Origin: Serratia marcescens
Lineage (GTDB): Bacteria > Pseudomonadota > Gammaproteobacteria > Enterobacterales > Enterobacteriaceae
DNA length: 64,000 nt
NCBI RefSeq assembly: GCF_029846115.1
Contig: NZ_JARVZZ010000001.1
Coordinates: forward strand, 2,170,001 to 2,234,000
Direction: 5' to 3'
Shown here: piece by piece, positions 1-64,000 of the stretch
Position numbering within the stretch: the stretch's first letter is position 1
How the letters are laid out: the number at the start of each line of letters is the position of its first letter
Position numbers and translations under genes: made by a program
Notes under the pieces: model-generated
The model's input: only the letters and a program-made list of their open reading frames with translations
The model's database searches: none
What the model was told of the DNA's origin: nothing

Positions 1-238
1 TGAGTTCGCTGCGGCTGATGTTGCGCTGTTCCGCCAGTTTGTTCAGGGCGTCCACCGCATCCGCGTTGATTTTCAGCTCTACGCGCCGCAATCCACGCAC
101 TTTATCGCGCCGTAACTGATTGCGCTTATTGATTCTAAGCTGTTCATCGCGGGAAAGCGGGTTGGTTTTCGGGCGCCCCGGACGGCGTTCATCTGCGAAC
201 AGATCCAGCGTCGTGCGATCCGTTTGTTCTTTTGCCAT
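1..238 (-). CDS. ybfE: YbfE-like LexA-regulon protein, partial (C-terminus outside window)
   Basis: The reading frame opens at an ATG at 238 and runs off the left edge, so only the N-terminal 79 residues are seen. It starts MAKEQTDRTTLDLFADERRP and continues with a basic stretch (RINKRNQLRRDKVRGLRRVELKI) and a ribbon-helix-helix-like segment, as in enterobacterial YbfE. In E. coli ybfE belongs to the SOS (LexA) regulon; its molecular role is unknown. The upstream gap (239-494) shows no CTGT-N8-ACAG LexA box, so SOS control cannot be confirmed here. The call rests on recognition of the family sequence and on its position next to ybfF. Confidence 0.8.
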   Translation of the reverse strand, partial: MAKEQTDRTTLDLFADERRPGRPKTNPLSRDEQLRINKRNQLRRDKVRGLRRVELKINADAVDALNKLAEQRNISRSEL

Positions 239-440
239 AGGTAGCGGTACTGCAAGGGAGTTTGCATCAAAAAGCGCTCGCACGCTTCCGGAGGCATCGG
301 TTAACACACTTCGGGCCAATAAACCCTAACCCAAATTCACCCCCGAACCGGCGTTCGCGAACGCGCTGGCGCGGCGGCAAAATTATAGCGCGCCATATTA
401 CCCCAGCAGATGGAGCGGCGACAATGCCTAACTGCGGGCT

Positions 441-475
441 AAACGCGCTAAGCCGTTATCTTTAGCGCGTTTTTT
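441..475 (-). terminator. Hairpin terminator downstream of ybfF
   Basis: AAACGCGCTAA (441-451) pairs with TTAGCGCGTTT (462-472) across a 10-nt loop. It lies about 20 bp past the ybfF stop codon. The T-run is longer on the plus strand (six T) than on the minus strand (three T), so it may work in both directions. The rest of the 256-bp gap between ybfE and ybfF shows nothing else clear. Confidence 0.5.
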
Positions 476-494
476 CGCCAGATGAGCGCACTTT

Positions 495-1256
495 TCAGGC
501 TTCGTCGAGAAAACGGTGGATGGCGCGCAGCACCGCCTCCGGCTTTTCGGCGTGCACCCAATGGCCGGTGCCGGCAACGACGTGCGCGCGGGCCTGAGGG
601 AACTGGCGCGCGATGTCTGCACGGTAACTGTCCTGCACGTACGGCGACAGGCCGCCGCGAATGAACAGGATTGGGTGCGGCCAGGCCGGCACATCCTGCC
701 AGCCGGTGATGTCTTCGTAACGTTCGATCAGCACCGGCAGGTTGAAGCGCCATTCGCCGTTGTGGAAGGACTTCAGCAGGAACTGGATTACGCCTTCTTC
801 CTGCAGATAGTCGCGCATCAGCTGGGCGGCCGCCTGGCGCTGGGTGATGCCGGCGGCGCTGACGGCCTTCAGCGCGGCGAAGATCTCGTCGTGACGGCGG
901 GTCTGGTAATCCACCGGCGCGACGTCGATGACGATCAGCCTGGCTATGCGCTCGGGCGCGATGGCGGTCAGCGCCATCGCCGCTTTGCCGCCCATCGAAT
1001 GACCGATGACGATCGCTTTCTCCAGCTGCAGTTCGTCGAGCAGCGCCAGCAGATCCTGCGCCATGGCGGGGTAGTTCATGTCGTCGGCGCGCGGGGAGAG
1101 GCCGTGGTTGCGCAGATCGACCTTGATCACGGTGTGCTGTTTATGCAGATCGCGCGCCAGCACGCCCAGGTTGTCCAGATTGCCGAACAGCCCGTGGATC
1201 AGCAGCACCGGCAGCGCGTCTGACTCGGCGGCCAGCAGTTGATAATGTAATTTCAT
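495..1256 (-). CDS. ybfF: Alpha/beta-hydrolase esterase YbfF
   Basis: This is a 253-residue alpha/beta-hydrolase acting on short acyl esters (palmitoyl-CoA and malonyl-CoA hydrolysis are reported for the E. coli protein). The fold shows as the oxyanion segment LIHGLFGNLDNLG near residues 19-31, the nucleophile elbow GHSMGG with Ser87, and the C-terminal catalytic His in GTGHWVHAEKP. A longer frame starts at 1268 (MNFAMKLHY), but the family begins at MKLHY, so 1256 is chosen. It is transcribed divergently from seqA, as in E. coli. Confidence 0.92.
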   Translation of the reverse strand: MKLHYQLLAAESDALPVLLIHGLFGNLDNLGVLARDLHKQHTVIKVDLRNHGLSPRADDMNYPAMAQDLLALLDELQLEKAIVIGHSMGGKAAMALTAIAPERIARLIVIDVAPVDYQTRRHDEIFAALKAVSAAGITQRQAAAQLMRDYLQEEGVIQFLLKSFHNGEWRFNLPVLIERYEDITGWQDVPAWPHPILFIRGGLSPYVQDSYRADIARQFPQARAHVVAGTGHWVHAEKPEAVLRAIHRFLDEA

Positions 1257-1492
1257 GGCGAAGTTCATACTGAGAGAGATTCAGATTAGGGTATCATGAT
1301 TGAATCGCACGATGAATCATGCGGAATTTTCGCGGCGCGGGCTTGGCAGTGCCGGCTATAGGTATTAGTCTGCATTTGCCGTCCGGAGGCACATTGTTGT
1401 GTTCGCTCCAGCGCTTTTAACCTTATAATCCCATGGCTTGAATGCAGGATCTGGCTTCAGGTTCTAAGTAGAAAAAACAGTATTGGATAAAG

Positions 1493-2035
1493 ATGAAAAC
1501 TATTGAAGTCGACGAAGAGCTTTACCGTTATATTGCCAGTCACACGCAACACATCGGTGAAAGCGCGTCCGATATTTTACGCCGCATGTTGAAATTCACC
1601 GCCGGGCAGCCGGTGCGCGCGTTGCCTGCTGCCAGTGCACCGCAGTCCGTCGAGCTGGAAAAAGCGGCGCCGGCGCAGCGCCCACGCGATCGCGTACGCG
1701 CCGTGCGTGAGCTGCTGCTGTCGGATGAATATGCCGAGCAGAACAAAGCGGTCAACCGTTTCATGCTGGTGCTGTCCACGCTGTATACCCTCGATGCCGC
1801 CGGTTTCGCCGCCGCTACCGAGGCGTTGACCGGCCGTACCCGCACCTATTTCGCCGGCGATCAGCAGACCCTGCTGGCCAACGGCACGCACACCAAGCCG
1901 AAGCATGTACCGGGCACCCCTTACTGGGTGATCACCAATACCAATACCGGCCGCAAACGCAGCATGATCGAACACATCATGCAGGCGATGCAGTTCCCGG
2001 CGGAACTGATCGAGAAAGTTTGCGGTACCGTCTAA
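1493..2035 (+). CDS. seqA: Replication initiation sequestration protein SeqA
   Basis: SeqA binds pairs of hemimethylated GATC sites. It sequesters oriC after firing and organises new DNA behind the fork. The 180-residue protein starts MKTIEVDEELYRYIASHTQH, the conserved N-terminal oligomerisation domain (about residues 1-50). A variable Ala/Pro-rich linker follows (about 51-65), then the C-terminal DNA-binding domain ending LIEKVCGTV. It is 71 bp upstream of pgm, the usual seqA-pgm operon. A good -10 hexamer (TATAAT, 1424-1429) lies upstream, but no convincing -35 pairs with it. Confidence 0.97.
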   Translation: MKTIEVDEELYRYIASHTQHIGESASDILRRMLKFTAGQPVRALPAASAPQSVELEKAAPAQRPRDRVRAVRELLLSDEYAEQNKAVNRFMLVLSTLYTLDAAGFAAATEALTGRTRTYFAGDQQTLLANGTHTKPKHVPGTPYWVITNTNTGRKRSMIEHIMQAMQFPAELIEKVCGTV

Positions 2036-2106
2036 TTTAGCGAACAGCCCGTCATGCTGGCCGTGCGCGACGTATCTGCCCGGTCACCGACAGGGATGAG
2101 GGAGAT

Positions 2107-3756
2107 ATGTCGATGGCGAATAATCCACGTGCCGGGCAGCCCGCCCGCCAAAGCGATCTGATCAACGTAGCCCAGCTGACGTCGCAGTACTATGTGCTGC
2201 AACCGGAAGCCGGCAATGCCGCACACGCGGTGAAGTTTGGCACCTCCGGCCACCGCGGCAGCGCGCAGCGCCACAGCTTCAACGAAGCGCACATCCTCGC
2301 CATCGCTCAGGCGATCGCCGAAGTTCGTCATCAGCAGGGCACCACCGGCCCGTGCTACGTGGGCAAAGATACCCATGCGCTGTCCGAGCCGGCCTTCATT
2401 TCCGTGCTGGAAGTGCTGACCGCCAACGGCGTCGATGTGATCGTGCAGGAAAACAACGGCTTCACGCCAACGCCGGCGGTATCGCACGCCATTCTTTGCC
2501 ACAACCGCCGCGGCGGCGCGCAGGCCGATGGCATCGTCATTACGCCGTCCCATAACCCACCGGAAGACGGTGGCATCAAGTACAATCCGCCGAACGGTGG
2601 CCCGGCCGACACCAACCTGACGTCGGTGATCGAAAAGCGTGCCAACGAACTGCTGGCGCAGCAGCTGAAAGGCGTTCAGCGTCAGTCGCTGGATAAGGCC
2701 TGGAACAGCGGCCACCTGCATGCCAAAGATCTGGTGCAGCCTTATGTCGAAGGCCTGGTTGAGGTGGTCGACATGCCGGCCATCCAACGCGCCGGCCTGA
2801 AGCTGGGCGTGGATCCGCTCGGCGGTTCCGGCATCGCCTATTGGCAGCGCGTGGCGGAGCACTACAAGCTGGATCTGACGCTGGTGAACGATTCCCTCGA
2901 TCAGACCTTCCGTTTTATGCACCTGGACCACGACGGCATCATCCGCATGGACTGTTCGTCCGAGTCGGCGATGGCCGGCCTGCTGGCGCTGCGCGACAAA
3001 TTCGATCTGGCGTTCGCCAACGATCCGGATTACGACCGTCATGGCATCGTCACCCCGAAGGGCCTGATGAACCCGAACCATTATCTGGCGGTAGCCATCA
3101 ACTACCTGTTCCAGCATCGCCCACAGTGGGGCGCCGATGTGGCGGTAGGTAAAACGCTGGTGTCCAGCGCGATGATTGACCGCGTGGTGGCCGATTTGGG
3201 CCGCAAGCTGGTGGAAGTGCCGGTCGGTTTCAAATGGTTCGTGGATGGCCTGTTCGACGGCAGCCTGGGCTTCGGCGGCGAAGAAAGCGCCGGGGCCTCG
3301 TTCCTGCGCTTCAACGGCCAGCCGTGGTCGACCGACAAAGACGGTATCATCATGTGCCTGCTGGCGGCTGAAATCACCGCTGTAACCGGTGAGAACCCGC
3401 AGCATCACTATGACGATCTGGCCAAGCGCTTCGGTGCACCAAGCTATAACCGCATCCAGGCGCCGGCAACCCATGCGCAGAAAGCGGCGCTGTCCAAACT
3501 GTCGCCGGAGATGGTCAAGGCCAGTACGCTGGGCGGGGACCCGATCACCGCACGTCTGACTGCAGCACCGGGCAACGGTGCGTCGATCGGCGGCCTGAAA
3601 GTCATGACCGACAACGGCTGGTTCGCGGCCCGTCCTTCCGGTACCGAAGAGGCTTACAAGATCTACTGCGAGAGCTTCCTCGGAGCGGAACACCGCGAGA
3701 AGATTGAGCACGAGGCGGTCGAGATCGTCAGCGAAGTGCTGGCTTCCGCCAAGTAA
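2107..3756 (+). CDS. pgm: Phosphoglucomutase (alpha-D-glucose 1,6-bisphosphate dependent)
   Basis: Pgm interconverts glucose 1-phosphate and glucose 6-phosphate, linking glycolysis to glycogen, galactose and UDP-glucose metabolism. The 549-residue protein matches E. coli Pgm throughout. The phosphoserine is Ser148 in [11 protein letters not shown], the Mg-binding loop is DPDYD (306-310), the sugar-binding loop is GGEESAG, and the phosphate-binding loop is [12 protein letters not shown] near the C-terminus. A GGGAGAT ribosome site precedes the ATG. A second Met at residue 3 is an alternative start. It follows seqA and ends at a strong terminator. The galTKM genes lie at the other end of this window. 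Confidence 0.97.
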
Positions 3757-3774
3757 TCGCTTTTCTTGATTGAT

Positions 3775-3804
3775 AAAAAGCGCTGTTTTTACAGCGCTTT
3801 TTTT
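3775..3804 (+). terminator. Intrinsic terminator after pgm
   Basis: GCGCTGT (3780-3786) pairs with ACAGCGC (3791-3797) around a TTTT loop. Five A precede the stem and seven T follow it. Confidence 0.9.
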
Positions 3805-3814
3805 ATGCCTGAAA

Positions 3815-3904
3815 TTTAGATATATCTTTTTATCGGCGCACGCTTGCGCATTTAGATATATCGATCTAGATTAGCGTTATCGACGCTGTTTAGATATATC
3901 TAAA
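3815..3904. promoter_or_regulatory. Three-site AGATATATCT operator array before the PadR gene
   Basis: AGATATATCT occurs at 3818-3827 and 3892-3901, with a one-mismatch copy AGATATATCG at 3854-3863. The last copy extends to the perfect 16-bp palindrome TTTAGATATATCTAAA (3889-3904). Centres are 36 and 38 bp apart. The array sits directly upstream of the PadR-family gene. PadR proteins bind palindromes as dimers and often repress themselves, so these are inferred to be autoregulatory operators. Confidence 0.7.
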
Positions 3905-3947
3905 CAACCTCGTATTGATGTTCACTGTTAAAGCGAGGTATCACCCT

Positions 3948-4589
3948 ATGTTTCATCGATTAGGTTTACACCGGCATCACCACCACCATCATGAATGCGA
4001 AGAGGGCCGCCGTCATCGCGGTGGGCGCCATCACTTCGGCGGCGAAGGCGAAGAGCACGGTCGGGGTGGGCGCGGCGGCCGGGGCGGGCGTCACCGTCTG
4101 TTCGAGCACGGCGATCTGCGCCTGGTGCTGTTGGCGCTGGTGGCGCGCAAGCCCAGCCACGGCTATGAGCTGATCAAGGCGATTGAGGAAGCGTCATCCG
4201 GCCTGTACGTGCCGAGCCCGGGGGTGATTTACCCCACGCTGACGCTGCTGGAAGAGCAGGATTTCCTTGAGCCGCTCACCACCGGCAACGGCCGCAAAAG
4301 CTACCGCATCACCGCCGCGGGCGAGGGCGAGCTGCAAAAGCATCAACAGGTGGTTGACGTCATTCTGGCGCGCCTGGCGGGCGCCGGCCGCGAGCATCAT
4401 CGGCACGGCAATCTGGCGGAAGGCATTTATGATGCCATGAACCGCCTGCGCAGCCTGCTGCGCGGCAACGTGATGCGCGCCGATCTCACGCCGCAGCAGG
4501 TGGAGCGCATCAACGCCGCGTTGCTGACCGCCGTGGCGGCGATCGAAAGCGAAATGCATATTCAACCCACGCAGCAGGAGAAGAACTGA
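3948..4589 (+). CDS. PadR-family transcriptional regulator with His/Gly-rich metal-binding N-terminus (YqjI-like)
   Basis: The 213-residue protein has an N-terminal tail of about 60 residues rich in His, Gly, Arg and Glu, including six consecutive His. It is followed by a PadR winged-helix domain (DLRLVLLALVARKPSHGYELIKAIEE, then SPGVIYPTLTLLEEQDFL) and a helical C-terminal dimerisation region. E. coli YqjI has the same plan and responds to nickel in controlling iron homeostasis, so metal sensing is likely but inferred. The start at 3948 is chosen because GAGGT lies just upstream; a TTG/ATG start at 3915/3918 would place the start 11 nt from the operator. It overlaps the next gene by 1 nt. 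Confidence 0.8.
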   Translation: MFHRLGLHRHHHHHHECEEGRRHRGGRHHFGGEGEEHGRGGRGGRGGRHRLFEHGDLRLVLLALVARKPSHGYELIKAIEEASSGLYVPSPGVIYPTLTLLEEQDFLEPLTTGNGRKSYRITAAGEGELQKHQQVVDVILARLAGAGREHHRHGNLAEGIYDAMNRLRSLLRGNVMRADLTPQQVERINAALLTAVAAIESEMHIQPTQQEKN

Positions 4590-4888
4590 TGCCCGGCCAC
4601 CGTTTTACTATTACCGTTGAAGCCCTGAGCGATCGCCAGGGCAATCCCGTCGAGAAAGCGCCGCTGAGTTTTGAAGTGACCAACCACGACGATATTCTCG
4701 ACATCGTCGAGCGCATCCGGGCGCGTGACGATCTGAACTTCGGCCCCGAGCAGAGCGCGGCCTTCGCCGTAGGATTGAAGCTGTTTTCCGAAGTGATGAT
4801 CGAAAACCGCAAACACCCGGTGTTCGCTCCGCTGCGCGATGCGTTTAAGGAATTTATGGTCGGATTGAAGAAGGGCCCGGCGGCGTAA
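4589..4888 (+). CDS. DUF3861 family protein
   Basis: This 99-residue protein (MPGHRFTITVEALSDRQGNP) matches the small DUF3861 family. It has an N-terminal beta-rich part (RFTITVEAL, LSFEVTNHDD) and a C-terminal amphipathic helix region. No catalytic motif is visible and no function is assigned. Its ATG shares one base with the stop of the PadR-type regulator (TGATG), so the two are translationally coupled and probably share the AGATATATCT-controlled promoter. It runs convergently towards kdpE. The 27-bp gap holds a 7-bp GC hairpin (4890-4907) without a T-run. Confidence 0.7.
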   Translation: MPGHRFTITVEALSDRQGNPVEKAPLSFEVTNHDDILDIVERIRARDDLNFGPEQSAAFAVGLKLFSEVMIENRKHPVFAPLRDAFKEFMVGLKKGPAA

Positions 4889-4915
4889 AGGCGCGGCACA
4901 CCGCGCCCGCCGGGG

Positions 4916-5605
4916 TTAAGGCATGAAGCGATAGCCGACGCCGGTTTCGGTCAGCAGGTGTTTGGGCCGGGCCGGATCGGCTTCGAGCTTCTGCCGCAGG
5001 TGGCCCATGTAGATGCGCAGATAGTGGCTGTGCTCCACGTAGTTCGGCCCCCAGACGTGACTCAACAGCTGGCGTTGGGTGATCACTTTGCCGGCGTTGG
5101 CCAGCAGCTCCGCCAACAGGCGAAACTCGATCGGCGTCAGATGCAGATCTTCGTCGTTGCGCAGCACCCGGCGATTCACCAGATCGACAGTGATCGCCGA
5201 AAAACTCACCAGCGGGCTTTCCTGTTGGCTGGCGGAGTGGCGGCGCAGCGCGACCCGCACCCGCGCCAGCAGCTCACCGATGCCGAACGGTTTGCTGAGG
5301 TAGTCGTCAGCGCCGGCGTCCAGCGCGGCAATTTTGTCCTCTTCGGCGTTGCGCGCCGACAGCACGATCACCGGAATGGCGCTCCACTGCCGCAGATCGC
5401 GGATGTAGCTCAGCCCGTCGCCGTCCGGTAAGCCCAAATCAAGAATGATCAGATCCGGTTTGCGCGTGCCGGCTTCAATCAGCCCACGCTGCAGCGTTTC
5501 ACTTTCAAACACCCGCAGGCCTTCGCTCTCCAGCGCGGTGCGCACGAAGCGGCGGATCTCTTTTTCATCTTCAACAATCAGAATGTTGGTTGGCGTTATG
5601 CTCAC
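4916..5605 (-). CDS. kdpE: Two-component response regulator KdpE
   Basis: KdpE is the OmpR-type response regulator that activates kdpFABC under K+ limitation or osmotic stress. The receiver domain occupies residues 1-120 with Asp56 (LIILDLGLP) as phosphoacceptor. The winged helix follows (LTPIEFRLLAELLANAGKVITQ to the C-terminal GVGYRFMP). A GTG start at 5605 gives 229 residues and has GGGG upstream. The frame stays open further upstream into the end of kdpD, but that part does not match the family. It lies 16 bp after kdpD. Confidence 0.95.
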   Translation of the reverse strand: MSITPTNILIVEDEKEIRRFVRTALESEGLRVFESETLQRGLIEAGTRKPDLIILDLGLPDGDGLSYIRDLRQWSAIPVIVLSARNAEEDKIAALDAGADDYLSKPFGIGELLARVRVALRRHSASQQESPLVSFSAITVDLVNRRVLRNDEDLHLTPIEFRLLAELLANAGKVITQRQLLSHVWGPNYVEHSHYLRIYMGHLRQKLEADPARPKHLLTETGVGYRFMP

Positions 5606-5621
5606 GTTTCCCCTGCGTTGA

Positions 5622-8318
5622 TTACAGATCGAAGGCGTCGCCGTCGATCTCGGGCGGTTTTTCCAGCGGCAGCACGAAGCGGAAGCTGGCGCCGCCGTTG
5701 GCGCCGTTTTCCGCCCAGATGCGGCCATCATGCACTTCAATAATGGCACGGCAAATCGCTAACCCCAAGCCGACACCGGGGATTGCCGACTCTTTATTGC
5801 CGCGTGAAAACTTGTCGAAAATCAGCTGCAGCTGATCGGCGGGGATGCCGGGGCCGTTATCCCAGACCTCGACTTCCAGCCACTCGGGCAGCGTGCGGGC
5901 GCGAATGCCGATGGTGGCCTCGGCGCCGGCGTATTTATTGGCGTTTTCCAACAGGTTGGTGAACACCCGCTCCAGCAGGCTGCCGTCGCAGTTCACCAGG
6001 ATCTGTTCCGGCGGCAGCTCGACCACGATCGGATGCTGGCTGAGCAGCGGCTCCAGCATGTGCAGCGAGGCGCCGACGATCTCTTCCAGCGACTGCCACT
6101 CTTTACGCAGGCTGAAACCGCCGGACTGGATGCGCGCCATATCCAGCAGGTTATTCACCAGCCGGGTGGTGCTCAGCACCTGCTGGCGGATCTGGCTGGC
6201 CTGGGTGGCGTGATTGGAGCCTTCGGCCGCCAGATCCAGCGTGAGGATTTCCGCCTGGCCGAACAGCACGGTCAGCGGCGTGCGCAGATCGTGCGACAGC
6301 GCCGCCAGCAGCGAGTTGCGCAGCTGTTCGCGCTCGGCGTCCAGCTTGGCTTCTTCGGCGCTGCGCGCCAGGTGCAGCCGCTCCAGCGCGCTGGCGATCA
6401 GCACCGCGAAGGTCTGCAGCAGCCGCTGCTGTTCCGGCACCATCAGCTGGCGCAGGTTGTTGGGCTCGATCGCCAGCAGGCCGAAGGTCTGCTTGGGGGT
6501 ATTGAGCGGCAGCAGCTGGTAAGGCACGCCGGGCAGGGTGTCGGTGCCGGCGCCGGCCGGCAGGCCTTTGTCGAAGCTCCAGCGCGCGATGGCTTCATCT
6601 ACCGACAGCAGCCCACCTTCCTCGCCGACCATCTGTTGCAGGCGGCCGTCTTCCTGCGGCAGCAGCAGCACGGTTTTCGCCTGGAAGCTGCTGGAGAGGA
6701 AGTGGCGGCTGGTGTTGGCGATGTCGGCCACCGTCAGCGCACGGCTCAGCCCGCGCGACATTTCATACAGATGACGCGCCCGCTGCTCGCGGTAGCGCGC
6801 CACCCGGGCCTGATAACGCACCCCGGCGGTCAGGTTACCGATGATGATGCCGACGGCGAGCATTACGCCGAAGGTCAATAGGTACTGCATGTCGCTGACG
6901 GCGAACGACCATTCGGGCTGAACGAAGAACAGATCGAAACTGGCGACGTTGATCACCGCCGCCAGCACCGACGGCCAGCGGCCGAAGAACAGCGCGACGA
7001 TCGCCACGCCGAGCAGATAGACCATCACCAGGTTGGCCTGATCGAAGCCCGGCAGCAGCCACTGCGAGAGCAGGGTGATCAGCGCGCACTGCGCCACCGC
7101 GACCGCGCAACCACGCAGCTGCATGCGCCATTTCTCATTGAAGCTGCGGCCGTCGTGCTCCTTGCCCGGCGGCTGCGGTGCGGTGTCGCTCTCCAGCGCC
7201 ACGATCACCAGGTCGAGATCCGGGCCCAGCCGGCCGAGGCGATCGGCGAAGCTGCCGCGCAGCTTCCAGCGCTGCTCGCTGCGGCGGCCGATGATGATTT
7301 TGCCGAGATTATGCTCGCGGGCGTAGCGCAGCACCGCGCGCTCCTCGGACGGATCGGCCAGCGTGGCGGTTTCTGCCCCCAGTTCCTGCGCCAGCCGCAG
7401 CGCGCGCAGAATGGCGCGGCGCTGGTTTTCCGGCAACCGGTGCAGCTTGGGGGTTTCCACATAGACCGCATGCCAGTGGCAGCCAAGCCGCGCCGCCAGC
7501 CGGGCGGCGATGCGCACCAGCTTTTCGTTGCCGCTGTTGTGGCCGACGCACAGCAGAATGCTGTCGCGGGTGTGCCACACTTTCTCGCGCCCCTGGGTGT
7601 CGCGAAACTCACGCATCTGGTCATCGACCCGATCGGCGGTACGGCGCAGCGCCAGCTCGCGCAGGGCGATCAGGTTGCCTTTGCGGAAGAAGTGCTCGAT
7701 GGCGCGCTCGGCCTGGCCGGGAATATACACTTTGCCTTCATGCAGCCGCCGGCGCAGATCGTCTGGCGGCAGATCGACCAGCACCACTTCGCTGGCCTCG
7801 TCAAACACGTGGTCAGGCACCGTTTCGCGCACCCGCACGCCGGTCACGCCGCCCACTACGTCGTTCAGGCTTTCCAGATGCTGTACGTTGACGGTTGTCA
7901 GCACGTCGATGCCGGCATCCAGCAGCTCTTCCACATCCTGCCAGCGTTTGGGGTGGCGCGAACCGTGAGCGTTGCTGTGCGCCAGTTCATCCATCAACAC
8001 CAGCGCCGGGTGGCGCGCCAGCGCGGCGTCGAGATCGAATTCATGCACCAGCCGGCCGCGATGCTGGATGCGTTTTTGCGGCAGCAGCGTCAGGCCGTCG
8101 AGCAGGGCGGCGGTCTCGCTGCGGCCGTGGGTTTCCACCACGCCGACCAGCACGTCCAGCCCCTGAGCGCGCAAACGCTGGGCTTCCTGCAGCATGGCGT
8201 AGGTTTTGCCGACGCCGGCGCAGGCGCCGAAGAATACTTTCAATCGGCCGCGCGGTTTTTCATTGGCCATCGCCAGCAGGCTATCGGGATCGGGGCGCTG
8301 CTGCTCTTCTTCGACCAT
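5622..8318 (-). CDS. kdpD: Sensor histidine kinase KdpD
   Basis: KdpD is the membrane sensor of K+ limitation that phosphorylates KdpE. In order it has the cytoplasmic KdpD domain with Walker A GACAGVGKT (31-39), a universal-stress-protein-like domain, four closely spaced membrane helices (DUF4118; LITLLSQWLLPG through GIIIGNL), a GAF-like region, the HisKA box LSHDLRTPLTVLFG (around residue 675) and a HATPase with GVGLGLAICRAI. The start at 8318 has AAGGAA at good distance and gives 898 residues; an upstream in-frame start at 8339 adds seven unmatched residues. It is separated from kdpC by 73 bp containing a terminator-like hairpin. Confidence 0.96.
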   Translation of the reverse strand: MVEEEQQRPDPDSLLAMANEKPRGRLKVFFGACAGVGKTYAMLQEAQRLRAQGLDVLVGVVETHGRSETAALLDGLTLLPQKRIQHRGRLVHEFDLDAALARHPALVLMDELAHSNAHGSRHPKRWQDVEELLDAGIDVLTTVNVQHLESLNDVVGGVTGVRVRETVPDHVFDEASEVVLVDLPPDDLRRRLHEGKVYIPGQAERAIEHFFRKGNLIALRELALRRTADRVDDQMREFRDTQGREKVWHTRDSILLCVGHNSGNEKLVRIAARLAARLGCHWHAVYVETPKLHRLPENQRRAILRALRLAQELGAETATLADPSEERAVLRYAREHNLGKIIIGRRSEQRWKLRGSFADRLGRLGPDLDLVIVALESDTAPQPPGKEHDGRSFNEKWRMQLRGCAVAVAQCALITLLSQWLLPGFDQANLVMVYLLGVAIVALFFGRWPSVLAAVINVASFDLFFVQPEWSFAVSDMQYLLTFGVMLAVGIIIGNLTAGVRYQARVARYREQRARHLYEMSRGLSRALTVADIANTSRHFLSSSFQAKTVLLLPQEDGRLQQMVGEEGGLLSVDEAIARWSFDKGLPAGAGTDTLPGVPYQLLPLNTPKQTFGLLAIEPNNLRQLMVPEQQRLLQTFAVLIASALERLHLARSAEEAKLDAEREQLRNSLLAALSHDLRTPLTVLFGQAEILTLDLAAEGSNHATQASQIRQQVLSTTRLVNNLLDMARIQSGGFSLRKEWQSLEEIVGASLHMLEPLLSQHPIVVELPPEQILVNCDGSLLERVFTNLLENANKYAGAEATIGIRARTLPEWLEVEVWDNGPGIPADQLQLIFDKFSRGNKESAIPGVGLGLAICRAIIEVHDGRIWAENGANGGASFRFVLPLEKPPEIDGDAFDL

Positions 8319-8340
8319 GACAATTCCTTGTGTTACCAAG

Positions 8341-8367
8341 CAAAAAGGGGTTCGGCATGCCGAACCC
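8341..8367 (-). terminator. Palindromic hairpin with T-run between kdpC and kdpD
   Basis: GGGTTCGGCATGCCGAACCC (8348-8367) is a perfect 20-bp palindrome. Read on the minus strand it is followed by CTTTTT. It has the form of an intrinsic terminator or attenuator placed between the pump genes and the regulatory genes. Confidence 0.75.
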
Positions 8368-8391
8368 TATCACTATGCTGAATACGGCGCG

Positions 8392-8961
8392 TTACTTCAA
8401 CGCATCCAGCGCCAGGTTCAGCTTCAGTACGTTCACCACCGATTCTCCCATGAAGTTGGGCGTGGCCCGATCGGTGTTGTCTTCGATCAGTTTGGCGATC
8501 TGTTGCGGCGGCAGATGACGCGCCGCCGCGACCCGTGCCAGCTGATACTGTGCGGCGGCGATCGAGATCTGCGGATCCAACCCGCTGCCGGAGGCGGTCA
8601 GCAGATCGACCGGGATCGGGCCGCTCATCGCAGGATTGGCCTGGCGCAGGTGCGCTGCGCGCTCGGCGATAGCCTTATCCAGCGCCGGGTTGGTGGCCGC
8701 CAGGTTGCTGCCGGCAGAGGCCAGCGAATTATAGGCCGAATCGCCGGTGGCCGATGGGCGGCCCCAGAAATAGTCGGCACGCGTAAAGTTCTGGCCGATC
8801 AGCGCGGAGCCGACCGCCTTGTCGCCCCGGTACAGCAGCGAACCGTTGGCCGCACCCGGAAACAGCAGCTGCGCCAGCCCGGTGGTCAGCAGCGGATAGG
8901 CGATGCCGGTAATCAGCGTCAGCAGGATCAGCATCACCAGCGCAGGTCGTAAATAAGTCAT
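8392..8961 (-). CDS. kdpC: K+-transporting ATPase subunit KdpC
   Basis: KdpC is the single-span subunit of the KdpFABC K+ pump that helps ATP binding to KdpB. The 189-residue protein has one N-terminal membrane helix ([20 protein letters not shown]) and the conserved motifs [24 protein letters not shown] and [15 protein letters not shown]. The start at 8961 (MTYLRP) aligns with E. coli KdpC and has GAGGG at good spacing. The ATG at 8967 and a TTG at 8976 are less likely. It lies 18 bp after kdpB. Confidence 0.95.
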
Positions 8962-8979
8962 GTTCATTTCCCTCAATGG

Positions 8980-11049
8980 TTAACCGGCGACGTGCAGCGC
9001 GACCAGGATCAGGTCGATCAGTTTGATGCCGACGAACGGCACCAGCAGGCCGCCGACCCCGTACAGCCACAGGTTGCGGCGCAGCAGGGCCGCGGCGCTC
9101 ATCGGTTTGTAGCTCACCCCTTTCAGCGCCAGCGGGATCAGGAACACGATCACCAGGGCGTTGAAGATCACCGCCGACATGATGGCGGAGGCCGGGGAAT
9201 GCAGATGCATCACGTTCAGCGCGTTCAGCTGTGGATAGGTGGCCGCGAACGCCGCCGGAATGATGGCGAAGTATTTGGCCACGTCGTTGGCGATGCTGAA
9301 GGTGGTCAGCGAGCCGCGCGTCATCAGCATCTGTTTGCCGATGTGCACCACTTCGATCAGCTTGGTCGGGTTGGAATCCAGATCGACCATGTTGCCCGCC
9401 TCTTTGGCGGCCTGGGTGCCAGAGTTCATCGCCACCGCCACATCGGCCTGTGCCAGCGCCGGGGCGTCGTTGGTGCCGTCGCCGGTCATCGCCACCAGGC
9501 GGCCTTCCGCCTGGTACTGGCGGATCAGCGCCAGCTTGGCTTCCGGCGTGGCTTCCGACAGGAAATCGTCCACCCCGGCTTCGGCGGCGATCGCCGCCGC
9601 GGTCAGCGGGTTATCGCCGGTGATCATCACCGTTTTGATGCCCATCTTGCGCAGCTCATTGAAGCGTTCCTTGATACCGCCCTTGACGATATCCTTCAGC
9701 GCCACCACGCCCAGCACCCGGGCGCCTTCCGCCACCACCAGCGGCGTGCCGCCGGTGCGCGCCACGCTTTCCACCAGATCGTCCACCGCCCGCGGGAAGT
9801 GCCCCTGATTGGATTCGACGTGACGGCGAATGGCATCCACTGCGCCTTTACGGATCATGCGCTCCTGCACGTTGACGCCGCTCATGCGGGTCTGGGCGGA
9901 GAAGGGCACGAAGGTGGCGTTCAGTGCCTGCAGATCGCGTTCGCGCAGGTTGAATCGCTGTTTGGCCAACACCACGATGCTGCGGCCTTCCGGCGTTTCG
10001 TCCGCCAGCGAGGCCAGCTGCGCGGCATCCGCCAGCTCTTGCTCTTTCACGCCCGGCGCCGGCAGGAACTCCGAAGCCTGGCGGTTGCCCAGCGTGATGG
10101 TGCCGGTTTTATCCAGCAGCAGCACGTCCACGTCGCCGGCGGCTTCCACCGCACGGCCGCTGGTGGCGATCACGTTGGCGCCGAGCATGCGGCTCATCCC
10201 GGCCACGCCGATGGCGGACAGCAGGCCACCGATGGTGGTGGGGATCAGACAGACCAGCAGCGCGACCAGCACGGTGATGGTGACCACGCTGCCGCTGCCG
10301 GCCGCTTCCACGCTGTATTGCGAGAACGGGAACAGGGTGGCGGTGGCCAGGACGAACACGATGGTCAGCGCTACCAGCAGGATAGTCAGCGCGATCTCGT
10401 TGGGCGTTTTGCGGCGTTTGGCGCCTTCCACCATGGCGATCATGCGATCGAGGAAGGTTTCCCCCGGGTTGACGCTGCACTGCACCACCAACCAGTCGGA
10501 CAGCACGCGAGTACCGCCGGTGACCGAGGAGAAGTCGCCGCCGGACTCGCGGATCACCGGCGCGGATTCACCGGTGATGGCGCTTTCATCCACCGAGGCG
10601 CCGCCTTCCAGCACTTCGCCGTCACACGGGACGGTGTCGCCGGCTTCTACCAGCACGATATCGCCCTTGCGCAGGCTTTCGGCGGCCACTTTCTCCGTGG
10701 CGCCGTCGCGGCGCGGGCCGGCCAGCTTTTTCGCCCAGCTGGTTTTCTTGGTGCCCTTCAGGCTTTCCGCCTGGGCCTTGCTTCGCCCTTCGGCCAGCGC
10801 TTCCGCGAAGTTGGCGAACAGCACGGTGAACCACAGCCACAGGGCGACGCTGCCGGTAAAGGCGGCGGCGCCGTCGGTTTGGCCGGTGAGGATCGCCAGC
10901 CAGATGGCGGTGGTCAGAATGCTGCCGATATACACCACGAACATCACCGGGTTGCGCCATTGAACGCGAGGGTCCAGTTTTTTCACCGCATCGATCAGCG
11001 CGGTGCGCACCAGGGCCGGTTCAAACAGCGCACGTTGTTTGCGAGTCAT
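8980..11049 (-). CDS. kdpB: K+-transporting P-type ATPase catalytic subunit KdpB
   Basis: KdpB is the P-type ATPase subunit that couples ATP hydrolysis to K+ uptake through KdpA. The 689-residue protein shows the TGES actuator loop (159-162), the phosphorylated Asp313 in [10 protein letters not shown], the hinge motif [16 protein letters not shown] and about seven membrane helices. The TGESAP serine (Ser162), whose phosphorylation inhibits the E. coli pump at high K+, is present. It lies 26 bp downstream of kdpA. Confidence 0.97.
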
Positions 11050-11075
11050 CTCTTATTCTCTCTCTGTGACGTCGG

Positions 11076-12764
11076 TTAGTTTGCCAACCAAAGCTGCAAA
11101 TGCTCGGCCACCGGGCCCAGCGCCAGCGCCGGCACGAAGGTCAGCGCGCCCACCAGCAGCACGGTGCCGATCAGCAGGCCGATAAACAGCGGCCCATAGG
11201 TCGGCAGGGTGCCGTTGCCCGCCGGTTGGCGTTGTTTGGCGCTCAGCGAACCGGCGATCGCCAGCACCGGCAAGATCACCCCGAAGCGGCCGACAAACAT
11301 GGCGAAGGCCAACAGCAGGTTGTAGAACGGCGTATTGACGCTCAACCCGGCGAAGGCGCTGCCGTTGTTGTTGGCGGCGGAGGACAGGGCGTACAGCACT
11401 TCGCTGAAGCCGTGGGCGCCCGGGTTGAGGATGCCGGCGCGGCCCGCGTCGGTGCCGATGGCCAGCGCGCTGCCCAGCAACACCAGCGTCGGCGTGACCA
11501 GGATCGCCAGCGCGGTCATTTTCATGTCGTAAACGTCGATTTTCTTGCCCAGATATTCCGGGGTGCGGCCAATCATCAGACCGGCGATAAACACCGTCAG
11601 CAGCACGAACAGCAGCATGCCGTACAGGCCGGAGCCGACGCCGCCGAACACCACCTCACCGATCTGCATCAGCCACATCGGCACCATGCCACCCAACGCG
11701 GTGAAAGAGTCGTGCATGGCGTTAACCGCCCCGCAGGACGCGGCGGTGGTCACCACCGAGAACAGGCTGGTGGCAAGAATGCCGAAGCGCGACTCTTTGC
11801 CTTCCATATTGATGTTGCTGTCGGCGCCCAGCGCGCTCAGGTGCGGGTTGCCCGCCAGTTCGGCGACCATCACCACTACCACCGCCACCACGAAGATCAG
11901 CGCCATCGCCCAGATCAGCGCATGGCCCTGGCGGTTTTCACCGGCCAACTGGCCGAAGGAGAAGCACAGCGCGCAGGGGATCAGGAAGATGGCCAGCATC
12001 TGTACGAAGTTGGTCAGCACGGTCGGGTTCTCGAACGGGTGCGCCGAGTTGGCGCCGAAGAAGCCGCCGCCGTTGGTGCCGAGCATCTTGATCGCTTCCT
12101 GCGAGGCCACCGGCCCCATCGGCAGCGTCTGCTGCGCGCCTTCGAGCGTGGTGACGTGCAGGTAAGGCAGGAAGTTTTGCAGCGTGCCTTGGCTGACGAA
12201 GAACAGGGCGATCAGCAGCGCGATCGGCAGCAGCACATACAGCGTGATGCGGAACAGATCGGCCCAGGCGTTGCCGACGGTCTTGCCGGCGCGGCGGGTA
12301 AAGGCGCGGATCAGCGCAAAGGCCACGGCGATACCGGTGGAGGCGGAGACGAAGTTCTGCACCGCCAGCCCGGCCATCTGGCTGAAATAGCTGAGGGCGC
12401 TTTCGCCGCTGTAGGCCTGCCAGTTGGTGTTGGTGACGAAGCTGACGGCGGTGTTGAGCGCCAGATCCCAGGAGAGGCCCGGGAAGCCTTGCGGATTGAG
12501 CGGCAGCGAGCCCTGCGTCATCAGCAGGGCGAACAGCAGCGCCAGGCCGAGCAGGTTGAACGCCAGGATCGCCAGCGCGTATTGCCACCAGTTCATCTCG
12601 GTGGCGCGGATGCCGCAGGCGCGCCAGACGCCGGCTTCCACCCCGCGCAGCGCAGGCAGCGGCTCACCTTCGATCAGGCGCGCCATAAAGCCGCCCAGCG
12701 GGCGGGCCAGCAGCAGAAGCACCAGCAGGAAGCTGGCGATCAGTAAAAAGGCTGAAGCCGCCAT
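11076..12764 (-). CDS. kdpA: K+-transporting ATPase channel-like subunit KdpA
   Basis: KdpA is the K+-translocating subunit, related to Trk/Ktr channels. The 562-residue, ten-helix protein contains the selectivity-filter regions, for example [46 protein letters not shown] and [12 protein letters not shown]. Its ATG shares one base with the kdpF stop (TGATG). The kdpFABC order on one strand is the standard operon. The overall K+ pump is complete, with no truncated subunit. Confidence 0.97.
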
Positions 12765-12853
12765 CAGAAATCCTCCGCGTTAAACAGGGCGTAGACCAGA
12801 TAGGCCAACAGCAGCAGGACCAACAGCGCACCACCAATAACGCTGAAACTCAC
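12764..12853 (-). CDS. kdpF: K+-transporting ATPase small subunit KdpF
   Basis: This 29-residue peptide starts with GTG and reads [20 protein letters not shown] then ALFNAEDF. It is a single membrane helix with the conserved [12 protein letters not shown] ending of KdpF, the lipid-like stabilising subunit of the KdpFABC complex. A GGAGGTG ribosome site lies directly upstream. It is the first gene of the operon and overlaps kdpA by one base. Confidence 0.93.
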
Positions 12854-13293
12854 GGGACACCTCCAGAGGTGTTGTTTTTGATAGAGGCAGTGTAGGGAGC
12901 GGGGTAGAAAGAAGATGAAAAAATCGCGCAGGCGAGTGTAAAAAAAGTATAAAAATGGCTGAAATTTCAGCGGAAATTGGGCGTGTCAACCATCAGGCCG
13001 GTGGCGAGATTGCCCCTGATGGGGAGTGAGGACGCGCGCAAGCGGGAAATAATGAACCGGATAATAACCACAATGTAACCCATGTTTAGTTAAAAATTAA
13101 CTTTGCTGTAACAAAATTACGGATCGCTGCGGCGATTAGCGATTTTTTGTGCGATTTGGTGGTCGGATGAGTAGTAAACTTTCATCAAGTGCGCTAAAAT
13201 TTTGTCCAGTTACCAAATTACCGATTGTTCATTTGATACGCCGACGCCGTTTTCCCTGACAAATCAACGGCAGGCGTTTTTAAGGAGGTTCGC
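12854..13293. other. Divergent kdpF-ybfA intergenic region (440 bp)
   Basis: No supported gene. It holds the kdp regulatory site (12936-12956) towards kdpF. Towards ybfA there is an AT-rich stretch (13050-13240) and a bulged hairpin at 13239-13276 (CGCC / GCCGTT pairing with AACGGC / GGCG). The hairpin is followed at once by five T and then the ybfA ribosome site, so it looks like a leader attenuator. Confidence 0.5.
12936..12956 (-). promoter_or_regulatory. KdpE binding site upstream of kdpF
   Basis: Read on the minus strand the site is ATTTTTATACTTTTTTTACA plus C. It is almost the same as the KdpE operator of the E. coli kdpFABC promoter, which has the same TTTATAC-T-run-TTTACAC core. It lies about 80 bp upstream of the kdpF start. 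The E. coli comparison is from memory; a sequence alignment would confirm it. Confidence 0.8.
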
Positions 13294-13503
13294 ATGTCTA
13301 CTACCTATCACGCTTATTCATTGCATCGGATTCTCCTGCGCCGCAGCGCAGTGGTTATCGCGGGCATTTTGGCCCTGCCGGTGATGCTGTTCCGCAGCGA
13401 TCGCGGGCGTTTTTACAGCTACCTGCACCGCGTCTGGTCAAAAACCAGCGATAAGCCGGTCTGGCTGCAGCAGGCGGAACTGGCGTCCTGCGATTTCTAC
13501 TGA
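13294..13503 (+). CDS. ybfA: Small membrane protein YbfA (DUF2517)
   Basis: The 69-residue protein has one membrane helix ([14 protein letters not shown], about residues 20-33) and the strongly conserved [18 protein letters not shown] block of YbfA. The biochemical function is unknown. An excellent AAGGAGG ribosome site lies just before the ATG. In E. coli ybfA also lies divergent to kdpF. A T-run hairpin just before its ribosome site suggests transcript attenuation (inference). Confidence 0.92.
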
Positions 13504-13524
13504 TCCACTGCTGATTCACGAAGA

Positions 13525-13552
13525 ACCCTCGCCCTGCGGCGGGGGTTTTTTT
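13525..13552 (+). terminator. Intrinsic terminator after ybfA
   Basis: ACCCTCGCC (13525-13533) pairs with GGCGGGGGT (13538-13546), including one G-U pair, and is followed by a run of T. Confidence 0.9.
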
Positions 13553-13644
13553 ATGCCTATAGCCGCCCCTATCAAGCGCAAGGTCGTATTCGGCAAGCCA
13601 TTCTTCTACACTTTCCTCATCGGCCAACAACACGGGAGAGCGGT

Positions 13645-14601
13645 ATGAGCGACAAGATCCCTATCGGCATCAGCGCCTGTTTACTGGGCGACGCGGTGCG
13701 TTTCGACGGCGGCCACAAGCGGCTGGCCTTTGCGGTGGAGCAGTTGGCGCCCTATGTGCGCTTTGAGCCCGTTTGCCCGGAAATGGCGATCGGCCTGCCT
13801 ACGCCGCGCCCGGCGCTGCGCCTGGTGAAACAGGCGCAGCCGTGGCCGGCGATGCGCTACAGCAACGACGCCGGCGTGGATTTGACCGAGGAGATGCGCG
13901 GCTTCTCCGCGCAGCGCGTGGCGGCCTTGCAGCATCTGTGCGGGTACATCGTCTGCGCCAAGTCACCGAGCTGCGGCCTGGAGCGGGTGCGGGTCTACAG
14001 CGAAAACGGCAAGGACTCGCGTAAAAACGGCGTCGGGTTGTTTACTGCCGAACTGCTGCGCCAGATGCCGTGGCTGCCGGTGGAAGAGGACGGACGATTG
14101 CAGGATGCGGCATTGCGGGAAAACTTTATCGAGCGGGTGTACGCGTTGTACGAACTGAACATGCTGTGGCGTCAGGGGCTGACCCGCGGCGGGCTGATCG
14201 CGTTTCACAGCCGCTACAAGCTGTCGCTGCTGGCGCATTCGCAGCCGGCGTACCGCGAGCTGGGGCGCTTCGTCGCCGATATTCACCGCTGGGATTCGCT
14301 GGAGGCCTTCGCCGTGGAATACCGCAGCCGCCTGATGGCGCTGTTGGCGCACAAGGCGACGCGCCGCAATCACACCAACGTGTTGATGCACGTGCAGGGC
14401 TATTTCCGCCGTCAACTCAGTACGGCGCAGCGTCAGGAGCTGGCGCACCTGATCGACCGCTACCGGCAGGGCATGCAGCCGCTGTTGGCACCGATCGCGC
14501 TGCTCAAGCATTACATGGCGGAATACCCCGATCGCTATCTGGCAGAACAACGCTATTTCGAACCTTATCCGGAGGCGCTGCGTTTGCGTTACGGCCATTG
14601 A
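13645..14601 (+). CDS. ybgA: YbgA family protein (DUF523-DUF1722 fusion)
   Basis: The 318-residue protein joins an N-terminal DUF523 domain (residues 1-150; GISACLLGDAVRFDGGHKR and CAKSPSCGLERVRVY with conserved cysteines) to a C-terminal DUF1722 domain (about 185-305; HVQGYFRRQLSTAQRQEL). Its biochemical role is not established. The cysteine motifs suggest metal or cofactor binding (inference). It lies 15 bp upstream of phrB, the conserved ybgA-phrB arrangement, so a role linked to photolyase or stress is possible. Confidence 0.85.
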   Translation: MSDKIPIGISACLLGDAVRFDGGHKRLAFAVEQLAPYVRFEPVCPEMAIGLPTPRPALRLVKQAQPWPAMRYSNDAGVDLTEEMRGFSAQRVAALQHLCGYIVCAKSPSCGLERVRVYSENGKDSRKNGVGLFTAELLRQMPWLPVEEDGRLQDAALRENFIERVYALYELNMLWRQGLTRGGLIAFHSRYKLSLLAHSQPAYRELGRFVADIHRWDSLEAFAVEYRSRLMALLAHKATRRNHTNVLMHVQGYFRRQLSTAQRQELAHLIDRYRQGMQPLLAPIALLKHYMAEYPDRYLAEQRYFEPYPEALRLRYGH

Positions 14602-14616
14602 TTGACAAGGAGTTTT

Positions 14617-16047
14617 ATGACCACGCATCTGGTCTGGTTGCGTAACGATCTGCGTATCACCGACAACAAAGCACTGCACGCCGCCTGCAGCGATCCTGAA
14701 GCCCGGGTGCTGGCGGTGTTTATCGCCACCCCGCAGCAGTGGCGGCAACATGAGATGGCGCCGCGGCAGGCGGCGCTGATCCACGCCAGCCTGCAGGCGG
14801 TGCAGCAAGCGTTGGCGCACAAGGGCATTGCACTGCATTGCCATTCCTGTGCGGACTTTGCCGCGTCGATTGACTGGCTGGCGGACTATTGCGAGCGAGA
14901 GCAGGTGGATGCGCTGTTTTACAATTGCCAATACGAACTGAACGAACGGCGGCGCGATGCGCGGCTGGAACAGCGGTTGAGCGGCCGGGTGAGGTGCCAC
15001 GGTTTCGATGACAGCCTGCTGTTGCCGCCGGGCAGCGTGCTCACCGGCGGCGGCGAGATGTACAAGGTCTATACGCCGTTTCGCAACGCCTTTCTTCAGC
15101 GCCTGACCGAGTCCGACGTGAGTTGCCTGCCGGCGCCGAAGATCCGCGCCGGTGGCGCGTTGCCTGCGCCTGAGGCGCCGGCGGCGTTCGTTTACCCCAC
15201 GGCGGAGACTGGGGATGGCTATCCCGCCGGCGAGGAGGCCGCGTTGCAGCGGCTGCGCGCCTTTTGCCGCGAGCAGGTGCAGGATTACCTCCGGCAGCGC
15301 GATCTGCCGGCCCTCGCCGGCACCAGCAGCCTGTCGCCTTATCTGGCGATCGGCGTGCTGTCGCCGCGCCAGTGCTTCAATCGCCTGCGCGCCGAATGCC
15401 CGCAGCTGCTGGAAGATCGCGAAAGCGGTGCCTTCGCCTGGCTCAACGAGCTGATTTGGCGCGAGTTCTATCGCCATCTGCTGGTGGCCTATCCCGAGCT
15501 GTGCCGCCATCGGCCGTTTATCGCCTGGACGGACAAAGTGCGCTGGTGCGATGACGTGGTGAAGCTGCAGGCCTGGCAGCGGGGTGAGACCGGCTACCCA
15601 ATCGTCGATGCCGCCATGCGCCAGCTGAATGCCACCGGCTGGATGCACAATCGGCTGCGCATGATCAGCGCCAGTTTTCTGGTGAAGGATCTGCTGATCG
15701 ACTGGCGCGCCGGGGAGCGCTATTTCATGTCGCAACTGCTGGATGGGGATCTGGCGGCCAACAACGGCGGCTGGCAGTGGGCGGCCTCCACCGGCACCGA
15801 CGCCGCGCCGTATTTCCGCATCTTCAACCCGACGACTCAGGGTGAACGTTTTGATCCACAAGGCACTTTTATCCGTAAATGGTTGCCGGAACTGGCGGAT
15901 GTGCCTGACAATGACATCCATCATCCCCATCGCTGGGCGGAAAAGCAGCGATGCACGCTGAACTACCCGCTGCCGATCGTCGACCATAAGCAAGCCCGCC
16001 TGGAGACGTTGGCGGCGTTCGAGGCGGCAAAACGGGGAGAGTCTTGA
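14617..16047 (+). CDS. phrB: Deoxyribodipyrimidine photo-lyase (CPD photolyase)
   Basis: This enzyme uses blue light and FADH- to split cyclobutane pyrimidine dimers. The 476-residue protein has an N-terminal antenna (MTHF) domain (MTTHLVWLRNDLRITDNKAL) and the C-terminal FAD domain with WLNELIWREFYRHLL, NATGWMHNRLRM, FLVKDLLIDWR and DGDLAANNGGWQWAASTGTD. The start at 14617 has AAGGAG upstream; an in-frame TTG at 14602 lies 5' of that site and is rejected. It sits in a tight ybgA-phrB-phosphodiesterase-ybgI series. Confidence 0.96.
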   Translation: MTTHLVWLRNDLRITDNKALHAACSDPEARVLAVFIATPQQWRQHEMAPRQAALIHASLQAVQQALAHKGIALHCHSCADFAASIDWLADYCEREQVDALFYNCQYELNERRRDARLEQRLSGRVRCHGFDDSLLLPPGSVLTGGGEMYKVYTPFRNAFLQRLTESDVSCLPAPKIRAGGALPAPEAPAAFVYPTAETGDGYPAGEEAALQRLRAFCREQVQDYLRQRDLPALAGTSSLSPYLAIGVLSPRQCFNRLRAECPQLLEDRESGAFAWLNELIWREFYRHLLVAYPELCRHRPFIAWTDKVRWCDDVVKLQAWQRGETGYPIVDAAMRQLNATGWMHNRLRMISASFLVKDLLIDWRAGERYFMSQLLDGDLAANNGGWQWAASTGTDAAPYFRIFNPTTQGERFDPQGTFIRKWLPELADVPDNDIHHPHRWAEKQRCTLNYPLPIVDHKQARLETLAAFEAAKRGES

Positions 16048-16069
16048 GGCAACTGCAAGGAGCGATGCA

Positions 16070-17050
16070 ATGATGAAAAAGGTGCTGGCCCTGTGCCTGA
16101 GCGGCTATTCGGCGCTGGCGATCGCCGGCTTTGACGTGGTGGCGCTCGGCGTCGACGGCGGCGTCAGCGACGGCAACCTGACCTCCTACCTGATCCGCAG
16201 CGACAATCAGCCACGGTATGTGGCGCTGGACGCCGGTTCGCTGCTGCCGGGCATCGCCAAAGGGCTGGAGAAGGGCAGCTTCCCGCAGGTGACGCCCGAG
16301 CTGGCCGCGCCTTACACGCCGCAGGGCTATGTGTTCCGGCAGTTGATCGGCAGCTACTTTATCAGCCACGGTCATCTGGACCATGTGGCGGGGCTGATCG
16401 TCGGCTCGCCCGAGGACAATAAAAAAACCGTTTACGCCCAGGCGGACACCGTACTGACCCTGCGTAATCACTACTTCAACTGGAAGGCGTGGCCGAACTT
16501 TACCGATGCCGGCAACGGCTCGCGGCTGGGCACTTACCGGCTGCAAACGGTGCGGCCGCAGCAGCGGTTTACCCTCGGCCTGACCGGGTTGACCGGCGTG
16601 ATGTACCCGCTCAGCCACGATCGCTATCCGTCGTCGATGCTGCTGATTTCCAACGGCAACGAGTTCTTCGCCTACTTCGGCGATACCGGGCCGGACAAGG
16701 TGGAGCAGTCGCGCGATCTCGATACCGTCTGGCGCGCGCTGGGGCCGCTTGTCGAGCAGAAGAAGCTCAAAGGCATGATTATTGAAACCTCTTACCCTAA
16801 CGGGGTGGAAGATAAACATCTGTACGGCCATTTGACGCCGGCCTGGCTGCTGAAGGAGCTGAAGAACCTGACGCAGTACAGCGGCGGCGATGGCTCGCTG
16901 AACGGTTTGCCGGTGGTGATCAGCCACATCAAGCCCAGCCTGAAACAGGGCGAAGACACGCGCGCCGCCATTGCGCAGCAGCTGGCGCAGGGCAACGATC
17001 TGGGTGTGAAATTCATCCTGATGGCGCAGGGCGACCGGCAGACATTTTGA
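16070..17050 (+). CDS. Class II 3',5'-cyclic-nucleotide phosphodiesterase, exported (CpdP/PDE1 family)
   Basis: The 326-residue protein begins with a signal peptide (MMKKVLALCLSGYSALAIAG, cleavage near residue 20). It then has the metallo-beta-lactamase-like fold of class II phosphodiesterases. The metal site is HGHLDH (100-105), with further family motifs PLSHD, FAYFGDTGPD, IETSYP, LYGHLTP and VVISHIKPS. The family includes yeast PDE1 and the periplasmic CpdP of Vibrio fischeri, which hydrolyse cAMP. Export to the periplasm would imply use or removal of extracellular cAMP/cGMP (inference). It lies 22 bp after phrB and is not part of the E. coli version of this locus. Confidence 0.85.
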   Translation: MMKKVLALCLSGYSALAIAGFDVVALGVDGGVSDGNLTSYLIRSDNQPRYVALDAGSLLPGIAKGLEKGSFPQVTPELAAPYTPQGYVFRQLIGSYFISHGHLDHVAGLIVGSPEDNKKTVYAQADTVLTLRNHYFNWKAWPNFTDAGNGSRLGTYRLQTVRPQQRFTLGLTGLTGVMYPLSHDRYPSSMLLISNGNEFFAYFGDTGPDKVEQSRDLDTVWRALGPLVEQKKLKGMIIETSYPNGVEDKHLYGHLTPAWLLKELKNLTQYSGGDGSLNGLPVVISHIKPSLKQGEDTRAAIAQQLAQGNDLGVKFILMAQGDRQTF

Positions 17051-17068
17051 CTATGAAGAGAGAAGAGA

Positions 17069-17812
17069 ATGCGTAACCTCGATCTGGAACAACTGATCAA
17101 CACGGAACTGAACGCCGCGGCGTTTCAGGACTACGCCCCCAACGGATTGCAGGTAGAAGGCCGCCCGCACGTGCAGCGCATCGTGACCGGCGTCACCGCC
17201 TGTCAGGCGCTGCTGGACGCCGCGGTGGCGCATCAGGCCGACGCGATTATCGTGCACCACGGCTATTTCTGGAAAAACGAGGCGCCGACGGTGCGCGGCA
17301 TGAAGCGCAACCGCCTGAAAACGCTGCTGACCCACGATATCAACCTGTACGGCTACCACCTGCCGCTGGACGCGCATCCGGTGCTGGGCAACAACGCGCA
17401 GCTGGCGCAGGCGCTGGGCATTCGGGTGATTGGCGACGTCGAGCCGCTGGTGCCGCACGGCGAATTTGAACAGCCGCTGACCGGCGAAGCGCTGCAGCAG
17501 CGTATCGAGAGCCGGCTGGGGCGCGCGGTGCTGCACTGCGGCGATAACGCGCCTGAGCACATTCGCCGGGTGGCCTGGTGCACCGGTGGCGGCCAGGGTT
17601 TTATCGACAGCGCGGCGCGCTTCGGCGTCGATGCGTTCATCAGCGGTGAAGTGTCTGAGCAGACCATTCACAGCGCGCGCGAAATGGGCGTGCATTTCTT
17701 CGCCGCCGGCCACCACGCCACCGAGCGCGGCGGCGTGAAGGCGCTGGGCGACTGGCTGACGCAGCACCACGGCTTTGATGTGACCTTTATCGATATCCCG
17801 AATCCCGCCTGA
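17069..17812 (+). CDS. ybgI: YbgI, NIF3/DUF34 family dinuclear-metal protein
   Basis: The 247-residue NIF3-family protein forms toroidal hexamers with a two-metal site. Metal ligands are visible in IIVHHGYFWKNE (His63, His64) and near the C-terminus in FFAAGHHATERGGVKALG. It is often annotated as GTP cyclohydrolase 1 type 2 homologue, but that activity is not established for YbgI. It follows the phosphodiesterase gene by 18 bp. A terminator separates it from the pxp cluster. Confidence 0.93.
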   Translation: MRNLDLEQLINTELNAAAFQDYAPNGLQVEGRPHVQRIVTGVTACQALLDAAVAHQADAIIVHHGYFWKNEAPTVRGMKRNRLKTLLTHDINLYGYHLPLDAHPVLGNNAQLAQALGIRVIGDVEPLVPHGEFEQPLTGEALQQRIESRLGRAVLHCGDNAPEHIRRVAWCTGGGQGFIDSAARFGVDAFISGEVSEQTIHSAREMGVHFFAAGHHATERGGVKALGDWLTQHHGFDVTFIDIPNPA

Positions 17813-17826
17813 TTTTTTTCTTCCCC

Positions 17827-17863
17827 GGATCCAGCCCGGCCTGTGCGCCGGCTGAATCCTTTT
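17827..17863 (+). terminator. Terminator after ybgI
   Basis: GGAT-CAGC-CGGC pairs with GCCG-GCTG-ATCC with two single-base bulges around a 6-nt loop, then TTTT. It separates ybgI from the pxp cluster. Confidence 0.6.
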
Positions 17864-17971
17864 ACCGCGCTATTTCCTTATTTTCCTTATGGTTGCGTTC
17901 TATTGACAGCCGGGGCCGCGTCACGCATAACTGGTGTGTTTTTCATCGCGATAATAATAAGGAGAATAAGG

Positions 17972-18628
17972 GTGCAACAAGCACGTTATTACCTGTTGGG
18001 TGAAAGAGCGGTAGTGCTTGAACTGTCGCCGCCGGTGACCTTACCGAGCCAGCAGCGCATCTGGGCGCTGGCGGAAAAGCTGAATCACCACCCCGACGTG
18101 CGGGAAGTGGTGCCGGGGATGAATAACCTGACGCTGTTGCTGCATACGCCGCAGGCCGACGCCGAAGCGATGCTCGCATTGCTGCAGCAAGGTTGGGAAA
18201 GCAAAGAGAGCCTGACGCCGGAATCGCGCCAGGTGGATATTCCGGTGGTCTACGGCGGGGAGCAAGGCCCCGATCTGGATGACGTGGCGCGCCATACCGG
18301 CATGACGCCGCGGCAAGTGGTGGAATGCCACGCGGCGGCAGCCTACGTGGTCTATTTCCTCGGCTTTCAGCCGGGCTTCTCCTATTTGGGCGGCATGCCG
18401 GAACAGCTGGCGACGCCGCGCCGCGCTGAGCCGCGTCTGGCGGTGGCGGCCGGCTCCGTCGGCATTGGCGGCGGCCAGACCGGCATCTATCCGCTGGTGA
18501 CGCCCGGCGGCTGGCAGCTGATCGGCCGCACGCCGCTGGCGCTGTTCAATCCGCATGAAATGCCGCCGACGCTGCTGCGCCCGGGCGATAACGTGCGCTT
18601 CGTGCCGCAGAAGGAGGGCGTATGTTGA
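17972..18628 (+). CDS. pxpB: 5-oxoprolinase subunit PxpB
   Basis: PxpB is one of three subunits of the bacterial ATP-dependent 5-oxoprolinase, which opens 5-oxo-L-proline (pyroglutamate) to L-glutamate. The 218-residue protein matches E. coli YbgJ: a KipI-type N-terminal domain, then the cyclophilin-like part [27 protein letters not shown] and [29 protein letters not shown] at 17972 with GGAG upstream aligns with the family; the frame is open further upstream without similarity. It overlaps pxpC by 7 nt. Confidence 0.95.
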
Positions 18629-19554
18629 TTATTCTGCGTGCCGGCATCTATACCACGGTGCAGGATTTGGGCCGCGAGGGATTCCGCCGCCTGGGCATCA
18701 GCACCGGCGGGGCGCTGGATCAACCTGCGTTGAAGATCGCCAACCTGCTGGTGGGCAATGCGCCTGAGGCCGCCGGGCTGGAGATCACCCTCGGCCAGTT
18801 CAGCGCCGAGTTTACCCGCCCTGGCTGGATCGCCCTGACCGGCGCCGGCTGCGACGCGCAGTTGGACGGCAAGCCGCTGTGGACCGGCTGGCGCTACCCG
18901 GTGAAAAAGGGGCAGCGGTTGGCGCTGGGCACACCGAAACGCGGCATGCGCAGCTACCTGGCGATCTCGGGCGGCATCGCCGTGCCGGAAATGCTGGGCT
19001 CGTGCAGCACCGACATGAAGGCCGCCTTTGGCGGCCACGAAGGCCGTAACCTGAAGGATGGCGATCGGCTGCCGCTGGGTAAATCCACCGCGCTGCCGCA
19101 ACACCGCTGTGGCGTGAAGCAGCTGCTGTTCACCAACCGCATCCGCGCGCTGCCGGGGCCGGAGTATGCCGAATTCAGCGAAGAGGCGCAGGACACGTTC
19201 TGGCGCACCGCTTGGCAGCTCAGCCCGCAGAGCAACCGCATGGGCTACCGTCTGCACGGCGGCACGCCGCTGGAGCGCACCACCGATCGCGAGATGTTGT
19301 CGCACGGCCTGCTGCCCGGCGTGGTGCAGGTGCCGCACAACGGCCAGCCGATCGTGCTGATGGCCGATGCGCAAACCACCGGCGGTTACCCGCGTATCGC
19401 CTGCGTGATCGAGGCCGATCTCTACCACTTGGCGCAGATCCGTCTCGGCGAACCGATCCACTTCGTTCTCTGCTCACTGACGGAGGCGCAGCGCGCCAAG
19501 GCTGAGCAGGATCTCTTCCTTCGACAGATTGCCTGGGGGTTACATGATCGTTGA
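18622..19554 (+). CDS. pxpC: 5-oxoprolinase subunit PxpC
   Basis: PxpC is the KipA/biotin-dependent-carboxylase-like subunit of 5-oxoprolinase. The 310-residue protein contains the family opening ([20 protein letters not shown]), [17 protein letters not shown] and the C-terminal [18 protein letters not shown] and [15 protein letters not shown]. Start and stop codons overlap its neighbours (7 nt with pxpB, 11 nt with pxpA), showing tight translational coupling. Confidence 0.95.
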
Positions 19555-20284
19555 TTTGAACGCCGATCTCGGCGAAGGCTGCGCCAACGACCAGGCGCTG
19601 TTGCAATTGGTGAGCTCGGCCAACATCGCCTGCGGCTTTCACGCCGGCGATGCGCAGACCATGCGTCAGTCGGTGCGCTGGGCATTGCAGTACGGCGTGG
19701 CGATCGGCGCCCACCCGAGTTTTCCCGATCGGGAGAACTTCGGCCGCACCCGCATGCAGCTGCCGCCGGAAACGGTGTACGCACAGGTGGTGTATCAGCT
19801 CGGGGCGCTGGCGGCCATCGCCCGCGCCGAGGGCGGGGTGATGGTGCACGTTAAGCCGCACGGCATGCTGTACAACCAGGCGGCGGTTGAGCCGGCGCTG
19901 GCGGAAGCGATCGCCCGGGCGGTGCAGGCGGTCGATCCGGCACTGCGGCTGGTGGGGCTGGCCGGCAGCGAGCTGATCCGTGCCGGGGAAAAACTCGGTC
20001 TGACCACCCGGCAGGAGGTATTCGCCGATCGCGGGTATCAGGCCGACGGCACGCTGGTGCCGCGCGGTTTGCCGGGGGCGTTGATCGAAGATGACGAACA
20101 GGCGCTGGCGCAAACCCTGGAGATGGTGCGCCATCACCGGGTGCGCAGCGTGGATGGCGTCTGGGCCGCCGTTCAGGCGGAAACCGTCTGCCTGCATGGG
20201 GACGGCGAGCATGCGCTGGCGTATGCGCGCAAGCTGCGGGACAGTTTTGTTCAGCAGGGGATCCGCGTCAGCGCGGAGCAGTAA
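19544..20284 (+). CDS. pxpA: 5-oxoprolinase subunit PxpA (LamB/YcsF family)
   Basis: PxpA is the catalytic LamB/YcsF subunit of 5-oxoprolinase. The 246-residue protein starts [13 protein letters not shown] and keeps the deacetylase-like motifs [39 protein letters not shown] and [17 protein letters not shown], as well as the C-terminal [14 protein letters not shown]. The ATG at 19544 matches the family start; an ATG at 19529 would add five unmatched residues. Confidence 0.95.
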
Positions 20285-20338
20285 AGCAAGACACAACATC
20301 ACAAGCAAAAAACTATTAGAAAATATCGAGGGAAGACT

Positions 20339-21070
20339 ATGGAACAGGCCGTGAATCTCTGGCCACTGATTGGCATCGCCGCCATCGTGGTCGGATTTGT
20401 ATTGCGTTTCAACCCGGTGCTGGTGGTGATCGCCGCCGGCATCATCACCGGTTTGGCGGCGCTGATGCCGCTGGACGTCATTCTGGAAAAGCTCGGCGAG
20501 GGCTTTCTCAACACCCGTAACCTGCCGCTGATCCTGCTGCTGCCGCTGGCGGTGATTGGCCTGCTGGAACGCCACGGGCTGAAAGAGCGGGCGCAGGCGT
20601 GGATCGCCAAGATCAAAAGCGCCACTGCCGGCCGTTTGCTGATCGTGTACCTGTTCGTGCGCGAGATTACCGCGGCGATGGGACTGACCAGCCTGGGCGG
20701 GCATCCGCAGATGGTGCGGCCGCTGCTGGCGCCGATGGCGGAAGGGGCGACGGAAAACCGCTACGGCGAGCTGCCGGAGCGCACGCGCCACCGTCTGCGC
20801 GCCATGTCGGCCGCGACCGACAACGTCGGGCTGTTCTTCGGCGAAGATATCTTCGTCGCCTTCGGCGCGATCATCTTCATGCACAACTTTATGCTGGAGT
20901 CCGGCGGCATTCAGACCGAGCCGTTGCATATCGCGCTGTGGGGCATTCCGACCGCGATTTTCGCTTTCCTGATCCACGCGTTCCGGCTGTATCGGATGGA
21001 TAAGCAGCTGAGCGCCGAGCTGGCGCAGCTGAATCAGGCGGCGCTGCAGGCGAAGGGGGAGGTACGATGA
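20339..21070 (+). CDS. DUF969 membrane protein, likely half of a 5-oxoproline transporter
   Basis: The 243-residue DUF969 protein has about six membrane helices (LWPLIGIAAIVVGFVLRF, VLVVIAAGIITGLAAL, LPLILLLPLAVIGLL and others) and the conserved block REITAAMGLTSLGGHPQMVRPLLAPMA. DUF969 and DUF979 are always found together. Here they lie between 5-oxoprolinase and pyroglutamyl peptidase genes, so a role as a two-component importer of pyroglutamate is inferred. GGAAGA precedes the ATG. It overlaps the DUF979 gene by 4 nt. Confidence 0.8.
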   Translation: MEQAVNLWPLIGIAAIVVGFVLRFNPVLVVIAAGIITGLAALMPLDVILEKLGEGFLNTRNLPLILLLPLAVIGLLERHGLKERAQAWIAKIKSATAGRLLIVYLFVREITAAMGLTSLGGHPQMVRPLLAPMAEGATENRYGELPERTRHRLRAMSAATDNVGLFFGEDIFVAFGAIIFMHNFMLESGGIQTEPLHIALWGIPTAIFAFLIHAFRLYRMDKQLSAELAQLNQAALQAKGEVR

Positions 21071-22086
21071 ACTTCCAGCAACAATATCTCTACTGGCTGG
21101 CCGGCGCGGTGCTGCTGATTGTTGCGGTGATGTCCTTCCGCGATCGCGCCAACCCGCGCCGCATCACCACCGGGCTGTTTTGGGGGCTGTACGGCCTGGT
21201 GTTCCTGGTCGGCGACTGGACTTACCGCCTGCTGGGCGACGTGCTGGGCGAAGGCAGCAACGAGAAACGCATGCTGCACATCATCGTTGGCGGGGTGGTG
21301 GTGGTGATGGCCCTGATTGCCGGCTTCGGCGGCGTGCGCCTCGGCAGCTATCACCAGCGAACGCCGCAGGAGCGCGAGGCCAGCGCCAAGCGCCTGGGCA
21401 ATAAGCTGTTTATCCCCGCTCTGGCGATCCCGGTGGTGACGGTGATCGGCGTGCTGCTGTTCAACAACGTGCCGGCGTTGCAAACCGCGGTGTTCGGCAG
21501 CGGCAACCATGCGACGCTGATCACCCTGTTCTCGATGACCGTCGGCTGCCTGATTGGCCTGGCGATCGCGGTGAAAATGACCCACGAGAAGGCGCTGCAG
21601 CCGGTGCAGGAAGCGCGGCGCCTGCTGGATTCGATCGGCTGGGCGTTCATTTTGCCGCAGATCCTCGCCACGCTGGGGCTGCTGTTTACCGTCGCCGGCG
21701 TCGGCACCGCGATCTCGCATTTGACCCAGGAGTATCTGGCGGTCGATAACCGCTTTATCGCCGTGGCAGTCTACGCTATCGGTATGGCGGTGCTGACCAT
21801 GGTGATGGGCAACGCCTTCGCCGCTTTCCCGATCGTTACCGCCGGCATCGGCATTCCGATCCTGGTGTTGCAGCACGGCGGCAACCCGGCGGTGATGGCG
21901 GCGATCGGCATGTTCTCGGGGTATTGCGGCACCCTGATGACGCCAATGGCGGCGAACTTCAACATTGTGCCGGCGGCGCTGCTGGAGCTGCCGGACAAGA
22001 ATGCGGTGATCAAGGCGCAGGTGCCGACCGGCGTGCTGCTGCTGTTGGTTAACGTGTTCCTGCTGTATTTCCTGATGTTCCTGTAG
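21067..22086 (+). CDS. DUF979 membrane protein, partner of DUF969
   Basis: The 339-residue DUF979 protein is predicted to have nine or ten membrane helices ([50 protein letters not shown], through [16 protein letters not shown]). The conserved [16 protein letters not shown] and [19 protein letters not shown] segments resemble substrate or ion sites of ion-transporter-like permeases. It overlaps the DUF969 gene (ATGA) and is followed 8 bp later by pcp. Confidence 0.8.
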
Positions 22087-22094
22087 GAGTAAGG

Positions 22095-22739
22095 ATGCAA
22101 AAAGTATTGATTACCGGCTTTGAGCCGTTTGGCGGCGAGCGCCTTAACCCCTCCTGGGAAGTGGTGAAGCAGCTCAATGATATGGAGCTGGTCGGTGCGC
22201 GCATCGTGGCGCGCCAGCTGCCGTGCGTGTTCGGCGCGGCGCTGGAGGCGCTCAATGCGGCGATCGACGAGGTGCAGCCGGTGATGGTGCTGGCTATCGG
22301 CCAGGCCGGCGGCCGCACCGACATCACGATCGAACGGGTGGCGATCAACGTCGACGACGCGCGTATCCCCGACAATCAGGGGCAGCAACCGGTGGACGAG
22401 CCGATCGTCGCCGGCGGTCCGGCGGCCTATTTCAGCACCTTGCCGATTAAAGCGATGGTCAGTTCGATGCGCGAGGCCGGTATTCCGGCCTCCGTTTCGC
22501 AGACCGCCGGCACCTACGTGTGCAACCATGTCATGTATGGCCTGCTGCACCGTTTGAGCGGCCAGCGCGAGGTCAAGGGCGGGTTTATCCATATCCCGTA
22601 CCTGCCGGAACAGGCGGCGGCGCACCCCGGTGCGCCGAGCATGGCGGCCTCGACGGTGCTGTTTGCATTGGAGCTGGCCGTTTCCATCGCTTTGCAGGTG
22701 GAGCACGATCTGAAAGTGGTGGGCGGCGCGACGCATTAA
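22095..22739 (+). CDS. pcp: Pyroglutamyl peptidase I (pyrrolidone-carboxylate peptidase)
   Basis: Pcp removes N-terminal pyroglutamate from peptides. The 214-residue cysteine peptidase (family C15) has the triad Glu80 ([11 protein letters not shown]), Cys143 ([14 protein letters not shown]) and His166 ([12 protein letters not shown]). It is the last gene of the pxpBCA-DUF969-DUF979-pcp set, giving a full route: peptide to pyroglutamate to glutamate. A 9-bp perfect hairpin (22750-22773) without a T-run lies between it and nei. Confidence 0.96.
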
Positions 22740-22749
22740 TCATGTCATC

Positions 22750-22773
22750 CCCGGCGCATCGGGCTGCGCCGGG
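22750..22773 (+). terminator. GC-rich hairpin after pcp
   Basis: CCCGGCGCA (22750-22758) pairs perfectly with TGCGCCGGG (22765-22773) over a 6-nt loop. There is no T-run, so it may stabilise the pcp message or give only partial termination. Confidence 0.45.
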
Positions 22774-22792
22774 TCTACGCAAGGAGTGGTCT

Positions 22793-23584
22793 ATGCCGGA
22801 AGGACCGGAGATTCGCCGGGCGGCGGACAAACTGGCGGCGGCGGTGATCGATCAGCCGCTGACCGCCGTCGATTTCGCTTTTCCCCAGCTGAAACACTAT
22901 CGCCAGCGTCTGCTCGGCGAGCGCATCGTCGCCATCGAGCCGCGTGGCAAGGCGCTGCTGACCCATTTCTCCAATGGGCTGACGATGTACAGCCACAACC
23001 AGCTGTATGGCGTGTGGAAAGTGGCGGCGGCAGGGGAGACGCCGGAGACCAAGCGCGATCTGCGGGTGCGGCTGGAAACCGCCCACAGCGCGATATTGCT
23101 TTACAGCGCTTCCGACATTACCGTCGGGCCGCGCGAGGAAATAGAGCAACACCCGTTTTTGCAACGCATCGGCCCCGACGTGTTGGACATGTCGCTGACG
23201 GTAGACGACGTGGCGGAGCGGTTGCTGACGCCGCGTTTTCGCCGCAGGCAGCTGGGGGGCATGCTGCTCGACCAGGCGTTTCTCGCCGGATTGGGCAATT
23301 ATCTGCGCGCCGAAATCCTGTGGCAGGCCGAACTGGCGCCGCAGCATAAACCGCAGGATCTGACGCCAGAGGCGCTGCGTCACCTGGCGGAGGCACTGCT
23401 GGCGGTGCCGCGACTTTCCTACCAGACGCGAGGGCAGGCGGATGACAACCGGCATCACGGCGCGCTGTTTCGCTTCAAGGTATTTCATCGCAGCGGCGAG
23501 CCCTGCGAACGCTGCGGTGGGATGATCGTGCGTACCGAGCTGTCGTCGCGGCCGTTTTATTGGTGCCCGGGCTGCCAGAAATAA
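22793..23584 (+). CDS. nei: Endonuclease VIII
   Basis: Nei is the Fpg-type DNA glycosylase/AP lyase that removes oxidised pyrimidines. The 263-residue protein starts [14 protein letters not shown], with the catalytic Pro2 and Glu3, and ends with the zinc finger (CERCGGM and FYWCPGCQK). The conserved helix-two-turn-helix [17 protein letters not shown] is present. The ATG at 22793 follows AAGGAG. The frame is open further upstream inside pcp, but that part is a shadow. Confidence 0.97.
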
Positions 23585-23586
23585 CC

Positions 23587-23615
23587 AAAAAAAACGCCGC
23601 CCGAAGGGGCGGCGC
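23587..23615. terminator. Bidirectional terminator between nei and gltA
   Basis: CGCCGCCC pairs with GGGGCGGCG around GAA. Eight A precede it on the plus strand, giving a T-run for gltA on the minus strand. It sits between the convergent nei and gltA genes. Confidence 0.8.
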
Positions 23616-23641
23616 TGTGCGGTTTCAGCCGGGAAAGCGGC

Positions 23642-24934
23642 TTACTTGTTTTTCAGCTGGGATTTGAAATCGCGTTCGGCATAGCCGGTGTACAGCTGAC
23701 GCGGACGGGCAATTTTGATGCCTTCGTCGTGCATTTCGTTCCAGTGGGCGATCCAGCCGATGGTGCGCGCGATGGCGAAGATCACGGTGAACATGGAAGA
23801 AGGAATACCCATCGCCTTCAGGATGATGCCGGAGTAGAAGTCGACGTTCGGGTACAGTTTCTTCTCGATGAAGTACGGGTCGTTCAGCGCGATGTGCTCC
23901 AGCTCCATTGCGACCTGCAGCAGGTTGTCGTCCTTCTTGTTCAGCTCTTTCAGCACTTCGTGACAGGTTTCGCGCATCACGGTAGCGCGCGGATCGTAGT
24001 TCTTGTACACGCGGTGGCCGAAGCCCATCAGGCGGAAGGAGTCGTTCTTGTCCTTGGCGCGCTTGATGAATTCCGGAATGTGCTCGACAGTCTTGATCTC
24101 TTCCAGCATTTTCAGCGCCGCTTCGTTGGCGCCGCCGTGCGCCGGTCCCCACAGGGAGGCGATACCGGCCGCGATGCAGGCGAACGGGTTGGCGCCGGAA
24201 GAGCCGGCGGTGCGCACGGTAGAGGTAGAGGCGTTCTGCTCATGGTCGGCGTGCAGGATCAGAATGCGGTCCATGGCGCGTTCCAGCACCGGGTTCACCA
24301 CGTACTCTTCGCACGGGGTAGCGAACATCATGTGCAGGAAGTTGCCGGCATAGGACAGATCGTTGCGCGGGTAAACGAACGGCTGGCCCAGGGAATATTT
24401 GTAGCACATCGCGGCCACTGTCGGCATTTTGGACAGCAGGCGGAACGCGGTGATTTCACGGTGACGCTCGTTGTTGACGTCCAGCGCATCATGGTAGAAC
24501 GCCGCCAGCGCGCCGGTCACGCCGCACAGCACCGCCATCGGGTGTGAGTCGCGACGGAAGCCACGGAACAGATGGGTGATCTGGTCGTGGATCATGGTGT
24601 GGCGGGTGACGGTCGTCTTGAAGGTCTCGAACTCTTCCGGCGTTGGGGTCTCGCCGTACAGCAGGATGTAGCACACTTCCAGATAGGAAGATTCTTTCGC
24701 CAGTTGCTCGATAGGGAAGCCGCGGTGCAGCAGCACGCCTTTGTCGCCGTCGATGAAGGTAATCTTGGATTCGCAAGAAGCGGTGGAGGTAAAGCCGGGA
24801 TCAAATGTGAAATAACCTTTGGAACCCAGAGCGCGGACATCGAGGACATCAGGGCCCAGTGTCGGTGTCAATACGCCCAGTTCGATCGGAGCTTCGCTGT
24901 CGTTAATGGTTAGCGTCGCTTTCTTATCAGTCAT
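23642..24934 (-). CDS. gltA: Citrate synthase (type II, NADH-sensitive)
   Basis: GltA condenses oxaloacetate and acetyl-CoA to citrate, the entry step of the TCA cycle. The 430-residue protein has the active-site regions [12 protein letters not shown] (His), [10 protein letters not shown] (His) and [13 protein letters not shown] (following the Asp region DFYSGI). The N-terminal regulatory domain is that of the hexameric enterobacterial enzyme inhibited by NADH. It is divergent from sdhCDAB-sucABCD, which carries later steps of the cycle. Confidence 0.98.
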
Positions 24935-25171
24935 TTACTGTCTCCTTAGCGCCTTATTTTAAAAACCACTAACAACTGAAATACCTTAAATCTCTGCAGG
25001 TTGCCCGCAAAAAAATGGTGCGGACGCTAACTCTGTGAGCGACTGCGCAACTGTGCGCGGGTAGGGTACAGAGTGCTGACCAGGCGAACGAGACGGGTGA
25101 CCAGTTGTTAACGATTCATAGTAATTCGTTATAGTCTGTTAATCTTACCTATGAGCTGTTCGAAGAGATGT

Positions 25172-25263
25172 GAACCTATCCCAATAATCTGTTTTTATTT
25201 GCTTTATTTGCTTTTTGACGCCGGCAAAATCGAGCGGGAAACAACGGCTATTGGGATAGGTTC
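25172..25263. repeat. Long-spacer inverted repeat GAACCTATCCCAATA
   Basis: GAACCTATCCCAATA (25172-25186) and its exact reverse complement TATTGGGATAGGTTC (25249-25263) are separated by 62 bp. Such symmetry is too long for chance in this region. It could be a dispersed intergenic element or a large RNA stem. Confidence 0.7.
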
Positions 25264-25412
25264 GTCAAATACACTGTTGCATAACTCGAACCCGGGGGGA
25301 AGTGTATCTGCTGACCCATAGCGCATCATAGGACCGTTTGTGCCCCTATATGTAATGGAAATGTTGATCTCTTGTCAAATCAGATAATTAATTTTGCACT
25401 AATTGTGAAATC

Positions 25413-25428
25413 CGTGATCTGAATCACT
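25413..25428. promoter_or_regulatory. Likely CRP binding site
   Basis: CGTGATCTGAATCACT matches the CRP pattern TGTGA-N6-TCACA at eight of ten conserved positions. Its centre is about 80 bp upstream of the expected sdhC transcription start, fitting catabolite control of gltA and/or sdh. Confidence 0.65.
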
Positions 25429-25465
25429 GTTCGGGGGAAATGTTATCAAAGCGGTTGTATGAGAA

Positions 25466-25494
25466 TTGTAATCAGAATGTGATCCTCCTATACT
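25466..25494 (+). promoter_or_regulatory. sdhC sigma70 promoter
   Basis: TTGTAA (25466-25471) and TATACT (25489-25494) are 17 bp apart, an ideal spacing. The start of transcription would be near 25500. Confidence 0.7.
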
Positions 25495-25664
25495 GCCGCC
25501 AGGTCTCCGGATTACCCTGAAGTAGGAGCACCCAGCGTTATAAATGCGCGCCGTTTGAGCACAGAGGATGTTGATGTTTGAGCGCGTGACGTGTAAGGGT
25601 TTTAGGCTCTTAACGCTGTCTGATCCCCGCCCAGGCCCGGAGGAAGGAAAATAATAAGAGCTGT

Positions 25665-26054
25665 GTGGGCAAATACGTGAAAAAACAACGACCTGTCAAC
25701 TTGGATCTGCAAACGATCCGGTTCCCTGTAACTGCGATAGCGTCTATCTTACACCGAGTCTCTGGCGTAATTACCTTCGTTGCCGTGGGTATCCTCCTCT
25801 GGCTGCTGGGCCTGTCACTCTCTTCCCAAGAGGGGTTCCTGCAGGCGGCCGCCATCATGAATAGCTTCATCGTCAAATTCATATTCTGGGGCATCCTCAC
25901 GGCGCTGGCCTATCACATTTGCGGTGGCATCCGTCACTTGTTAATGGATTTTGGCTACATCGAAGAGAGTTTGGCCGCCGGTACCCGTTCCGCCCAGGTG
26001 GCGATCGGTCTGACCGTCGTGCTGTCAGTTCTGGCTGGAGTCCTCGTATGGTAA
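25665..26054 (+). CDS. sdhC: Succinate dehydrogenase cytochrome b556 subunit SdhC
   Basis: SdhC is one of two membrane anchors of complex II and helps bind heme b and ubiquinone. The 129-residue protein has three membrane helices and starts with GTG. The conserved quinone-site segment ILHRVSG (Ser27, Arg31 region) and the heme ligand His84 (LTALAYH) are present. The GTG start aligns exactly with E. coli SdhC. It overlaps sdhD by 7 nt. Confidence 0.96.
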
Positions 26055-26395
26055 ACAACGTTTCTGCATTAGGGCGCAACGGCGTGCACGATTGGCTGCT
26101 GCTGCGCGCTTCCGCTATCATCATCACCCTGTACGTCCTGTATATCCTGGGCTTTTTCGTCACGGCCCCGGAACTCACTTATGACATCTGGCGCGGTTTC
26201 TTCGCCACTTCCATTACGAAAGTGTTCACTCTGCTGACCTTGCTGTCGATTCTGGTGCACGCCTGGATCGGGCTGTGGCAGGTGCTGACGGACTACGTCA
26301 AGCCGCTGGCGGTTCGCCTGGTGTTGCAGCTGGCTGTCGTGGTCGCGTTACTGGTCTATTTACTGTACGGAACAATCGTAGTGTGGGGTGCTTAA
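26048..26395 (+). CDS. sdhD: Succinate dehydrogenase membrane anchor SdhD
   Basis: SdhD is the second membrane anchor of complex II. The 115-residue protein ([20 protein letters not shown]) has three helices and keeps the quinone-site Tyr/Asp region near LTDYVKPL and the His in ILVHAWIG. The frame is open further upstream inside sdhC, but the ATG at 26048 is the family start. Its stop is directly followed by the sdhA ATG. Confidence 0.96.
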
Positions 26396-28162
26396 ATGAA
26401 ACTGCCAGTCAGAGAGTTTGATGCCGTCGTAATCGGCGCCGGCGGTGCGGGCATGCGTGCCGCGCTGCAAATTTCCCAAGCGGGCTCGACCTGTGCTCTG
26501 CTGTCCAAAGTTTTCCCGACCCGTTCCCATACCGTGTCCGCACAGGGCGGCATCACCGTCGCGCTGGGCAACAGCCACGAGGACAACTGGGAATGGCATA
26601 TGTACGACACGGTGAAAGGTTCCGACTATATCGGTGACCAGGACGCCATCGAATATATGTGTAAAACCGGCCCGGAAGCGATTCTGGAACTGGAACACAT
26701 GGGCCTGCCGTTCTCTCGTCTGGACGACGGCCGCATCTATCAGCGCCCGTTCGGCGGCCAATCGCTGAACTTCGGCGGCGAGCAGGCGGCGCGTACCGCA
26801 GCCGCAGCTGACCGTACCGGCCACGCGCTGCTGCACACCCTGTACCAACAGAACCTGAAAAACCACACCACCATCTTCTCCGAGTGGTATGCGCTTGATC
26901 TGGTGAAAAACCAGGACGGCGCGGTGGTCGGCACCACGGCTATCTGCATCGAAACCGGTGAAGTGGTTTACTTCAAAGCCAAGGCCACCGTGCTGGCGAC
27001 CGGCGGCGCAGGCCGTATTTATCAGTCCACCACCAACGCCCACATCAACACCGGCGACGGTGTCGGCATGGCGCTGCGCGCCGGCGTGCCGGTGCAGGAC
27101 ATGGAAATGTGGCAGTTCCACCCGACCGGCATCGCCGGCGCGGGCGTGCTGGTGACCGAAGGCTGCCGCGGCGAAGGCGGTTACCTGCTGAACAAACACG
27201 GCGAGCGCTTCATGGAGCGTTATGCGCCGAACGCCAAAGATCTGGCGGGCCGCGACGTGGTTGCCCGTTCGATCATGATCGAAATCCGCGAAGGCCGCGG
27301 CTGCGACGGTCCTTGGGGCCCGCACGCCAAGCTGAAGCTGGATCACCTGGGTAAAGACGTGCTGGAATCCCGTCTGCCGGGCATTCTGGAACTGTCCCGC
27401 ACCTTCGCGCACGTCGATCCGGTGAAAGAGCCGATCCCGGTTATCCCAACCTGTCACTATATGATGGGCGGCATTCCGACCAAAGTGACCGGCCAGGCGC
27501 TGACCGTGAACGAGAAAGGCGAAGACGTGGTGATCCCGGGGCTGTTCGCCGTGGGGGAAATCGCCTGCGTATCGGTGCACGGCGCCAACCGCTTGGGCGG
27601 CAACTCGCTGCTCGACCTGGTGGTGTTCGGCCGTTCCGCCGGCATGCACCTGCAGGAATCGCTGGAAGAGCAGGGCGAGAGCCGTGACGCCAGCGACTCC
27701 GACGTGGAAGCCTCGCTGGACCGTCTGAACCGTTGGAACAACACCCGTTCCGGCGAAGACCCTGTCGAAATTCGCAAAGCGCTGCAGTCTTGCATGCAGC
27801 ACAACTTCTCGGTATTCCGCGAAGGTGATGCGATGGCCAAGGGCCTGGAAGAACTGAAAGTGATCCGTGAACGTCTGAAGAACGCACGCCTGGACGATAC
27901 CTCCAGCGAGTTCAACACCCAGCGCATCGAATGCCTGGAGTTGGATAACCTGATGGAGACCGCGTATTCCACCGCCGTGTCGGCCAACTTCCGTACCGAG
28001 AGCCGTGGCGCACACAGCCGCTTCGACTACCCGGAACGCGATGACGCCAACTGGCTGTGCCATTCGCTGTATCTGCCGCAATCGGAAAGCATGACGCGTC
28101 GTGAAGTGAACATGCAACCGAAGCTGCGCCCGGCATTCCCGCCGAAAGTGCGTTCTTACTAA
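26396..28162 (+). CDS. sdhA: Succinate dehydrogenase flavoprotein subunit SdhA
   Basis: SdhA oxidises succinate to fumarate with covalently bound FAD. The 588-residue protein has the dinucleotide motif [14 protein letters not shown] and the FAD-linked His45 in SHTVSAQGG. The catalytic region includes [25 protein letters not shown], the active-site Arg in RFMERYAP and [10 protein letters not shown]. The [17 protein letters not shown] segment closes the FAD domain. No gap follows sdhD. Confidence 0.98.
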
Positions 28163-28178
28163 TTGCGGAGATCGACAG

Positions 28179-28895
28179 ATGAAACTCGAATTTTCCATTT
28201 ATCGCTACAACCCGGATGTCGATGACGCGCCGCACATGCAGGACTACACCCTGGAAGCGGAAGAAGGTCGCGACATGATGCTGCTGGATGCGTTGATCCA
28301 GCTGAAAGAAAAAGACCCAACCCTGTCGTTCCGTCGCTCATGCCGCGAAGGCGTCTGCGGTTCCGATGGCCTGAACATGAACGGTAAAAACGGCCTGGCG
28401 TGCATCACCCCGATTTCGTCGCTGCGCAAAGGCAACGGCAAGATCGTGATCCGTCCGCTGCCGGGCCTGCCGGTGGTGCGCGATCTGGTGGTGGATATGG
28501 GCCAGTTCTACACCCAGTATGAAAAGATCAAGCCATACCTGCTGAACGACGGCAAGAACCCGCCGGCGCGCGAACACCTGCAGTCGCCGGAGCAGCGCGC
28601 CAAGCTGGACGGCCTGTACGAGTGCATTCTGTGCGCCTGCTGCTCGACCTCTTGCCCATCGTTCTGGTGGAACCCGGACAAGTTCATCGGCCCAGCCGGT
28701 CTGTTGGCGGCATATCGCTTCCTGATCGACAGCCGTGACACGGAAACGCAAGAACGTTTAGATGATCTGGACGACGCTTTTAGTGTTTTCCGCTGCCATA
28801 GCATTATGAATTGTGTCAGTGTATGTCCTAAAGGCTTGAATCCGACGCGTGCGATCGGGCATATCAAGTCCATGCTGCTGCAACGCGGCGCATAA
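28179..28895 (+). CDS. sdhB: Succinate dehydrogenase iron-sulfur subunit SdhB
   Basis: SdhB carries electrons from FAD to quinone through 2Fe-2S, 4Fe-4S and 3Fe-4S centres. The 238-residue protein shows the 2Fe-2S ligands in RRSCREGVCGSDGLNMNGKNGLAC and the ferredoxin-type ligands CILCACCSTSCP, CHSIMNCVSVCP. A GC hairpin follows its stop (28910-28933) and the sdh message probably continues into suc. Confidence 0.98.
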   Translation: MKLEFSIYRYNPDVDDAPHMQDYTLEAEEGRDMMLLDALIQLKEKDPTLSFRRSCREGVCGSDGLNMNGKNGLACITPISSLRKGNGKIVIRPLPGLPVVRDLVVDMGQFYTQYEKIKPYLLNDGKNPPAREHLQSPEQRAKLDGLYECILCACCSTSCPSFWWNPDKFIGPAGLLAAYRFLIDSRDTETQERLDDLDDAFSVFRCHSIMNCVSVCPKGLNPTRAIGHIKSMLLQRGA

Positions 28896-28909
28896 ACGGA
28901 ATGAGATGC

Positions 28910-28933
28910 TGCGCCGGGCTCTTTTCCGGCGCA
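28910..28933 (+). other. Intercistronic hairpin after sdhB
   Basis: TGCGCCGG (28910-28917) pairs with CCGGCGCA (28926-28933) over an 8-nt loop. No T-run follows, so it is more likely an mRNA stability or processing element than a terminator. Confidence 0.55.
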
Positions 28934-28948
28934 CATCCCATAGGGGAG

Positions 28949-29020
28949 GGAACCTCTAAAAACTGACCCGCGGCTGCGGCGCTATGCAGCCTGGTTCTTC
29001 CGCCGGTTTTTAGAGGTTCC
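28949..29020. repeat. Long-spacer inverted repeat before sucA
   Basis: GGAACCTCTAAAAAC (28949-28963) and its exact reverse complement GTTTTTAGAGGTTCC (29006-29020) are 42 bp apart. The form is like the inverted repeat before sdhC, but with a different sequence. A GGACC-GCAA-GGTCC hairpin follows at 29028-29041. Confidence 0.7.
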
Positions 29021-29170
29021 TTGTAAGGGACCGCAAGGTCCATAACAGAACGTATCGGGCCGTCATGGCCGCAAGTACGTCGAGTGAACCGTTTTACGGC
29101 AAACCGTATTCATCACGGTAATTATGTTAACCACGGCGAAAACTAAAGCTTCAAAGCTTAAGGGATCATG

Positions 29171-31978
29171 ATGCAGAACGGCGCAATGAAGGCCTGGCTG
29201 GATTCCTCCTATCTGGCGGGCGCGAACCAGTCTTACATAGAGCAGCTCTATGAAGACTTCTTAACCGATCCGGGTTCCGTTGAAGATAGCTGGCGTTCCA
29301 TTTTTCAACAGCTACCAACCGCGGGTGTCAAACCCGATCAGCTTCACTCTCAAACGCGCGATTACTTCCGCCGCCTGGCGAAAGACTCCGCGCGCTACAA
29401 TACCACCATCACCGATCCGGAAACCGACGCCAAACAGGTCAAGGTACTGCAGCTGATAAACGCCTTCCGCTTCCGCGGGCATCAGCATGCCAACCTCGAT
29501 CCGCTCGGCCTGTGGCAGCGCGAGCAAGTTCCTGACCTTGATCCCGCTTACCACAACCTGACCGAAGCCGATTTCCAGGAAACCTTCAACGTGGGCTCTT
29601 TCGCCATCGGCAAAGAAACCATGAAGCTGGGCGATCTGTACGCCGCGCTGAAGCAGACCTATTGCGGGTCGATCGGCGCTGAGTACATGCACATCACCAA
29701 CACCGAAGAGAAACGCTGGATCCAGCAGCGCATCGAGTCGGTGGTGGGGCGCGCCAGCTTTACCGCCGACGAAAAACGCCGTTTCCTGAACGAGCTGACC
29801 GCGGCAGAAGGCCTGGAACGTTACCTGGGCGCCAAATTCCCGGGTGCCAAACGCTTCTCGCTGGAAGGCGGCGACGCGCTGGTGCCGATGCTGAAAGAGA
29901 TGGTGCGCCATGCCGGTAAGAACGGCACGCGCGAAGTGGTGTTGGGCATGGCCCACCGTGGCCGTCTGAACGTGCTGATCAACGTGCTGGGCAAAAAGCC
30001 GGCCGACCTGTTCGACGAATTCGCCGGCAAGCATAAAGAACACCTCGGCACCGGTGACGTGAAATATCACCAGGGCTTCTCTTCCGACGTGGAAACCGAA
30101 GGCGGCATGGTTCACCTGGCGCTGGCGTTCAACCCGTCGCACCTGGAGATCGTCAGCCCGGTGGTCATGGGCTCGGTACGCGCCCGTCGCGATCGTCTGG
30201 ACGAAGCGCGCAGCAACATGGTACTGCCGATCACCATCCACGGCGACGCCGCCATCACCGGCCAGGGCGTGGTTCAGGAAACCCTGAACATGTCTCAGGC
30301 TCGCGGCTACGAAGTGGGCGGCACCGTGCGTATCGTCATCAACAACCAGGTTGGCTTCACCACCTCCAACCCGCTGGATGCGCGCTCTACCGAATACTGC
30401 ACCGACATCGCCAAAATGGTTCAGTCGCCGATCTTCCACGTTAACGCGGACGATCCGGAGGCCGTGGCCTTCGTCACCCGCCTGGCGTTGGATTTCCGTA
30501 ACACCTTTAAGCGTGACGTGATGATCGATCTGGTCTGCTACCGTCGCCATGGGCACAACGAGGCCGACGAGCCGAGCGCCACCCAGCCGGTGATGTATCA
30601 GAAGATCAAGAAACACCCTACGCCGCGCAAAATCTACGCTGACGTTCTGACCGAGCAGAAAGTGGCCAGCCTGGAAGATGCCACGGAAATGGTCAACCTG
30701 TACCGCGACGCGCTCGACCGCGGCGATTGCGTGGTTGAAGAATGGCGTCCGATGAATCTGCACTCCTTCACTTGGTCTCCGTACCTGAACCACGAGTGGG
30801 ACGAAGAGTACCCGAGTAAGGTTGAGATGAAGCGTCTGCAGGAGCTGGCACGTCGCATCAGCACCGTGCCGGAAGCGATCGAAATGCAGTCGCGCGTGGC
30901 GAAAATCTACGCTGACCGCGCCGAGATGGCGGCGGGCAACAAGCCGTTCGACTGGGGCGCTGCCGAAACGCTGGCTTACGCTACCATGGCGGATGAAGGC
31001 ATCCCGATCCGCATCTCCGGTGAAGACGCCGGCCGCGGCACCTTCTTCCACCGTCACGCGGTGGTGCACAACCAGAAAAACGGTTCCGTCTACGTTCCGC
31101 TGGCGAATATCCACAGCGGCCAGGGCGAATTCAAGGTTTGGGACTCCGTGCTGTCCGAAGAGGCGGTGCTGGCGTTCGAATACGGTTACGCCACGGCGGA
31201 ACCGCGCACGCTGACCATCTGGGAAGCGCAGTTCGGCGACTTCGCCAACGGCGCGCAGGTTGTTATCGACCAGTTCATCAGCTCCGGCGAGCAAAAATGG
31301 GGCCGTATGTGCGGCCTGGTGATGCTGCTGCCGCACGGCTATGAAGGCCAGGGCCCTGAGCACTCTTCCGCGCGTCTGGAGCGTTATCTGCAGCTGTGCG
31401 CAGAGCAGAACATGCAGGTGTGCGTCCCGTCCACGCCGGCGCAGGTTTACCATATGCTGCGTCGTCAGGCGCTGCGCGGTATGCGCCGTCCGCTGGTGGT
31501 GATGTCGCCGAAGTCGCTGCTGCGTCACCCGCTGGCGATTTCTTCGCTGGACGAACTGGCCAACGGCACCTTCCTGCCGGCGATCGGCGAGATCGACGAC
31601 TTGGATCCGAAAGCGGTCAAGCGCGTCGTGCTGTGCTCCGGCAAGGTCTACTACGACCTGCTGGAACAGCGTCGCAAGAACGAGCAGAAAGACGTGGCCA
31701 TCGTGCGTATCGAGCAGCTGTATCCGTTCCCGCATCAGGCCGTGCAGGCCGTGCTGGAGCAATACTCGCACGTGCATGATTTCGTCTGGTGTCAGGAAGA
31801 GCCGCTGAACCAGGGCGCCTGGTACTGCAGCCAACACAACTTCCGTGAAGTGGTGCCGTTCGGGGCTTCTTTACGTTACGCAGGACGTCCGGCCTCCGCT
31901 TCTCCGGCGGTGGGCTATATGTCCGTACACCAGAAGCAGCAGCAGGCTCTGGTGAACGACGCGCTGAATATTGACTAA
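29171..31978 (+). CDS. sucA: 2-oxoglutarate dehydrogenase E1 component
   Basis: SucA is the thiamine-diphosphate E1 subunit that decarboxylates 2-oxoglutarate. The 935-residue protein has the E1o N-terminus (AWLDSSYLAGANQSYIEQLYEDFL), the substrate-site segment FRFRGHQHANLDPLG, GMAHRGRLNVL, the ThDP motif beginning GDAAITGQGVVQETLNMS and ending with the NN of VINNQVGFT, and CYRRHGHNEADEPS. Two ATGs are adjacent (29168 and 29171); the second has better spacing to AGGG and matches the E. coli start. Confidence 0.97.
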   Translation: MQNGAMKAWLDSSYLAGANQSYIEQLYEDFLTDPGSVEDSWRSIFQQLPTAGVKPDQLHSQTRDYFRRLAKDSARYNTTITDPETDAKQVKVLQLINAFRFRGHQHANLDPLGLWQREQVPDLDPAYHNLTEADFQETFNVGSFAIGKETMKLGDLYAALKQTYCGSIGAEYMHITNTEEKRWIQQRIESVVGRASFTADEKRRFLNELTAAEGLERYLGAKFPGAKRFSLEGGDALVPMLKEMVRHAGKNGTREVVLGMAHRGRLNVLINVLGKKPADLFDEFAGKHKEHLGTGDVKYHQGFSSDVETEGGMVHLALAFNPSHLEIVSPVVMGSVRARRDRLDEARSNMVLPITIHGDAAITGQGVVQETLNMSQARGYEVGGTVRIVINNQVGFTTSNPLDARSTEYCTDIAKMVQSPIFHVNADDPEAVAFVTRLALDFRNTFKRDVMIDLVCYRRHGHNEADEPSATQPVMYQKIKKHPTPRKIYADVLTEQKVASLEDATEMVNLYRDALDRGDCVVEEWRPMNLHSFTWSPYLNHEWDEEYPSKVEMKRLQELARRISTVPEAIEMQSRVAKIYADRAEMAAGNKPFDWGAAETLAYATMADEGIPIRISGEDAGRGTFFHRHAVVHNQKNGSVYVPLANIHSGQGEFKVWDSVLSEEAVLAFEYGYATAEPRTLTIWEAQFGDFANGAQVVIDQFISSGEQKWGRMCGLVMLLPHGYEGQGPEHSSARLERYLQLCAEQNMQVCVPSTPAQVYHMLRRQALRGMRRPLVVMSPKSLLRHPLAISSLDELANGTFLPAIGEIDDLDPKAVKRVVLCSGKVYYDLLEQRRKNEQKDVAIVRIEQLYPFPHQAVQAVLEQYSHVHDFVWCQEEPLNQGAWYCSQHNFREVVPFGASLRYAGRPASASPAVGYMSVHQKQQQALVNDALNID

Positions 31979-31987
31979 TGTTCGCTC

Positions 31988-32012
31988 GCTTGCCGGCCGA
32001 GAGCCGGCAAGC
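31988..32012 (+). other. Intercistronic hairpin sucA-sucB
   Basis: GCTTGCCGGC pairs with GCCGGCAAGC over a CGAGA loop (10-bp perfect stem). No T-run follows. It lies within the operon and may separate the message segments for decay. Confidence 0.6.
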
Positions 32013-32041
32013 AGATGATAAAAAACTTAAGGGAAAGCTAA

Positions 32042-33259
32042 ATGAGTAGCGTAGATATTCTGGTTCCTGACCTTCCTGAATCGGTTGCCGATGCGACCGT
32101 AGCCACCTGGCACAAAAAACCGGGCGACAGCGTGCAGCGTGATGAAGTCCTGGTTGAAATCGAAACCGACAAAGTGGTGTTGGAAGTGCCGGCCAGTGAA
32201 GCGGGCATTCTCGATGCTATCGTGGAAGAAGAGGGCGCGACCGTGCTGTCTCGCCAGCTGCTCGGCCGCATCCGTCCGGGCGACAGCTCCGGCAAGCCGA
32301 CCGCTGAGAAGAGCCAAGAGAAAGAAGCCACGCCTGCGCAGCGCGCTACCGCGAGCCTGGAAGAAGAAAGCAATGACGCGCTCAGCCCGGCGATTCGTCG
32401 CCTGATCGCCGAACACGATCTCGATGCCGGCGCCATCAAGGGCACCGGCGTGGGTGGCCGCATCACGCGTGAAGACGTGGAAGCGCACCTGGCCAAAGGC
32501 GGCGCCGCCGCCAAACCGGCCGCCGCCGCTGAAGCCGCACCGCAGCCTGCTCTGGCCGGCCGCAGCGAAAAACGCGTGCCGATGACTCGCCTGCGCAAAC
32601 GCGTCGCCGAACGTCTGTTGGAAGCGAAGAACAGCACCGCGATGCTGACCACCTTCAACGAAATCAACATGCAGCCGATCATGGATCTGCGCAAGCAGTA
32701 CGGCGAAGCCTTCGAGAAGCGTCACGGCGTGCGTCTGGGCTTCATGTCCTTCTACATCAAGGCGGTGGTTGAAGCGCTGAAGCGTTTCCCGGAAGTGAAC
32801 GCGTCGATCGACGGTTCCGACGTGGTTTACCACAACTACTTCGACATCAGCATCGCGGTTTCTACCCCGCGCGGCCTGGTGACGCCGGTACTGCGCGATG
32901 TGGACGCCATGAGCATGGCTGACATCGAGAAGAAAATCAAAGAGCTGGCCGTTAAGGGCCGCGACGGCAAACTGACCGTGGAAGAGCTGACCGGCGGTAA
33001 CTTCACCATTACCAACGGCGGCGTATTCGGCTCCCTGATGTCCACCCCGATCATCAACCCGCCGCAGAGCGCCATCCTGGGCATGCACGCCATCAAAGAT
33101 CGCCCAATGGCGGTCAATGGTCAGGTGGTGATCCAGCCGATGATGTATCTGGCGCTGTCTTATGACCACCGCCTGATCGACGGTAAAGAATCCGTCGGTT
33201 ATCTGGTGACGGTCAAAGAGATGCTGGAAGATCCGGCTCGTCTGCTGCTGGACGTCTAG
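32042..33259 (+). CDS. sucB: Dihydrolipoamide succinyltransferase (E2o)
   Basis: SucB transfers the succinyl group to CoA and forms the 24-mer core of the 2-oxoglutarate dehydrogenase complex. The 405-residue protein has a lipoyl domain with Lys44 ([13 protein letters not shown]), a peripheral subunit-binding domain ([32 protein letters not shown]), an Ala/Pro-rich linker and the catalytic domain with [10 protein letters not shown] near the C-terminus. The order after sucA is standard; E3 (lpd) is elsewhere. Confidence 0.98.
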
Positions 33260-33269
33260 TAACCCTTGC

Positions 33270-33291
33270 CGGGCGCGGCATGCCGCGCCCG
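33270..33291 (+). other. Perfect palindrome hairpin sucB-sucC
   Basis: The 20-bp core GGGCGCGGCATGCCGCGCCC (33271-33290) is flanked by a further C/G pair. No T-run follows, so it probably acts as an RNA stem for stability or partial polarity. It shares the CGGCATGCCG centre with the kdpC-kdpD hairpin. Confidence 0.65.
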
Positions 33292-33307
33292 CACTCTGTG
33301 CTATGTG

Positions 33308-33348
33308 GCCGGAAAACCATGCGGTTTACCGCGTAATAATGGTCCGGC
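33308..33348 (+). other. Nested stem-loop in the sucC leader
   Basis: GCCGG, ACCAT and GCGG (33308-33324) pair in order with CCGC, ATGGT and CCGGC (33329-33348) around a TTTA loop and two small internal loops. It is 34 nt upstream of the sucC ATG, so it could affect sucC expression. Confidence 0.5.
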
Positions 33349-33381
33349 TAAAAACCTTCAGAACTGAATGGATAGAACATC

Positions 33382-34548
33382 ATGAATTTACACGAATATC
33401 AGGCAAAACAGCTGTTTGCTCGGTATGGCATGCCGGCACCAACCGGTTACGCCTGTACCACTCCGCGTGAAGCAGAAGAAGCCGCATCCAAAATCGGCTC
33501 CGGCCCGTGGGTGGTGAAATGTCAGGTTCATGCTGGCGGCCGCGGTAAAGCGGGCGGCGTTAAAGTCGTCAACAGCAAAGAAGATATCCGTGCCTTCGCG
33601 GAAGCCTGGTTGGGCAAGCGTCTGGTGACTTACCAGACTGACGCGCTGGGCCAGCCGGTTCACCAGATCCTGGTAGAAGCGGCGACCGACATCGATAAGG
33701 AACTGTACCTGGGCGCGGTCGTGGATCGTTCTACCCGTCGCGTGGTGTTCATGGCGTCTACCGAAGGCGGCGTGGAGATCGAGAAGGTGGCGGAAGAAAC
33801 CCCTGAACTGATCCACAAAATGACCATCGATCCGCTGGCGGGTCCACAGCCTTATCAGGGCCGTGAGCTGGCCTTCAAACTGGGCCTGACCGGTAAGCAA
33901 GTCAGCCAGTTCGCCAAGATCTTCATGGGCCTGGCGACGCTGTTCCTGGAGCGTGACCTGGCGATGGTTGAGATCAACCCGCTGGTGATCACCAAGCAGG
34001 GCGATCTGGTGTGCCTGGACGGCAAACTGGGCGCCGACGGCAACGCCCTGTTCCGCCAGCCGGAACTGCGTGAAATGCGTGACCCTTCCCAGGAAGACGA
34101 GCGTGAATCCCGTGCGGCTCAGTGGGAGCTGAACTACGTTGCCCTCGACGGCAACATCGGCTGCATGGTTAACGGCGCCGGTCTGGCGATGGGTACCATG
34201 GACATCGTTAAACTGCACGGCGGCGAACCGGCCAACTTCCTGGACGTTGGCGGCGGCGCGACCAAAGAGCGCGTGACCGAAGCGTTCAAAATCATCCTGT
34301 CCGACGACAAGGTGAAAGCGGTTCTGGTTAACATCTTCGGTGGTATCGTACGTTGCGATCTGATCGCCGACGGCATCATCGGCGCAGTGGCCGAAGTGGG
34401 CGTTAACGTCCCGGTGGTGGTGCGCTTGGAAGGGAATAACGCCGAACTGGGCGCCAAGAAACTGGCGGACAGCGGCCTGAATATCATTGCTGCGACCAGC
34501 CTGACTGATGCGGCTCAGCAAGTTGTTGCAGCAGTGGAGGGTAAATAA
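33382..34548 (+). CDS. sucC: Succinyl-CoA synthetase beta subunit
   Basis: SucC with SucD converts succinyl-CoA, ADP (or GDP) and phosphate to succinate and ATP. The 388-residue protein has an ATP-grasp domain ([33 protein letters not shown]) and a C-terminal CoA-ligase domain ([31 protein letters not shown]). Its stop shares one base with the sucD ATG (TAATG). Confidence 0.98.
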
Positions 34549-35420
34549 TGTCCATTTTAATCGATAAGAACACCAAGGTAATTTGCCAGGGCTTCACCGG
34601 TAGCCAGGGGACTTTCCACTCCGAACAAGCTATCGCTTACGGCACCAAAATGGTTGGCGGCGTAACCCCGGGCAAAGGCGGCACTCAGCACCTGGGCCTG
34701 CCGGTGTTCAACACCGTGCGCGAAGCGGTTGAAGCGACCGGCGCCACTGCCTCGGTCATCTACGTTCCAGCGCCGTTCTGCAAAGACTCCATCCTGGAAG
34801 CGATCGATGCCGGCATCAAACTGATCATCACCATCACCGAAGGCATCCCGACCCTGGACATGCTGACCGTGAAAGTGAAGCTGGACGAAGCCGGCGTGCG
34901 CATGATCGGGCCGAACTGCCCTGGCGTGATCACCCCGGGCGAGTGCAAAATCGGCATCATGCCTGGCCACATCCACCTGCCGGGCAAAGTGGGCATCGTT
35001 TCCCGCTCCGGCACCCTGACCTATGAAGCGGTGAAACAAACCACCGATGCCGGTCTGGGCCAGTCCACCTGCGTGGGCATCGGCGGCGACCCGATCCCGG
35101 GCTCCAACTTCATCGATATTCTGAAGATGTTCCAGCAGGATCCGCAGACCGAAGCGATCGTGATGATCGGTGAGATCGGCGGCAGCGCTGAAGAAGAAGC
35201 GGCAGCTTACATCAAAGAACACGTCACCAAACCGGTTGTCGGCTACATCGCCGGCGTGACCGCGCCGAAAGGCAAGCGTATGGGCCACGCGGGCGCCATC
35301 ATCGCCGGCGGCAAAGGCACGGCGGACGAGAAGTTTGCTGCGCTGGAAGCGGCGGGCGTGAAAACCGTTCGCAGCCTGGCGGACATCGGCGACGCGGTAA
35401 AAGCGGTGCTGAAGCGCTAA
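34548..35420 (+). CDS. sucD: Succinyl-CoA synthetase alpha subunit
   Basis: SucD carries the CoA site and the phosphorylated histidine. The 290-residue protein has the CoA-binding Rossmann region ([22 protein letters not shown]), [17 protein letters not shown] and His247 in [16 protein letters not shown]. It is the last gene of the sdh-suc operon. A 3'-UTR of about 60 nt follows, closed by an intrinsic terminator. Confidence 0.98.
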
Positions 35421-35482
35421 GAATTTAGTACGAAATAACAATATCTCGACATGTTTGGCCACCCATAGGGTGGCCTTTTTTA
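35421..35482 (+). ncRNA. sdhX: Possible SdhX-type small RNA from the sucD 3'-UTR
   Basis: In enterobacteria the small RNA SdhX (RybD) is cut from the 3' end of the sdh-suc message. Here the same position holds an AU-rich stretch (AAGAATTTAGTACGAAATAA) and a strong terminator. The link to SdhX rests on location and general form, not on a scored alignment. Confidence 0.45.
35457..35482 (+). terminator. Intrinsic terminator of the sdh-suc operon
   Basis: GGCCACCC (35457-35464) pairs with GGGTGGCC (35468-35475) over an ATA loop, followed by T-rich sequence. Confidence 0.92.
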
Positions 35483-35492
35483 TGGGCGAAGA

Positions 35493-37391
35493 TCAGAAGT
35501 CGTTGAGCGCCTTGATCAACGCGATCCGATCCTGCAGGCGACGCTGTTGCACCGGATCCGCGGCGGCTTGCCGCTGTTGATCCAGCGAGGTGAGGGCGGC
35601 GCGGTAATCGTCGGCGTTGCGGAACAGCGCGTCTTTGACGTTGATCGACGCGACGTTGGTGTAGCGGCCGTCGTCGGTGGTCGGCACCTGGATGACGCCC
35701 TCGTTGAGCAGCTGTTTGACGATCGCCCGCTGCGGTTCGTAATCCTCCATGCCGATCAGCTTCCAGCGCCGCGGCGGCACGCCCTGATAGTGGCCGTGTT
35801 TCACCTCCGTCAGGTAGCGCAGAGTCAGGTGGCGGATAGTACCTTCTTCTTCACCGTATTGCGCTTTGCTGTCGAACAGCACCGGGAAGGATTGCCCCTC
35901 CAGCGCGCCACCCTTTTGCGTCAGGTGGCCCATGCGGTAACTGTTCATGCCCAGGCGGATCGGCATATCGTCGGTGACCGGCGTGCCATCCGCCAGGCGC
36001 AGATCGACGATGCGTGAGCCGGCGGGTTGGCGCAAGTCGATGGTGTAAGTGACACCGTCGAAGAAATCGTTGGTGGAATATTTGGACGATCGCCGCGCCG
36101 GGTTAAAGCTGTAGGTGACGTCGCCCGGCTGCAGCTGATTGAAATAGTCGGCGGACCACTCCATGTAGCGTTTAAGCGCTTTGCCGTTGAGCTGATACAC
36201 GGTGATCTCGCCGCCGGCGTATTGGTAGTTAAAGGCGATATCCTTGGCCTTGATGTCGCCGACGTCCAGTTTGGCGCGATCGTTGTCGATTTGCAGGGCG
36301 ATCACCTGCGCCAGCGGCGCATAGTGGCGGGCGGCCTGCTGGAACAGCGCGCTGATACCGGTATCCTGCACGTGTACCTGAGGAATACCGCGGAATTCGT
36401 CGGCGGGCACCAGATCGCTGCCGCTCAGCTTCGCCACGACCCGGTTGGCGTTGGCGCGCAGAATGTCATGGTACGGCTGGTAGAGAGCCTGCAGGGCGCT
36501 GTCCGGCGTCATCCCCTTGATGGGGTAGGTGTAGCTGTTTTTGTCGATCAGCGTGAATTTGCCGTCGCGGCGTTCAAATTGCAGATCGATGCGCGACAGC
36601 GCGCGGCCGTATTTATCCGGCTCGGTGATGATGACGCCGTTAACCACCGCTTTGTCGATCTTCACATGCATATGACCGGCGACGATCGCCGCCAGCTCCG
36701 GGTTGGCGTTGGCGATGTCGGCTACGCCGGTGCCGGGGCGCTGGTTCTCGTTGTCGATGCCCATATGCGCCACCAGCACGATGGCGTCGACCTGGCCGTC
36801 GATTTGCCTGATGACCTGTTTCACCGCCTGCACCGGATCGGTGAAGTTCAGCCCTTTGATGCGATCGGTACCCTTGGCGAATTCGGCGGTCATCGGCGTG
36901 TCCATGCCGATAATGCCGATCTTCACGCCTTGGCGCTCGACGATGGTGTAGGCCGGCAGATAGGGCTTGCCGTTGTCCCAGACGATATTGCCCGCTAGCG
37001 CCGCGCCCTTGAACTGCTTAAGCGGCGTAGCCAGCACCGGCAGGCCGAAGTCGAACTCGTGGTTGCCCATCACCCAGACGTCATAATTGAGCGCGTTGAG
37101 GCCCAGCATCATCGGGCTGACGGCCTCATGCTTGAAGGTTTCGACGAAGTTGCCCTGAATGGTGTCGCCGGCGTCCACCAGGATCAGGTTTGGCTGCTCG
37201 GCCCGCACCTTTTTGACCTGGGTGGCTATCTGGCTCAGGCTGCCCGTCAGATTCTCCGTGTCGCTGGCGTAGTCCCAGGGCACGAAGGTGCCGTGCAGAT
37301 CGGAGGTGCCCAGTAGGGTGATATTTACCGTTTCGGCGGCCATGGCGTTTCCCGAGAGTCCCAAGACAGAGGCAAAGATGATTTTTTTCAT
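35493..37391 (-). CDS. Exported bifunctional metallophosphatase / 5'-nucleotidase (UshA/CpdB superfamily)
   Basis: The 632-residue protein has a signal peptide (MKKIIFASVLGLSGNAMAAE, cleavage near residue 18). A calcineurin-type metallophosphatase domain follows, with metal ligands in GTSDLHG (Asp31, His33), VDAGDTIQG (Asp73/Asp76), MGNHEFDFG (Asn110, His111), VAHMGID and GHMHVKI. The C-terminal 5'-nucleotidase domain holds the substrate aromatic region. Periplasmic salvage of nucleotides or cyclic nucleotides is likely. The exact substrate is not readable; CpdB-like 2',3'-cyclic phosphodiesterase or UshA-like activity are alternatives. It is inserted between sucD and cydA and faces sucD. Confidence 0.8.
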   Translation of the reverse strand: MKKIIFASVLGLSGNAMAAETVNITLLGTSDLHGTFVPWDYASDTENLTGSLSQIATQVKKVRAEQPNLILVDAGDTIQGNFVETFKHEAVSPMMLGLNALNYDVWVMGNHEFDFGLPVLATPLKQFKGAALAGNIVWDNGKPYLPAYTIVERQGVKIGIIGMDTPMTAEFAKGTDRIKGLNFTDPVQAVKQVIRQIDGQVDAIVLVAHMGIDNENQRPGTGVADIANANPELAAIVAGHMHVKIDKAVVNGVIITEPDKYGRALSRIDLQFERRDGKFTLIDKNSYTYPIKGMTPDSALQALYQPYHDILRANANRVVAKLSGSDLVPADEFRGIPQVHVQDTGISALFQQAARHYAPLAQVIALQIDNDRAKLDVGDIKAKDIAFNYQYAGGEITVYQLNGKALKRYMEWSADYFNQLQPGDVTYSFNPARRSSKYSTNDFFDGVTYTIDLRQPAGSRIVDLRLADGTPVTDDMPIRLGMNSYRMGHLTQKGGALEGQSFPVLFDSKAQYGEEEGTIRHLTLRYLTEVKHGHYQGVPPRRWKLIGMEDYEPQRAIVKQLLNEGVIQVPTTDDGRYTNVASINVKDALFRNADDYRAALTSLDQQRQAAADPVQQRRLQDRIALIKALNDF

Positions 37392-38074
37392 AAGTTATTG
37401 TCACTCAATGCAATTTTAACATAAGTGGTCATTCTGCTACAAAATCGCAACCTTTACGATCCCATCGCGAGAAATAGACTAATATTGGAGAGAGATTTGT
37501 TGTTTTGTGACTGCTATCACTGTCACGGCTTATTGGAAATAAAAGGTTAATTATGTCGCATAATAAGCGCGTAATAATACAATGGCGGCTCTTTTAAATT
37601 ACATTTATTTAACACAAAAATATCATTAAAAAACAATTAAACCATTGCGCAACATGACCCTAAGAAAATTATGCGAAATGTGCTGATGAATATGGAAATA
37701 AGATGCGGATAGGCTTAAATTGTCTCAGATCAAATTAGCCCGAAGTACCTCTTTCGGCTAAGATTTGACCTGTAACCAAAAGTCTAACCCACGTCACGTA
37801 AAAACCTATTTATTGTGTGGGATTGGGCGAGTATCATCCATGTTGTGATTATGGATGGTTGATCTTGTTGCATTTGTTACCCGTTGTCGGTTTTCAGTGG
37901 CGCGCTTGTCGACGGCCCGAGAGGCTATTGGCCGAGTGTGCGGTTGAAAGCGGAGAAGCTGGATCAAATTTGTTGTGTTTTAGGGCATTCACTGCGGGGC
38001 GTTACTGGCGGCTTTGAAAGAGGCGTGCCGATAACCGCGTGTCGGAGTCTTCCTGCGAGGAGCAAGGAGTCAAG
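37392..38074. other. Divergent regulatory region upstream of cydA (683 bp)
   Basis: The first part (to about 37700) is very AT-rich compared with the rest of the window and carries no convincing gene. A FNR-like sequence lies at 37720-37733. In E. coli the long cydA upstream region holds several promoters and ArcA/FNR sites, and this gap has similar length. A small frame at 37817-38017 has no recognisable product and was not accepted. Confidence 0.5.
37720..37733. promoter_or_regulatory. Candidate FNR site upstream of cydA
   Basis: TTGTCTCAGATCAA matches the FNR pattern TTGAT-N4-ATCAA in the full right half and in TTG of the left half. Oxygen control of cydAB by FNR and ArcA is known in E. 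coli; the site itself is a pattern match only. Confidence 0.4.
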
Positions 38075-39643
38075 ATGTTTGATATTGTCGAACTGTCGCG
38101 CTTACAGTTTGCTTTAACGGCGATGTACCATTTCTTATTTGTCCCATTAACGCTCGGTATGGCGTTCTTGCTGGCAATTATGGAAACGGTATATGTCCTG
38201 TCTGGCAAACAAATCTATAAAGACATGACCAAATTCTGGGGAAAGTTATTTGCGATTAACTTTGCTCTGGGTGTGGCCACCGGTTTGACCATGGAGTTCC
38301 AGTTCGGGACTAACTGGTCGTATTTCTCTCACTACGTCGGCGATATCTTCGGGGCCCCACTGGCTATCGAAGGTCTGATGGCGTTCTTCCTTGAATCGAC
38401 GTTGGTCGGCCTGTTCTTCTTCGGCTGGGATCGTCTGAGCAAGGTGCAGCACATGGCGGTAACCTGGTTTGTGGCCCTCGGCTCCAACCTGTCAGCGCTG
38501 TGGATCCTGGTCGCCAACGGCTGGATGCAGAACCCGATCGCTTCGGATTTCAACTTCGAAACCATGCGCATGGAGATGGTCAGCTTCTCCGAACTGGTGC
38601 TTAACCCGGTTGCGCAGGTGAAATTCGTTCACACCGTGGCTTCCGGCTACACCTGTGGCGCGATGTTCGTTCTGGGCATCAGCTCCTACTACCTGCTGAA
38701 AGGCCGCGACATCGCCTTCGCCAAGCGCTCCTTCGCCATCGCTGCCAGCTTCGGTATGGCTGCCATTCTGTCCGTTATCGTTCTGGGTGATGAATCCGGC
38801 TACGAAATGGGCGACGTGCAGAAAACCAAACTGGCCGCTATCGAAGCAGAATGGGACACCCAGCCGGCGCCGGCCTCCTTCACCCTGTTCGGCATTCCCG
38901 ATCAGGACAAGATGGAAAACTCCTTCTCTATTCAGATCCCGTATGCGCTTGGCCTGATCGCCACCCGCTCCACGGACACTCAGGTCACCGGCCTGAAAGA
39001 TCTGATGGCTCAGCATGAAGTGCGTATCCGCAACGGGATGAAAGCCTACCAGCTGCTGGAAGAGCTGCGCGGCGGCAACACCGATCCTGCGGTGCGCGCC
39101 GAATTCAACAAAACCAAGCAAGACCTGGGCTACGGCATGCTGCTGAAGCGCTATACCCCGAACGTCACCGACGCGACGGAAGCGCAGATCCAGCTGGCGA
39201 CCAAGGACTCCATTCCGCGCGTGGCGCCGCTGTACTTCGCCTTCCGCATCATGGTGGCCTGTGGCGTGATCATGCTGTTGATCATCGGCCTGTCGTTCTG
39301 GAACGTGATCCGCGGCCGCATTGGCCAGAAAAAATGGCTGCACCGCGCGGCGCTGTACGGTTTGCCGCTGCCTTGGATCGCGATCGAGTCCGGTTGGTTC
39401 GTGGCGGAATACGGCCGTCAACCGTGGGCGATTGGTGAGGTGCTGCCGACGGCGGTCGCCAACTCTTCGCTGACCGCGGGCGACATTCTGTTCTCGATGG
39501 GGCTGATCTGCGGCTTGTACACCCTGTTCCTGGTGGCTGAATTGTACCTGATGTTCAAGTTTGCGCGTCTGGGTCCAAGCAGCCTGAAAACCGGCCGCTA
39601 TCACTTTGAACAACCGACTGCCGCCGTGCAGGAAGCGCGCTAA
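38075..39643 (+). CDS. cydA: Cytochrome bd-I ubiquinol oxidase subunit I
   Basis: CydA binds hemes b558, b595 and d and oxidises ubiquinol. The 522-residue protein starts [20 protein letters not shown] with His19 as heme ligand; the quinol (Q) loop follows the fifth or sixth helix and holds [22 protein letters not shown]. The conserved [13 protein letters not shown] motif is present. The ATG at 38075 follows AAGGAG; the upstream open frame at 38039 is not used. The very high conservation suggests normal function. Confidence 0.98.
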
Positions 39644-39657
39644 ACAGGAGTCCACGT

Positions 39658-40797
39658 ATGTTTGACTATGAAGTACTGCGATTTATTTGGTGGGTCCTGG
39701 TTGGCGTACTGCTGATCGGCTTCGCCGTCACCGACGGTTTCGACATGGGCGTCGGCATTCTGGTGCGCATCATCGGGAAAACCGATACCGAGCGCCGGGT
39801 GATGATCAACTCCATCGCCCCGCACTGGGACGGTAACCAGGTGTGGCTGATCACCGCCGGCGGTGCGCTGTTCGCCGCCTGGCCGATGGTCTACGCAGCG
39901 GCCTTCTCCGGCTTCTACGTCGCCATGATCCTGGTGCTGGCCGCCTTGTTCTTCCGCCCGGTCGGTTTCGACTACCGTTCCAAGCTGGAGAGCAGCCGCT
40001 GGCGCAACATGTGGGACTGGGGCATCTTCATCGGCTCCTTCGTGCCTGCCGTGGTATTCGGCGTGGCGTTCGGCAACCTGCTGCAGGGCGTGCCGTTCCA
40101 CATGGACGAGTATATGCGCCTGTTCTACACCGGCAACTTCTTCCAACTGCTGAACCCGTTCGGTCTGTTGGCGGGCGTGGTCAGCCTGACCATGCTGGTC
40201 ACCCAGGGTGCGACCTACCTGCAAATGCGCACCACCGGCGAGATCCACCTGCGTTCACGCGCTGCGGCACAGATCGCGACGCTGATCATGGCGGTGTGCT
40301 TCCTGCTGGCGGGCGTATGGCTGGTGAAAGGCATCGACGGCTTCGTCGTGACGTCGGCGCTGGACACCATGGCGGAATCCAACCCGATGCGTAAAGAAGT
40401 GGCGCATCAGGCCGGTGCCTGGCTGATCAACTTCAACAAGTATCCGCTGCTGTGGGCGCTGCCTGCGCTGGGCGTGGTGCTGCCGTTGTTCACCATCCTG
40501 TTCTCGCGTCTGGAGAAAGGCGCGCTGGCGTTCGTCACCTCGTCGCTGACCATCGCCTGCGTCATCCTCACCGCCGGGGTCACCATGTTCCCGTTCGTGA
40601 TGCCGTCCAGCACCGTGCCTAACGTCAGCCTGACCATGTGGGACGCGACGTCGAGCCTGTTGACGCTGAAAGTGATGACCGTCGTGGCGGCGATCTTCGT
40701 GCCTATCGTTTTGGCGTACACCAGCTGGTCGTACTACAAAATGTTCGGTCGCCTCGACAAGAACTACATCGAAAACAACAAGCATTCGCTGTACTAA
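39658..40797 (+). CDS. cydB: Cytochrome bd-I ubiquinol oxidase subunit II
   Basis: CydB is the second large subunit of the high-affinity terminal oxidase. The 379-residue protein has eight or nine membrane helices and the family motifs FIWWVLVGVLLIGFAVTDGFDMGVG and APHWDGNQVWLITAGGALFAAWP. It follows cydA by 14 bp and is followed by the small cydX gene. Confidence 0.98.
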   Translation: MFDYEVLRFIWWVLVGVLLIGFAVTDGFDMGVGILVRIIGKTDTERRVMINSIAPHWDGNQVWLITAGGALFAAWPMVYAAAFSGFYVAMILVLAALFFRPVGFDYRSKLESSRWRNMWDWGIFIGSFVPAVVFGVAFGNLLQGVPFHMDEYMRLFYTGNFFQLLNPFGLLAGVVSLTMLVTQGATYLQMRTTGEIHLRSRAAAQIATLIMAVCFLLAGVWLVKGIDGFVVTSALDTMAESNPMRKEVAHQAGAWLINFNKYPLLWALPALGVVLPLFTILFSRLEKGALAFVTSSLTIACVILTAGVTMFPFVMPSSTVPNVSLTMWDATSSLLTLKVMTVVAAIFVPIVLAYTSWSYYKMFGRLDKNYIENNKHSLY

Positions 40798-40814
40798 GGA
40801 TAAGGAGCTAAACC

Positions 40815-40928
40815 ATGTGGTATTTTGCCTGGATTCTCGGAACGCTTCTTGCCTGCGCCTTCGGCATCATCACGGCGCTGGCGCTTGAGCAGAGCGAAGC
40901 GACCAAAGCTCAGCAAGACGGTAAGTGA
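40815..40928 (+). CDS. cydX: Cytochrome bd-I accessory subunit CydX
   Basis: This 37-residue protein begins MWYFAWILGTLLACAFGIIT and ends ALEQSEATKAQQDGK. It is a single-helix subunit of the cytochrome bd oxidase, needed for full activity and heme stability in E. coli. It was found by reading the gap after cydB. AAGGAG lies upstream. Its stop shares one base with the ybgE ATG. Confidence 0.95.
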   Translation: MWYFAWILGTLLACAFGIITALALEQSEATKAQQDGK

Positions 40929-41224
40929 TGAGCTCGTCCGTGATTGACAAGCTGTACGCTGTCACCGACAAGGGCCCGATCCGGGCCCTTTCCCTGGTGC
41001 TGGCGTTGATTTTGGCGGGATGCGTGTTCTGGGATCCGACGCGTTTCGCCGCCAAAACCAGCTCGCTGGAGATTTGGGAAGGGCTGTTGCTGATTTGGGC
41101 GGTGTGCGCCGGGGTGATCCACGGTTTCGGATTCCGCCCGCAGCGCAGCGTCTGGCGCGCCTTTTTCGCGCCGCTTCCCGCAATTGTGATCTTGTGCGCA
41201 GGATTACTTTACGTTTCTTTATAA
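40928..41224 (+). CDS. ybgE: Cyd operon membrane protein YbgE
   Basis: The 98-residue membrane protein has about three helices (ALSLVLALILAGCVFWDPTRF, LEIWEGLLLIWAVCAGVIHGFGFRP, PLPAIVILCAGLLYVSL). It is the conserved fourth gene of the cydABX-ybgE group. Its role is unknown; it is not needed for basic bd oxidase activity in E. coli. The ATG at 40928 overlaps the cydX TGA by one base (TGATG). Confidence 0.93.
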   Translation: MSSSVIDKLYAVTDKGPIRALSLVLALILAGCVFWDPTRFAAKTSSLEIWEGLLLIWAVCAGVIHGFGFRPQRSVWRAFFAPLPAIVILCAGLLYVSL

Positions 41225-41244
41225 TCTCCCTGATGTCCCCATGT

Positions 41245-41275
41245 TATGGGCCCTCACGGCCCATAATTATTTTCA
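41245..41275 (+). terminator. Weak terminator/attenuator between ybgE and ybgC
   Basis: TATGGGCC (41245-41252) pairs with GGCCCATA (41258-41265) over a 5-nt loop, followed by TTATTTT. It could end the cyd message while leaving part of it to read into ybgC-tol. Confidence 0.55.
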
Positions 41276-41354
41276 TTCCCATCTTGTAACCCATTCCCAA
41301 CCCGATCCGTCTTGCGTATAGTAGCAGCGTTAAATTGCATTGCTGGGAAGTAGA

Positions 41355-42439
<1,085 letters not shown>

Positions 42440-42451
42440 GTAGGAGGTAGC

Positions 42452-42880
42452 ATGGCGAGAGTACGTGGACGTAGTCGGCGCGAGCTGAAGTCCGAAATTA
42501 ACATCGTTCCGCTGCTCGACGTGTTGCTGGTGCTGCTGCTGATCTTTATGGCAACCGCGCCAATCATCACGCAGAGCGTGGAAGTTGACCTGCCGGACGC
42601 CACCGATTCCAAAACGGTGTCCAGCGATGACAATCCGCCGGTGATCCTCGAGGTTTCCGGCGTAGGTCAATACACCCTGGTGGTGGATCACAACCGTATG
42701 GAGCTGCTGCCGCCTGAGCAAGTCGCGGCCGAAGCCAAGTCGCGTTTGGCGGCTAACCCGAAAACGGTCTTTTTGATCGGCGGTGCGAAGGAAGTCCCTT
42801 ACGATGAGATTATCAAGGCATTGAATATTCTCCATCAGGCGGGCGTGGCTTCCGTGGGGCTGATGACCCAGCCGATCTGA
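42452..42880 (+). CDS. tolR: Tol-Pal system subunit TolR
   Basis: TolR is an ExbD-type protein with one membrane helix and a periplasmic domain that contacts peptidoglycan. The 142-residue protein has the proton-path Asp23 in IVPLLDVLLVLLLIFM and the periplasmic part ending VGLMTQPI. GGAGG precedes the ATG. It follows tolQ by 12 bp. Confidence 0.97.
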   Translation: MARVRGRSRRELKSEINIVPLLDVLLVLLLIFMATAPIITQSVEVDLPDATDSKTVSSDDNPPVILEVSGVGQYTLVVDHNRMELLPPEQVAAEAKSRLAANPKTVFLIGGAKEVPYDEIIKALNILHQAGVASVGLMTQPI

Positions 42881-42961
42881 CCGTAAGGCGAACGGCAACC
42901 CGGTTCCTGCGCTGCGGCCCAGGAACCCCGTATAAGCAACACCAGTTTTTGGGAATCTATT

Positions 42962-44191
42962 TTGGTAAAGGCAACTGAGCAAAACGATAAGCTGAACCGC
43001 GCCGTTATTGTTTCGGTCGTTCTGCACTTCATATTGATTGCCCTGCTGATTTGGGGATCGCTGCAGGAAAAGGTCGACATGGGCGCCGGCGGTGGCGGTG
43101 ATGGCACCGTGGTGGGCGCAGTGATGGTCGATCCTGGCGCGGTGGTGGAGCAATACAACCGCCAGCAGCAGCAGAGCAACGATGCGCAGCGTGCCGAGAA
43201 GCAGCGCCAGAAAAAGGCGGAGCAACAGGCCGAAGAGCTTCAGCAGAAGCAGGCGGAGCAGCAACAGCGCCTGAAAGAGCTGGAGAAAGAGCGTTTGGCG
43301 GCGCAGGAGAAAGCTGCGCAGGACGCCAAAGCGCAGGCTGAGCAACAGCAGAAGGCAGCGGAGCAGCAGAAACAGGCCGCCGAGCAGCAAAAAGCGGCGG
43401 AAGCCGCCGCAGCCAAGGCCAAAGAGCAACAGAAGGTCGCCGAAGCCGCCGCCGCTAAGGCGAAGGCCGAAGCGGACAAGGTCGCCAAGGCGCAGGCGGA
43501 CGCGCAGAAGAAAGCCGAAGCGGAAGCCAAGAAAGAAGCGGCCGCCGCTGCCGCCGCCAAGAAACAGGCGGAAGAGGCGAAGAAAGCTGCCGCCGCCGCC
43601 GCAGAGCAAAAAGCCGCAGAGGCTGCAGAGAAGAAAGCGGCCGCTGAAGCCGAGAAGAAAGCCGCAGCGGAAGCCGAGAAGAAGGCTGCCGCCGAGGCAG
43701 AGAAGAAAGCGGCCGCCGCTGAGAAAGCTGCGGCAGCCAAGAAAGCCGCTGCGGATGCCAAGAAGAAGGCCGCCGCTGAGGCTGCGAAACAATCGGATGA
43801 AGTTAGCGATCTGTTTGGCGGCCTGGCGGACGGCAAGAACGCGCCGAAAGGCGGCGGCGCCAAATCGAAGGGCGACGGTAAACCGACCGGGCAGGGCAAT
43901 GCCAAAGCGGCTGGGGCCAGCGGGGCGGATATCAGCGGTTATATGGGGCAGATTCAAGGGGCGATTCAGAGCAAGTTCTATGACGCCAGTTCGTTCGCCG
44001 GCAAAACCTGCGATCTGCGTATCAAGCTGGCGCCGGACGGCCTGCTGATAAGCGTACAAGCGGCGGGGGGCGATCCTGCACTGTGCCAAGCAGCGGTGTC
44101 TGCCGCCAAGTTGGCGCATATACCGAAGCCGCCGAGCGATGCCGTTTATCAGCACTTTAAGAATTCTATCCTTGAATTCAAGCCGCAATAA
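42962..44191 (+). CDS. tolA: Tol-Pal system protein TolA
   Basis: TolA links the inner-membrane TolQR motor to TolB-Pal at the outer membrane. The 409-residue protein has one N-terminal helix (VIVSVVLHFILIALLIWGS), a long Lys/Ala/Glu/Gln-rich helical domain II (about residues 60-280) with imperfect repeats of the AEKKAAAEAEKKAA type, and a C-terminal globular domain with two Cys (KTCDLRIK, DPALCQAA). It begins with the rare start TTG (42962), in line with MxKATEQNDKL of E. coli, where GTG is used. Domain II length differs from E. coli, as is common. Confidence 0.96.
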   Translation: MVKATEQNDKLNRAVIVSVVLHFILIALLIWGSLQEKVDMGAGGGGDGTVVGAVMVDPGAVVEQYNRQQQQSNDAQRAEKQRQKKAEQQAEELQQKQAEQQQRLKELEKERLAAQEKAAQDAKAQAEQQQKAAEQQKQAAEQQKAAEAAAAKAKEQQKVAEAAAAKAKAEADKVAKAQADAQKKAEAEAKKEAAAAAAAKKQAEEAKKAAAAAAEQKAAEAAEKKAAAEAEKKAAAEAEKKAAAEAEKKAAAAEKAAAAKKAAADAKKKAAAEAAKQSDEVSDLFGGLADGKNAPKGGGAKSKGDGKPTGQGNAKAAGASGADISGYMGQIQGAIQSKFYDASSFAGKTCDLRIKLAPDGLLISVQAAGGDPALCQAAVSAAKLAHIPKPPSDAVYQHFKNSILEFKPQ

Positions 44192-44323
44192 CGGTTGATT
44201 GAGTGAGTGATATCACAGGGATGTACTAAGGTAACCAACAGGGATTATGTAGTTTTACGTAAGTTGGTTTGTTAAAATTCTGCTAATTTATCGCAGGCAT
44301 CCCGCCTGGATAAGGGAGATGAG

Positions 44324-45616
44324 ATGAAGCAGGCATTTCGAGTAGCGCTAGGTTTTTTAATTCTGTGGGCGTCCGTGCTGCACGCGGAAGTTCGCATTGA
44401 AATCACCCAAGGGGTCGACTCCGCTCGTCCGATTGGCGTGGTGCCGTTTAAATGGGCGGGCCCAGGCACGCCGCCGGAGGATATCGGCAAGATTGTCGGC
44501 GCGGATCTGCGCAACAGCGGCAAATTCAACCCGATCGACGTGGCGCGCATGCCGCAGCAACCGACCTCCGCGTCTGAAGTGACGCCGGCGGCCTGGACTG
44601 CGCTGGGCATCGACGCCGTGGTTGTCGGCCAGGTTCAACCTGGCGCTGACGGCAGCTACCTGATCTCCTACCAGCTGGTGGATACCTCGGGTTCGCCGGG
44701 CACCGTTTTGGCGCAGAACCAGTATAAAGTGACCAAACAATGGTTGCGTTATTCTGCCCATACTGCCAGCGACGAAGTGTTCGAGAAGCTGACCGGCATC
44801 AAGGGCGCGTTCCGTACCCGTATCGCCTACGTCGTGCAGACCAACGGCGGGAAATTCCCGTATGAGCTGCGCGTAGCGGATTACGACGGTTATAACCAGT
44901 TCACGGTGCACCGTTCGCCTGAGCCGCTGATGTCACCGGCCTGGTCGCCGGACGGCAGCAAACTGGCTTACGTGACCTTCGAGAGCGGCCGTTCCGCGCT
45001 GGTGGTGCAGACCCTGGCTAACGGCGCTATCCGCCAGATCGCCTCGTTCCCGCGCCACAACGGTGCGCCAGCGTTCTCGCCGGACGGCAGCAAGCTGGCC
45101 TTCGCGCTGTCCAAGAGCGGCAGCCTGAACCTGTACGTGATGAACCTCGGCTCCGGCCAGATCACGCAACTGACCGATGGCCGCAACAACAACACCGAAC
45201 CGACCTGGTTCCCGGATGGCCAGTCTCTGGCGTTTACCTCCGACCAGGGCGGGCGTCCGCAGATTTATAAAATCAGCGCCAGCGGCGGTGCCGCACAGCG
45301 TCTGACGTGGGAAGGCGCTCAGAATCAGGATTCTGAAGTCAGCTCCGACGGTAAATTCCTGGTGATGGTGAGCACCAACAGTGGTGCACAACACATCGCC
45401 AAACAAGATCTTGGATCGGGCGCCGTTCAGGTTTTGACCGGCACCTTCCTGGATGAAACGCCTAGTATTGCGCCAAACGGCACCATGGTGATCTATAGCT
45501 CCACGCAAGGTATGGGCTCCGTGCTGCAGTTGGTGTCAACTGATGGGCGTTTCAAAGCGCGTCTTCCGGCAACTGATGGACAGGTCAAATTCCCTGCCTG
45601 GTCGCCGTATCTGTGA
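44324..45616 (+). CDS. tolB: Tol-Pal system periplasmic protein TolB
   Basis: TolB is a periplasmic six-bladed beta-propeller that binds Pal and TolA. The 430-residue protein has a signal peptide ([21 protein letters not shown]), an N-terminal alpha/beta domain and repeated WSPDGSK, FSPDGSK, WFPDGQ and APNGTM propeller motifs. It lies 132 bp after tolA, with an internal promoter possible. Confidence 0.97.
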
Positions 45617-45660
45617 TGCATGTGTAAATATGTATGGCAAACTATAAAAGGATCAAAGAA

Positions 45661-46170
45661 ATGCAACTGAACAAAGTGCTGAAAGGGCTTCTGCTGGCAC
45701 TGCCAGTTCTGGCTGTAGCAGCTTGTAGTTCTAACAAAAGCGCGAACAACGACCAATCTGGTATGGGCGCTGGCACTGGTATGGAAAACGGCAGCAGCAA
45801 CCTGTCTTCCGAAGAACAAGCTCGTCTGCAGATGCAAGAACTGCAGAAGAACAACATTGTTTACTTCGGCCTGGACAAGTATGACGTAAGCTCCGAATTC
45901 GCTCAGATGCTGGACGCGCACGCTGCATTCCTGCGTAACAACCCGTCTTACAAAGTGACCGTTGAAGGCCACGCTGACGAACGCGGCACGCCGGAATACA
46001 ACATCGCTCTGGGTGAGCGCCGTGCTAACGCCGTTAAAATGTACCTGCAGGGTAAAGGCGTTTCCGCTGACCAGATCTCTATCGTTTCTTACGGTAAAGA
46101 AAAACCAGCAGTACTGGGCCACGACGAAGCGGCTTATGCTAAAAACCGTCGTGCCGTTCTGGTTTACTAA
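45661..46170 (+). CDS. pal: Peptidoglycan-associated lipoprotein Pal
   Basis: Pal is an outer-membrane lipoprotein that binds peptidoglycan and TolB. The 169-residue protein has a lipobox (LAVAAC, Cys22) and the OmpA-like domain with [26 protein letters not shown]. The ATG at 45661 has AAAGGAT/AAAGAA upstream and gives the right signal length; an ATG at 45634 would add nine residues before the signal. Confidence 0.98.
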
Positions 46171-46179
46171 GAGAATCGC

Positions 46180-46974
46180 ATGAACAGTAACTTCAGACGT
46201 CACCTGTTGAGTCTGTCGTTACTGGTTGGCGTAGCGGCCCCTTGGGCCGCTACTGCCCAAGCGCCAATCAGTAATGTCGGCTCCGGCTCGGTCGAAGACC
46301 GCGTCACCTCGCTTGAGCGCATCAGTAATGCTCAAGGCCAGCTTTTAAATCAACTCCAGCAACAACTCTCTGATAACCAACGCGACATTGATTCTCTCCG
46401 TGGGCAAATCCAGGAAAGCCAGTATCAGTTGAATCAGGTGGTTGAACGCCAGAAGCAAATCTATCAACAGATGGATAGCCTCAGCCAGGGCGGCGCTCAG
46501 AGCGCTTCTGCGGCCGCGGGCGCTGCCGGTGGGGCAGCCGCAGGCGCATCTTCCGATGCGGGCGGCAGCGCGCCTGCAGCCGCTTCTGCAACGCCGAGCG
46601 GCGGTGATGAGAACAGCGACTACAACGCCGCTGTTTCTCTGGCGCTGGAAAAAAAACAGTATGACCAGGCGATTTCCGCCTTTCAGTCCTTCGTAAAACA
46701 GTACCCGAAGTCTACCTACCAGCCTAACGCCAACTATTGGCTGGGCCAGTTGTTCTACAACAAGGGTAAAAAAGACGACGCGGCCTACTATTTTGCGGTG
46801 GTGGTGAAGAATTACGCTAAATCACCGAAGGCGCCGGACGCCATGTACAAGGTGGGTATCATCATGCAGGAGAAAGGGCAGGCCGATAAAGCCAAAGCCG
46901 TGTTCCAGCAGGTGATTAAACAATACCCAACCAGTGCGGCGGCCAAACAGGCGAAAAGTCGCGTAGGCGGTTAA
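46180..46974 (+). CDS. cpoB: Cell division coordinator CpoB (YbgF)
   Basis: CpoB coordinates peptidoglycan synthesis (PBP1B) with outer-membrane constriction through Tol-Pal. The 264-residue protein has a signal peptide (cleaved near ATAQA), an N-terminal coiled coil (residues 35-100, Gln-rich, trimerising), an Ala/Gly/Ser-rich linker (105-145) and a C-terminal TPR domain (YNAAVSLALEKKQYDQAI and two more repeats). Confidence 0.96.
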   Translation: MNSNFRRHLLSLSLLVGVAAPWAATAQAPISNVGSGSVEDRVTSLERISNAQGQLLNQLQQQLSDNQRDIDSLRGQIQESQYQLNQVVERQKQIYQQMDSLSQGGAQSASAAAGAAGGAAAGASSDAGGSAPAAASATPSGGDENSDYNAAVSLALEKKQYDQAISAFQSFVKQYPKSTYQPNANYWLGQLFYNKGKKDDAAYYFAVVVKNYAKSPKAPDAMYKVGIIMQEKGQADKAKAVFQQVIKQYPTSAAAKQAKSRVGG

Positions 46975-46985
46975 CAGTCAGAAAA

Positions 46986-47029
46986 ATGAGCCCAGAAGTT
47001 AGTCGATTTGACCGATTTCTGGGCTCATT
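46986..47029 (+). terminator. Stem-loop after cpoB
   Basis: ATGAGCCCAGAA (46986-46997) pairs exactly with TTCTGGGCTCAT (47017-47028) over a 19-nt loop that holds a smaller GTC/GAC stem. There is only a short T-run. It probably ends the tol-pal message. Confidence 0.65.
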
Positions 47030-47073
47030 CGCGTGAAGAACAAGCAGTTGAACGCATCAGTCAAAAATTTAGG

Positions 47074-47101
47074 TTGCGCTGCCAAGATAAATTAGTAATA
47101 T
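47074..47101 (+). promoter_or_regulatory. Promoter of the tRNA operon
   Basis: TTGCGC (47074-47079) and TAATAT (47096-47101) are 16 bp apart, followed by the GC-rich discriminator ATGCCGCCG typical of stringently controlled stable-RNA promoters. A perfect palindrome ACATCTTGCAAGATGT (47119-47134), flanked by GCCGC/GCGGC, lies in the 5' leader. Confidence 0.6.
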
Positions 47102-47152
47102 ATGCCGCCGTTGCCAAGACATCTTGCAAGATGTTAAAGCGGCAGGGAAATT

Positions 47153-47228
47153 GGGTCGTTAGCTCAGTTGGTAGAGCAGTTGACTTTTAATCAATTGGTC
47201 GCAGGTTCGAATCCTGCACGACCCACCA
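47153..47228 (+). tRNA. lysT: tRNA-Lys (anticodon TTT), copy 1
   Basis: The 76-nt cloverleaf has acceptor stem GGGTCGT/ACGACCC, D-arm GCTCAGTTGGTAGAGC, anticodon loop CTTTTAA, T-arm GCAGG-TTCGAAT-CCTGC and an encoded CCA. It is the first gene of the operon, as in the E. coli lysT-valT-lysW group upstream of nadA. Confidence 0.97.
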
Positions 47229-47252
47229 ATTTTGAAGCAAGAAATGAAGTGG

Positions 47253-47330
47253 AATCGGGAAGGATAACATCACGAAGTGATGGCCCGTCAGGGCGAGGCC
47301 AAAGGCCGAGTCATCCTGCACGACCCACCA
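47253..47330 (+). ncRNA. Short rtT-like spacer element (A) with tRNA-Lys tail
   Basis: The spacer holds three small hairpins in a row: CATCAC-GAA-GTGATG, GCCC-GTCA-GGGC and GGCC-AAA-GGCC. They are followed by ATCCTGCACGACCCACCA, an exact copy of the last 18 nt of tRNA-Lys (47313-47330). It lacks the first hairpin and the GGTTCGA box of the other spacers. Confidence 0.75.
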
Positions 47331-47359
47331 ATTTCTGAAGTAGCAGTAACCACAACAGT

Positions 47360-47435
47360 GGGTGATTAGCTCAGTTGGTAGAGCATCTCCTTTACACGGA
47401 GGGGGTCGGCGGTTCGAGCCCGTCATCACCCACCA
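47360..47435 (+). tRNA. valT: tRNA-Val (anticodon TAC), copy 1
   Basis: The 76-nt cloverleaf has acceptor stem GGGTGAT/ATCACCC, anticodon loop TTTACAC, T-arm GGCGG-TTCGAGC-CCGTC and an encoded CCA. It is separated by only 7 nt from the next tRNA-Lys. Confidence 0.97.
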
Positions 47436-47442
47436 CTGTTAT

Positions 47443-47518
47443 GGGTCGTTAGCTCAGTTGGTAGAGCAGTTGACTTTTAATCAATTGGTCGCAGGTTCGA
47501 ATCCTGCACGACCCACCA
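47443..47518 (+). tRNA. lysW: tRNA-Lys (anticodon TTT), copy 2
   Basis: The sequence is identical to tRNA-Lys copy 1, with CCA encoded. It follows tRNA-Val by 7 nt. Confidence 0.97.
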
Positions 47519-47543
47519 TTATTTAAGAATGGCTGCGATAGAC

Positions 47544-47658
47544 AATCGTAAAGGATGAGAACCGTAAAGGTTCGAGTCTCGCGAAGCGAGACAACATCAC
47601 TCCGGTGATGGCCCGCAAGGGCGAGGCCAAAGGCCGAGTTATCCTGCACGACCCACCA
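47544..47658 (+). ncRNA. rtT-like spacer element B with tRNA-Lys tail
   Basis: After GGTTCGA come four hairpins: GTCTCGC-GAA-GCGAGAC, CATCAC-TCCG-GTGATG, GCCC-GCAA-GGGC and GGCC-AAA-GGCC. The element ends with the 18-nt tRNA-Lys tail ATCCTGCACGACCCACCA (47641-47658). It looks like a tRNA T-arm split by a hairpin cassette. It differs from element C at one base in the conserved part. Confidence 0.8.
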
Positions 47659-47703
47659 TTCTTTAAGAAAGAATGGCAGCTTCAGAATCGGTTTGATGTG
47701 GCA

Positions 47704-47753
47704 AAGTAAAGGTCCGAGTCGAGTACCCGTCGAGTTGTCCTGAACATCCCCAT
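47704..47753 (+). other. Degenerate copy of the spacer element
   Basis: GGTCCGAG (47711-47718) and TCGAGTTGTCCTGAACATCC resemble GGTTCGAG and CCGAGTTATCCTGCACGACC of elements B and C, but the hairpins are mostly lost and the tail is mutated. It appears to be a decayed element, with no intact tRNA following for 60 nt. Confidence 0.45.
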
Positions 47754-47814
47754 CCTTGTTTTCCGCGAGTCGGTTCCAATAGCCTATTCGCCATCAGCAG
47801 TAAACCACATCAGT

Positions 47815-47890
47815 GGGTCGTTAGCTCAGTTGGTAGAGCAGTTGACTTTTAATCAATTGGTCGCAGGTTCGAATCCTGCACGACCCACCA
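47815..47890 (+). tRNA. tRNA-Lys (anticodon TTT), copy 3
   Basis: The sequence is identical to the other tRNA-Lys copies, with CCA encoded. It is preceded by a degenerate spacer element and followed by spacer element C. Confidence 0.97.
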
Positions 47891-47923
47891 CGCTTTAATA
47901 GAGCAAGGTGTTAAATCGTCAGG

Positions 47924-48027
47924 ATGAGAACCGTAAAGGTTCGAGTCTCGCAAAGCGAGACAACATCACTCCGGTGATGGCCCGCAAGGGCGAGGCCAAA
48001 GGCCGAGTTATCCTGCACGACCCACCA
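47924..48027 (+). ncRNA. rtT-like spacer element C with tRNA-Lys tail
   Basis: It has the same plan as element B: AATCG start, GGTTCGA, four hairpins (the first is GTCTCGC-AAA-GCGAGAC) and the 18-nt tRNA-Lys tail (48010-48027). The near identity to B argues for recent duplication or gene conversion. Confidence 0.8.
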
Positions 48028-48063
48028 CTCTTTGAGAGTGAAAAATAGCAGTACCACAGCAGT

Positions 48064-48139
48064 GGGTGATTAGCTCAGTTGGTAGAGCATCTCCTTTACA
48101 CGGAGGGGGTCGGCGGTTCGAGCCCGTCATCACCCACCA
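48064..48139 (+). tRNA. tRNA-Val (anticodon TAC), copy 2
   Basis: The sequence is identical to tRNA-Val copy 1, with CCA encoded. Confidence 0.97.
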
Positions 48140-48145
48140 CACTGC

Positions 48146-48221
48146 GGGTCGTTAGCTCAGTTGGTAGAGCAGTTGACTTTTAATCAATTGGTCGCAGGTT
48201 CGAATCCTGCACGACCCACCA
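48146..48221 (+). tRNA. tRNA-Lys (anticodon TTT), copy 4 (last)
   Basis: The sequence is identical to the other tRNA-Lys copies and lies 6 nt after tRNA-Val. It is followed directly by the 199-bp tandem repeat array, which begins right after its CCA. Confidence 0.97.
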
Positions 48222-48227
48222 ATTCAG

Positions 48228-48253
48228 AAAAAAGCGCCTTTTGGCGCTTTTTT
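48228..48253 (+). terminator. Terminator in repeat unit 1
   Basis: Six A and GCGCC pair with GGCGC and six T over a TTTT loop. It comes 7 nt after the last tRNA-Lys. Confidence 0.92.
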
Positions 48254-48426
48254 CGCATCTGCGCCACCAGACTCTACTTTATCTTCTTGCTAACAGAGTT
48301 CACCGAGTCGTGCGGGTGAGATCCTGCGCTCAGGTTCGAGCATCGCGCAGCGATACGACAACGCGCAGCGTTGCCCGCAGGGTGAGGCCACAGGCCGAAT
48401 CAATCCTGCACGACCCACCAATTCAG

Positions 48427-48452
48427 AAAAAAGCGCCTTTTGGCGCTTTTTT
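48427..48452 (+). terminator. Terminator in repeat unit 2
   Basis: Exact copy of the unit 1 terminator, 199 bp downstream. Confidence 0.9.
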
Positions 48453-48625
48453 CGCATCTGCGCCACCAGACTCTACTTTACCCTCTTGCTAACAGAGTTC
48501 ACCGAGTCGTGCGGGTGAGATCCTGCGCTCAGGTTCGAGCATCGCGCAGCGATACGACAACGCGCAGCGTTGCCCGCAGGGTGAGGCCACAGGCCGAATC
48601 AATCCTGCACGACCCACCAATTCAG

Positions 48626-48651
48626 AAAAAAGCGCCTTTTGGCGCTTTTTT
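48626..48651 (+). terminator. Terminator in repeat unit 3
   Basis: Exact copy of the unit 1 terminator, 398 bp downstream. Confidence 0.9.
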
Positions 48652-48824
48652 CGCATCTGCGCCACCAGACTCTACTTTACCCTCTTGCTAACAGAGTTCA
48701 CCGAGTCGTGCGGGTGAGATCCTGCGCTCAGGTTCGAGCATCGCGCAGCGATACGACAACGCGCAGCGTTGCCCGCAGGGTGAGGCCACAGGCCGAATCA
48801 ATCCTGCACGACCCACCAATTCAG

Positions 48825-48850
48825 AAAAAAGCGCCTTTTGGCGCTTTTTT
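48825..48850 (+). terminator. Terminator in the partial fourth repeat
   Basis: Exact copy of the unit 1 terminator at the end of the array. Sequence similarity to the repeat stops about 10 nt later. Confidence 0.9.
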
Positions 48851-49062
48851 CGCATCTGCGTCATCGCAATCTGAATCCGCTGCTTTCTCGTTTCAACACC
48901 GCACCGATCATCCTCACGCTGTTCTCTGAACGGCTATACGGTCTCGTCAGGCCATTATCCGCTGTGAGCTGTGCAGCCACTGTCTGTATTTTTTAATTCA
49001 TTAAACAATAGGTGCGCAAATATGAAAATATCAGCGGACTTTTCGCGCGGTTTTAGGTATTT

Positions 49063-49080
49063 TGTTTAGTATATAAAACG
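49063..49080 (+). promoter_or_regulatory. Candidate NadR (NAD repressor) operator before nadA
   Basis: TGTTTAGTATATAAAACG matches TGTTTA-N6-TAAACA in the full left half and four of six bases on the right. It is 63 bp upstream of nadA. NadR control of nadA-pnuC is known in Salmonella and E. coli. Confidence 0.45.
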
Positions 49081-49142
49081 AAGGGCGTTGCGGCAGGCGA
49101 TATTCACGCGGCAGGCGCCCAGCCTAGCATGAGATTGCAGCG

Positions 49143-50204
49143 ATGAGTGAAATGTTTGATGTCAATGCGGCGGTGTACCCCTTCCCGCCTAAACCGGTTC
49201 CGCTGGACGTAGCCGAAAAAGCCTTTTATCGCGAGAAGATCAAAACCCTGCTCAAGCAGCGCAATGCGGTGATGGTCGCCCACTATTATACCGATCCGGA
49301 AATCCAGGCGCTGGCGGAAGAAACCGGCGGCTGCGTGGCGGATTCGCTGGAAATGGCGCGCTTCGGCAGCGCCCATCCGGCTTCCACGCTGTTGGTGGCC
49401 GGCGTGCGCTTCATGGGGGAAACCGCCAAGATCCTCAGCCCGGAAAAGCAGGTGCTGATGCCGACGCTGTTTGCCGAATGTTCGCTGGATCTGGGCTGCC
49501 CGGAAGAGGAGTTTCATGCGTTTTGCGACAGCCACCCCGATCGCACCGTGGTGGTCTATGCGAACACCTCGGCGGCGGTCAAAGCGCGCGCCGACTGGGT
49601 GGTCACTTCCAGCATCGCCGTTGAGCTGATCGAACACCTGGACAGCCTGGGCGAGAAGATCATTTGGGCGCCGGATCGCCATCTCGGCAGCTACGTGCAG
49701 AAGCAGACCGGCGCCGACGTGCTGTGCTGGCAAGGCGCCTGCATTGTCCATGACGAGTTCAAGACTCAGGCGCTGCGGCGCATGAAGGCGCTTTATCCGC
49801 AGGCGGCCATCCTGGTGCATCCCGAATCGCCACAGGCGGTGGTTGAGTTGGCGGATGCGGTGGGATCGACCAGCCAACTGATTCAGGCGGCGAAAACATT
49901 GCCGCATCAACAGCTGATCGTCGCCACCGATCGCGGTATCTTTTACAAGATGCAGCAGGCCTGCCCGGACAAGGAGCTGTTCGAAGCGCCAACCGCCGGA
50001 GAAGGGGCGACCTGTCGCAGCTGCGCGCATTGCCCGTGGATGGCGATGAATGGCCTGAAGGCGATTGCTGAAGGGCTGGAGCAGGGGGGCGCGCAGCATG
50101 AGATCCACGTGGACGCCGCGCTGCGTGAGAAGGCCCTGGTGCCGCTGAACCGCATGCTGGATTTCGCCGCTCAGCTTAAGATGCAGGTTAAAGGCAACGC
50201 TTAA
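49143..50204 (+). CDS. nadA: Quinolinate synthase NadA
   Basis: NadA uses a 4Fe-4S cluster to condense iminoaspartate with dihydroxyacetone phosphate to quinolinate in NAD synthesis. The 353-residue protein shows [51 protein letters not shown] and the cysteine-rich [18 protein letters not shown], which gives cluster ligands. Its place after the lysT-valT tRNA operon and before pnuC matches E. coli. Confidence 0.97.
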
Positions 50205-50224
50205 CCGTTTAAAAGGATGACCTC

Positions 50225-50950
50225 ATGAGCTTCTTCAGTACCAGCAATATTCTGGTGCATATTCCGCTTGGCGCGGGCGGTTACGATCTGTCGTGGATCG
50301 AAGCCATCGGCACGCTGTTCGGGTTACTGTGCATCTGGTACGCCAGCAAGGAAAAAATCATCAACTACCTGTTCGGCCTGATCAACGTCACGCTGTTCGC
50401 GGTGATTTTCTTCCAGATCCAGCTGTACGCCAGCCTGCTGCTGCAGCTGTTCTTTTTCGGCGCCAACATTTACGGTTGGTATGCCTGGAGCCGCCAAACC
50501 CAGGATAATCAGGCTGAGCTGCAGATCCGCTGGCTGCCGTTACCGAAAGCGTTGGCCTGGGCGGCGGTTTGCGTCATCGGCATTGGCCTGATGACCTTTA
50601 ACATCGACCGCGTGTTCGCCTGGCTGACGCAGATCGCGGTAGCGGTGATGCAAGGGCTGGGGCTGAACGTGCAGATGCCTGAGCTGCAGCCGGACGCGTT
50701 CCCATTCTGGGATTCGGCGATGATGGTGCTCTCCATCGTGGCGATGATCCTGATGACGCGCAAGTACGTGGAAAACTGGCTGCTGTGGGTGGTTATCGAC
50801 GTCATCAGCGTGGCTATCTTCGCCTACCAGGGGGTGTACGCGATGGCGCTGGAATACGTCATTCTGACGCTGATCGCCCTGAACGGCTCCTGGCTGTGGA
50901 TCAAGAGCGCCGGGCGCAACCGTTCCAACCCGCTCTCTTCCGCACCGTAA
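50225..50950 (+). CDS. pnuC: Nicotinamide riboside transporter PnuC
   Basis: PnuC imports nicotinamide riboside by facilitated diffusion for NAD salvage. The 241-residue protein has about seven membrane helices and the conserved substrate motifs WYASKEKIINYLFGLINVTLFAVIFF, FGANIYGWYAW and WVVIDVISVAIFAYQGVYAMALEY. It follows nadA by 20 bp and probably shares its promoter. A hairpin lies between pnuC and zitB. Confidence 0.96.
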   Translation: MSFFSTSNILVHIPLGAGGYDLSWIEAIGTLFGLLCIWYASKEKIINYLFGLINVTLFAVIFFQIQLYASLLLQLFFFGANIYGWYAWSRQTQDNQAELQIRWLPLPKALAWAAVCVIGIGLMTFNIDRVFAWLTQIAVAVMQGLGLNVQMPELQPDAFPFWDSAMMVLSIVAMILMTRKYVENWLLWVVIDVISVAIFAYQGVYAMALEYVILTLIALNGSWLWIKSAGRNRSNPLSSAP

Positions 50951-50957
50951 CAACGCA

Positions 50958-50982
50958 GAGGGCGCCGTGGTGGCGCCCTCTT
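50958..50982. terminator. Bidirectional hairpin between pnuC and zitB
   Basis: GAGGGCGCC (50958-50966) pairs with GGCGCCCTC (50972-50980) over a 5-nt loop. The T-run is short. It lies between the convergent pnuC and zitB genes. Confidence 0.7.
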
Positions 50983-50985
50983 GGC

Positions 50986-51948
50986 TTAGTGACGATGTCC
51001 CAGATGGGAGTGCGCTTCGGCATGTGAGTGTTCACTCGGCTCCGGCGCCCGGTTGATACCGCAGTCCGGTGTCTCGCAGTGCCGGTACTCCATCTGAATG
51101 GTCACGTGGCCAATCTTGTAGTGTTCCAACAGATAACCCTGAATGCGTTGCAACAGCCCATCATGATCATGCGGCGGGATCACCTGCGCATGCAGCGTCA
51201 TCAGCTTCTGTTCGCCGATCTGCCAGACGTGCACGTGATGGATGTTGCGCACCTCCGGGATATTCAGGCACAGGTCTTTTTGCAGCTTGGCGATATCGAC
51301 CTCCTGCGGTGTGCCTTCCAACAGCTCGTGGAAACTCTCCTTCAGCAGCCGCCAGGCACTGCGCAGCACCAGACAGGAGACCAGCACCGACAGGATCGGG
51401 TCAATCGGCGTCCAGCCGGTGGCGAGAATGACGATGGCGGCGACGATGGCGCCCACCGAACCGAGCAGGTCGCCCAACACATGCAGCGCGGCGGCGCGCA
51501 CGTTGATATTTTTCTCTTCACTGCCGCGATGCAGCAGCCAGAAGGCGAACAGGTTCGCCAGCAGCCCCGCTACGGCGATGATCAGCATTGGCGTACCCAT
51601 CACCGGCTGCGGTTCGAAGAAACGCCGTATCGCCTCCCACAGGATGAATACCACGATCACCAGCAGCGCCGCGGCGTTGAGGAAGGCCGCCAGGGTGGTC
51701 AGGCGCAAATAGCCGAAGGTGTGGCGCGCGTTGGGTTTGCGCTGGGAGAAGTGCACCGCCATCAGCGCCACCAGCAGCGCGGCGGCATCGGTCAACATAT
51801 GGCCGGCGTCGGCCAACAGCGCCAGCGAGCCGGACAACAGGCCACCGACCACCTCGGCCACCATAAAGACGGCGGTGACTAAAAAAGCGGTCAGTAGGCG
51901 TTTACTATTACTGTCTTTCGGCAGGTGTACGTGTGGAGTGTCCGACAT
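50986..51948 (-). CDS. zitB: Zinc exporter ZitB (cation diffusion facilitator)
   Basis: ZitB exports Zn2+ in exchange for protons. The 320-residue CDF protein has six membrane helices, metal-site residues in [16 protein letters not shown] (His-x3-Asp type) and TPIDPILS, and His-rich ends ([23 protein letters not shown]). Its ATG shares one base with the stop of the upstream BvgS-like kinase (TAATG), so it is translationally coupled to a two-component system. In E. coli zitB is a single gene under zinc-responsive control. Confidence 0.95.
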
Positions 51949-54900
51949 TATTCATCCTTATGCATAGCGAAAGAGGGGGCGGCGGCGAGCAGGGCGTCCA
52001 GCTCCGGTTCTATCTGCGCCACTAACGCCTTTAATTTAGTATAAGCGGCGGCGGCAAGCTCGCCCCGACGTGCGGTATCCACCAGCTGCTGGCACAGCTG
52101 CGCGGCTTCCGGCAGCTGCAGCATCAGCAGGCTGCCCTTGATGCGGTGCGCCGCCTGCTCCAGGTGCGGCCAGTCGCTCGCGGCGACGGCGTCCGCGAGC
52201 CGCTGCCGGTCCTGGCGCAGCGTATCGCCGAGCGTCTGCGCCAGCCGCTGCAGCATGGCGCGATCGCCACCTGCCATTTCGGCCAGCGTTTGCCGCAGGT
52301 CAGTAAGGACTGACTTTTCTTCCTGGGCCTGCGACTGCTGGGCCAATACCTGGCCGATCGCCGCCAGTGAAATCGGTTTGGTCAGGAAGTGGTCGATCGC
52401 CACCAGCCCCGGAGGAATGCGGGTAAACTCCTGCACGTCTGCCGAGCAGAGCACTATGCGGCAAGGCGGGCGTTGCAGCCGCTGTTCGTCGCGGCGGATC
52501 AGCCTGGCCAGCGTCAGGCCGTCCGGGCGCGGCATGTTATAGTCGATAAACAGCAGATCGAACGGTTGACGGCGCTGGGCTTTCAACAGCGCATAGCCTT
52601 GTTCGAAGCGGGCGGGTTGCAGCCCGAAGTGGCGCAACTGGCGTTCCATAAGCAACAGATTGGTGGGGTGATCGTCAATCAGCGCGGTACGCAAGGCGGG
52701 AGACGGCAGAGCAAAGGGGCTTTCCTCCGGGGCGGTAACCGGGGCCGCGCCGCTCAGCTCGACCGGTATCGCGACCTCGACGCGGGTGCCGACTCCTGGC
52801 TGCGAGTGCAGCTCGATGCGGCCGCCCATCTGTTCGACGATCTCTTTACAGATAGACAGTCCCAAACCGGTGCCCTGCACCGAGATGCGTTGTGCGCCGC
52901 GCGCGCGGTAAAACGGTTGGAACAGCTTGCCTATTTCATCGGCGGCGATACCGCAGCCGCTGTCGTTCACCGCTAATCGCAATTCCCCCTGCCGCTCATC
53001 CTGCGCGCGCCAGCCGATCTCGACCTGAATGGTGCCGCGCGGCGTGAACTTTATCGCGTTGTTTATCAGGTTGTTAGCCACCTGAAGTAAACGCTCACCA
53101 TCAATAATCACCGCCTCCGGCAGCGCCGGATCCGCCACCACGCTCAGCGTCAACGGCCGTTCACCGATCAGCGGTCGGTAGAGGGCGTCGATGCGCGCGA
53201 CCCAGGGGCGTAGCGCCACCGGTTTTGGCGCCAGCGTCAGCGAACCGGTTTCCAGCCGAGCGTGATCCTGCAGGTCATTGAGCAGGTTGAGCAGCGAAGA
53301 GGCCGAACTGTATATCACCGGCAGGCCTTCCGGCGCGGGTTGGCGTTTGAGCTCCAGCTCCAGCAGGCCGAGGATGGCGTGCATCGGCGTGCGCAGCTCG
53401 TGGCTGACGGTGGCGAGGAATTTGCTCTTCATGCGATTTTCCGCTTCGGCGCGGCGGCGCGCGTGCTCGAGCTCTTCGCGTTCGCGTTTTTCACGGCGCT
53501 GCAGCATGAAACGGCGCAGCGTCAGCGCCAGCAGCAGCACGGTGGCGGCGGCCAGCAGCGCCAGCAGCCAGGTGGTCTGCGGTGGCATGCGGTTGTCGTT
53601 CACCGCGTCGATCAGGTTGCTGCGATCGACGATCCACTCGTCGCGCAGCGATTGCAGGGTGTCCGCCGGGATCTGCATCAGGTTCTTATCGAGGATCGCC
53701 AGGAGCAGCGGCTGATCGCGGCGCACGCCGAAGGCCACCGGATAGGGGATGTTGTTGGCGGCGAAGGCCAGCTTGATGGCGCCGGAATAGCGCGACAGCG
53801 CCAAAAAGTTGGCGGAGATGACGTTATCCACCAGCGCATCCAACTGGCCGTTGGCCAGCGCGTCGTACATCGACTTGCTGTCGGCGAAGCTGACGGTCTG
53901 CTCCTGCTCCGGCACCAGCCCCTGCGCCAAATCGCCCTGCAGCACGCCGATGCGCTGGCCGGCCAAATCGCTCCAGGTGGAAATGCCGTTAGCATGCTGG
54001 CCGACGTAAACGCCCCACAGTGAACGGTGGATCGGCATGCTGGCGCCGTAGCGCGCCTTGACGCCGCGCGCCAGCGGCAGGGCGGCGCGGAAGCTGGCCT
54101 GGCCGGACTGCACCAGCTGATCGGCCTGCTCGGCGTTGCGTGCCCACAGCGGCGCGAAACGCAGCCCGGTGTTTTGCGCGATGATGTTGAGAATGTCGAT
54201 GGCGTAGCCGCGCGGCTGGCCGTCGGAGCCGCGGTAGGCGAACGGGAAGTTGTTCTCGATGGCGGCGTAGTAAACCACGCGGTGGCTCGCCACCCAATTC
54301 TTCTCCATCGTCGTCAGATCGGCATTGCCGGTGTCGAGGTAGCTGGGGATCTTTTTGCTCCAGCGGCTCTGCAGGGCGTTCATCAGCTCCATCGGCGCGT
54401 CGGCGATGGCGGTGTCCAGCGTGTCTATCAGCCGCGAGTCGGCGGCGGCGAACACGAAGGACAGGTTGCCCAGATTCTCGTTGCTTTCAATCTGATAGAG
54501 CTGGCCGAGCTGCAGTTGGTCGATGATAAAGCTGGCGCTGGCCTCGTCGGCGATAAAGTAGTCGCTGCTGCCGTTGAGCAGCGAGTAGACCGCCTGCAGA
54601 TTGTTGTCGTAGCGCTGGATCTGCGATGCCACCGCCTGCAGAGCGCCGCCGGACTGCATGTCGGTCAGCGCGCCGATCGCGACGCGGGCGTTGGCGGAGT
54701 TGAGCATCACCGGCCGATCGTTGCTGCGATCGCGCAATACGCGCAGGTTGCTGACGTAATAGGGCTGAGAGATCGCCAATCCGTGCAGCGCCTCACTCTG
54801 CGGGATGCCGTACAGCAGATCGATCTTGCCGTCGTGCAGCGCCTGCTCCAGCTGCGTCAGATCGGCAAAGCCGTAAATGGCGAAGCGAATGCCGGTCACC

Positions 54901-55148
54901 TGCTGGATATAGCCGAGGTAGTCGGCGTTCAGCCCGTACAGATCGTCGTCCACGATGATGTTGTACGGGCTGGTGTTCTCACTGATGATGCCGATGCGCA
55001 GCGTTCGGTCGCGCCAGGGATTTTTCTCGCCGACGATCAGCATGTTCTCGGGGGTATTCAGATTGCTGACCAGCTGATAGCGCACCGGCTCCGCCGCCTG
55101 CGCCAGACCGCACCACAGGATCAGCAGCAGCAGAGCGCGGCGCATCAT
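51948..55148 (-). CDS. BvgS/EvgS-like hybrid sensor histidine kinase
   Basis: The 1066-residue protein has a signal peptide (1-19), two tandem periplasmic solute-binding (Venus flytrap) domains (about 48-265 and 290-510), one membrane helix (525-544), a HisKA domain (His583 in [14 protein letters not shown]), HATPase ([11 protein letters not shown] with Asn697, [13 protein letters not shown]), a receiver domain (Asp869 in [11 protein letters not shown]) and a C-terminal HPt domain (His1001 in [14 protein letters not shown]). This is the BvgS/EvgS plan without a clear PAS domain. It overlaps the response regulator gene by 4 nt and zitB by 1 nt. The signal sensed is not known. Confidence 0.92.
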
Positions 55149-55750
55149 GGCGCCAGCTCTTTAAACACCGCCACCAGCTCCAGCAGGTTGCCGGCGCCGG
55201 TTTTGCGCTGGATGTTCTTTTTGTGCGTGCTGACGGTCTTGTTGCTGATGTGCAGCCGATCGGCGATCTGCAGGTTGGACAGCCCCTGGCTCAGCAAGCC
55301 CAGCACTTCGAGCTCTTTGGGAGTGAGCAGCCCACCGTCCGCCGTCGGCGCTTCTTCGGCCAGCGCGGCGGCGGGGAAGTGGGTTTCACCGTCCAGCACC
55401 TGCTCGATCGCCTGTACCAGCTCTGCCAACGAGCTGCCTTTATTGACGAAACCGTTGGCGCCGGCGGCATGGGCCATGCGCGCATAGACCTCGGCTTCCT
55501 GCGCGGTATAGATCAGGATCGGCTGCTGCGGATAGCGGCGGCGAATTTTTTTCAACAGCTGCAGCCCGTCGACCTGCGGCAGGCCGATATCCAGGATCAC
55601 CAGGCCGAAAGCGGCCTCGGCCAGCAGGGCCTGCGCCTGGACGTCGTCCTGCGCCGCCTGCAGACGGTAGGGGCGGGATGATTTCATTAGCGCCGCTTCC
55701 AGTGCGACATGAACCACCGGGTGGTCATCAACTAATAACAGAGAGGGCAT
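55145..55750 (-). CDS. LuxR/NarL-type response regulator (BvgA/EvgA-like)
   Basis: The 201-residue protein has a receiver domain (Asp8, Asp9 acid pocket; phosphoacceptor Asp54 in VILDIGLPQVDG; Lys in NKGSS) and a C-terminal LuxR helix-turn-helix (LLTPKELEVLGLLSQGLSNLQIADRLHISNKTVSTHKKNI). It is the partner of the hybrid kinase. The ATG at 55750 starts at MPSLLLVDDHP; a longer frame from 55831 has no similarity. Its targets are unknown, though zitB is a candidate because it is in the same operon. Confidence 0.92.
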   Translation of the reverse strand: MPSLLLVDDHPVVHVALEAALMKSSRPYRLQAAQDDVQAQALLAEAAFGLVILDIGLPQVDGLQLLKKIRRRYPQQPILIYTAQEAEVYARMAHAAGANGFVNKGSSLAELVQAIEQVLDGETHFPAAALAEEAPTADGGLLTPKELEVLGLLSQGLSNLQIADRLHISNKTVSTHKKNIQRKTGAGNLLELVAVFKELAP

Positions 55751-55962
55751 GTTCAACTCGGGTCGTTTTATATTCCGATCGCTAGCATAGCGAAAAAGGA
55801 GGCTCTGCGCTCCCCTGATGAAACAGCACAATCTGCTGTTAATTTGGCGGTTCCAGCGGAGGGGGGCAAAGGTGATTTACAGCGCCATTCCCACAGGCTA
55901 GATTGTTGGGATCTACACCGTTACGCACTGCGAAATACCCCTCGATACCGAATGGAAAAGCT

Positions 55963-57015
55963 ATGAATTACCAAAACGACGATTTACGCATTAATGATAT
56001 TAAGGAACTCCTGCCGCCGGTGGCTTTGCTGGAGAAATTCCCGGCCACTGAACGCGCAGCAAAGACGGTGTCCCAGGCCCGCAGCGCAATTCACAATATC
56101 CTCCGCGGCAGCGACGATCGCCTGCTGGTGGTGATTGGCCCTTGCTCTATTCACGATACCCAAGCCGCCAAAGAGTACGCGGGGCGCCTGCTGGCGCTGC
56201 GTGAAGAACTGAGCGGCGAGCTGGAAGTGGTCATGCGCGTATACTTCGAAAAACCGCGCACCACCGTGGGCTGGAAAGGCCTGATCAACGATCCGCAGAT
56301 GGACAACAGCTTCAACATCAACGACGGTCTGCGCCTGGCGCGCAAGCTGCTGGTAGAGATCAACGACAGCGGCCTGCCGGCCGCCGGCGAATTCCTCGAC
56401 ATGATCACGCCGCAGTACCTGGCGGATCTGATGAGCTGGGGCGCCATCGGCGCGCGCACCACGGAATCGCAGGTGCACCGCGAGCTGGCCTCCGGCCTCT
56501 CATGCCCGGTGGGCTTCAAGAACGGCACCGACGGCACCATCAAGGTGGCGATCGACGCCATCAACGCCGCCGGTGCGCCGCACTGCTTCCTGTCGGTGAC
56601 CAAGTGGGGCCACTCGGCTATCGTTAACACCAGCGGCAACGGCGACTGCCACATTATCCTGCGCGGCGGTAAAGAGCCTAACTACAGCGCGGCGCACGTG
56701 AAAGACGTCAAAGCCGGCCTGAGCAAAGCCGGGCTGCCGGCGCAGGTGATGATCGACTTCAGCCATGCCAACAGCAGCAAACAGTTCAAAAAGCAGATGG
56801 ACGTGAGCGCTGACGTTTGCGGGCAGATCAGCGGCGGTGAAAAAGCGATCATCGGCGTGATGATTGAGAGCCACCTGGTGGAAGGTAACCAGAACCTCGA
56901 AAGCGGCGAACCGCTGGTTTACGGCAAGAGCGTGACCGACGGCTGCATCGGCTGGCAGGACACCGAAACCGTGCTGCGCGATCTGGCGGCGGCGGTGAAA
57001 GCGCGCCGCGGCTAA
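55963..57015 (+). CDS. aroG: DAHP synthase, phenylalanine-sensitive
   Basis: AroG condenses phosphoenolpyruvate and erythrose 4-phosphate, the first step of aromatic amino acid synthesis, and is feedback-inhibited by Phe. The 350-residue protein matches E. coli AroG in full length. It shows VIGPCSIHD, VYFEKPRTTVGWKGLINDP, GARTTESQVHRELASGLSCPVGFKNGT, MIDFSHANSSKQ and the metal ligands nearby. The ATG at 55963 matches the family start; the 20 residues upstream in frame do not. A TyrR-like half site was seen but not accepted. Confidence 0.97.
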   Translation: MNYQNDDLRINDIKELLPPVALLEKFPATERAAKTVSQARSAIHNILRGSDDRLLVVIGPCSIHDTQAAKEYAGRLLALREELSGELEVVMRVYFEKPRTTVGWKGLINDPQMDNSFNINDGLRLARKLLVEINDSGLPAAGEFLDMITPQYLADLMSWGAIGARTTESQVHRELASGLSCPVGFKNGTDGTIKVAIDAINAAGAPHCFLSVTKWGHSAIVNTSGNGDCHIILRGGKEPNYSAAHVKDVKAGLSKAGLPAQVMIDFSHANSSKQFKKQMDVSADVCGQISGGEKAIIGVMIESHLVEGNQNLESGEPLVYGKSVTDGCIGWQDTETVLRDLAAAVKARRG

Positions 57016-57027
57016 TCGCGAAAATGA

Positions 57028-57055
57028 CAAGGGCCCGGCAGCGGGCCCTTGTTTT
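57028..57055 (+). terminator. Intrinsic terminator after aroG
   Basis: CAAGGGCCCG pairs with CGGGCCCTTG over a GCAG loop (57028-57051), followed by TTTT. Confidence 0.92.
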
Positions 57056-57286
57056 AATTTTCATCATTGCACTTCTCTACCTCCCCCTTCCGATAATTTA
57101 AGGCTTACAATTAATAGGCCAATGAAATCATTAAGCGGCCACCTTCGCATTATTCCTATTTAATAAAAGAATAATTGTCACTGCTCGCGGCATTGTGCTT
57201 ATATAAGACGCTTTTTTATTCCGCAAACCCCGCATGACGAATAAGCGGGGAGTGGTATGACCTATTACTTTCAGGACGAAAGAATT

Positions 57287-58477
57287 ATGACAAGCAATAC
57301 CTCGCAGCCGCTGGGGCTGCACCGGATTAAATTCCATGGGAAAGGTGGCGAGTACTTCGCGATTTGGTTGGTCAACGCATTATTGACCATCGTGACCCTG
57401 GGCATCTATTCCGCTTGGGCGACGGTACGCCGCCGCCGCTATTTTTACGGCAACACGGAATTGGACGGCGATCGTTTCGACTACCATGCGCAACCACTGC
57501 AAATTCTGAAAGGGCGGCTGTTGGTGATCGGCGGCCTCATCGTATTTTATATCCTGTTGGCGGTAACGCCACTGCTGGGGCTGCTGGCTTTGCTGGTGTT
57601 GCTTGCCCTGCTGCCGTGGATCGTTATCCGCAGCTGGCGCTACAATGCGATTATGTCGAGCTATCGCGGCGTGCGTTTTAATTATGTTTGCCGCACCGGG
57701 CGCGCTTATTGGGCGTTACTGTTCTGCCCGCTATTACTGATTATCGGGCTTTATGTCGCCTTAATCATTTTGCTCAGCATTGGCAGCGGTTTTGACAGCA
57801 TCAACGCCATCGGTCTGATGCTGGTGTTGACGCTGCTGTTGGCCGTGCCGGCATTCGCCGCCGTCAACGGTATTATTAGCGCGCTGCAGCACGATCTGTA
57901 CGTTAATAATCTGTTCTTCGGCCGAACGCCGTTTATTGCCGAGCTGAAAAAGTCGGCCTTTATCAAATTTGCCTTGATCGGCCTGCTCATTTTCCTGCCG
58001 TTTATGTTGGCTGCGCTGGTATGTATGGGGTCGTTCATACTGTCCCTGTACCAAATGGTATTGATGGGCATGCTGACGGATGAAACCGCCGATTTGCTGG
58101 TGTTGGAAAATATTGGCAGCCTGCTGCTGATGATGGTGGTGCTGCTGATTGGCGCCTTGATCGCCAGCAGCTATCAGGTCGTCGCCCAACGCAACTATCT
58201 GTTTAACCAGGCGACGCTGAACGGCAACGTAAAATTGCGCTCTTCCATGCAAACGCTGCCGTATATGGGGCTGTTGATCACCAATACCCTGATCACCCTG
58301 TTCTCGCTCGGTTTCGCCGTGCCGGTGGCGGAAGTGCGCCACGCCCGTTATCTGGCGGAGTGCACGGCGGTCGAAGGCGATCTGGCGTTGCTGGACATCG
58401 CGGCGCATCAGGAAACCGCCAACAGCGCGGTGGCCGAAGAAGCGGTGCAGGCGCTGGATCTGGGCGGCAGTTTCTGA
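57287..58477 (+). CDS. DUF898 family membrane protein (YjgN-like)
   Basis: The 396-residue protein has a short cytoplasmic start (MTSNTSQPLGLHRIKFHGKG), the DUF898 block GGEYFAIWLVNALLTIVTLGIYSAWATVRRRRYFYGNTEL, and about seven membrane helices. It is repeated in the second half (KLRSSMQTLPYMGLLITNTLITLFSLGFAVP), suggesting an internal duplication. The function is unknown. The ATG at 57287 follows AGGA; an ATG at 57257 follows GGGAG and would add ten residues, so the start is not certain. It is 7 bp before an M48 peptidase gene. Confidence 0.85.
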   Translation: MTSNTSQPLGLHRIKFHGKGGEYFAIWLVNALLTIVTLGIYSAWATVRRRRYFYGNTELDGDRFDYHAQPLQILKGRLLVIGGLIVFYILLAVTPLLGLLALLVLLALLPWIVIRSWRYNAIMSSYRGVRFNYVCRTGRAYWALLFCPLLLIIGLYVALIILLSIGSGFDSINAIGLMLVLTLLLAVPAFAAVNGIISALQHDLYVNNLFFGRTPFIAELKKSAFIKFALIGLLIFLPFMLAALVCMGSFILSLYQMVLMGMLTDETADLLVLENIGSLLLMMVVLLIGALIASSYQVVAQRNYLFNQATLNGNVKLRSSMQTLPYMGLLITNTLITLFSLGFAVPVAEVRHARYLAECTAVEGDLALLDIAAHQETANSAVAEEAVQALDLGGSF

Positions 58478-58484
58478 GGCGCCG

Positions 58485-59519
58485 ATGATCCTCGAGGGCG
58501 CCTATCAGTTGCCGGGGCGGGCCGCACGTGAGGCGGCTCGCCTGTTGGTTAACGAAAGCGGCGAGGGCGTGACGCTGCAGCGGCAGGATGAGCAACGTTA
58601 CATCCCCTTGGCGGACATCACTGTCTCTGCGGCGCTGGGCAATATCCCGCTGACGCTGACCTTCAAGGACGGCGCGCGCTTTGTGCCGGACGACGACGCG
58701 GCCTTTCGCCGCTGGTTCTATCAGCGCCGTTCGCCGGGTTGGGTGCACCGCCTGGAGCGCCATAAACGCGGCGTCGCCCTGGCGCTGTTGGTGACGCTGC
58801 TGGCCGCCGTGGCCTACGTTAACGTCGTGCTGCCGTGGGCGAGCAACGAAATCGCCATGCGCATCCCCACTTCGGTGGAACAGACGCTGGGTGAACACAC
58901 GCAGACGTTTTTGAGCCAGAGCGGTTTTGAACCCTCCGCATTGCCGGCCGAGCGGCAGCAGGCGTTGCAGCAGCTGTTCCGGCAGGTGATGCCGGCCGAG
59001 ATGCGCCTGGAGCGTACGCCGCTGTCGTTGAAGCTGATGGCGGTGCCCGGTGCGCCGAACGCCTTTATGTTGCCGGACGGCACGCTGGTGCTCAGCGATA
59101 GTCTGGTCGCCCTGTCGAAAAACGACGATGGGCTGGCGGCGGTGATGTTGCATGAGATGGGGCATCACGCTCATCGTCACCCGATGCGCATGTTGGTGCG
59201 TTCGTCACTGGTGGCGTTGACGCTGATGTGGATGACCGGTGACGTCAGCGGCATCGGCGACACGCTGCTGCAGTCTGCGTCCTTCGTGAATGAGATGCAG
59301 TTTTCACGCGGGATGGAGCGCGAGGCGGATGCGTTCGCGATAGCGGAAATGCAGCGCCAGGGGCGTTCGCTGGCGCAAATGGCGGCTATCTACCGCGCGT
59401 TGGCGCAGGCGCCTGAACGCGAGACGGCTGACGGCTGGGTGCTGCCGGCCTGGCTCAGCACCCATCCGGCGATGCAGGAACGGCTGGATGCGGTGAACGA
59501 GGCGATGGCGCAGCAGTAA
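58485..59519 (+). CDS. M48 family metallopeptidase, membrane-anchored
   Basis: The 344-residue protein has an N-terminal domain (residues 1-85, DUF7092-like), one membrane helix (97-117) and a zinc peptidase domain with HEMGH (223-227; HExxH with His223, Glu224, His227), a following HAHRHP stretch and the third ligand in EREADAFAIAEM. The peptidase domain would be periplasmic. It is 7 bp after the DUF898 gene, the typical yjgN-like pair, and ends at a strong terminator. Substrates are unknown; related BepA/LoiP enzymes act in outer-membrane quality control. Confidence 0.85.
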   Translation: MILEGAYQLPGRAAREAARLLVNESGEGVTLQRQDEQRYIPLADITVSAALGNIPLTLTFKDGARFVPDDDAAFRRWFYQRRSPGWVHRLERHKRGVALALLVTLLAAVAYVNVVLPWASNEIAMRIPTSVEQTLGEHTQTFLSQSGFEPSALPAERQQALQQLFRQVMPAEMRLERTPLSLKLMAVPGAPNAFMLPDGTLVLSDSLVALSKNDDGLAAVMLHEMGHHAHRHPMRMLVRSSLVALTLMWMTGDVSGIGDTLLQSASFVNEMQFSRGMEREADAFAIAEMQRQGRSLAQMAAIYRALAQAPERETADGWVLPAWLSTHPAMQERLDAVNEAMAQQ

Positions 59520-59520
59520 T

Positions 59521-59553
59521 AAAAAAGCCCCCGGTTTTCACCGGGGGCTTTTT
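59521..59553. terminator. Bidirectional terminator between the M48 gene and gpmA
   Basis: Six A and GCCCCCGG pair with CCGGGGGC and five T over a TTTTCA loop. It serves both convergent genes. Confidence 0.92.
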
Positions 59554-59568
59554 CGTTAACGGGCGAAA

Positions 59569-60321
59569 TTACTTCGCTTTACCCTGGTTTGCCACGGCGG
59601 CCGCTTTTGCAGCGATCTCGTCGGCGTTACCCAGGTAGTAACGTTTGATTGGCTTGAAGTTCTCGTCGAATTCATACACCAACGGCACGCCGGTTGGGAT
59701 GTTCAGCTCGAGGATTTCGTCTTCGCTCAGGTTATCCAGGTATTTCACCAGCGCGCGCAGCGAGTTGCCGTGCGCTGCAACGATCACGCGCTCGCCGCTC
59801 TTGATGCGTAGCAGGATCTCTTCGTCCCAGTAAGGGATAACGCGATCGATGGTCAGCGCCAGGCTTTCGGTCAGCGGCAGCTCTTGCTCGGTCAGCGAGG
59901 CGTAGCGTGGATCGTGGCCAGGGTAACGTTCGTCTTCTTTGGTCAGCTCAGGTGGGGTCACCGCGAAGCCGCGACGCCATTGTTTCACCTGCTCGTCGCC
60001 GTATTTTTCGGCGGTTTCCGCTTTGTTCAGACCCTGCAGTGCGCCGTAGTGACGTTCGTTCAGCTTCCAGGATTTTTCGGTCGGCAACCAGGCCTGATCC
60101 AGCTCGTCGAGGATGTTCCACAGGGTGTGGATCGCGCGCTTCAGTACGGAGGTGTAAGCGAAGTCGAAAGTGAAACCTTCCTCTTTCAACAGCTTGCCTG
60201 CTGCTTTCGCTTCGGTGCGGCCCTTGTCGGACAGATCAACATCATACCAACCGGTGAAGCGGTTTTCTTGGTTCCACTGGCTTTCGCCGTGACGCACCAG
60301 AACCAGCTTAGTTACAGCCAT
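59569..60321 (-). CDS. gpmA: 2,3-bisphosphoglycerate-dependent phosphoglycerate mutase
   Basis: GpmA interconverts 3- and 2-phosphoglycerate in glycolysis. The 250-residue protein has the phosphohistidine His11 in [12 protein letters not shown] and the second active-site His in [13 protein letters not shown]. The C-terminal tail rich in Ala and Lys is the family form. A Fur box lies 33-51 bp upstream of its start. Confidence 0.97.
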
Positions 60322-60353
60322 AGCTTAACTCCTTAATAATCTGACATTTCAAT

Positions 60354-60372
60354 GATAACGAAAATCATTATA
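60354..60372. promoter_or_regulatory. Fur box upstream of gpmA
   Basis: GATAACGAAAATCATTATA matches the Fur consensus GATAATGATAATCATTATC at 16 of 19 positions. Fur control of gpmA has been reported in E. coli, so the site fits known biology. Confidence 0.8.
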
Positions 60373-60536
60373 TTGCCGCGGGCCGGGGCTCGGCAATCGA
60401 TAGTGTCTAACCATAGCCAATTTCTTGCCGCAAAGTAAGGGCTGGCGAAAGGAAAAAGCTGAATCGTTCAGGCTGGCGCTGCGAGGGGGAAATGGCGCGC
60501 CGAAATCGCTCCGGGCGCGCCGTGGCGCGGGGAAAA

Positions 60537-60884
60537 TCAGGCCGATTTTTTCAGGCAGTTGCTCATGAAGGTTTTACGCGCGTCGCCCTTCAGATCCTTG
60601 GTCTTGGCGTCGGCGTTGCAGCTTTTCATTTTCTGCTGCTGCGGCGTCAGGGTTTTGCCCGTCGCGGCGGAGCCTTCGGATTTCAGACAGGTGCTCATGA
60701 AGGTGGAGCGATCGGCGCCTTTCAGCGATTTGGTGGATGCCTGTTGGTTGCAATCGGTCATGCGTTTCTGTTGGGCCGCCTGCGCCGGAGAAGGCGTTTT
60801 CGTCGCCGTCGTCGTGTCGGCCGCCATCAGATTGGTGCTCAGCATTAAGCCCGCCAGCAATGGAAGTGCAGTAATCAGACGCAT
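60537..60884 (-). CDS. PsiF repeat protein, exported
   Basis: The 115-residue protein has a signal peptide (MRLITALPLLAGLMLSTNLMA) and two PsiF repeats, each with a paired-Cys pattern (MTDCNQQASTKSLKGADR...FMSTCLK and MKSCNADAKTKDLKGDAR...FMSNCLKK). E. coli PsiF is induced by phosphate starvation; its role is unknown. No clear Pho box was found upstream. The ATG at 60884 follows AAGGAA; an upstream open frame adds 25 unmatched residues. Confidence 0.88.
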   Translation of the reverse strand: MRLITALPLLAGLMLSTNLMAADTTTATKTPSPAQAAQQKRMTDCNQQASTKSLKGADRSTFMSTCLKSEGSAATGKTLTPQQQKMKSCNADAKTKDLKGDARKTFMSNCLKKSA

Positions 60885-61049
60885 AGGTGTTCCTTCAGCT
60901 ATTGATTGGCCGCCATCGGCCGAAAATGGTGACGTTGCACAAGGCGTTGTGCTTATCACGGTAGCCTGAGTGTAGTGTGCGCTTTGGAATAAGGGAAGGT
61001 GGGCGCCGGTGGGGGGATAGCGCTAAAAGGTAAGCATTTATAACAAATT

Positions 61050-61073
61050 GCCCCCGGCCGCACGGCGAGGGGC
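61050..61073 (-). terminator. Possible terminator after galM
   Basis: GCCCC / GGCCGC and GCGGC / GGGGC can pair in an imperfect stem; on the minus strand AATTTGTTAT follows. The pairing is not perfect, so confidence is limited. Confidence 0.45.
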
Positions 61074-61081
61074 GTAGCGGG

Positions 61082-62109
61082 TCAGATAGGATAAAACTGA
61101 TAATGCGTGGCGCTGCGGTAGCGGCTCCCCGGCTGCAGCCAGCAGTCCGGCTGCGGCCACTCGGGATGGTGCGGGCTGTCCGGCAAAAACTCGCTCTCCA
61201 GCGCCACGCCGGCATGGTCGGCGTAGCTGCCGCCATCGCGCGCCGGCGTGCCGGCCAGGTAATTGCCGCTGTAGAGTTGCAGCGCAGGCGCGTCGGTGAA
61301 CACGCTCATTTGCACTTGCCCGTCGGCGGACCACAAATGGGCCGCCGGGCTCTCCAGCGCCCCACAGGTACGATGCAGCAGGAATGCGTGATCGTAGCCT
61401 TTCACCCGTTGCTGGTCCCTGTCGCGCAGGAAATCCTGCAGCAGCGTTTTCGGCTGACGAAAATCCATGCCGCTGCCGTCCACCGGCGTCAGATCGGCGC
61501 AGGGAATGCCCTCGGCGTCGACGGGCAGATAGCGATCGGCGAACAACTGCAGCCGCTGGGCGCGTGCGTCGGTGCCGGCGCCGTCCAGGTTGAAATAGGC
61601 GTGGTTGGTCAGGTTGACCGGGCAGGGGCGATCGACCTGCGCCAGGTAGCTGATTTCCAGACGATTGTCGTGAGTCAGGCGGTAACAAACCTGCACGTCG
61701 AGATTGCCGGGGAAACCCTGATCGCCCTCCGCCGAGTGCAGCGCATAGCAGACCTGTTGCGCATCGTGCTGGACCCGGCGCCAGCGGCGGGCATGAAAAC
61801 CGTCGGGGCCGCCGTGCAACTGGTGGGCGCCCTGATTGGCAGCCAGCGCATGGGGTTTTCCGTCGATGGGCAGGCTGGCGTTGGCGATGCGGTTGGCGTA
61901 GCGGCCGACGGTGGCGCCCAGATAGGCGCCCTGACGCGGGTAGTCCGCCGGGCTGCGGCAGCCGAGCAGCAGCTCGCGTTTTTCACCGGATGTGAGCGGC
62001 AAGACGGCGGACAGCCAGGTGGCGCCCCAGTCCATCAGCGTCACCGTCATGCCACCGGCGTTTTGCAACTGGGTCAGCTGATAAGGCTGCCCATCGGGGG
62101 CGACTGCCG

Positions 62110-62116
<7 letters not shown>
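61082..62116 (-). CDS. galM: Aldose 1-epimerase (galactose mutarotase)
   Basis: GalM converts beta-D-galactose to the alpha form used by GalK. The 344-residue protein has the conserved [30 protein letters not shown] (His), [14 protein letters not shown] (His) and the C-terminal [19 protein letters not shown] region with the catalytic Glu. It overlaps galK by 7 nt. Confidence 0.95.

Positions 62117-64000
<1,884 letters not shown>

Follow-up and report, generated by a model that had tools for sequence, protein, structure and literature searches.

The repeats that follow the last gene of a lysine/valine tRNA operon in Serratia marcescens are, as judged by covariance-model matches, cassettes of a known family, RtT (RF00391), and each copy carries a replica of the end of its host tRNA that probably lets RtT come, go and multiply without damage to the gene. 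The unusual point appears to be a family-wide tendency of RtT to match the 3' end of its host, together with hints of a more general mobile body, both drawn from comparisons of sequence. We consider it rather likely that RtT is best read as a seamless, probably once-mobile cassette.

RtT units follow each tRNA-Lys gene of the operon

Within the 64,000-nucleotide stretch of DNA that we analyzed (the window, whose own numbering is used below), ARAGORN identified six tRNA genes in the order Lys, Val, Lys, Lys, Val, Lys at 47153-48221, upstream of nadA (49143-50204; TIGR00550, 407 bits) and in the same genomic place as the E. coli operon lysT-valT-lysW-valZ-lysYZQ. A CpoB/ybgF RNA thermometer (RF02782, 166 bits) lies at 46071-46209. 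RtT follows each of the four tRNA-Lys genes, and all six units lie downstream of tRNA-Lys on the same strand. The first tRNA-Lys(UUU) gene (47153..47228, also matched by RF00005) is followed by a short unit at 47229..47330 with an 18-nt copy of the tRNA-Lys 3' end (47313-47330); its RF00391 match of 44.9 bits, against a curated gathering score of 45 bits, spans 47160-47330 and thereby overlaps the tRNA gene, and a body-only model matched the unit at C1:2217204-2217312. The second (47443..47518) and third (47815..47890) tRNA-Lys(UUU) genes are followed by internal units at 47519..47658 (71.1 bits at 47534-47658; 18-nt tail copy at 47641-47658) and 47891..48027 (69.3 bits at 47904-48027; 18-nt tail copy at 48010-48027). 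The spacer after the former, 47659-47814, is long and by eye resembles the remnant of another, decayed RtT unit. The tRNA-Val(UAC) gene at 47360..47435 has no space for a unit, since the next tRNA-Lys begins only 7 nt on; after the tRNA-Val(UAC) gene at 48064..48139 this distance is 6 nt.

The fourth tRNA-Lys(UUU) gene (48146..48221) hosts the tandem array. Three terminal units of 199 bp (48222..48420, 48421..48619 and 48620..48818), each consisting of trailer, terminator-like hairpin, RtT and a 19-nt tail copy, scored 65.5 bits apiece (at 48296-48420, 48495-48619 and 48694-48818), and sequence comparison revealed a partial fourth copy of 42 identical nucleotides at 48819..48860, limited to the trailer and terminator-like hairpin. 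No difference separates units 2 and 3, and unit 1 departs from both at 2 positions; Tandem Repeats Finder reported 3.3 copies at 99% (score 1302). The sequence AATCCTGCACGACCCACCA forms the 3' end of all four tRNA-Lys genes and of each full terminal unit (starts 48402, 48601 and 48800), and all six units carry a 3'-end copy of their own tRNA, exact over 19 nt in the three terminal units and 18 nt long in the rest. Five matches in the window thus reach the gathering score, with E from 5.7e-12 to 1.4e-10. These results bear out the original prediction, which had described three 199-bp direct repeats and a partial fourth directly after the last tRNA-Lys (48222-48860), with the final 19 nt of that tRNA reproduced exactly at the end of every full unit, and had proposed an element of the same type as rtT, a proposal that the five covariance-model matches at or above gathering support. 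It saw the terminal array alone and overlooked the three units upstream.

The same prediction placed an intrinsic terminator and four hairpins in each unit, and this held in part. A hairpin with flanking A and T runs was found by eye at 48228..48253 (core GCGCC-TTTT-GGCGC-TTTTTT at 48234-48253) and recurs at +199, +398 and +597, so that each terminal unit has one; it was not listed by a terminator scan of the window, in our view because its flanking A and T runs can pair with each other and were taken for stem. In the predicted fold of unit 1, the copied tRNA end closes an outer helix, P1, whose 5' arm GTCGTGCGGG (48307..48316) is complementary to the copied tRNA 3' end and whose 3' arm ATCCTGCACGAC (48403..48414) lies within that copy. 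The predicted fold of 48260-48420 was modestly better than that of shuffled sequences (z = -1.44, with 12 of 200 shuffles equally low). An assembly artefact is an unlikely source of the array: another genome of the genus (G383) has two units at the same operon, both ending in CCC, and the second Lys operon of the present genome has one.

RtT units occur at many tRNA types and mostly end in copies of their hosts

Across the present genome, RF00391 gave 18 matches at E <= 0.001, hosted by tRNA-Lys (two operons), tRNA-Tyr (two loci), Pro(ggg), Pro(tgg), Ser(gga) and Arg(acg). Several of these units end in a copy of the 3' end of their own tRNA, the Tyr copies being less exact or decayed. In a scan independent of Rfam, the last 19 nt of all 86 ARAGORN tRNAs were sought within 1.2 kb downstream. 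Such a copy with at most 2 mismatches was present for 11 of the 86, all adjoining RtT, and the other 75 had at least 5 mismatches; two tRNAs among those with 5 mismatches are tRNA-Phe genes carrying decayed, inverted units. The first three tRNA-Lys genes of the window share tail copies located further down the operon.

RtT matches were present in 27 of 148 genomes drawn evenly from the order and in 171 of 294 drawn evenly from the family. Among the matchless genomes of the family, 17 of the 20 listed are small (0.4-2.4 Mb), and there were 103 further matchless ones. To describe the units themselves, we compiled 206 hits from 33 genomes (the present genome, 12 from the family and a further 20), each picked for having matches. 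An upstream same-strand tRNA was found for 204 of these hits, the two exceptions being one hit at a contig end and one weak hit (32 bits). The nearest upstream tRNAs were Lys (65), Tyr (43), Ser(gga) (43), Pro(tgg) (17), Arg(acg) (15), Pro(cgg) (8), Pro(ggg) (5), Ser(tga) (3), Glu (3), Gln (1) and Ser(gct) (1, with an Arg-like tail). The conjecture that the element had arisen on, or moved to, tRNA-Lys in this operon is therefore right about the kinship with rtT and too local about the host: tRNA-Lys hosts RtT in 17 of these 33 genomes, and nine further tRNA types serve as hosts elsewhere. The many host types likewise rule out a separate family confined to tRNA-Lys.

The 19-nt tail of the host was reproduced with at most 1 mismatch in 156 of the 204 units (123 of the 151 above gathering); the other 48 had at least 2 mismatches, and some of these tails are wholly decayed. 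Since 82 tails match at all 19 positions and 59 differ solely at the first, the copy is 18-19 nt long. Median mismatch to the unit's own tRNA was 0-2, except for Ser(tga) (5, from three hits) and the single Ser(gct), and median mismatch to other tRNA types was 4-10, except within the Pro types, within the Ser types and for the Arg-like tail. By position in the array, tails with at most 1 mismatch made up 53 of 59 inner, 25 of 43 last and 78 of 102 single units. Six tails end in CCC instead of CCA, so an intact CCA is at times dispensable. This change of the final A to C, with the rest of the tail kept, was seen at G000:C1:3734738, 3734911 and 4589466, in G150, G157 and G092, and in G383 (L337). 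In one tRNA-Lys unit (L278 1580-1717, G076), one body seems by eye to be nested within another.

With the 199-bp unit as query, we found no phage matches and three plasmid matches, all on replicons typed as non-mobilizable, and the one plasmid match that we inspected was a chromosome-like stretch from tolB-pal-cpoB to nadA; by this query, the unit is not borne by phages or mobile plasmids. A 489-kb Providencia 'plasmid' (L080; NZ_OU659131.1 101089-106203) carries tolB-pal-cpoB, tRNA-Lys, RtT and nadA in a chromosome-like arrangement; in its annotation, an aminoglycoside 6-adenylyltransferase gene separates RtT from nadA. YrlA (Y RNA-like) matches below the gathering score of 69 cover tRNA-Lys and spacer at L077 2270-2410 (44.0 bits) and L080 2143-2288 (35.9 bits).

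The frame of a unit tends to match its host

The copied stretch runs from the end of the T-loop through the 3' strands of the T-stem and acceptor stem to the CCA end, and P1 is predicted to form by pairing between this stretch and the 5' part of the unit. We compared P1 duplex energies with own and foreign tails for 148 units of 8 tRNA types whose tails have at most 2 mismatches. On mean energy, the own tail was best for Tyr (-16.3), Ser(gga) (-17.3), Lys (-10.8), Pro(ggg) (-12.7) and Glu (-20.1), and some other tail was better for Arg(acg), Pro(tgg) and Pro(cgg); counted per unit, the own tail gave the lowest energy in just 79 of the 148.

A similar picture emerged when the 5' part of the unit was scored against the reverse complement of the last 33 nt of the host. 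Own-host scores exceeded the next best for Lys (12.6 vs at most 9.3 for other hosts), Tyr (15.3 vs 11.1), Ser(gga) (14.5 vs 9.9), Glu (16.0 vs 8.2) and Pro(ggg) (15.0 vs 13.3). There was no useful host difference in this score for Arg (7.8 vs 7.3 for the next), Pro(tgg) or Pro(cgg), and the left arms of Pro(tgg) units match Pro(cgg) better than their own host. The five letters that precede the conserved TTCGA box agreed with the host T-stem at 4.4 of 5 positions for Lys and 5.0 for Pro(tgg), and less well for Ser(gga), at 3.5. As the arms and T-stem letters match the host, a unit can be described approximately as an inverted copy of the host 3' end, a first part of a direct copy, the body and a second part of the direct copy. 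In sum, the right-hand copy agrees with the local host tRNA at most of the loci compared, as does the left arm in the majority of host types.

The direct copy often extends beyond the tRNA. In 80 of 144 arrays, internal arrays included, the 40 nt after the last unit resembled the 40 nt after the tRNA more closely than did 95% of control pairs, and at many operon ends the direct copy runs on through the host trailer and terminator. Such an extension explains why the window holds a partial fourth copy.

The body is conserved in structure and appears mostly bound to its locus

Inside the host-derived frame lies the body, a hairpin cluster of approximately 60-80 nt. In an alignment of 30 different bodies, one from the window among them, 81.0% of cells in the body helices were paired, compared with 68.8% in shuffles, under a structure that we named by hand from the known hairpins, a choice that leans towards that structure. 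Two-sided changes occurred in 16 of 20 body pairs, and none of 500 shuffles reached the observed covariation on any of five measures. Structures slid along the same alignment paired at 29-40%, and an automatically derived structure yielded 3 pairs and no covariation. The shared body rules out independent duplications without common ancestry.

We also built a tree of 63 bodies from 67 columns, after removal of host-matched columns; many of its forks are poorly resolved. Host amino acid changed 9 times on this tree, compared with a mean of 33.1 after shuffling, and genome label changed 49 times. From the small number of host changes relative to genome-label changes, RtT elements look mostly old and locus-bound, with few changes of host, and the tree does not show active movement. 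The idea of a recent move to tRNA-Lys in this operon fits poorly with such a history.

Whole cassettes are present or absent in E. coli

Next, we compared the lysT operon among 12 E. coli strains, namely K-12, Ecol_316 (the best search match) and 10 of the 25 strains in a listing chosen for spread. The RefSeq record of Ecol_316 has three RtT annotated after the last tRNA-Lys, and the K-12 operon contains five RtT matches above 45 bits, none of them annotated by RefSeq. All 12 strains have the seven tRNA genes. The gap after each of the first four tRNA-Lys genes takes one of two discrete lengths (135 or 35, 149 or 51, 146 or 48, and 132 or 33 nt), the long one occurring in 8, 5, 10 and 2 strains by slot; 25 of the 48 slot-states are therefore filled and 23 empty, where five slot-3 units with a tail mismatch (in GDAR2-2, 2017.15.01CC, AMSHJX01, YZLc4-1 and 2018-01-1CC) were classed as filled on the basis of gap length. 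In filled slots, what comes after the unit equals the sequence after the tRNA in empty slots save for scattered bases. In the terminal slot, exact tails gave no unit in 5 strains, one in 4, two in 2 and three in 1, and 2 of the 12 strains have no unit anywhere in the lysT operon. Whole cassettes are thus present or absent with clean junctions, the tRNA and spacer being intact.

Because each slot keeps its own unit sequence, repeated loss explains the E. coli pattern. We saw no gain of a cassette among the 12 strains, whose pattern fits deletion alone. The array also varies within the genus of the window, from the two units of G383 to an internal-type unit that is joined directly to the terminator in G168. 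A 175-bp tandem-repeat difference assigned to rtT RNA between Salmonella genomes appears in a table of an earlier study (PMC2658671).

Bodies also occur away from the usual tRNA hosts

Running the body-only model on 18 genomes gave matches outside the 206, part of which we inspected as 30 stretches and two further loci. Of the 30 stretches, 11 held additional units behind a Lys, Ser or Arg tRNA, and the others held bodies in the following places: 5 at tRNA-Phe, 8 at 5S rRNA (one of them, L280, assigned by its frame alone, the 5S lying off the contig) and 6 with neither.

Bodies in reverse orientation follow tRNA-Phe at L213 and L214 (both in the present genome), L277 and L282 (G168), L328 and L331 (G131) and L334 (G172), and their frames are copies, faithful or decayed, of the 3' end and trailer of tRNA-Phe. 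At three of the seven (L277, L328 and L334) the downstream stretch contains the final 17 nt of the tRNA without mismatch, at three others an 11-nt piece, and at one just 7 nt. An AATCC box in the T-loop was rejected as a requirement for hosts: tRNA-Phe hosts are without it, and the Rfam model itself favours that sequence.

Units after 5S rRNA included L281 (G194), L324 and L326 (G092), L323 (G148), and L283 and L286 (G250). Those of G194 and G092 have copies of the 5S end and trailer that are 26, 17 and 19 nt long, where shuffles reached maxima of 10-12. The inverted arm scored above all 300 shuffles in 4 of the seven 5S cases tested (L279 was left out, its 5S being cut by the contig end), L323 among them, which has no tail copy; the three G250 cases show weak or mismatched forms of the frame only.

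The six bodies at neither tRNA nor 5S rRNA lie in G161, G119 and G182. Two of them, both in G182, sit in ERIC repeats (L335 1366-1706 and L336 1178-1517). The L335 ERIC is broken after position 40 by 78 bp that overlap the body match, and later again by 157 bp; the L336 ERIC also flanks a body-model match. The other four lone bodies (L284, L285, L332 and L333) gave no ERIC match. By eye, the flanks of these four appear palindromic. The links to 5S rRNA, to ERIC and to inverted copies come from few loci and stand as hints.

Discussion

Taken together, these observations favor the cassette, whose working may be outlined as follows. The direct repeats would serve as the substrate for its multiplication and deletion, so that loss of a cassette would leave the tRNA gene unbroken. 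In the transcript, P1 with its CCA end would resemble the 3' end of a tRNA and could be trimmed by the ordinary tRNA 3' maturation enzymes, releasing a separate RNA that ends in CCA. The annotation of RttR in E. coli K-12 (1287066-1287236), which starts at the 8th nucleotide beyond tyrV, fits such tRNA-like trimming, since it ends exactly on the A of the CCA that closes the unit. We infer that the body was once mobile from its occurrence alone, in ERIC, after 5S rRNA and, reversed, after tRNA-Phe. Counted against the cassette are the terminal units, which are preceded by a terminator-like hairpin and whose transcription may be slight, and two Actinobacillus RtT RNAs that one report places upstream of tRNA genes (PMC4986893). 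The same side includes the six tails in CCC, the 48 tails with at least 2 mismatches, the lowest P1 energy falling to the own tail in just 79 of 148 units, the locus-bound descent in the tree, the absence of gains in E. coli and the modest fold of the window unit. A broader version of the proposal is possible but doubtful: the RtT body would be a mobile hairpin cluster of approximately 70 nt that settles, in either orientation, inside sequence that is palindromic or forms hairpins, such as ERIC. At genes for stable RNAs (ten tRNA types, tRNA-Phe and 5S rRNA), it would gain an inverted as well as a direct copy of the host 3' end, together with the trailer and terminator, and would so be a self-customising insertion camouflaged as a tRNA or 5S 3' end, invisible to RNA processing and removable without a scar.

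Two other explanations account for parts of the same evidence. The host-matched frame might be a by-product of DNA copying, with gene conversion equalising the direct copies and template switching in an imperfect palindrome rewriting the left arm, so that the frame would arise without selection at the RNA level. The left arm can indeed match the reverse complement of the T-arm including its loop letters, over 13 nt (GATTCGAACCTGC) in four Lys units, and the duplication of trailers and terminators is left unexplained by pairing alone; yet most left arms, aligned by eye, mismatch the loop part, with GAG in place of TCG, and the body helices covary though they are not host-derived. We regard this explanation as rather unlikely, and it is compatible with the cassette. 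A little less probable still is that the excised RtT RNAs are dedicated regulators acting in trans, in the stringent response or as sponges, with the tRNA-like end a selected signal for processing or stability. Strong covariation in the body helices, the annotation of RttR as a small RNA in K-12 and, in one paper, Northern signals for two Actinobacillus RtT RNAs with a cited modulation of the stringent response (PMC4986893) would suit such regulators. Against them stand the range from zero to several units per slot in E. coli, including the 2 of 12 strains that are unit-free in the lysT operon (the count covers this operon only), the inverted bodies after tRNA-Phe, and a table entry for RttR at 97 +/- 9% with no effect recorded (PMC4606813).

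Simple local tandem duplication of a tRNA 3' end and spacer, independent at each tRNA and with incidental hairpins, would account for units that are tandem and carry local sequence, but the bodies are homologous between hosts, being found by one covariance model, and also occur away from tRNA genes; we consider it highly improbable. Host matching in most copies, for many hosts in both arms, combined with clean coming and going at tRNA-Lys in E. coli, makes RtT a testable system, beyond a curiosity, and raises the question of how a repeat can persist in operons of important stable RNAs while leaving them intact, and whether it is the maturation of tRNA 3' ends that allows this. If true, the links to 5S rRNA, ERIC and inverted copies would unite repeat families that are usually kept apart.

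Relation to known systems

RtT was recognised decades ago and is most familiar from a single operon. Sponges of the 3'ETS-leuZ type are like the proposed RtT RNA in being cut from a tRNA operon transcript, and differ from it in that they are not known to be repeated or to carry a copy of a tRNA end. The literature that we searched names no accepted function for RtT, and an effect of E. coli rtT on the stringent response is reported, as cited in PMC4986893.

Among other repeats, Wilson and Sharp reportedly described inserts in ERIC in 2006. The ERIC and RU-1 inserts resemble RtT in that the L335 ERIC carries a 78-bp piece overlapping the body match and that ERIC flanks the match at L336, and they are unlike the units of the window in having no tRNA frame; the kinship to RtT was seen in two loci only. 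One article had already noted rtT-like elements outside tRNA operons in Enterobacteria, within BIMEs, and treats them as attenuators upstream of gatY, rbfA and similar genes (PMC2965389).

The lysT operon of E. coli shares with the window its position between cpoB and nadA, units after tRNA-Lys and a terminator within the terminal unit. In contrast to the window, its internal units measure 98-100 bp and are without P2 and P3 by our own reading of the sequences, and RefSeq annotates RtT at the terminal slot alone among the 12 regions, with none in K-12. The rttR/tyrT repeats of E. coli likewise form a tandem array directly after a tRNA, each unit ending in 18-19 nt of that tRNA, and K-12 tyrT has four RtT matches in the same layout, with a unit that we counted as 178 bp, the length that the original prediction had named. 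Compared with K-12 tyrT, the array in the window has tRNA-Lys as its host, a longer terminal unit (199 bp vs 178), the terminator-like hairpin of the operon inside the unit, and lower scores (65-71 vs 133-138 bits).
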